This document shows positions 1 to 20,477 of a DNA stretch of 20,477 nucleotides, piece by piece. Under the pieces are notes generated by a model. The model worked only from the letters and a program-made list of their open reading frames with translations, made no database searches and was not told the DNA's origin. Made by a program: the position numbers and the translations under genes. How positions within the stretch are numbered: the first letter of the stretch is position 1; every line of letters starts with the position of its first letter. The DNA is from a virus: positions 1 through 20,477 of the IMG/VR virus record IMGVR_UViG_3300025853_000856. One strand, 5' to 3'.

Positions 1-703
1 GTTTTAATGATTTTTTATAATCTTCTAAGGCAAATGCAGCTTGTTGTGGACTTTCTTTAAATTGCCACACATAGTATCTAACTCTAGCTGTAATTACATT
101 ACTGTATTGTTCTGGAAAAACTATTTCGTCACCAAAAGCACTTAATGCTGTTGGTCTATTAAAAGCATAAAAATGTATATTATAAACTTTGTCTGGTATT
201 GGACTTAATCCAAACTTTCTACTGTCTGGAGATTTAAATACATATTTAGGCTCACCATAAGCTTGAGTATTTGCATCATCTGCATTTTCTGAGTCTCTTA
301 AAAATCTTCGCCACTCTTCAAGGTTAATATGTTTTAACCCATTAGAAACAAACGGAGCTGATTCTCCAGAAACATTGATTGTCGTAATATAAAAATCATC
401 CCAATCAATAGATGCAAAGTCTGTAGCTAAACTAGAACTACCATCTTTTAACGTATACCATCTTTGTCCAGCGACTGTCTCAACAGTTGTATTACCGTAA
501 AACGGGTCTGTTGCTCCACTTAATCCTGCGGAAAAAAACGGTAGCTGTGGTTCTTCGTTTGCTATGTCAAAAATAGCTTTATTTATAGAATCTTTAACAA
601 ACTGTTGAAAACCTACAGCACTTGCAAAGTTTGTAGAAGTTAGTGGAACTTCATTTAGTTCTCTAAGTATTTCATTGGTTAAGTCTAAATATGTAGTTGC
701 CAT
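1..703 (-). CDS. Head-tail adaptor / connector protein (partial, 3' end outside window)
   Basis: The frame is open from an ATG at 703 to the left edge, 234 codons with no stop, so the C-terminus is missing. The N-terminus reads MATTYLDLTNEILRELNEVP, followed by an internal stretch with FFSAGLSG, then LKHINLEEWRRFLRD, and later GEPKYVFKSPD and FYAFNRPTALSA. This pattern (a helical start, a Trp/Tyr-rich beta middle, a PxxxY-type segment) is that of the adaptor proteins of marine podoviruses, in the SU10-adaptor style, which form the ring between portal and tail. The start overlaps the stop of the upstream 48-residue gene as TAATG, indicating coupled translation. Position after capsid in the virion operon fits. 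Function is by resemblance from memory, not by search. Confidence 0.72.
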   Translation of the reverse strand, partial: MATTYLDLTNEILRELNEVPLTSTNFASAVGFQQFVKDSINKAIFDIANEEPQLPFFSAGLSGATDPFYGNTTVETVAGQRWYTLKDGSSSLATDFASIDWDDFYITTINVSGESAPFVSNGLKHINLEEWRRFLRDSENADDANTQAYGEPKYVFKSPDSRKFGLSPIPDKVYNIHFYAFNRPTALSAFGDEIVFPEQYSNVITARVRYYVWQFKESPQQAAFALEDYKKSLK

Positions 704-849
704 TATTTTTTATGAACTTTTTGTATTTTAAAATCTGCTTTTAATGAAGCACCCTTATGTTTAACAAACTTTCCAGAGTGCTTCATTAGTTTATAACTGC
801 CATTTGGCTGCTTCATCCAGTGATAACCTTTTGGAGCTGCAACTTTCAT
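703..849 (-). CDS. Small basic protein, 48 aa, unknown function
   Basis: The ATG at 849 starts MKVAAPKGYHWMKQPNGSYK and the product ends in IQKVHKK. A longer reading that starts near 924 would run over the upstream gene, so the ATG at 849 is preferred; it lies one base after the stop of that gene (TAAAATG). The protein is rich in Lys and His, with no membrane segment or Cys. Short proteins with a PKGYHWM..NGSYKLMKH pattern occur next to capsid genes in marine phages, but no function is known to me. It overlaps the adaptor start by one base. Confidence 0.7.
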   Translation of the reverse strand: MKVAAPKGYHWMKQPNGSYKLMKHSGKFVKHKGASLKADFKIQKVHKK

Positions 850-850
850 T

Positions 851-997
851 TTAGTTAGGTTTTTGTACATCCATAGCACCGCCCATAGCCATGCCAATTC
901 TGTCCATTTTATTATGAGGACCACCGTGTTTCATTTCTTTACGAGCAGAACCACCGTACATCATTTTCTTTTTTTTCTTTTTGTCCATTCCGTACAT
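851..997 (-). CDS. Small Met/Gly/Lys-rich protein, 48 aa
   Basis: The ATG at 997 begins MYGMDKKKKKKMMYGGSARK and the product ends DVQKPN. A strong Shine-Dalgarno run (AAGGGGG) lies about 8 bases upstream and falls inside the end of the preceding gene. The composition is unusual: ten Met, a Lys6 run, MYGG and KHGG motifs. Proteins of this MYG..MKHGG style are repeatedly found near structural genes of marine phages; their role is unknown (virion-associated or DNA-binding are guesses). Real-gene support comes from ribosome site, tight packing and protein-like composition rather than length. Confidence 0.65.
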   Translation of the reverse strand: MYGMDKKKKKKMMYGGSARKEMKHGGPHNKMDRIGMAMGGAMDVQKPN

Positions 998-999
998 AA

Positions 1000-1113
1000 T
1001 TATTTTTCCCCCTTGTTTTTTTCGTATTCAAATCTCATTGTGTTATGTCCTACCATCTCAGAACATTTTTCTTCCTTCTGATGAATAGTTTCGTAATACA
1101 TAATTTTTTCCAT
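1000..1113 (-). CDS. Small hypothetical protein, 37 aa
   Basis: The ATG at 1113 begins MEKIMYYETIHQKEEKCSEM and ends YEKNKGEK. Its ribosome site TTTAGGAGAATAAC is strong and directly follows the terminator hairpin behind the capsid gene, so the hairpin tail and the ribosome site share bases. It is the first of three tiny genes between capsid and adaptor. No recognisable domain; one Cys; mostly charged and helical. Not recognised. Confidence 0.6.
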   Translation of the reverse strand: MEKIMYYETIHQKEEKCSEMVGHNTMRFEYEKNKGEK

Positions 1114-1124
1114 GTTATTCTCCT

Positions 1125-1151
1125 AAAAAGGAGGAGTCCGAAGACTCCCCC
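1125..1151 (-). terminator. Rho-independent terminator with UUCG tetraloop after the major capsid gene
   Basis: On the minus strand the RNA reads GGGGGAGUC-UUCG-GACUCCUCC-UUUUU: nine pairs including one G-U, a very stable UUCG loop, then five U. It begins 9 bases after the capsid stop codon. It probably reduces, rather than ends, transcription, because the same-strand small genes and adaptor follow directly and need the same transcript. That would yield more capsid message than downstream message. The U tract runs into the ribosome site AGGAG of the next gene. Confidence 0.85.
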
Positions 1152-1159
1152 AATTATAT

Positions 1160-2143
1160 TTAGTCTACTGTGTAAAAAGCACCAACTAAAGCTTCTGGTC
1201 TAAGGACTTTAGCTCCGTATACGTGCAATCCTCTTACAATATCACCAAATGAATCTGGGTCTCTAAGAACCTCAGTTGAGATGATAGTTTGAGCAGTTGC
1301 AGTAGAAGAAATGTGTCCAGCAAGAACCTTGCCAGTACATGTGCTTGTAGCAGCAACATTATTAGATTTGTACATGTCAAATCCTCTAAGTTTACCACTA
1401 GATACAAGACCATTTCTTATAGAGCCTTGACCTGCGTTAAAGTCTACAGACAATAACTTAGAACCAGATTGAGAAAGTTCATTGTAGAACGAAGGTGGTG
1501 CAACGAACCATCTTCCTTCTTCGGGAACATTTTGCTCATCTAGCAATTTAGCCATAAATGCCATCATGTCAAGTGGGTCAGTTCCAGTACCATCAGAACC
1601 TGTAAGGTCGATAGCGTTAGAACCACCTTGATGCTGACCCATAGTTTGAGTAGCAGCAGCAGCATCCGCACCTAAAACGTGGTCAGGTCCAGATGTAGAC
1701 AATCCAGAGAACATAGCAGCGATTACTGCAGCATCATAAGAATCTCTTAATGCGTAAGCTGCAGAAGAAGTTGCTACTTCTTTGAAGTTGACGTGTGACA
1801 TATTAGTTTCAATATCATCTACGATGAATTTGAAAGCCTTTGCACTATCTACAACTAAAGTTAACTCTTGGTCAGTTAATTTAGTAGCAGTAGTAGTAGA
1901 ACCCCTAGTGTAATCCGATACAGAGATTACAGGTTCTTTGATAATCTTTACAGAGTCTCCGTAAGCAGATATTTCACCGGCATAGTCGGTGTTAGTAATA
2001 GCTTCAACCACCGATGCTTTTCTGAAAAAGTTAAGAACTTTTCTAGAATAAATCGAAGGTAGGAAAAAACTATTAGTTTGTCCACTAACGGAGTTTGCAA
2101 AGTTTGCATCAGTATCAGTTGACGGTTCAAAATATTGAGCCAT
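1160..2143 (-). CDS. Major capsid protein
   Basis: A protein of 327 residues starting MAQYFEPSTDTDANFANSVS, with the ribosome site CAGGAGTATTATC ahead. Features of phage coat proteins of the HK97 fold are visible: an N-terminal helical arm (about 1-45), SVKIIKEPVISVSDYTRG around 64-81, an Ala-rich helix around residue 125 (SSAAYALRDSYDAAVIAAMF), RWFVAPPSFYNEL near 210, and an E-loop-like polar segment with many Ser/Thr/Gly. The gene follows the scaffold by 25 bases, and a strong terminator follows. Length matches marine podovirus coat proteins. Assignment rests on these patterns and on position. Confidence 0.9.
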   Translation of the reverse strand: MAQYFEPSTDTDANFANSVSGQTNSFFLPSIYSRKVLNFFRKASVVEAITNTDYAGEISAYGDSVKIIKEPVISVSDYTRGSTTTATKLTDQELTLVVDSAKAFKFIVDDIETNMSHVNFKEVATSSAAYALRDSYDAAVIAAMFSGLSTSGPDHVLGADAAAATQTMGQHQGGSNAIDLTGSDGTGTDPLDMMAFMAKLLDEQNVPEEGRWFVAPPSFYNELSQSGSKLLSVDFNAGQGSIRNGLVSSGKLRGFDMYKSNNVAATSTCTGKVLAGHISSTATAQTIISTEVLRDPDSFGDIVRGLHVYGAKVLRPEALVGAFYTVD

Positions 2144-2168
2144 GATAATACTCCTGTGTATTTATAGT

Positions 2169-3059
2169 TTATTTTATGATTCTGCCTTGTTGCATGGCTT
2201 CGCTGATTTCAGCTTCGTGTTTATCAAACTCATCCATACTCATTGCAGCAATCTCCTTTTCAGACCATATCTTTTCCTGTTTAGGTTCTACACTTGTTGT
2301 TTTAGTAGATACCATATCAGCAGCAGATTTAGTCTTTTTTGAAGATGACTTTTGTTTCTGAGGAGTCACATCCATACCTATATCTTTTTTAAATAAATCT
2401 ATTGCACGACTGGCTAAATCGGCATCGTCAGCATTTTTGTATATCCAATCTTGAATAGACGATGGCTGCTCTTTTGCCCATGTATGAAAATCATCACTGT
2501 TTCTAACATCGTCAAAATCAGGATGTCTTTTCATTAACCTTTTTTCTGCTTCACGTTGAGAAATTTCTGCTTCACGTGCTTGGAGTTTACTAAGACGTTC
2601 TTCTAGAACTTTTGCCTTAGATTCACTTTGTAAGTGAGCTACAGTTTCCACAACTTCATAGACATCAGGGTACTGTTGTTTGAACTGTTCAAGTTCTTCT
2701 TCAGTTTTAGGAGCTTCATAATCAGTTCTATTTTTAGTAGCTTCTTCAAGTAGTTCCTGTTCCCTAGATTTAAACTCATTAAGTTTAGAATCATAATGTC
2801 TTTTCAAATCATCATAACGTTTTTTGTAGTCTGGTTTTTTATAAGGAGTATCCTTAACAGTTTCCAAGTTTTCTACTTCAACATTATCAGGTTGTTCTGC
2901 TTCGTTAACATCATTAGATTTGAATAATTTATTCTTTTCTGATGGGTCTTCAAAGTACAACTCATCTGATGATTTAAAAGGTTTATCAGTTCCTTCGTGC
3001 CAAGATTTTTTTAAATTATAAGGATTTGGCTGTTCCTCGTTCTGAATTTCTTCAGTCAT
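2169..3059 (-). CDS. Capsid scaffolding protein
   Basis: A highly charged, almost entirely helical protein of 296 residues with a long predicted coiled coil from about residue 78 to 175 (KRYDDLKRHYDSKLNEFKSR; then repeated EE/KL heptad-like segments) and no Cys. N-terminal third is acidic and Pro-rich, C-terminal third is Lys/Ser-rich (KQKSSSKKTKSAADM) and ends in an acidic helix. This composition and its position directly ahead of the capsid gene are typical of scaffold proteins, which guide prohead assembly and then leave. The ribosome site GTAGGAGGATAGAAAATG is strong. Confidence 0.85.
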   Translation of the reverse strand: MTEEIQNEEQPNPYNLKKSWHEGTDKPFKSSDELYFEDPSEKNKLFKSNDVNEAEQPDNVEVENLETVKDTPYKKPDYKKRYDDLKRHYDSKLNEFKSREQELLEEATKNRTDYEAPKTEEELEQFKQQYPDVYEVVETVAHLQSESKAKVLEERLSKLQAREAEISQREAEKRLMKRHPDFDDVRNSDDFHTWAKEQPSSIQDWIYKNADDADLASRAIDLFKKDIGMDVTPQKQKSSSKKTKSAADMVSTKTTSVEPKQEKIWSEKEIAAMSMDEFDKHEAEISEAMQQGRIIK

Positions 3060-3193
3060 TTTCTATCCTCCTACTCAGGGCTTCGTTTAACAAGGTAGCT
3101 GCGATGTGCACTTGCAGGGCTTGTCTTGTAAAGGTAGCCTTTCGGTTGTTGTTATTAATGATAAAGTGCCTGTAAACAGGGTAGCTTTATCGC
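3060..3193 (-). repeat. Intergenic repeat and hairpin block between structural gene and scaffold
   Basis: This 134-bp gap, long for this operon, has no convincing gene. It contains two related 24-bp units at 3076-3099 and 3115-3138, both starting CAGGGCTT and ending AGGTAGC on the plus strand, and a third partial unit ending at 3185 (AACAGGGTAGC). The third lies in a hairpin at 3160-3191: GATAAAG pairs with CTTTATC, and an inner CCTG pairs with CAGG. There is no U tract, so it is not an ordinary terminator; an mRNA processing or stability element is possible. The strong scaffold ribosome site is at the end of the gap. Confidence 0.55.
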
Positions 3194-4264
3194 CTAGCTC
3201 CTAACATGTGGTCTGCCGGAAAGCATAGATTTTTTAATCTCATCACCAACTAAATCGTCTTCCTCTTGCATACTTGCTTGAGAACCAACTGTTTCTTTGG
3301 TAACTCGAATTTCCTGTTTTATCGGTTCTTGTTCAACCGGCATAACAGTATCTTCTGTTTCCATTAGCCCACCTTCTTGAGCCATTTGTCTTTCATCTGC
3401 TTGAGCTTCAGCTTGTTTCATCATAGACATTAAATTGTCTGCTCCGATAACATCTACAGCTTTTGCAGTAAAGACAAACTCTCCATCCGACAACCTCGCA
3501 GGTATCGAATCGGAGACTTCCGAGCCCGGTCCTTCAACAGGACCAGAGCCTGAAAATTCCATAGCAACTTCCATAACTTTATCAAACAACATACTAAGTT
3601 GTGGATTTGCTTCTAATTCTTGCATAAGCATTGTTTCTTCTTCTTCATCCAATGCTTCATCTATTAAAAAGTCTATATAATTATCTTCCATCATTTCATC
3701 TGGAACTTGAGACTCTTCTATTTCTATTTGTTCTTCAGTTTTTTCTGGCATCATATCTGCCATTTGATTTTCCATGTCAGGTGTTTCTTCTGTTTGCATC
3801 ATGTCTGCCATTTGGTCATCCATCATCATACCACCTTCTTGTTTTCCTTCTCTCAACATTTTAAAATCTTCACCAGTAATATCACCATCATTATTTTTAT
3901 CTAATTCTTTTTGACCGCCAATTAGACCACCATCTTCTCTACCATCTCTTTTTAATTTATTAGAAATTTCATCAGCTCGTAAAGCATTTCTAGCAATATT
4001 TCTTAAACTTGTAACAGAAACTTGACTATCTTTATCAAATGAAGAATTTGTCATTTTTAATTCATTCATCATTTGTGTCATTGAATACTCTGGATTTGAT
4101 TTCATTTGTTGAGCTAGTCTTATAGCTTTTGCTACTAATGTATTATTAGCTTCTTTTTTCATAGAAAACTCTTCGTCAAATGAATCTCTATTTACCATAT
4201 CAGGTTCTGCTAACATAGATTTAATTCTTTGCTCTTCTAGTTTATCGTATGTGCTTTTTGCCAT
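3194..4264 (-). CDS. Phage structural protein with an EF-hand-like loop
   Basis: A 356-residue, very acidic and Met-rich protein. Residues 1-105 are helical. Residues 122-133 (DKNNDGDITGED) match a calcium-binding EF-hand loop, with D instead of the usual E at position 12. A Met/Asp-rich repeat (QMADMM, twice, about 151-170) follows. Around residues 240-275 comes GPGSEVSDSIPARLSDGEFV, a Ser-Asp-Ser-x-Pro-x-x-Leu-Ser-x-Gly-Glu block that recurs in phage virion and tape-measure-like proteins. It lies between portal and scaffold, so a virion component is likely; the precise role is unknown. The ribosome site GAGGACTAG precedes the ATG. Confidence 0.72.
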   Translation of the reverse strand: MAKSTYDKLEEQRIKSMLAEPDMVNRDSFDEEFSMKKEANNTLVAKAIRLAQQMKSNPEYSMTQMMNELKMTNSSFDKDSQVSVTSLRNIARNALRADEISNKLKRDGREDGGLIGGQKELDKNNDGDITGEDFKMLREGKQEGGMMMDDQMADMMQTEETPDMENQMADMMPEKTEEQIEIEESQVPDEMMEDNYIDFLIDEALDEEEETMLMQELEANPQLSMLFDKVMEVAMEFSGSGPVEGPGSEVSDSIPARLSDGEFVFTAKAVDVIGADNLMSMMKQAEAQADERQMAQEGGLMETEDTVMPVEQEPIKQEIRVTKETVGSQASMQEEDDLVGDEIKKSMLSGRPHVRS

Positions 4265-4265
4265 T

Positions 4266-4496
4266 CTAGTCCTCTAATCTATTTAGTGCTTCTTTAACCT
4301 GCTCCGGTAGGGATTCCAACCGTGCCAGAGAAGCTATCTTCCCCTGCAACCGGTACATCTCCGATTCCGATGTTGCCACCGCCAGTGCCTGTAGCTCCAA
4401 GGTCTTGAGGTTCGACAGGTGTTCCACCAAGACCTCCCATACCTGCTGGTTGTTGACTACCGGGTTGAGCTTCCTCGCCTGTGTTTTGTTGAGCAT
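4266..4496 (-). CDS. Small helical protein overlapping the portal gene end in another frame
   Basis: A 76-residue frame starts at an ATG inside the portal gene and ends two bases before the start of the next gene, covering the last 203 bases of portal in a different frame. The product is protein-like: LVEHLSNLKTLELQALAVAT then EMYRLQGKIASLARLESLPE, a leucine-rich two-helix pattern I associate with short proteins encoded just after portal genes in other phages. A ribosome site (ATAGGAATGCAA) precedes the ATG. The DNA here is clearly more GC-rich than its surroundings, as expected if two frames constrain it. I therefore consider it a real overlapping gene rather than a shadow. Confidence 0.72.
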   Translation of the reverse strand: MLNKTQARKLNPVVNNQQVWEVLVEHLSNLKTLELQALAVATSESEMYRLQGKIASLARLESLPEQVKEALNRLED

Positions 4497-6504
4497 TTTG
4501 CATTCCTATAATTTGTGCCATGATAGCTGCTTCCTCTGGGTCGTTCAGAATTTCATCTGGGTCGAGGTCTAAGCTGTAGGCAAGTTCACTAACCAATTTA
4601 GATATTTTAACAAATGGTGCAATAGCAGGACTTTGTGCAGTTTGTAAGAACATTGTAAGTCTTTGACTTCTAACTTCTTTCTGCATCAAGCTATTAGTAC
4701 CAGTTGCTTTAACTTCTAAATCACCTGCCACATTTAGACTTCCTTCAAAAAACTGCATGTTCCATTGAAAGTAAGACTCTCCTAGTGGCTTTAGTAAAAA
4801 GTCATCAAGATTCTTAACAACTGTTTTTATGTTTAAACTTGCTGCTCCTAATAACATTGACATACCTGAAGCAGTTCTTGTCATACTTTGAACTCCTGTT
4901 TGTCCATGCGAATAACTTGGAATACCAGTTTGTTCATCAGCAAGTTGTCTAAAACGGTCAAACATCATCATATTTTCTGGTGCTGTGTTTGGAAATTTCA
5001 GACCATAAATAGATTGACCGGGCATACCGGCTTGTCTTCTAAAGATTTTGCCGGGATAAACTTCCATATTTTGCCCACCTACCAAAGCTGATTCATCAAC
5101 ATCAAATACTAATGAACCGGCTAATGCTAAATTATCAATAGCCATTCGAGCATGACCATTCATAATTTGTTGAGAATCATTCATATTCTCAGCTACTCCT
5201 ATACCAAAGAAATTATAAGGATTTCTTTCGTAAGGAAACGCACTATATGGTATGCGATATGGTGTAAATGGATTGATTACTGCTCGTAGTAATTTATTAC
5301 CACATACCCATGCGTTTATTTGTACCTCATCTAAGTCATCAATAGTATCATCAAGTTCAATACCAACTTCTCTAGCATACTCTGCATCCATAATACCCCA
5401 GTATTCAAGGACTTCAAAGTTAGCCATATAAGTATCATCTAACTTATAATCATCTCTTAGTTGAGATTCAAAATCTTTATCTTCGTAGTTTGGTCCATCT
5501 TGTATACACTCTCTAATGGCATCTTCATTAAAGTAAGGCATATTTCTTAGTTGCCTTAATTGACTACGATTCATTTTGTGTCTATGTACTACATATTCAC
5601 ATTCTTCTATATTTGTTGCTGCAGGGTCTGGATAAAAATCCCAACAGCTTACAAATTCTATTCGAGGTACTCTAACTTCTAAAGGATTGTATTGTCTTTC
5701 ACCACTTTCGTCTGTATCCCATTTATGAAGTTTTTTATTAAAATTAAATGGACCTTTAACAATTCCTGTGCCTAATAGTGAAGCTTCTAGTAAAGCATTT
5801 CTAATTTCTGAACCACCATTAGATTCTTCTATTTGGTCGTGAACTAATTTTTCCATTTTTCTCGCAGCTCTTTGTGCTGGAGAAACTTCTGGTATTTGTG
5901 GATTAGGAGTCAAACCTTCTTGTAATATTCCTAAGTCATCTGCTTGAGTAGGCACATCATCCTCAAACATTCCAGCACCTAATGTTGCACCCGGTTTTAA
6001 AGTTCTACCATCACCTTCAAAACCAACATCATAAATACTTTCTACTGGAGCATCTTCTAATCTATTGCCAATATTATCTGGTGTGCTAGATTCAATACCC
6101 ATTTGAGGATTTTGAATATCTAAGTAAGCATTTTCTTTTTCACCTTCAGGTATTTTAGTTTCTTCAATACCTATAGGAAACTTACCAGTGCCAAAAATAA
6201 CATCTACTAATTGTCCATAAGCAGCTAATACTTTTGTTTTTGTTATCTTAACAAAGATACGAGACTTTTCAGACTCTCTAAATTTTACTGATTTATTATA
6301 TAACCCTCGAAAGTTTTCATAAGCTCTAAGCCATCTTCTTTCATCGCCATTACGAGCTTCTTCTGATAAAGCAAATCTGCTTTTAATAATACCAACTAAA
6401 TTAGTTTGCTGGTCTTCTTCTAAAGATAAATTTTTACCAGCTTCACCTTCTACTTCTTCGTAGATATTATCTGCGTTTAAAAATGTATTGTCGTTTTCTG
6501 CCAT
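4294..6504 (-). CDS. Portal protein
   Basis: A 736-residue protein beginning MAENDNTFLNADNIYEEVEG. The ATG at 6504 is preferred over a TTG two codons earlier; it lies two bases after the terminase stop. Landmarks include LSEEARNGDERRWLRAYENF near the start, GTGIVKGPF, the DFYPDP block, the PYRIPYSAFPYERNPYNFFG stretch, and HGQTGVQSMTRTASGMSM near residue 560, which together match the large portals of marine podovirus-like phages. The portal is the dodecameric ring through which DNA enters the head and to which the adaptor binds. The C-terminal 70 residues are Gly/Gln/Pro-rich and low complexity, and this is the part that overlaps a second gene. Confidence 0.9.
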   Translation of the reverse strand: MAENDNTFLNADNIYEEVEGEAGKNLSLEEDQQTNLVGIIKSRFALSEEARNGDERRWLRAYENFRGLYNKSVKFRESEKSRIFVKITKTKVLAAYGQLVDVIFGTGKFPIGIEETKIPEGEKENAYLDIQNPQMGIESSTPDNIGNRLEDAPVESIYDVGFEGDGRTLKPGATLGAGMFEDDVPTQADDLGILQEGLTPNPQIPEVSPAQRAARKMEKLVHDQIEESNGGSEIRNALLEASLLGTGIVKGPFNFNKKLHKWDTDESGERQYNPLEVRVPRIEFVSCWDFYPDPAATNIEECEYVVHRHKMNRSQLRQLRNMPYFNEDAIRECIQDGPNYEDKDFESQLRDDYKLDDTYMANFEVLEYWGIMDAEYAREVGIELDDTIDDLDEVQINAWVCGNKLLRAVINPFTPYRIPYSAFPYERNPYNFFGIGVAENMNDSQQIMNGHARMAIDNLALAGSLVFDVDESALVGGQNMEVYPGKIFRRQAGMPGQSIYGLKFPNTAPENMMMFDRFRQLADEQTGIPSYSHGQTGVQSMTRTASGMSMLLGAASLNIKTVVKNLDDFLLKPLGESYFQWNMQFFEGSLNVAGDLEVKATGTNSLMQKEVRSQRLTMFLQTAQSPAIAPFVKISKLVSELAYSLDLDPDEILNDPEEAAIMAQIIGMQNAQQNTGEEAQPGSQQPAGMGGLGGTPVEPQDLGATGTGGGNIGIGDVPVAGEDSFSGTVGIPTGAG

Positions 6505-6506
6505 TA

Positions 6507-8162
6507 TCAATAACCAAAATCTGAGTCAGCAGGTTTAAACATATCACGTTTAAAACCTCTTAACCTTTCTAATGGGTTCTCCATTCGAGGTCTGCTCATT
6601 ATCATATATCTTAACGCATCGTATGCGTGGTCAGAAGCGTGAGTATCCACATCTTCTGGATTAGTTTTTGATAACGGTATACTTTGTAATTCTCTTATTA
6701 AGTTTGGGCAAGTATTGAATATTTGCAACTTAGGTCTACCGTTATCTCTTACTTTTAAAAATTCATGTATTTGAATTTTACCTTGTATACGGTTTTTATC
6801 AGCACGTCTTAACTTATGACCTGCTCGTAACAAGGCTTCTCCAACGGTAGGACCAGTAGTACCTGTTCTAGCCCAAGCTGCAGTATCCAATACACCATTT
6901 ACTGAAAATGGGTCTACCACTTCCATATCTGTTATTATACTGCCTAATTCTTCTCCTGTCAAGCCTTTTTTGTATAATTCTCGATAAATTATTAAAGTTC
7001 CATCATTTATATCAATAGTTCCCCATAAACAACAGCTTTCAGAGGCATAACCATAGTCAATACCTTTAGTTCTTTCCCACGGTAAAGGTATCTCAAATGG
7101 CGGTATTACATGTACTAATGGGTCAAATTCTACAAATGCAGCACCTTCAGCAACATCCCAATTACCTTCTAACAACTGCCTACGTTGTATTGGTGGTAAC
7201 GAGTTTAACATTTGTTCGTAAATACCATCCTCTGCCAAGTATGGATTATCTGCTAACTTAGCTGGAATAAATTTACGAGTTAGCCCATCAGTACCTAAAA
7301 AACTTTTATTCGATTCGTGTGGGTCTATGTATCTACGCTTTACCCATGTAGAGCCAACACCACCGGGGTTAGCAGTACAACGTAAATAAGTTTTAATTTC
7401 AGGGTCAGTTGTTCTTAATCTAGATGCTAGATAGTTCCAGCTAAACTCTGTAGGTAAGTGAGTAATTTCATCAAAGCCAATCCAAGAGTATGCTTGTCCT
7501 TGATAACGATAAACGTCTGCATCTCTTTCTAAGAAACCAAACTCTATCTTTGCACCACTTGGAAAGTTCCAAAGCTTTTCTACTTCTCTAAACTTAGCTC
7601 CGGGAAATGCTTGAGGGTATAACTCACGAGACTTGTCAATCATCTCTCGTAGTTCTGGCATAGACCTACGTAGTATTAAAGCACGATGAGCTTTACGATG
7701 AGCATAACGTAGTGGGTCAACAATCATTGCATACGATTTACCACCACCTGCAGCACCACCGTATAATACATCTTTTTCGTCTGCAGCTAAGAAATCTGTT
7801 TGTGGTCCTTCGTTAGCATGAAATAGAACATTAGCATCTTCTAAATCTTTTTTAACTGTTGCAGGTAATTTGTCTAACTCATCAGTAGTGGCAACATTCT
7901 TTTCATCACCACTTAAATTTTGTAAAGTATCTTTTTGTTTTTTTAAAGACTTACGAGCATTGTTAAGTTTCTGCTCAATCTTTTTAATGTTCTTTTGTTT
8001 TCGAGAGATTGCTCGATGAGCTGCAAACTTTGCTTCATCTCTTAAAGCTGGTCTACCACTTTTTTTTCTAGGTGTACCGTCTTTTTTTAAAACAAAGTTG
8101 CCTTCATCATCTTGCAAGTAAAGATGAGGATTCTCTTCCCAGTCTTTCAGTTCGTGTGCCAT
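6507..8162 (-). CDS. terL: Terminase large subunit
   Basis: A 551-residue DNA-packaging motor. The ATPase domain shows Walker A GGAAGGGKS at 135-143, Walker B WIGFDE with the catalytic Glu at 232, and the coupling motif TANPGG at 263-268. The nuclease domain follows with candidate metal-binding acidic residues in KGIDYGYA (D369), GVLDTAAW (D426) and DHAYDALRYM (D511 or D515). An N-terminal extension of about 110 residues is basic and coiled coil (KQKNIKKIEQKLNNARKS). The start overlaps the upstream 98-residue gene by 56 bases in another frame. Family and role are clear; the host and packaging mode are not shown by this gene alone. Confidence 0.97.
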   Translation of the reverse strand: MAHELKDWEENPHLYLQDDEGNFVLKKDGTPRKKSGRPALRDEAKFAAHRAISRKQKNIKKIEQKLNNARKSLKKQKDTLQNLSGDEKNVATTDELDKLPATVKKDLEDANVLFHANEGPQTDFLAADEKDVLYGGAAGGGKSYAMIVDPLRYAHRKAHRALILRRSMPELREMIDKSRELYPQAFPGAKFREVEKLWNFPSGAKIEFGFLERDADVYRYQGQAYSWIGFDEITHLPTEFSWNYLASRLRTTDPEIKTYLRCTANPGGVGSTWVKRRYIDPHESNKSFLGTDGLTRKFIPAKLADNPYLAEDGIYEQMLNSLPPIQRRQLLEGNWDVAEGAAFVEFDPLVHVIPPFEIPLPWERTKGIDYGYASESCCLWGTIDINDGTLIIYRELYKKGLTGEELGSIITDMEVVDPFSVNGVLDTAAWARTGTTGPTVGEALLRAGHKLRRADKNRIQGKIQIHEFLKVRDNGRPKLQIFNTCPNLIRELQSIPLSKTNPEDVDTHASDHAYDALRYMIMSRPRMENPLERLRGFKRDMFKPADSDFGY

Positions 8163-8403
8163 ACTTTTTATCTATGTGTTTTTTTAATCCGGGAGTTGAA
8201 ATCTTACGACCTGTTTCGTATTCTAGCCAATCTACTGCAGTTTGTAAAGATACTTCTTCATTAATAATCATATTTTCTACAGTTAATAAAGCTTCTAGTT
8301 CAGTGTCAATCGGTTTTAAATGACCAGTAACTTCATCGTACTCATAACCAAAAGGTATAGTAGATGTAGTTCTTTTTATATAACCATCTGGTAACATATT
8401 CAT
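8107..8403 (-). CDS. 98-aa helical protein upstream of terL, possibly DNA-binding
   Basis: The ATG at 8403 overlaps the stop of the preceding gene as ATGA, which decides the start; an upstream in-frame ATG at 8457 would run over that gene. The product starts MNMLPDGYIKRTTSTIPFGY and contains SLQTAVDWLEYETGRKIS then TPGLKKHIDKKYG, resembling a helix-turn-helix, and the opening resembles the linker region of serine-recombinase-like proteins (PFGYEYD..TGHL). Similar short proteins precede terminase genes in marine phages, to my memory. Role unknown; a packaging-associated DNA-binding role is only inference from position. Its last 56 bases overlap terL. Confidence 0.75.
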   Translation of the reverse strand: MNMLPDGYIKRTTSTIPFGYEYDEVTGHLKPIDTELEALLTVENMIINEEVSLQTAVDWLEYETGRKISTPGLKKHIDKKYGTRTERLGRESSSLLAR

Positions 8404-8564
8404 AATATTATCATTCCTGCTACTAATCCAGTAGTAGCTAAAAATATTGGAAGACATAAACCAATACGAAACGGATAAACTTCAAATAGCCTTTCTAAAT
8501 TATTATTTGAAATATGTTCTAAGGTTTTCCCAATAAGTTTGTAATTGTGTTTTAACTTTTTCAT
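8400..8564 (-). CDS. Small membrane protein, 54 aa
   Basis: Begins MKKLKHNYKLIGKTLEHISN and ends with one hydrophobic segment, FRIGLCLPIFLATTGLVAGM (residues 32-51), followed by IIL. It starts inside the preceding small gene in another frame and ends in an ATGA overlap with the next. Topology would be a basic cytoplasmic head and a C-terminal membrane anchor. Two overlapping small membrane proteins beside terminase recall the lysis genes that sit near terminase in T7-like phages, so holin or spanin-related function is possible. No lipobox or signal peptide is visible. Not recognised by family. Confidence 0.68.
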   Translation of the reverse strand: MKKLKHNYKLIGKTLEHISNNNLERLFEVYPFRIGLCLPIFLATTGLVAGMIIL

Positions 8565-8643
8565 AAGTATTAGGATTTTCAGTTTTCAAAATTATCCCAC
8601 CTACAACAACACCTACAACAATTATAAAAATTAATCCATCCAT
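8503..8643 (-). CDS. Small membrane protein, 46 aa (holin candidate)
   Basis: Starts MDGLIFIIVVGVVVGGIILK, so residues 3-19 form a single glycine- and valine-rich membrane span, followed by a soluble amphipathic tail TYEKVKTQLQTYWENLRTYF. The ribosome site AAACAGGAGAAAAAATAATG is strong, and the ATG overlaps the stop of the upstream gene (TAATG). Small size, single span and proximity to terminase make a holin or pinholin conceivable, but no endolysin is visible in this window, so this is inference. Confidence 0.68.
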   Translation of the reverse strand: MDGLIFIIVVGVVVGGIILKTENPNTYEKVKTQLQTYWENLRTYFK

Positions 8644-8792
8644 TATTTTTTCTCCTGTTTAGATTTATTAAAAATTTTATCCCAGTTATCAGCAATTTGT
8701 TCATCACTAACCATTTGACCTCGTGCTTTATTACGAGCCATACGATTACGTTTAGCTGCTGATTTAACTTTAAAATGTCCTGCGTATGGCAT
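8643..8792 (-). CDS. Small basic protein, 49 aa
   Basis: Begins MPYAGHFKVKSAAKRNRMAR and ends FNKSKQEKK. The first half is strongly basic, the second half acidic-amphipathic (DEQIADNWDKIFNK). The ATG is one base after the iscU-like stop codon and the stop overlaps the next ATG. The ribosome site is weak, so coupling to the upstream gene is likely. Not recognised. The basic head could bind nucleic acid. Confidence 0.65.
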   Translation of the reverse strand: MPYAGHFKVKSAAKRNRMARNKARGQMVSDEQIADNWDKIFNKSKQEKK

Positions 8793-8793
8793 A

Positions 8794-9210
8794 TTACTTT
8801 TGATTATGTGTTCGATGTTCTAATTTAGTTTCCCAGTTTTCTATAGCTTTACGAATACTTTCTTCAGCTAACACGCTACAATGTAGTTTGATTGGTGGTA
8901 AATCTAAAGCTGCAGCAATATCTTTATCTTTAATAGCTTTAGCTTCAGTTATGGTTTTACCTTTTAACATATCAACAAACATTGTACTCGAAGCAATGGC
9001 AGAGCCACAACCATAAGTTTTAAACTTAACATCTGCTATTATATCATTGTCAAGTTTTAATTGTAACTTCATTACATCCCCACAAGCCGGAGCACCAGTC
9101 ATACCAGTAGCAACATTAGGGTCATTAGGGTCAAACCGACCAACAGCATGTTTCTGTGGATTATTTAACACACTTTCAAATCTATCAACTACTTCTTGTG
9201 AGTATGCCAT
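8794..9210 (-). CDS. iscU: IscU/NifU-type iron-sulfur cluster scaffold protein
   Basis: A 138-residue protein aligned by eye along the full length of bacterial IscU: GAPACGDVMKLQ, FKTYGCGSAIASS and LPPIKLHCSVLAE are all present. The three cluster-ligand cysteines are C43, C68 and C111, with D45 and H110 also kept, and LPPIK (104-108) matches the HscA-chaperone recognition motif LPPVK. In bacteria this protein receives sulfur from IscS and builds [2Fe-2S] clusters for transfer to target proteins. It lies among packaging genes between terS and terL, packed end to end with neighbours, so it is expressed late with virion genes. All functional residues are intact, so it is likely active. N-terminus carries a small insertion (LNNPQKHAVG) against E. 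coli IscU. Confidence 0.95.
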   Translation of the reverse strand: MAYSQEVVDRFESVLNNPQKHAVGRFDPNDPNVATGMTGAPACGDVMKLQLKLDNDIIADVKFKTYGCGSAIASSTMFVDMLKGKTITEAKAIKDKDIAAALDLPPIKLHCSVLAEESIRKAIENWETKLEHRTHNQK

Positions 9211-9498
9211 TTACCACTTTACTTTGTCAGCCCAATAAGCTGCTGACATCTTTCCTTTCTTAATGTTTTTTGCATGACGAGCTTTGAAAGACTTACGTTT
9301 AGCTTTCATTTTAGCAGACTCACCGGGTTTAGGTTTACCTGCAGTCTTAGCACCTTTTTGTCCAAACCTAATAGTTTTTATTTTATCACCTTCTTTAGCA
9401 ACAACTATGTGTGATTTCTTAGGATGGTTAGGAGTTCTTTTGGGTTTATTATAGCCAGATACTCCTGCTCTTGCAAGTCTTGGGTCTTTCTTACTCAT
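9211..9498 (-). CDS. Small basic protein, 95 aa, conserved in marine phages
   Basis: Starts MSKKDPRLARAGVSGYNKPK and ends KKGKMSAAYWADKVKW. Strongly basic, with blocks SHIVVAKEGDKIKTIRFGQK and KSFKARHAKNIKKGKMSAAY. I know this pattern as a recurrent phage family of unknown function; I will not give a family number because I cannot verify it. Its start overlaps the stop of the upstream gene by four bases (ATGA). It belongs to a run of three Lys/Arg-rich proteins that could bind DNA or the capsid interior. Confidence 0.82.
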   Translation of the reverse strand: MSKKDPRLARAGVSGYNKPKRTPNHPKKSHIVVAKEGDKIKTIRFGQKGAKTAGKPKPGESAKMKAKRKSFKARHAKNIKKGKMSAAYWADKVKW

Positions 9499-9743
9499 TT
9501 TACTTTCCTGTACTTTCGTACTTTCTTAGCAACCTTCTTAGGTTGTTTAGAATGTTGTTTACCTTTTTTAGTATCTTCTCGTTTCTTTTTAGAAGTTGCA
9601 GCATATTCTGCAGAACTAAGACTTTTAATAGCTTTCTCTGGTAGATAACGTTCTCCAGTCTCTGAAGACTTTTTACCAGACTTAGTTCGCCATTTTTGTT
9701 TAGTCCAAGCTCTAAGACTTCTTTGTGACTTTTTTAGTGCCAT
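9495..9743 (-). CDS. Small basic protein, 82 aa (SQRSLRAWTKQKWRTKSGK type)
   Basis: Starts MALKKSQRSLRAWTKQKWRT and contains ETGERYLPEKAIKSLSSAEY, then a run of Lys and Arg to the end (KKVAKKVRKYRKVK). The Trp-x-x-Gln-Lys-Trp-Arg-Thr and GERYLP blocks recur in a family of short proteins in marine phages and giant viruses. The function is unknown. It overlaps its upstream gene as TAATG and the next as ATGA, so the three basic genes are translated together. Confidence 0.8.
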   Translation of the reverse strand: MALKKSQRSLRAWTKQKWRTKSGKKSSETGERYLPEKAIKSLSSAEYAATSKKKREDTKKGKQHSKQPKKVAKKVRKYRKVK

Positions 9744-9928
9744 TACTTATAACCACCACCCGCAGCTTTGTATTGTTTAGCTAACATCTGAGCTTTACGA
9801 GCACTCCACTGTCCGGGTTTACCACCTTTACTACCAGCTTTGATTTTATTAAACAATCTTTTACGCATAGTTGGTTTAGTATAATTACCTGCTTTATTTA
9901 CTGTACTTTTCTTTTTCTTTGCTGCCAT
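9743..9928 (-). CDS. Small basic protein, 61 aa (AGNYTKPTMRKRLFNKIKAG type)
   Basis: Starts MAAKKKKSTVNKAGNYTKPT, followed by MRKRLFNKIKAGSKGGKPGQ, then WSARKAQMLAKQYKAAGGGY. The PTMRKRLF, GGKPGQWSARKAQ and GGGY elements form a well-conserved short phage family I recognise by pattern without a known role. Lys/Arg-rich throughout. Stop and start codons overlap with both neighbours by one base. Confidence 0.82.
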   Translation of the reverse strand: MAAKKKKSTVNKAGNYTKPTMRKRLFNKIKAGSKGGKPGQWSARKAQMLAKQYKAAGGGYK

Positions 9929-10134
9929 TAGTGTAACACCTTTTCTTCGTTATAACCTTCGGGCTCTAAGTAGTGCATTAAACCTTCTTCAGTTACGATT
10001 TCAACAAACTCGCCTAACAATGTTAGACCATTTGCTTCGGCAGCTTCTTCAGCTTCTTGTAAAGTTTCAGCAACTATATTAGGTCCTGCATATTTTTTAC
10101 CGTGCTGTTCCATTTCAGTCAGATATATCTTCAT
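9928..10134 (-). CDS. Small acidic protein, 68 aa
   Basis: MKIYLTEMEQHGKKYAGPNI, then VAETLQEAEEAAEANGLTLL, ending EGYNEEKVLH. The ATG at 10134 is preferred; an ATG two codons upstream or a GTG at 10143 would add three residues. The small beta-alpha pattern (strand with AGPNIVAETLQEAEEAAEANG) is common in phage proteins of unknown function. It overlaps the terS end by 20 bases in another frame. Confidence 0.72.
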   Translation of the reverse strand: MKIYLTEMEQHGKKYAGPNIVAETLQEAEEAAEANGLTLLGEFVEIVTEEGLMHYLEPEGYNEEKVLH

Positions 10135-10534
10135 ACTCATCACTCTCGATTATTACGTTTTCTTTTTGCGGTAGTATAAAGATACCACCTTGTACATTGT
10201 GGTCAACCTGCACCCTATCAGTCTTACTAACACCTACTCTATCTAGAATAGTTTGGGCTGCAGCAAGTTTTTGACTAGCTTGAGGTACAGGTCTATCAGA
10301 ATCAATCATCTCGATTAACTTAAAAGCAGCCTTTGGTGCAGACTTGGCAAGTACATCCGAGGCTAAATCAACTACTTCATTTTTAAGTGATTTGATAACT
10401 TGATAGTGATTGCCTGAGTATCCTGCTAGTTCTGCAGCCTTTTTAAAGTCACCTTTAGTTTCGACTAGATTGTCTAGAAAACTTTGTTGTTTCTCAGTTA
10501 AATTCTTCTTACGAGTTTCTGATAAGTATGTCAT
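10115..10534 (-). CDS. terS: Terminase small subunit
   Basis: A 139-residue protein with an N-terminal helix-turn-helix of the terminase small-subunit kind: LTEKQQSFLDNLVETKGDFK, AAELAGYSGNHYQVIKSLKN (12-52). Then SAPKAAFKLIEMI and PVPQASQKLAAAQTILDRVG (about 65-100), the helical oligomerisation region, and an acidic C-terminal tail (ESDEYEDISD). It would recognise phage DNA and load TerL. It is first in the left operon, and terL follows only after about 2 kb of small genes. The ATG lies so close to the promoter that the mRNA should have almost no leader, and an in-frame stop lies just upstream, so no longer start is possible. Confidence 0.88.
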   Translation of the reverse strand: MTYLSETRKKNLTEKQQSFLDNLVETKGDFKKAAELAGYSGNHYQVIKSLKNEVVDLASDVLAKSAPKAAFKLIEMIDSDRPVPQASQKLAAAQTILDRVGVSKTDRVQVDHNVQGGIFILPQKENVIIESDEYEDISD

Positions 10535-10542
10535 ACTATAAT

Positions 10543-10571
10543 ATTATAGAGACACTTTGCAAGTTTGTCAA
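10543..10571 (-). promoter_or_regulatory. Sigma70 promoter for the left (virion) operon
   Basis: On the minus strand TTGACA (10571-10566), a 17-bp spacer and TATAAT (10548-10543), a perfect consensus match. Transcription should start about 7 bases past the -10 box, near 10536, while the terS ATG is at 10534. The mRNA would therefore be leaderless or have only a few bases before the start codon. No other promoter for this operon was found. Confidence 0.9.
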
Positions 10572-10598
10572 GTTATTTTAAAAGAAACACGAAAGGTC

Positions 10599-10627
10599 TT
10601 GACAAACGCTGAAAAAAAGTGTACAAT
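10599..10627 (+). promoter_or_regulatory. Sigma70 promoter reading right
   Basis: TTGACA at 10599-10604, 17-bp spacer, TACAAT at 10622-10627. It lies back to back with the leftward promoter, the two -35 boxes 27 bp apart, so a single bound regulator could control both. The first structure downstream is a strong terminator about 80 bases away, suggesting a short RNA product or attenuation of the rightward transcript. Confidence 0.85.
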
Positions 10628-10633
10628 ATACTT

Positions 10634-10714
10634 GTATGCCACCCCGGTGCATATATATGAAATAACATATCTCTATAGAGCTTTTAAAACCTTGTACAAC
10701 GTACAGGGTTTTTT
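10634..10714 (+). ncRNA. Candidate ~80-nt small RNA with own promoter and terminator
   Basis: The segment runs from the predicted start of the rightward promoter to the U tract of the terminator. It has no plausible gene: an ATG at 10636 is soon out of coding capacity. It contains a GC-rich imperfect hairpin at 10636-10652 (TGCCACC facing GGTGCA) and ends with the terminator stem. The downstream gene is about 680 bases away, so this unit looks self-contained. Alternatively it is an attenuated leader for right-arm transcription. Confidence 0.55.
10686..10714 (+). terminator. Rho-independent terminator
   Basis: AAACCTTGTAC pairs with GTACAGGGTTT across a three-base AAC loop (one G-U pair), followed by TTTTTT ending at 10714. 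Very strong on the plus strand. The minus strand also has a T-rich tail (TTTTAAAAG), so it may work both ways and insulate the left operon promoter from readthrough. Confidence 0.88.
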
Positions 10715-11393
10715 ATTATATAATTAGTGTTAGAAAACATATAGAGCTTTATAAAGTTTAGGGCAACTGGTTAATACTTAAACTAGGTTGAAATGTATGA
10801 GTTTTATATATATACCGGGTACGCCCCCCTGTACATCCTGCCCCCCCTTATAACTAAACTTCAAAAACTTTCCAAGCTTTATAACCTTTAGGAATAAGGA
10901 TTTTCCTATCACACTTTACAAAGTTTTGCAAGTGAGTTATGTGAAATCTTTGTGAACTTTATAAAACCTTTGAAAAGTACTTGACAAGCTTTATAAAGTG
11001 TGTATCTGGTTAACGGAATATTGGAAACCTTGTAAAGTTTATGAAGTTTACTTTTCAACACTTTATAATGGGCTATGGCTATTTCCAATACCTTATAATA
11101 ATGTATAGCTCACTTCACAAGCTTTGAAAGAGTTACCGGGTAAAACTCACTTCACAAGCTTTGAAAGTGTTTAAACTGTCCGAGCTAAATAGAGCCGTTC
11201 TAAGAGCCGATTTATATTTCTGAGGGTTTACTATCAAAAAAACTTTTTCAGGCGTTCTGTGAATGTCAAGAACTTTATAAGCTTTATAACTTTTTAATCT
11301 AAGGTTATTTAGATTTACTAATTTTTTAATTTTTTGATTGTGCTTTCAAAACCTATGGTTTAAACTTGTTTCCATAATTTACGGAGTTTTACT
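10715..11393. repeat. Gene-free control region rich in CTTTATAA repeats; possible replication origin
   Basis: There is no convincing gene in these 679 bases. CTTTATAA or close variants recur at about 10747, 10877, 10957, 10989, 11061, 11272 and 11282, several as GCTTTATAAAG or in AAGCTTTATAA context, along with many AAGTTTA/AAGCTTTGAAA relatives. Two C tracts of 6 and 7 bases lie at 10824-10829 and 10841-10847, only 11 bases apart. A TTGACA box at 10981 lacks a good -10. Iteron-like repeats in an AT-rich gap between divergent operons suggest an origin or binding sites for a phage regulator. A gene-start ribosome site, TTTACGGAGT, ends the region. Confidence 0.6.
11109..11167. repeat. Perfect 22-bp direct repeat pair
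   Basis: Identical 22-bp units at 11109-11130 and 11146-11167, starting CTCACTTCACAAG and ending CTTTGAAAG, 37 bp apart. Each unit includes AAGCTTT, related to the shorter repeats around. An exact pair of this length in a non-coding gap is unlikely by chance and suggests protein-binding sites. Confidence 0.85.
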
Positions 11394-11624
11394 ATGGCTA
11401 CAAACAAAATGAAAATCAAAGCACTTAAAGAGTCTATACTGATTCTTAAAACTGATTTAAGAATGGCATCAAAGTCATTTGATAAAGATGTTGAAAGAAT
11501 GGAAAAAGATTCAAGCAAGGAAAATATTGATAGAGTTCAAAATAGAATCTATGCTGTCCTTAGGGTTGGGGGAGAAATAGAAGAACTAAAAAAAGAATTA
11601 AAATTATTACAGGGGGGTAAATAA
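11394..11624 (+). CDS. Small coiled-coil protein, 76 aa
   Basis: First gene of the right arm. Starts MATNKMKIKALKESILILKT and ends EIEELKKELKLLQGGK; entirely helical and Lys/Glu-rich with leucine heptads, so a coiled coil is likely. Ribosome site ACGGAGT eight bases before the ATG. Function unknown. It is followed by the next gene after one base; both begin MAT, with ATGGCTACA in each. Confidence 0.75.
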   Translation: MATNKMKIKALKESILILKTDLRMASKSFDKDVERMEKDSSKENIDRVQNRIYAVLRVGGEIEELKKELKLLQGGK

Positions 11625-11625
11625 T

Positions 11626-11946
11626 ATGGCTACAATCAATAAACTAAAATATGATGCTAGAGAATTTGACGTTCTCAAAAACAACGGGTATTTCATTGTT
11701 ATGCATAAAGCGACTGGAACTATTGACAGATTCAAAGTCAGAGCCGGAAATCATAACGAGGAAATGAGATTGACTTTCCAAGGTTTCATAAACTTAGAAA
11801 AAGTTAGACGTGAAAACAACATTGGTCAAGCTATAGACGGTCAGAACAATATCAAAGCACAGGAAAGACAGAACCAAATTACAGCAAAGGTTAAACGTTC
11901 AATGGTGCATAATTGTGACGGGAACTTAGTTAGAAACGGAGGTTAA
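11626..11946 (+). CDS. Hypothetical protein, 106 aa
   Basis: Starts MATINKLKYDAREFDVLKNN and includes GYFIVMHKATGTIDRFKVRA, a beta-rich segment, then a helical, Asn/Gln/Lys-rich tail with one Cys. Ribosome site GGGGGG in the preceding gene end. Not recognised; the mild basic charge could suit nucleic-acid binding. It sits in a run of early, small genes. Confidence 0.75.
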   Translation: MATINKLKYDAREFDVLKNNGYFIVMHKATGTIDRFKVRAGNHNEEMRLTFQGFINLEKVRRENNIGQAIDGQNNIKAQERQNQITAKVKRSMVHNCDGNLVRNGG

Positions 11947-11948
11947 GA

Positions 11949-12086
11949 ATGACTGATTACGAAAAAATTGAATGGGTACATAGTCAAATATCTGAACTAA
12001 AAGACGGATTCGAGGTTGATTTAGAAACTATGCAACATTTTATAGAGGACATAAGAGAAAAATTTATTAAAAAGGAGGTGGAATAA
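11949..12086 (+). CDS. Small acidic helical protein, 45 aa
   Basis: MTDYEKIEWVHSQISELKDG, then FEVDLETMQHFIEDIREKFI, ending KKEVE. The ribosome site ACGGAGGTT precedes the ATG, two bases after the upstream stop. Helical and acidic. Its end shares a 30-bp repeat with the end of the gene finishing at 12487. Not recognised. Confidence 0.7.
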   Translation: MTDYEKIEWVHSQISELKDGFEVDLETMQHFIEDIREKFIKKEVE

Positions 12087-12106
12087 GCATATAACAAAAA
12101 GTTAGG
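12077..12106 (+). repeat. 30-bp repeat, copy 1, across a stop codon
   Basis: GGTGGAATAAGC, then ATATAACAAAAAGTTAGG, spanning the last codons of the 45-residue gene and the following gap. Copy 2 at 12478-12507 differs at one base. The core ATAACAAAAAGTTA is close to the palindrome ATAACTAAAAGTTAT in the three promoters further right, so it may be the same regulator's binding site, though no TATAAT lies at the same distance here. Confidence 0.75.
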
Positions 12107-12161
12107 TTTTGAGATTTTCCTTAAAAAAATCTATAAACTTAAAAATAAATAAAAGGAAATT

Positions 12162-12320
12162 ATGGAATCATCAACAGATAAAAAAATCGGCAGAGATAAA
12201 GCAAAAACTTACGGCAGAACTACTGGTGGCTATACTCCTAAATTTGCTAAACTTTCTAAAAGAAGGGGGAGCAAAGGAGCAAGGAGAGTTGCCAAACAAA
12301 ATATAAAGGGGGAACTTTAA
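12162..12320 (+). CDS. Small basic protein, 52 aa
   Basis: MESSTDKKIGRDKAKTYGRT, then TGGYTPKFAKLSKRRGSKGA, ending RRVAKQNIKGEL. Ribosome site AAAAGGAAATT. A competing frame at 12109-12306 lacks a ribosome site and was discarded. The Arg/Lys/Gly-rich middle suggests nucleic-acid binding; similar small basic proteins occur in marine phages. Function unknown. Confidence 0.68.
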   Translation: MESSTDKKIGRDKAKTYGRTTGGYTPKFAKLSKRRGSKGARRVAKQNIKGEL

Positions 12321-12322
12321 AA

Positions 12323-12487
12323 ATGTATCAAGTAAAAACAACATATAAAAAACGTGGGATTAGAAAAGATAAATACTATAGAGTCTTTAACAATAAAACG
12401 GGGGAAGTAATCAAAGACTATATACAGGAAAGAGTTGCAATCGCTGTCAGTAAGAATTTAAATCAAGCATTGCAGGGGGTGGAATAA
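12323..12487 (+). CDS. Small hypothetical protein, 54 aa
   Basis: MYQVKTTYKKRGIRKDKYYR, then VFNNKTGEVIKDYIQERVAI, ending NLNQALQGVE. The ribosome site AAAGGGGGAAC lies in the end of the preceding gene, two bases separate the genes. Basic N-terminal strand segment followed by a helix. Its last codons are part of the second 30-bp repeat. Not recognised. Confidence 0.68.
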   Translation: MYQVKTTYKKRGIRKDKYYRVFNNKTGEVIKDYIQERVAIAVSKNLNQALQGVE

Positions 12488-12507
12488 GCTTATAACAAAA
12501 AGTTAGG
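12478..12507 (+). repeat. 30-bp repeat, copy 2, across a stop codon
   Basis: Same as 12077-12106 except for one base (GCTTAT instead of GCATAT). Both copies begin in the final Val-Glu codons of unrelated genes and run into the gap before the next gene, so the repeat follows gene ends rather than coding sequence. It may mark a duplicated or recombining boundary. Confidence 0.75.
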
Positions 12508-12564
12508 AAGTATGGACTAACTTTAAAAAACCTGTACACTTAACAAACTTAACAAGGAGCATTT

Positions 12565-13179
12565 ATGCAGAACTTAATGATACAAAATAAACTTTTCAAC
12601 GGCACACGTGAGGAGTATTTACAAAAGGCAAAAGACGAACTTAATGACAGAGTGTTTAAACAAGCTGGTTATAAAATCCCAGACGTAAAAATCTCTTGCT
12701 CATGGGCACTAGGTACGGCTGATAAAAACAAGACAACTTTAGGACAATGCTTTCCTAGAAGTTGGAGCAAAGCAGACATCAATGAAATTATGATTATGCC
12801 GACAGTTGACGATAGCGAACAAGCCATCGACATTTTAGCCCATGAATTAGTCCACGCTGTAGACAATAACAAAAGTGGACATGGTGCAGGGTTTAGAAAA
12901 ATATGTCTGGCAGTAGGTTTAAACGGCTCAAGTCAAATGAGACATGCTTGTGCCGGAGATGAGTTAAAGCAGACTATAGCAGAGATTGTAAAAGATATTG
13001 GACTGTATCCTCACAGTGAATTACAAATTCACAAACGCAAGAAACAAAGTACCAGAATGATAAAAGTATCTTGCACCGAGTGTGAGTTTTCATACAGAAC
13101 AAGCAGAAAAAACATTGAGAGTATGACTAATTATACTTGCAATGGTTGTGGAGAAGAACACGCCTTAATCGTTGAGTGA
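12565..13179 (+). CDS. SprT-like zinc metalloprotein with C-terminal zinc ribbon
   Basis: A 204-residue protein. HELVH at 93-97 is the HExxH zinc-protease signature, with H106 (GHGAGF) as the likely third ligand; the order strand, ILAHELVHAVDNNKSGHGAG, is that of SprT/Spartan-type proteins. A zinc ribbon follows: C170/C173 (SCTEC) and C192/C195 (TCNGC). Spartan enzymes remove protein-DNA crosslinks; phage members are of unknown target. In a phage early region it could protect replicating DNA or attack a host protein. Ribosome site AACAAGGAGCATTT is strong. Family clear, biological role inferred. Confidence 0.88.
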   Translation: MQNLMIQNKLFNGTREEYLQKAKDELNDRVFKQAGYKIPDVKISCSWALGTADKNKTTLGQCFPRSWSKADINEIMIMPTVDDSEQAIDILAHELVHAVDNNKSGHGAGFRKICLAVGLNGSSQMRHACAGDELKQTIAEIVKDIGLYPHSELQIHKRKKQSTRMIKVSCTECEFSYRTSRKNIESMTNYTCNGCGEEHALIVE

Positions 13180-13186
13180 AGGTAAA

Positions 13187-13241
13187 AGGTTATGCCCTGT
13201 CACCTATAAAAGTACAGGGCGTTTAAACGGAGTATAAAATT
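13187..13241 (+). promoter_or_regulatory. Pseudoknot leader, copy L1
   Basis: AGGU 13187-13190; stem GCCCTGT (13194-13200) pairs with ACAGGGC (13214-13220); ACCU 13202-13205 lies in the loop and can pair with AGGU to make an H-type pseudoknot; A-rich linker 13206-13213. Then GTTTAAACGGAGTATAAA and the ATG at 13242. The ribosome site GGAG is 9 bases from the start. Three further copies have entirely different stem sequence but the same pairing. Confidence 0.85.
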
Positions 13242-13613
13242 ATGAGAATAAATGGTATGGAAATAGAAGGATATGAAAGTATCGTTGCTAATCTTGATGT
13301 CATTAATGATGAAATAAGACCTATAAATTGCAAGGAAAATTTCTCATGTGATAAAGGTGTATGGTATCAGTTTTACTTTGATAACTTACTTGTGACTGTT
13401 ATCATGATGCATCGTTCTACTTGTGGTGGAACTGCTGGTTTATTTGAAATAGGTATCAGAGATAAAGATACTAATGAGTGGTTAGTAGATAATCCTTATA
13501 TAAACAGCTCTGGTCATGGAGTTGAAGGTTGGAAAACTTACAATGAAATTCAAAGAATTTTAAAAAGAATGCTCGTAGATACTATGAGAAAAATTAGAGA
13601 GGAAAATAAATAA
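13242..13613 (+). CDS. Hypothetical protein, 123 aa, with pseudoknot leader
   Basis: Starts MRINGMEIEGYESIVANLDV. Contains a beta-rich centre with KGVWYQFYFDNLLVTVIMMH and TCGGTAGLFEIGIRDKDTNE, then a helical, charged end (QRILKRMLVDTMRKIREENK). Cysteines at about 30, 35 and 61. I do not recognise the family. It is the first gene after a pseudoknot leader and is followed by ardA, which carries the same leader, so both are probably controlled alike. Confidence 0.82.
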   Translation: MRINGMEIEGYESIVANLDVINDEIRPINCKENFSCDKGVWYQFYFDNLLVTVIMMHRSTCGGTAGLFEIGIRDKDTNEWLVDNPYINSSGHGVEGWKTYNEIQRILKRMLVDTMRKIREENK

Positions 13614-13625
13614 AACAATTGGAGA

Positions 13626-13681
13626 AGGTTAACTCTCTTACCTAATTATAAAATAGAGAGTGTTTAAACGGAGTATAAATT
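13626..13681 (+). promoter_or_regulatory. Pseudoknot leader, copy L2, ahead of ardA
   Basis: AGGU 13626-13629; stem ACTCTCT (13632-13638) with AGAGAGT (13655-13661); ACCU 13640-13643; linker AATTATAAAAT 13644-13654. Then GTTTAAACGGAGTATAAAT, with the ATG at 13682. Every stem pair differs from L1 or is compensated, while AGGU, ACCU and the 3' block are unchanged. Confidence 0.87.
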
Positions 13682-14188
13682 ATGACAATAAAAATATATG
13701 TAGCTTCTTTAGAAGCATATAATCAGGGTAGAATGGTTGGAGATTGGATAACTCCCACAGATTATCTAAGCTTTGAAAAGTTTAATAATGCTATTGAAGT
13801 CGCTACTGAATACGCTGATGAAGTAGCAGTACATGACTATGACGGCATTAATTTAAGTAATGAGTATCCAGACTTTAAAGAGCTTTATTATTTTTGCCAA
13901 GCTATAGAAGATAGTTGGGTAGATGATGAAGTTATCCTAGCTTACGCAGAATATACTGGAGAAGAATTAGATAATGAATTAATAGCTAAAGCAGAAGAAA
14001 ATTTTGTAGGTACTTTCAGTAGCTTTCAAGAATATGCAGACGATTATGCAAATAAAATCTTATTAAGTAATGCAGACGATTTTATCAAAGGTTATTTTGA
14101 TTACGAGAGCCATGCTAGAGATTTAGAATATGATTACATGATATGTGATGTATCAGATTATAACGTAGCAATTTTCAGTAATTGTTAA
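13682..14188 (+). CDS. ardA: Antirestriction protein ArdA
   Basis: A 168-residue very acidic protein with ArdA landmarks: IYVASLEAYNQGRMVGDWI at the start, AVHDYDG, an acidic helical centre (AYTGEELDNELIAKAEENF), then FVGTFSSFQEYADDYAN and YFDYESHARDLEYDY. ArdA is a DNA mimic that binds type I restriction-modification enzymes and stops them cutting. Length matches the family (about 160-170). It has the pseudoknot leader L2. In a phage this would protect incoming DNA, so early expression is expected. Family assignment is by conserved patterns; activity against particular enzymes is not known. Confidence 0.9.
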   Translation: MTIKIYVASLEAYNQGRMVGDWITPTDYLSFEKFNNAIEVATEYADEVAVHDYDGINLSNEYPDFKELYYFCQAIEDSWVDDEVILAYAEYTGEELDNELIAKAEENFVGTFSSFQEYADDYANKILLSNADDFIKGYFDYESHARDLEYDYMICDVSDYNVAIFSNC

Positions 14189-14189
14189 G

Positions 14190-14212
14190 ACTGTTTAAAC
14201 GGAGTGAAAATT
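14190..14212 (+). promoter_or_regulatory. Shortened leader, copy L5 (3' block only)
   Basis: TGTTTAAACGGAGTGAAAAT directly before the ATG at 14213, preceded by TTAAGAC. The AGGU/ACCU elements and the 7-bp stem are missing; only a weak CAGT/ACTG pairing (4 bp) with the end of ardA is possible. It keeps the ribosome site block, so the 3' part can occur without the pseudoknot. Confidence 0.72.
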
Positions 14213-14317
14213 ATGAGAGATTGGATAGTACAAAACAAAGACTTTATTTTAATTATGTCGGTAGCTTTACCAGTACCGATATTTTTTATAATAGCAATGC
14301 ATATAGCAGGAGTATAA
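14213..14317 (+). CDS. Small membrane protein, 34 aa
   Basis: MRDWIVQNKDFILIMSVALP, then VPIFFIIAMHIAGV. One hydrophobic span covers about residues 11-31. It is preceded by the 3' leader block with GGAG. Its last codons and stop (GCAGGAGTATAA) form the ribosome site of the next gene, which reuses the leader-like AGGAGTATAAATT sequence. Too short for family recognition; could be a membrane-active accessory peptide. Confidence 0.6.
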   Translation: MRDWIVQNKDFILIMSVALPVPIFFIIAMHIAGV

Positions 14318-14320
14318 ATT

Positions 14321-14644
14321 ATGACAATAACAAAAGATAACATTAAACTTGAGGGCGAGGGGTTTTTACCTCACGATACTAGAAACTATCGAGCTTATTT
14401 TGAGCATGATATTAACTTTATTTTTAGTAAAGATAAGTTAGTAGCAGTGATAAAAGAGGTTGAAATTAATGGTGCATTTGTGGACTACTTTAACAGCTTT
14501 TATTTCTTTACTGACGAGGATATTATTCCTTATCATGTAAGATTAGCAAAGAAAGATTTAAGAGGAAAAATTAGTAAGTCAACTAAAAACTTTGATAAGA
14601 AAGTTAAAAAGCTTTTGAAGAAAGAAAAGCTTTGGAAAAATTAA
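14321..14644 (+). CDS. Hypothetical protein, 107 aa
   Basis: Starts MTITKDNIKLEGEGFLPHDT. The N-terminal two thirds are beta-rich with many aromatic residues (YFEHDINFIFSKDKLVAVI; DYFNSFYFFTDED), and the C-terminal third is a strongly basic helix (KNFDKKVKKLLKKEKLWKN). The ribosome site AGGAGTATAAATT is shared with the preceding gene end; the start MTI resembles that of ardA, MTIKI, and the flanking bases match. Family not recognised. Confidence 0.75.
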   Translation: MTITKDNIKLEGEGFLPHDTRNYRAYFEHDINFIFSKDKLVAVIKEVEINGAFVDYFNSFYFFTDEDIIPYHVRLAKKDLRGKISKSTKNFDKKVKKLLKKEKLWKN

Positions 14645-14669
14645 AGACTGTTTAAACGGAGTATAAATT
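14645..14669 (+). promoter_or_regulatory. Leader remnant without a gene, copy L6
   Basis: AGACTGTTTAAACGGAGT, then ATAAATTAT and ATAAC. Where other copies have ATG this one has ATA followed at once by TAA. It lacks the hairpin. Its 5' neighbour (TTAAAGACTG) matches L5 (TTAAGACTG). It abuts promoter P1, so a protein gene once led by it may have been lost or replaced by the non-coding RNA. Confidence 0.7.
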
Positions 14670-14670
14670 A

Positions 14671-14725
14671 TATAACTAAAAGTTATATACTTATTCCACA
14701 CAAACAGTAAAAAGTTTGATATAAT
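14671..14725 (+). promoter_or_regulatory. Palindrome-containing promoter P1
   Basis: TATAACTAAAAGTTATATAC at 14671, then TGATATAAT, an extended -10 box with TATAAT at 14720-14725. From TATAAC to TATAAT is 49 bases, the same as in P2 and P3. There is no good -35 box, so the palindrome ATAACTAAAAGTTAT, centred about 43 bases ahead of the -10, is a likely activator or operator site. It drives the long structured non-coding segment. Confidence 0.8.
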
Positions 14726-14731
14726 TATTAC

Positions 14732-15218
14732 ATAACTATGAGGCAATGCTTCATAGAAAAACCACGGGAAGTTATGTGAAAAATATTCGATGACCCTGAG
14801 AGATGACTGTAGCGAAGCCTCGCAAAAGGTGGATAGTTTCTAACCAAGATACTCAGGATAATGAAGACACCTCTAGTCTAGTTGCAAGACCGAAAGGCGA
14901 TATAAGACTTCCGATTAGTCTACAACATGTAGCGTTTAAACGACATGGCTTGGGCTTCGGTGGGCGTGATACCTAAATTAAATAAGTGGGTATCGGGTGT
15001 AAAGTTAGCAGGACTTGAAACCACCTTGAAAGCGTATAAGAAACTGCTACTCTTCGAGAGTTAAATAGATTAGATTAATAGTCTAGTGAAAGGAGAGTGT
15101 AATGGCATACCAACATTGCACGTAGGAAACAAGAGCGTAGTGGCTCAAACTCGAAACTCTTAGTAGCACGAAGCCAATCAAAGAAGCTGAGATATTTATT
15201 TAACTCTTGATTTGTTTT
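14732..15218 (+). ncRNA. Large structured non-coding RNA candidate (RNA-A, ~490 nt)
   Basis: No gene with a ribosome site is present. Strong pairings: CTATGAGGC/GCTTCATAG (14736-14744 with 14748-14756) at the very 5' end; CCTGAG/CTCAGG (14795-14800 with 14852-14857) enclosing GCGA/TCGC; GATACCTA/TGGGTATC (14968-14975 with 14987-14994); and a 14-bp helix between 15054-15067 and 15197-15210, followed directly by TTTGTTTT, a probable 3' end. The segment is more GC-rich than its surroundings and has many GNRA/UNCG-type loops such as CCGAAAGG and CTTCGG. It resembles large ornate phage RNAs or possibly a group I intron remnant (AAGATACTC after pairing), but I do not recognise its class. Confidence 0.7.
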
Positions 15219-15272
15219 ATAACTATAAGCTATATACTTATACTACAAAAAGAATTTAAACTATGTTATAAT
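15218..15272 (+). promoter_or_regulatory. Palindrome-containing promoter P2
   Basis: TATAACTATAAGCTATATAC at 15218, TATGTTATAAT with TATAAT at 15267-15272, 49 bases apart. From the palindrome to beyond the -10 box it is nearly identical to P3 (CTACAAAAAGAATTTAAAC shared), while P1 shares the layout but less sequence. TGTTATAAT is an extended -10. It begins directly after the U tract of RNA-A. Confidence 0.85.
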
Positions 15273-15283
15273 AGTTATAATAA

Positions 15284-15433
15284 AGTTAAGGAAAGGCATG
15301 ATAATACCATGCTGAAAGAAGCGAGAAGAAGCGTATTTTAAATCTAGATTTTTAATACAAAAGAGTTCGAGTAAGATGAGGCACAATTTGTGTAAGCTTT
15401 TTAATAACACAAATGCTGATTCCTTTCCTTGAC
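15284..15433 (+). ncRNA. Structured non-coding RNA candidate (RNA-B, ~150 nt)
   Basis: A 12-bp closing helix joins 15285-15296 and 15422-15433 (AAGGAAAGG with CCTTTCCTT at its core). Inside are three hairpins: GCATG/CATGC (15296-15300 with 15308-15312), GTATT/AATAC with an inner AAATC/GATTT (15333-15358), and ATTTGTGT/ACACAAAT (15386-15393 with 15407-15414). It starts about 12 bases after promoter P2 and ends ten bases before leader L3, so it could be the 5' part of the mRNA for the 107-residue gene or a separate RNA. No gene is visible in it. Confidence 0.7.
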
Positions 15434-15443
15434 GATATTAAAA

Positions 15444-15502
15444 AGGTTTAGTTCTCTTACCTAATTATAAAACAGAGAACGTTTAAACGGAGTATAAATA
15501 AA
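15444..15502 (+). promoter_or_regulatory. Pseudoknot leader, copy L3
   Basis: AGGU 15444-15447; stem GTTCTCT (15451-15457) with AGAGAAC (15474-15480); ACCU 15459-15462; linker AATTATAAAAC 15463-15473. Then GTTTAAACGGAGTATAAAT and the ATG at 15503. The loop is the same as in L2, while three stem positions differ with both strands changed. Confidence 0.87.
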
Positions 15503-15826
15503 ATGAGTAGAGATATTACAGAGCAGATAGATGATATTTGCAGAGAAGAATGTGGACATACTACTTGGGCATTTACTGATACTCTTTCTGAAAAAGAACT
15601 AGAAGAAATAAAAAATAAAAACACTGGTATTATATTACCTAGTATTGTTTTTTATTATGATGAGTTTAAAGGAATGGGTTTTGATGATATTTGTCTTGAT
15701 AAATATGGACATACTTCTTGGGTTAGATTAGACAATTTATCTGACCAAGAAAAAGTAGGATTAGATGAAGTAGCTGAAATACAAACTATTAATGGTGTAC
15801 AAGTTGCTTTCTATTTTGAAAGATAA
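15503..15826 (+). CDS. Hypothetical protein with an internal duplication, 107 aa
   Basis: Residues 9-52 and 60-105 are two versions of the same unit: DDICREECGHTTW with TLSEKELEEI and later IVFYY, against DDICLDKYGHTSW with NLSDQEKVGL and later VAFYF. The shared core is DDIC....GHT(T/S)W...D.LS. The whole protein is acidic. Family not recognised. It is translated under the pseudoknot leader L3 and lies behind promoter P2 and RNA-B. A DNA-mimic or inhibitor role would fit the acidity and neighbourhood but is inference. Confidence 0.8.
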   Translation: MSRDITEQIDDICREECGHTTWAFTDTLSEKELEEIKNKNTGIILPSIVFYYDEFKGMGFDDICLDKYGHTSWVRLDNLSDQEKVGLDEVAEIQTINGVQVAFYFER

Positions 15827-15847
15827 AAAAGAATTCAATAATTTTTA

Positions 15848-15954
15848 AAATGTCTGGGTGTTAATAACTTATATCAGAAGTCAGACATTTAAAAATCGGT
15901 AGCAATTAATTCACGGGATTGCTTTAAATCTGAACTGTTAATTATCAGAGCCGA
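15848..15954 (+). ncRNA. Structured non-coding segment (RNA-C)
   Basis: A 9-bp hairpin AAATGTCTG/CAGACATTT (15848-15856 with 15882-15890) is followed by a three-way junction: TCGG (15896-15899) closes with CCGA (15951-15954), around hairpins AGCAAT/ATTGCT (15901-15906 with 15918-15923) and TCTGA/TCAGA (15929-15933 with 15945-15949). It sits between the 107-residue gene and promoter P3 and so would be the 3' end of the P2 transcript. No U tract follows, so it is not a simple terminator; a stability or processing element, or a separate RNA, is possible. Confidence 0.6.
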
Positions 15955-15961
15955 CAGATTT

Positions 15962-16016
15962 TATAACTAAAAGTTATATGCTTATGCTACAAAAAGAATT
16001 TAAACTATGTTATAAT
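15962..16016 (+). promoter_or_regulatory. Palindrome-containing promoter P3
   Basis: TATAACTAAAAGTTATATGC at 15962 and TATAAT at 16011-16016, again 49 bases apart, in TATGTTATAAT. Nearly identical to P2 over its downstream 35 bases. It is followed at once by leader L4 and the operon starting at 16077. Confidence 0.85.
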
Positions 16017-16025
16017 AGTTTCAAT

Positions 16026-16076
16026 AGGTCAAGCCTTGCTACCTATTTAAAAGCAAGGCGTTTAAACGGAGTATGA
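16026..16076 (+). promoter_or_regulatory. Pseudoknot leader, copy L4
   Basis: AGGU 16026-16029; stem GCCTTGC (16033-16039) with GCAAGGC (16053-16059); ACCU 16041-16044; linker ATTTAAAA 16045-16052. Then GTTTAAACGGAGTATGA and ATG at 16077. Transcription from P3 would begin at about 16023, so the RNA would start almost exactly with the pseudoknot. Confidence 0.87.
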
Positions 16077-16322
16077 ATGAAACAAATAATAGCCAACTTT
16101 TTAAGAAAGTTAATTAAACTTGATGACTATATTGACGATAGAGTCTTATCTGAAATAGAAAGACTTGAAAGAGAAATAGAAGAGATAAGAGATTTAGCTA
16201 ACTCAAATGAGTATGAACTAAATGACAGACCTAACTTCTATGATATGGAAAGCCAAGTAGAAGAGCTAGTCAATGATAGCATGGCAGATGTCTATGAAAG
16301 AATAGAGGCACTGGAGGAATAA
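16077..16322 (+). CDS. Small coiled-coil protein, 81 aa
   Basis: MKQIIANFLRKLIKLDDYID, then a long coiled coil around SEIERLEREIEEIRDLANSN and an acidic helical end. An ATG four bases upstream would give only a 14-residue peptide, so the ATG at 16077 is used although GGAG is then only five bases away. First gene of the P3 operon. The N-terminal 15 residues are basic and amphipathic. Not recognised. Confidence 0.75.
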   Translation: MKQIIANFLRKLIKLDDYIDDRVLSEIERLEREIEEIRDLANSNEYELNDRPNFYDMESQVEELVNDSMADVYERIEALEE

Positions 16323-16324
16323 TA

Positions 16325-16513
16325 ATGGAACAAGAACTAAGTAATACTCTCTACCAGTATATGAAGAAGGAACACTTAGATTTAGAAAATGAATTAAGTG
16401 ATGATGAGTGGGAAAATTTTCTTGATAAATACCAAGATGATTTTGCAAATAGCTGTAGCGAACTTGCCTATGAATTATTTGCAGAGTATTTAATCGAAGA
16501 GGAGAAACAATGA
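16325..16513 (+). CDS. Small acidic protein, 62 aa
   Basis: MEQELSNTLYQYMKKEHLDL, with ELSDDEWENFLDKYQDDFAN and ending EYLIEEEKQ. About 20 acidic against about 5 basic residues, helical. Ribosome site GGAGGAATAATA, two bases after the upstream stop; ends in an ATGA overlap with the next gene. Not recognised; strong acidity recalls DNA-mimic proteins. Confidence 0.74.
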   Translation: MEQELSNTLYQYMKKEHLDLENELSDDEWENFLDKYQDDFANSCSELAYELFAEYLIEEEKQ

Positions 16514-16695
16514 AACTATATCAAATTTATTACATAAATTCTTATGGCGAAAAAGAATTTGTTGCTATTACAGATAACCCTGATGAGTGGTTAAAAGAAA
16601 ATAATGAACAAAGGATTGGCGATGGAAACGAGCCAGAGGATTTAGATGACTTTGAAATATACGAAGAACAAGATGTATGGATTTATAATAAGTAA
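16510..16695 (+). CDS. Small acidic protein, 61 aa
   Basis: MKLYQIYYINSYGEKEFVAI, then TDNPDEWLKENNEQ and DLDDFEIYEEQDVWIYNK. An aromatic-rich beta start and acidic tail form a small alpha-beta pattern found in phage proteins of unknown role. The ATGA overlap and the ribosome site GAAGAGGAGAAACA decide the start. Confidence 0.74.
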   Translation: MKLYQIYYINSYGEKEFVAITDNPDEWLKENNEQRIGDGNEPEDLDDFEIYEEQDVWIYNK

Positions 16696-16706
16696 GGAGG
16701 AATAAT

Positions 16707-16892
16707 ATGAGCCACGAAGTAAATGACAGAGTAAGAGAAGATGTTTGGGAAGAAGTACAACAAATGTCTTTAGAAGAAGTAAGAGAATTCTTATTGAGTA
16801 ATTTACATTCTCAAGAAGAAGTATCAAGACTTAACGAGGTTGAATTGCGAGAAGCAGTTGCCGAAGATATGTTTAATTTAAGAGGTGTTTAA
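16707..16892 (+). CDS. Small acidic helical protein, 61 aa
   Basis: MSHEVNDRVREDVWEEVQQM, SLEEVREFLLSNLHSQEEVS, ending EDMFNLRGV. Helical, Glu-rich. Ribosome site AAGGAGGAATAAT. The codons for its last residues form GTGTTTAAAC, a GTTTAAAC copy inside a gene end. Not recognised. Confidence 0.72.
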   Translation: MSHEVNDRVREDVWEEVQQMSLEEVREFLLSNLHSQEEVSRLNEVELREAVAEDMFNLRGV

Positions 16893-16907
16893 ACACTAGG
16901 AGGAACT

Positions 16908-17090
16908 ATGAAGAAATATGTATTTGAAATAACTTACGAAGTAGTTGAAGAAGTAGTTGTTGAAGCAGATGACTATGAAGAAGCAGAAGTAAAATTAGAA
17001 GAGGGTAGAGGAGAAATCTTAAGTGAAGATAAATACGACTGGGATTTTACATGTACAAAAATGCCTGACGAAAATGAGGAGGAAGCATGA
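16908..17090 (+). CDS. Small acidic protein, 60 aa (DpnD/PcfM-like pattern)
   Basis: MKKYVFEITYEVVEEVVVEA, DDYEEAEVKLEEGRGEILSE, then KYDWDFTCTKMPDENEEEA. Two strands followed by an Asp/Glu-rich helix resemble the short DpnD/PcfM-type domain found in mobile elements, an assignment I hold only loosely. Ribosome site CTAGGAGGAACT. ATGA overlap with the next gene. Confidence 0.72.
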   Translation: MKKYVFEITYEVVEEVVVEADDYEEAEVKLEEGRGEILSEDKYDWDFTCTKMPDENEEEA

Positions 17091-17206
17091 ATAAATATAA
17101 TAAAGTATTTGTTAGTCTTAATGAGCTTGAGTTAGAAGAACTCAAACAAATTAAAAAAGATGTTGATGAATTTATAAAAGATAAGGAGAAAGTAAATGGA
17201 AGTTAA
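17087..17206 (+). CDS. Small helical protein, 39 aa
   Basis: MNKYNKVFVSLNELELEELK, ending QIKKDVDEFIKDKEKVNGS. Ribosome site GAGGAGGAAGC, ATGA overlap with the upstream gene. Amphipathic helix, no recognised domain. Confidence 0.65.
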   Translation: MNKYNKVFVSLNELELEELKQIKKDVDEFIKDKEKVNGS

Positions 17207-17251
17207 GATAATATCACAGAAGATAACAGAACTTAGGAGGAGATATGAGTA
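17195..17251 (+). CDS. Possible 18-aa peptide bridging two genes
   Basis: MEVKIISQKITELRRRYE begins inside the end of the preceding gene and ends inside the start of the next, each in another frame. A good ribosome site (AAGGAGAAAGTAA) lies eight bases ahead of the ATG, and the AGGAGGAG within its coding part serves the next gene. It may be a true micro-gene or only a coupling device; length gives no statistical support. Confidence 0.35.
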
Positions 17252-17454
17252 AAGATATTGGCGAACAATTTGCCATGATGAATGAGGTGTCGGCTAAGAT
17301 TTCTCAGAAAACTTTTGACAAGTTTGTTGCAGAAGCAATGGCTGAGTTTAAACAAGACCATGACACTGACAAGGTAAGTGGATTAAAAGTATATGAATTT
17401 ATAACAGACAAAATTGCTGAGATAATTGATATGCACTATGACGGAGAACTATAA
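17245..17454 (+). CDS. Hypothetical helical protein, 69 aa
   Basis: MSKDIGEQFAMMNEVSAKIS, QKTFDKFVAEAMAEFKQDHD, ending EIIDMHYDGEL. Helical, slightly acidic, with Phe/Met faces. Ribosome site TTAGGAGGAGAT. Its stop overlaps the next start (TAATG). Not recognised. Confidence 0.73.
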   Translation: MSKDIGEQFAMMNEVSAKISQKTFDKFVAEAMAEFKQDHDTDKVSGLKVYEFITDKIAEIIDMHYDGEL

Positions 17455-17678
17455 TGTCGTGGGTATTGATAGCGTTTTTTAGCATACCAACAACAGCAGT
17501 TGTATTGGAAGATGTACATGTCTTTGAATATCTTTTCAAGACTGAAAAAGATTGTGAAAACTTTTATGTTGAAAATCGTATGGGATTGAAACGAGTAATC
17601 AGAGAAGAGTACAAAGCATTACCAACATCATTTGTGTGTGTAGATGCTGATAGAATTTTGAATTCATTGAACAATTAA
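17454..17678 (+). CDS. Putative exported or membrane-anchored protein, 74 aa
   Basis: MSWVLIAFFSIPTTAVVLED at the N-terminus looks like a signal peptide or membrane anchor, though it lacks a basic head. The rest holds two cysteines in EKDCENFYVENR and SFVCVDADRI that could form a disulfide in the periplasm. Small exported phage proteins with this KxxCxxFxxxN...FxCVxAD layout are common in marine phages. Last gene of the P3 operon; TAATG overlap. Function unknown. Confidence 0.73.
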   Translation: MSWVLIAFFSIPTTAVVLEDVHVFEYLFKTEKDCENFYVENRMGLKRVIREEYKALPTSFVCVDADRILNSLNN

Positions 17679-17704
17679 TTTAAGACAGTGTTAACTAGAG
17701 AACA

Positions 17705-17783
17705 TAGGGCAGGTCATAAATATAATTATCGTCTGTTAGAGGGCTTGTATGGAAGCGACAGAGGTATTTTATTTCTTGCCCTA
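17705..17783 (+). ncRNA. Hairpin-rich segment after the P3 operon, terminator or small RNA
   Basis: TAGGGCAGG (17705-17713) pairs with CTTGCCCTA (17775-17783), nine pairs with one G-U, enclosing an inner TCTGT/ACAGA stem (17732-17736 with 17758-17762). The 3' side continues ACCTAGTTTT, a poor U tract. It could end the P3 transcript imperfectly or be an independent structured element. No gene in it. Confidence 0.5.
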
Positions 17784-17948
17784 ACCTAGTTTTAATACAT
17801 ACTAATTTAATAATTAATATAAAAATAAATTTGACACTAACAAAAAAACATGATATAATCTTTATAAATTTTATAAATATATTATAATAAATATTATTAT
17901 AAATACTTTATAAAGCTTTATAATACTATAATAATAAGGAGGTAAAGT
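17784..17948 (+). other. Extremely AT-rich gap
   Basis: From about 17790 to 17935 nearly all bases are A or T apart from the promoter. It includes CTTTATAAAGCTTTATAAT near 17910-17928, the same motif as the repeats in the 10.7-11.4 kb region, and many TTATAA/AATAAT runs. It may be an easily melted segment, a promoter with strong upstream elements, or a second target of the protein that binds CTTTATAA. No gene. Confidence 0.6.
17831..17859 (+). promoter_or_regulatory. Consensus sigma70 promoter
   Basis: TTGACA (17831-17836), 17-bp spacer, TATAAT (17854-17859), preceded by TGA to give an extended -10. It is the closest match to consensus in the right arm and differs from P1-P3 by having a good -35 box and no palindrome. 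It should drive the operon from 17949 to beyond the right edge; the leader would be about 80 bases and almost purely A/T. Confidence 0.92.
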
Positions 17949-18143
17949 ATGAGGGAAGCAACAAGACAATTTTTAAAAGTAGTTAGTTTGTTATCTGATG
18001 AACAGATGGATGAACTTCAAGAAAACTTAAAAGCCTTAAGTTGTGATGGCACTAAAAGAGTTGAGCAAGATGTTCAATTTGATATGGCATTACAAATGTT
18101 GACAAGTAATTTTATTAAATCAGATAGTACGGAGGTGCAGTAA
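17949..18143 (+). CDS. Small helical protein, 64 aa
   Basis: MREATRQFLKVVSLLSDEQM, DELQENLKALSCDGTKRVEQ, then DVQFDMALQMLTSNFIKSDS. Helical and mildly acidic with one Cys. Ribosome site AAGGAGGTAAAGT. First gene of the last operon. Not recognised. Confidence 0.74.
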   Translation: MREATRQFLKVVSLLSDEQMDELQENLKALSCDGTKRVEQDVQFDMALQMLTSNFIKSDSTEVQ

Positions 18144-18144
18144 A

Positions 18145-18273
18145 ATGATTGAACAAATAGTAGACATATTAGATAAGTATGCTGTAGAAGATTTTGATGA
18201 TTTGTTAATTCAAATTGTTATGACTATAGCAGAACAAAGAAAAATCAGAATGGAGGAAGAGGAAGATGATTGA
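18145..18273 (+). CDS. Small acidic helical protein, 42 aa
   Basis: MIEQIVDILDKYAVEDFDDL, LIQIVMTIAEQRKIRMEEEE, DD. Ribosome site CGGAGGTGCAGTAAA. It overlaps the next gene by eight bases, and the last codons (GAGGAAGAGGAAGAT) serve as that gene's ribosome site. Two hydrophobic-faced helices suggest self-association. Not recognised. Confidence 0.68.
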   Translation: MIEQIVDILDKYAVEDFDDLLIQIVMTIAEQRKIRMEEEEDD

Positions 18274-18601
18274 AGATAAAGTTGAAATCATAAGAGATTG
18301 GTTTATCCCATGGATTTTTGAAGAGTATGACGAAGATGATATGCAGGAAGTATGGGAAAGTGAAGAAAGTATAGAAGACTGTGCTTTAGGTATAGCAGGT
18401 TTGTTCCCGATAAATCATATTAATAATTGGAAAGATGTAAAACATCATTGGGATAACGAGCCTTGTGATGAAGAACAAAAAACTTTCTTAACTGATAAAG
18501 GTTTCGATAAATGGACAGACTATTACGAAGATGACGGCTATGTTGAACACATACCTGATACTTTAGAAGTTAAGTGGATACAATCAGAGGAGGTAGCATG
18601 A
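18266..18601 (+). CDS. Hypothetical acidic protein, 111 aa
   Basis: MIEDKVEIIRDWFIPWIFEE, with YDEDDMQEVWESEESIEDCA, INHINNWKDVKHHWDNEPCD and TYxEDDGYVEHIP-like end. Very rich in Asp, Glu and Trp (seven Trp). The combination of acidity and aromatic residues is like DNA-mimic or host-takeover proteins, but the family is unknown to me. Both it and the gene at 18598 begin MIEDK with nearly identical DNA, suggesting duplication of the start. Confidence 0.76.
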   Translation: MIEDKVEIIRDWFIPWIFEEYDEDDMQEVWESEESIEDCALGIAGLFPINHINNWKDVKHHWDNEPCDEEQKTFLTDKGFDKWTDYYEDDGYVEHIPDTLEVKWIQSEEVA

Positions 18602-18783
18602 TTGAAGATAAAGAAAAAATTATAGAAGAAGAAGTAAGAGAAACTGAACATTGTGTAGAAGTTTCGGGCGAATTGTATGTTATGGCAGAAAATAAAAAAG
18701 ATGCCGAACGATATGTTCGAGAACAACTTTATGACGGACGCTTTGTTAATGATTTAGAAATAGTAGGACACGATAATGATTAA
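18598..18783 (+). CDS. Hypothetical protein, 61 aa
   Basis: MIEDKEKIIEEEVRETEHCV, EVSGELYVMAENKKDAERYV, then REQLYDGRFVNDLEIVGHDN. The ATG at 18598 is chosen over a GTG eight codons upstream because it has the ribosome site GAGGAGGTAGC and ATGA overlap. The pattern strand-helix-strand (ELYVMAENKKDAERYVREQL) is like the short family at 16908. Function unknown. Confidence 0.74.
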   Translation: MIEDKEKIIEEEVRETEHCVEVSGELYVMAENKKDAERYVREQLYDGRFVNDLEIVGHDND

Positions 18784-18895
18784 GGATAATGAAAGAATAA
18801 AAACATTTGACGAGATAGTTGATGAGTGGTATGACCAAGCACCAATTATAGATTTAGATTCAGATTCTTTTGAGGTTTACAGACATGACGTTTAA
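18776..18895 (+). CDS. Small acidic protein, 39 aa
   Basis: MIKDNERIKTFDEIVDEWYD, ending QAPIIDLDSDSFEVYRHDV. Overlaps the preceding gene by eight and the next by eleven bases. Ribosome site GTAGGACACGATA. Its stop lies in a GTTTAAAC. Not recognised. Confidence 0.62.
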   Translation: MIKDNERIKTFDEIVDEWYDQAPIIDLDSDSFEVYRHDV

Positions 18896-19037
18896 ACAGT
18901 TTGCCAAAGATATGTACTACGAAAATAGAAATGAACGTAGAGAGTATGGCGAAAAACTTTACGATACTTTTGAGGAGTATCTAGAAACTAATAAAAGTTT
19001 TTTAATGGAGGCATACAGAGAATACTATGGCAGTTAA
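18885..19037 (+). CDS. Small hypothetical protein, 50 aa
   Basis: MTFKQFAKDMYYENRNERRE, YGEKLYDTFEEYLETNKSFL, ending MEAYREYYGS. Helical, Tyr- and Glu-rich. Ribosome site TTGAGGTTTACAG. Overlaps both neighbours in other frames. Not recognised. Confidence 0.65.
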   Translation: MTFKQFAKDMYYENRNERREYGEKLYDTFEEYLETNKSFLMEAYREYYGS

Positions 19038-19185
19038 AAGAGAAGTAGGTTTAATCAAGCACGTAAAGAAAGCAACTTCACAAGGTTTGGCAGGGCGTGG
19101 TAGAAAGGTTAAGCAATCTACCAAGCACCTGAATAAACATAAAAGGTTGCAGAGTAAAGTTAGATACAGAGGACAAGGCAGATGA
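19027..19185 (+). CDS. Small basic protein, 52 aa
   Basis: MAVKREVGLIKHVKKATSQG, LAGRGRKVKQSTKHLNKHKR, ending LQSKVRYRGQGR. Strongly basic, the exception in this acidic operon; nucleic-acid binding is plausible. It overlaps the preceding gene end by eleven bases and the next gene as ATGA. The ribosome site is weak, so coupling is likely. Confidence 0.66.
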   Translation: MAVKREVGLIKHVKKATSQGLAGRGRKVKQSTKHLNKHKRLQSKVRYRGQGR

Positions 19186-19313
19186 TAGAACTATTGATAG
19201 TGTTATTAGTTTTTATTGGCAGTACCACGTTTGTTTTGTTTGGTTTGTCTGGTGGCTTTGAAAAAACTTTTAGTAGAAAAAAGAAATCAGATAAAGAACA
19301 AGGTGGCTGGTAG
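19182..19313 (+). CDS. Small membrane protein, 43 aa
   Basis: MIELLIVLLVFIGSTTFVLF is a single membrane span, followed by GLSGGFEKTFSRKKKSDKEQ, a basic tail, and GGW. ATGA overlap with the previous gene and ribosome site ACAAGGCAG. The tail should be cytoplasmic by the positive-inside rule. Unknown role. Confidence 0.66.
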   Translation: MIELLIVLLVFIGSTTFVLFGLSGGFEKTFSRKKKSDKEQGGW

Positions 19314-19648
19314 TGGCACAAGTGCATGAAATGATTTACATGCTAATGACCAATGGCGAGTACATCTATGGAACTAATTTAGATATTGGCAGGTATAGTG
19401 TGAAACACAACTGCGAATGTCAACGTGAGTTTGACCATGTACCACCATGCAAGTTAGAAGGACAAGGAGGATACTCAGAGGGCTCAAAAGCATTTAAGTA
19501 TGTAGGTAAAGACCATGACCCAATGACACATTCACATCCACCAAGCAGAGAAGAACTGCACACTGATGCATGGGGTAAAAAAGTTTTTAAAAAAACAAAT
19601 GGTTGGGATTATGAAACCGGTAAGTTTCATTACACAGAAAAATGGTAA
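19313..19648 (+). CDS. Hypothetical Cys/His-rich protein, 111 aa
   Basis: Starts with GTG at 19313, which overlaps the previous stop as TAGTG; an ATG six codons on is an alternative (MIYMLMTNGEYIYGTNLDIG). HNCECQREFDHVPPCKLEGQ followed by KDHDPMTHSHPPSREELHTD carries three Cys and seven His within about 50 residues, which suggests a metal site. The last part is beta-rich (GWDYETGKFHYTEKW). Family not recognised. Confidence 0.72.
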   Translation: MAQVHEMIYMLMTNGEYIYGTNLDIGRYSVKHNCECQREFDHVPPCKLEGQGGYSEGSKAFKYVGKDHDPMTHSHPPSREELHTDAWGKKVFKKTNGWDYETGKFHYTEKW

Positions 19649-19679
19649 TAAATATAACAACGTTTAAACAGGAGGAAGA

Positions 19680-19868
19680 ATGAGAGTACACGAACTAATT
19701 AAAAGATTAAAAGAATGTAATCCAAAAGCCATAGTCGATATTCAAGTACAAGATAAACTTGTTGTGTGCGATTGGGAAAATGACAGACCAGTATACGAAG
19801 ATGAATGGCTTAACATTGATGACGTACAACAAGACGATAACAAAGAATTTGTTTCAATAATTACTTAA
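19680..19868 (+). CDS. Small hypothetical protein, 62 aa
   Basis: MRVHELIKRLKECNPKAIVD, IQVQDKLVVCDWENDRPVYE, then WLNIDDVQQDDNKEFVSIIT. The helix-strand start with LxxLKECNPxAxVxI is a familiar phage hypothetical family. Ribosome site ACAGGAGGAAGA, immediately after a GTTTAAAC. Confidence 0.76.
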   Translation: MRVHELIKRLKECNPKAIVDIQVQDKLVVCDWENDRPVYEDEWLNIDDVQQDDNKEFVSIIT

Positions 19869-19877
19869 GGGGAAAGC

Positions 19878-20012
19878 ATGAACGATAAATGTGATTACTG
19901 TGGCGAAGAAGCCGTGATAGAAGTAGAGGGTATTTCTACTTGTGATGTTTGCAAAGATATAGCAGACTCAGAAAAAAGATGGGCAAGGGTTTGTCTGTTG
20001 GTAGATAGATAA
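19878..20012 (+). CDS. Small zinc-ribbon protein, 44 aa
   Basis: MNDKCDYCGEEAVIEVEGIS, TCDVCKDIADSEKRWARVCL, LVDR. C5/C8 (CDYC) and C22/C25 (CDVC) form a treble of the CxxC-CxxC type that should bind one zinc ion, typical of small nucleic-acid or protein-binding ribbons. Ribosome site AAGGGGAAAGC. Role unknown. Confidence 0.74.
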   Translation: MNDKCDYCGEEAVIEVEGISTCDVCKDIADSEKRWARVCLLVDR

Positions 20013-20030
20013 AAATTATAAGGAGGAAGC

Positions 20031-20261
20031 ATGAGTATTACAGAAAAAGAAGCAATTATATGGGCTAGTGGAACTTTCCAAACACAACATTTACCAGAAG
20101 AATATGACGAATGGGAAGACGAAGAACTTTACAGTCATTTATTAGAATTTGTTTGGGAACCTTTTGAATATCATTCTGGAGAGCAGATTTGGGAACATAT
20201 AGAAAATTTAGCTTATGATTTTAGAAACACCGTAAACAAAAAATTAAAGGAGGAAGCATGA
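20031..20261 (+). CDS. Hypothetical acidic protein, 76 aa
   Basis: MSITEKEAIIWASGTFQTQH, then LPEEYDEWEDEELYSHLLEF and HSGEQIWEHIENLAYDFRNT. Helical, with five Trp and many Glu. Ribosome site AAGGAGGAAGC, ATGA overlap with the next gene. Not recognised. Confidence 0.75.
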   Translation: MSITEKEAIIWASGTFQTQHLPEEYDEWEDEELYSHLLEFVWEPFEYHSGEQIWEHIENLAYDFRNTVNKKLKEEA

Positions 20262-20477
20262 ACATATTTTATTTTAATCACAATCCAATAACTTCGGCAG
20301 AAGCACAGCCAGATAAGATGCTAGTGAAGATGCCGTTGGAAACAGCACAGATGTTATGCACAGCACATAGAGAACTGGATGGCGATGAGTGGGCAGATGA
20401 AGTAGGACTCTACAAAAGAGCTTACTGGAATCATCCCTGTACTATTTGGGCAAGAGAGTCCAGTCAAAATTATTCAT
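20258..20477 (+). CDS. Phage protein of the MNIF..VKM.LETAQML type (partial, 3' end outside window)
   Basis: The 73 visible codons give MNIFYFNHNPITSAEAQPDK, MLVKMPLETAQMLCTAHREL, then LYKRAYWNHPCTIWARESSQ. The blocks DKxxVKMxLETAQMLxTAHR and NHPCxxWARES are a well-conserved phage and giant-virus family that I remember as sometimes annotated pyrimidine-dimer DNA glycosylase-like; that label is uncertain. Ribosome site AAGGAGGAAGC and ATGA overlap decide the start. If correct it would be a DNA-repair enzyme, sensible for sunlit water, but the basis is weak. Confidence 0.75.
   Translation, partial: MNIFYFNHNPITSAEAQPDKMLVKMPLETAQMLCTAHRELDGDEWADEVGLYKRAYWNHPCTIWARESSQNYS

Follow-up and report, generated by a model that had tools for sequence, protein, structure and literature searches.

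Four leaders in the genome of an uncultured phage, each preceding a different small gene, are built on the same plan, and the question that arises is whether this plan corresponds to a folded RNA and what such an RNA could do for genes that are unrelated to each other. The window (the whole stretch of DNA that was analysed) is a 20.5-kb IMG/VR virus record whose terminase, with around 64% identity, groups it with the cultured pelagiphages HTVC115P, HTVC103P and HTVC104P; at the DNA level, the match to HTVC103P is restricted to a piece of the portal gene. In the left half of the window the genes are structural and on the minus strand; in the right half they are small, early and on the plus strand, and the four leaders are located in this early region, around a SprT-like gene and ardA. 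Within each of them AGGU is followed by 2-3 nt, a 7-bp strand, 1 nt, ACCU, an A-rich stretch of 8-11 nt and a second 7-bp strand, the first loop being of 3 nt in copies 1, 3 and 4 and of 2 nt in copy 2. The first-pass annotation had recognised leaders at 13187-13220, 13626-13661, 15444-15480 and 16026-16059, and indeed at all four places the strands of stem 2 are perfectly complementary. It had also proposed that they head several genes including ardA; copy 2 does head ardA, whereas the other three head small genes without a name. The features are the following:

13187..13220, plus strand: pseudoknot 1; stem 1 AGGU 13187-13190 / ACCU 13202-13205; stem 2 GCCCUGU 13194-13200 / ACAGGGC 13214-13220; third loop AUAAAAGU (sequence, descriptor)
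13221..13241, plus strand: GTTTAAAC palindrome, SD GGAG (13229-13232) and spacer to ATG 13242
13242..13613, plus strand: 123-aa gene of unknown function behind knot 1
13626..13661, plus strand: pseudoknot 2; stem 1 AGGU 13626-13629 / ACCU 13640-13643; stem 2 ACUCUCU 13632-13638 / AGAGAGU 13655-13661 (sequence, descriptor, covariance model)
13662..13681, plus strand: GTTTAAAC palindrome and SD GGAG before ATG 13682
13682..14188, plus strand: ArdA antirestriction gene behind knot 2 (Pfam ArdA, E=4.9e-22)
15444..15480, plus strand: pseudoknot 3; stem 1 AGGU/ACCU; stem 2 GUUCUCU/AGAGAAC; third loop AAUUAUAAAAC (sequence, descriptor, covariance model)
15481..15502, plus strand: GTTTAAAC palindrome and SD GGAG before ATG 15503
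15503..15826, plus strand: 107-aa gene of unknown function behind knot 3
15963..16022, plus strand: promoter-like repeat, ATAACTaaAAGTTAT box and then TATAAT; third of three similar copies, the others starting at 14672 and 15219
16026..16059, plus strand: pseudoknot 4; stem 1 AGGU/ACCU; stem 2 GCCUUGC/GCAAGGC (sequence, descriptor, covariance model)
16060..16076, plus strand: GTTTAAAC palindrome and SD GGAG before ATG 16077
16077..16322, plus strand: 81-aa gene of unknown function behind knot 4

Pseudoknot 1 scores 40.5 bits with model R1, and the 123-aa gene behind it has no Pfam or PHROG match. Some of the stems can be extended: stem 1 of knot 4 up to 7 bp (AAUAGGU/ACCUAUU), and stem 2 up to 8 bp in several copies through pairing of the single linker base.

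When AT-rich DNA is searched freely for perfect two-stem knots, several chance matches per 20 kb are obtained, so the stems alone are weak evidence. However, of the 3,356 distinct ORF leaders from the window and related contigs, 27 carry the perfect knot, whereas Markov-shuffled leaders give 0-4 (mean 2.2). After removal of duplicates, scans of IMG/VR for further contigs left 22 distinct copies in around 17 records, all of them from one loose group of uncultured phages, and the independent changes are fewer than the rows. Among their 243 stem cells there are no mispairs and 4 G-U pairs, with 14 stem-2 sequences and three stem-1 types, pairing being partly a search criterion for this set. Two copies, more distant, are weaker outliers (L304, with AGGU/ACCU, and L331, with AGGC/GCCU); that they are true copies is probable, not certain, and their covariance-model scores are optimistic because both belong to the training set.

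As pairing had been part of some searches, leaders were also chosen by stem 2 alone, and stem 1 was complementary in 21 of 23 cases here, against 2 of 25 in other contigs. One of the latter two is L331. The covariation score is 0.574, compared with 0.198 (sd 0.026) for shuffled alignments and 0.10-0.23 for slid partners, in an alignment where MAFFT misplaces some rows, namely those with other loop lengths. When stem-2 partners are swapped between copies, pairing drops from 125 of 126 to 77 on average, with a maximum of 101. The changes can be seen directly at the orthologous site that follows the SprT-like gene (L269, L270 and L405): stem 2 takes the forms GCCCUGU/ACAGGGC, GCCCUGU/GCAGGGC, GCCCUGC/GCAGGGC and GCCCUAC/GUAGGGC, in which U-A becomes C-G with a U-G intermediate, and G-C becomes A-U.

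Regarding stem 1, AGGU and ACCU had been described as invariant, which is correct inside the window but not elsewhere, where GGGU/ACCC and, in one distant copy, AGGC/GCCU are also found. The GGGU/ACCC knots of L147, L156, L185 and L369 keep the same or nearly the same loops as window copy 3 (UUA, U and AAUUAUAAAA), and both of their stems are different; the covariation of stem 1 comes from this one GGGU lineage (three distinct sequences) and the distant AGGC copy. The loops, by the geometry known for such folds, are long enough to span the grooves, with 2-4 nt over 6-8 bp in the first and 7-11 nt over 4 bp in the third. On these comparisons it is well supported that the leader RNA is an H-type pseudoknot in which both stems, in interleaved order, covary. 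The compensatory changes that the first-pass annotation had read from four leaders are thereby extended to the further homologues it looked to as a check, and to them is added the covariation of stem 1, which could not have been revealed by the four copies of the window.

That annotation did not recognise the class, and the Rfam search agrees: no family reaches its gathering score in the whole window or in two sub-regions, and just chance-level matches of other families appear between 13000 and 16300 at E<=10. A leader knot of this kind was not found described in the literature searched, within a search of limited scope. The preQ1-I and SAM-II riboswitches have the H-type strand order with an A-rich third loop. 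A metabolite riboswitch of that topology would thus agree with the strand order and with loops that are conserved while stem 2 varies. However, there is no Rfam match to the preQ1-I or SAM-II families, the SD is outside the 3' strand of stem 2, the downstream genes are unrelated small phage genes (including ardA) with no shared metabolic genes among them, and minor-groove packing alone can explain the conservation of the loops, so that such a riboswitch is very unlikely.

Among cultured pelagiphages, an AGGU/ACCU copy was not found in HTVC103P and HTVC115P (whole genomes) or in the first 14 kb of HTVC104P, HTVC033P and HMO-2011; HTVC115P has one weak AGGA/UCCU candidate at 2786, not clearly above chance. 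With the region and one leader as queries, neither megablast nor blastn gave a leader match in cultured phages, the start region and the neighbouring RNA had no match in bacterial or archaeal genomes, and pattern scans of IMG/VR for other stem 1 variants yielded known groups and chance matches only.

The GTTTAAAC palindrome requires separate consideration, since in many leaders it directly follows the 3' side of stem 2 and adjoins the SD, and for this reason it seemed to be part of the element. Where 1.15 occurrences of this 8-mer would be expected in the window there are 17, and the relatives with a knot that were tested show a similar enrichment; HTVC103P, HTVC115P and the first 14 kb of HMO-2011 do not. 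It is found within genes and between them, mainly in the early half of the genomes, 108 distinct sites share the extended dyad A-N3-Y-GTTTAAAC-R-N3-T, and the GGGU knots have no GTTTAAAC behind them. It is, then, a palindrome of its own, spread genome-wide and separate from the knot, and it looks like a repeated DNA site. The stoperators of cluster A mycobacteriophages (mentioned in PMC3203893) are alike for GTTTAAAC only, as repeated sites scattered over the genome, but they are asymmetric whereas GTTTAAAC is palindromic. Pairing of the leaders with the GUUUAAAC loop of a neighbouring non-coding RNA was also considered, and is weakened by the scattering of GTTTAAAC in genes and by its DNA-like extended dyad. 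The first-pass annotation had included the start region GTTTAAACGGAG in the element. Of its six occurrences in the window, two (14193 and 14650) have no knot, and this, together with the independence of GTTTAAAC and the knots that exist without it, makes that part of the claim partly wrong. Several leaders with GTTTAAACGGAG but no knot nevertheless precede genes (the one at 14193 in the window, and those of ardA in L174, L261 and L267), which indicates that the knot is not needed for initiation as such.

The proximity of this palindrome to most copies, and the dyad that AGGT and ACCT themselves form on DNA, would fit an operator of the type put forward for ESAS (see below), with AGGT-N10-12-ACCT as the inverted repeat that a dimeric DNA-binding protein recognises. 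Nevertheless, stem 2 pairs with 14 different sequences, which is needless in a DNA operator and already disfavours it, the dyad spacing varies by 2 bp, and every copy is found on the coding strand, with its distance to the AUG fixed; a DNA-level operator is accordingly held to be most improbable.

With respect to position, the 3' end of the knot is 15-22 nt before the AUG in all copies, and its start is 9-15 nt after TATAAT or 6-19 nt past the previous stop codon, with the exception of window copy 3 and the two outliers. Six distinct copies are of the first kind, with no upstream gene, and 13 of the 22 are intercistronic. Knot 4 begins 9 nt after the TATAAT of its promoter-like repeat, which is predicted to put it at the 5' end of its transcript; no TTGACA-type -35 hexamer was found with this repeat, whose first copy (start 14672) is conserved in relatives. 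In window copy 3 around 150 nt of other sequence separate the promoter-like repeat from the knot, and in L137 and L267 the same knot comes immediately after a TATAAT box. The genes that follow are unrelated and swappable: ardA is found in different phages behind the GCCCUGU knot, the ACUCUCU knot or no knot.

Several roles can be weighed against this arrangement. Nested folds of the window leaders leave the SD mostly unpaired with stem 2 formed, and sequestration of the SD by the knot is not seen in them. A frameshift or readthrough stimulator is not a general explanation, given the six copies without an upstream gene. The closeness of the intercistronic copies to stop codons would suit a knot that insulates the previous cistron, blocking sliding 70S ribosomes, coupling or readthrough, and does not act on its own gene, but the copies right behind a TATAAT box have no cistron to insulate and this role is quite unlikely. 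In these same six copies the knot falls within the first bases of the predicted transcript, as it would if it capped the 5' end of primary or processed transcripts and blocked 5'-end-dependent RNase E or 5'-3' exonuclease decay, and copy 4 is able to pair its terminal nucleotides. Compact knots with A-rich loops are mechanical roadblocks, which also speaks for stabilisation of the mRNA. On the other hand, a processing cut must be assumed for the 13 intercistronic copies, and the spacing to the AUG is held even though stabilisation does not require it; this explanation is considered unlikely, if less so than insulation.

What can be read from the sequences is covariation in both stems, a constant AUG spacing, two genomic contexts and unrelated, swappable genes; that the knot acts on translation is what we infer. 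Translation initiation is favoured because the distance to the AUG is constant while the distance to everything upstream is variable, and in this respect the spacing favours it within the 'translational control or processing element' that had been suggested earlier, itself still inferential. Two points count against the translational reading: leaders without a knot also precede genes, and a stable fold at the 5' end would be expected just as much of an mRNA stabiliser. With slightly better than even confidence, it is proposed that the knot serves as a portable module of the leader and acts at translation initiation, where it sets how well its gene is initiated independently of the upstream gene. 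The leader RNA would fold into a 4-bp stem 1 and a 6-8-bp stem 2; one loop, of 2-4 nt, would cross stem 2, and another, A-rich and of 7-11 nt, would probably lie in the minor groove where stem 1 has its G-C core. The 5' part of the leader would be taken by the knot, which usually comes immediately behind the previous stop codon or the start of the transcript; the SD, where present, would be left open about 0-10 nt downstream, and the 3' end of the knot would be near the 5' edge of the 30S footprint. The knot may set the initiation level by itself, as a barrier or insulator, or via a bound phage or host factor, as an operator. Since one fold is shared over several genes, a common factor is plausible; no regulator gene was identified. 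A more tentative and rather doubtful extension is a phage-wide regulon, in which one trans-acting phage factor would bind the shared pseudoknot and switch the translation of many early anti-host genes, including ardA, together.

The known system most similar in kind is the gene 32 operator of T4-type phages. The operator of T4, T2 and RB69 (PMC3014915) and the present leaders are alike in being phage leader RNAs with a two-stem H-type pseudoknot and an A+U-rich stretch from knot to start. However, the gene 32 operator serves the autoregulation of one gene (SSB) and has its knot in a region 67 nt ahead of the start, with repeats of UUAA(A) as far as the RBS (PMC3014915), whereas the present knot heads several unrelated genes at 15-22 nt. 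The SSB leaders of six relatives (L137, L146, L264, L266, L267 and L269) have no AGGU-class knot, and for this reason and that of distance, identity with the T4-type operator was rejected. In L264 and L266 the one knot-like match of the SSB leader is CAAG/CUUG, and it is located upstream of the TATAAT box. The nearest in layout is the SAS/ESAS of cluster K mycobacteriophages, where a short repeated SD-containing sequence precedes many early genes of different families and about half of the SAS carry an extra repeat pair just upstream (ESAS); RNA pairing of the ESAS repeats had little support and the authors favoured DNA sites (PMC3203893). The upstream part here is, by contrast, an RNA pseudoknot with covariation. 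The 13-bp SAS GGGATAGGAGCCC, with up to 2 mismatches, is absent from the window and from the 45.9-kb relative G008, and as the ESAS repeats were not found to covary as RNA, this system was also rejected.

Pseudoknots in the 5' leaders of phage genes have rarely been described, and a 2010 review considered the gene 32 knot as possibly the sole viral pseudoknot used in translational autoregulation. Here one compact knot is reused ahead of several early genes that are unrelated to each other, in relatives of cultured SAR11 phages, and, to judge from sequence, it probably controls the translation of the early genes that it heads. The RNA is small and testable, its two stems can be mutated independently, and it would define an RNA family not listed in Rfam; if the regulon were true, it would constitute a multi-gene pseudoknot operator system in ocean phages.

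Comparison with relatives showed that, between 12500 and 16900, small early genes have been exchanged in the manner of cassettes between conserved start regions. At 14650-14690, a GTTTAAACGGAGTATAAATTAT start region stands with no gene behind it. In the related IMG/VR contigs L137, L267 and L268, such a start region is followed by a 120-aa gene, located just ahead of the same candidate RNA that occupies 14729-15068 in the window, and because these relatives have the gene there, it seems from this comparison to have been lost from the window. Further features of the window, among them a gene located in the structural half, are the following:

14672, 15219 and 15963: a promoter-like repeat in three similar copies, in which TATAAT is preceded by an ATAACT..AGTTAT/AGCTAT box
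14729-15068: non-coding RNA candidate, about 340 nt, downstream of a promoter-like repeat
14922-14945: hairpin inside this candidate, with a covarying stem and a loop presenting GUUUAAAC
15284-15443: structured insert between a promoter-like repeat and knot 3, a leader pseudoknot (fold z -2.75)
8794-9210, minus strand: NifU/IscU-like iron-sulphur scaffold gene (Pfam NifU_N, E=1.5e-38)

The first of the promoter-like repeats is kept in relatives. The candidate RNA, for which no match was found in Rfam, is conserved at about 91-96% in L137, L267, L261 and L269 and at 82% in L276, and among six sequences both sides have changed at 14 of the 118 consensus pairs. Its hairpin stem occurs as CAUGU..ACAUG and CGUGU..ACACG, and the loop palindrome is identical to that of the leaders, which lie ahead of early genes. 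The insert ahead of knot 3 is closed by AAGGAAAGG/CCUUUCCUU, and no long match to it was found in the relatives.

The GTTTAAAC palindrome is present 17 times in the whole window (about one expected), mainly at 11169-19662, in genes and leaders alike. An extended dyad is common to 108 sites from the window and its relatives, and this palindrome is probably an operator or stoperator-like DNA site.
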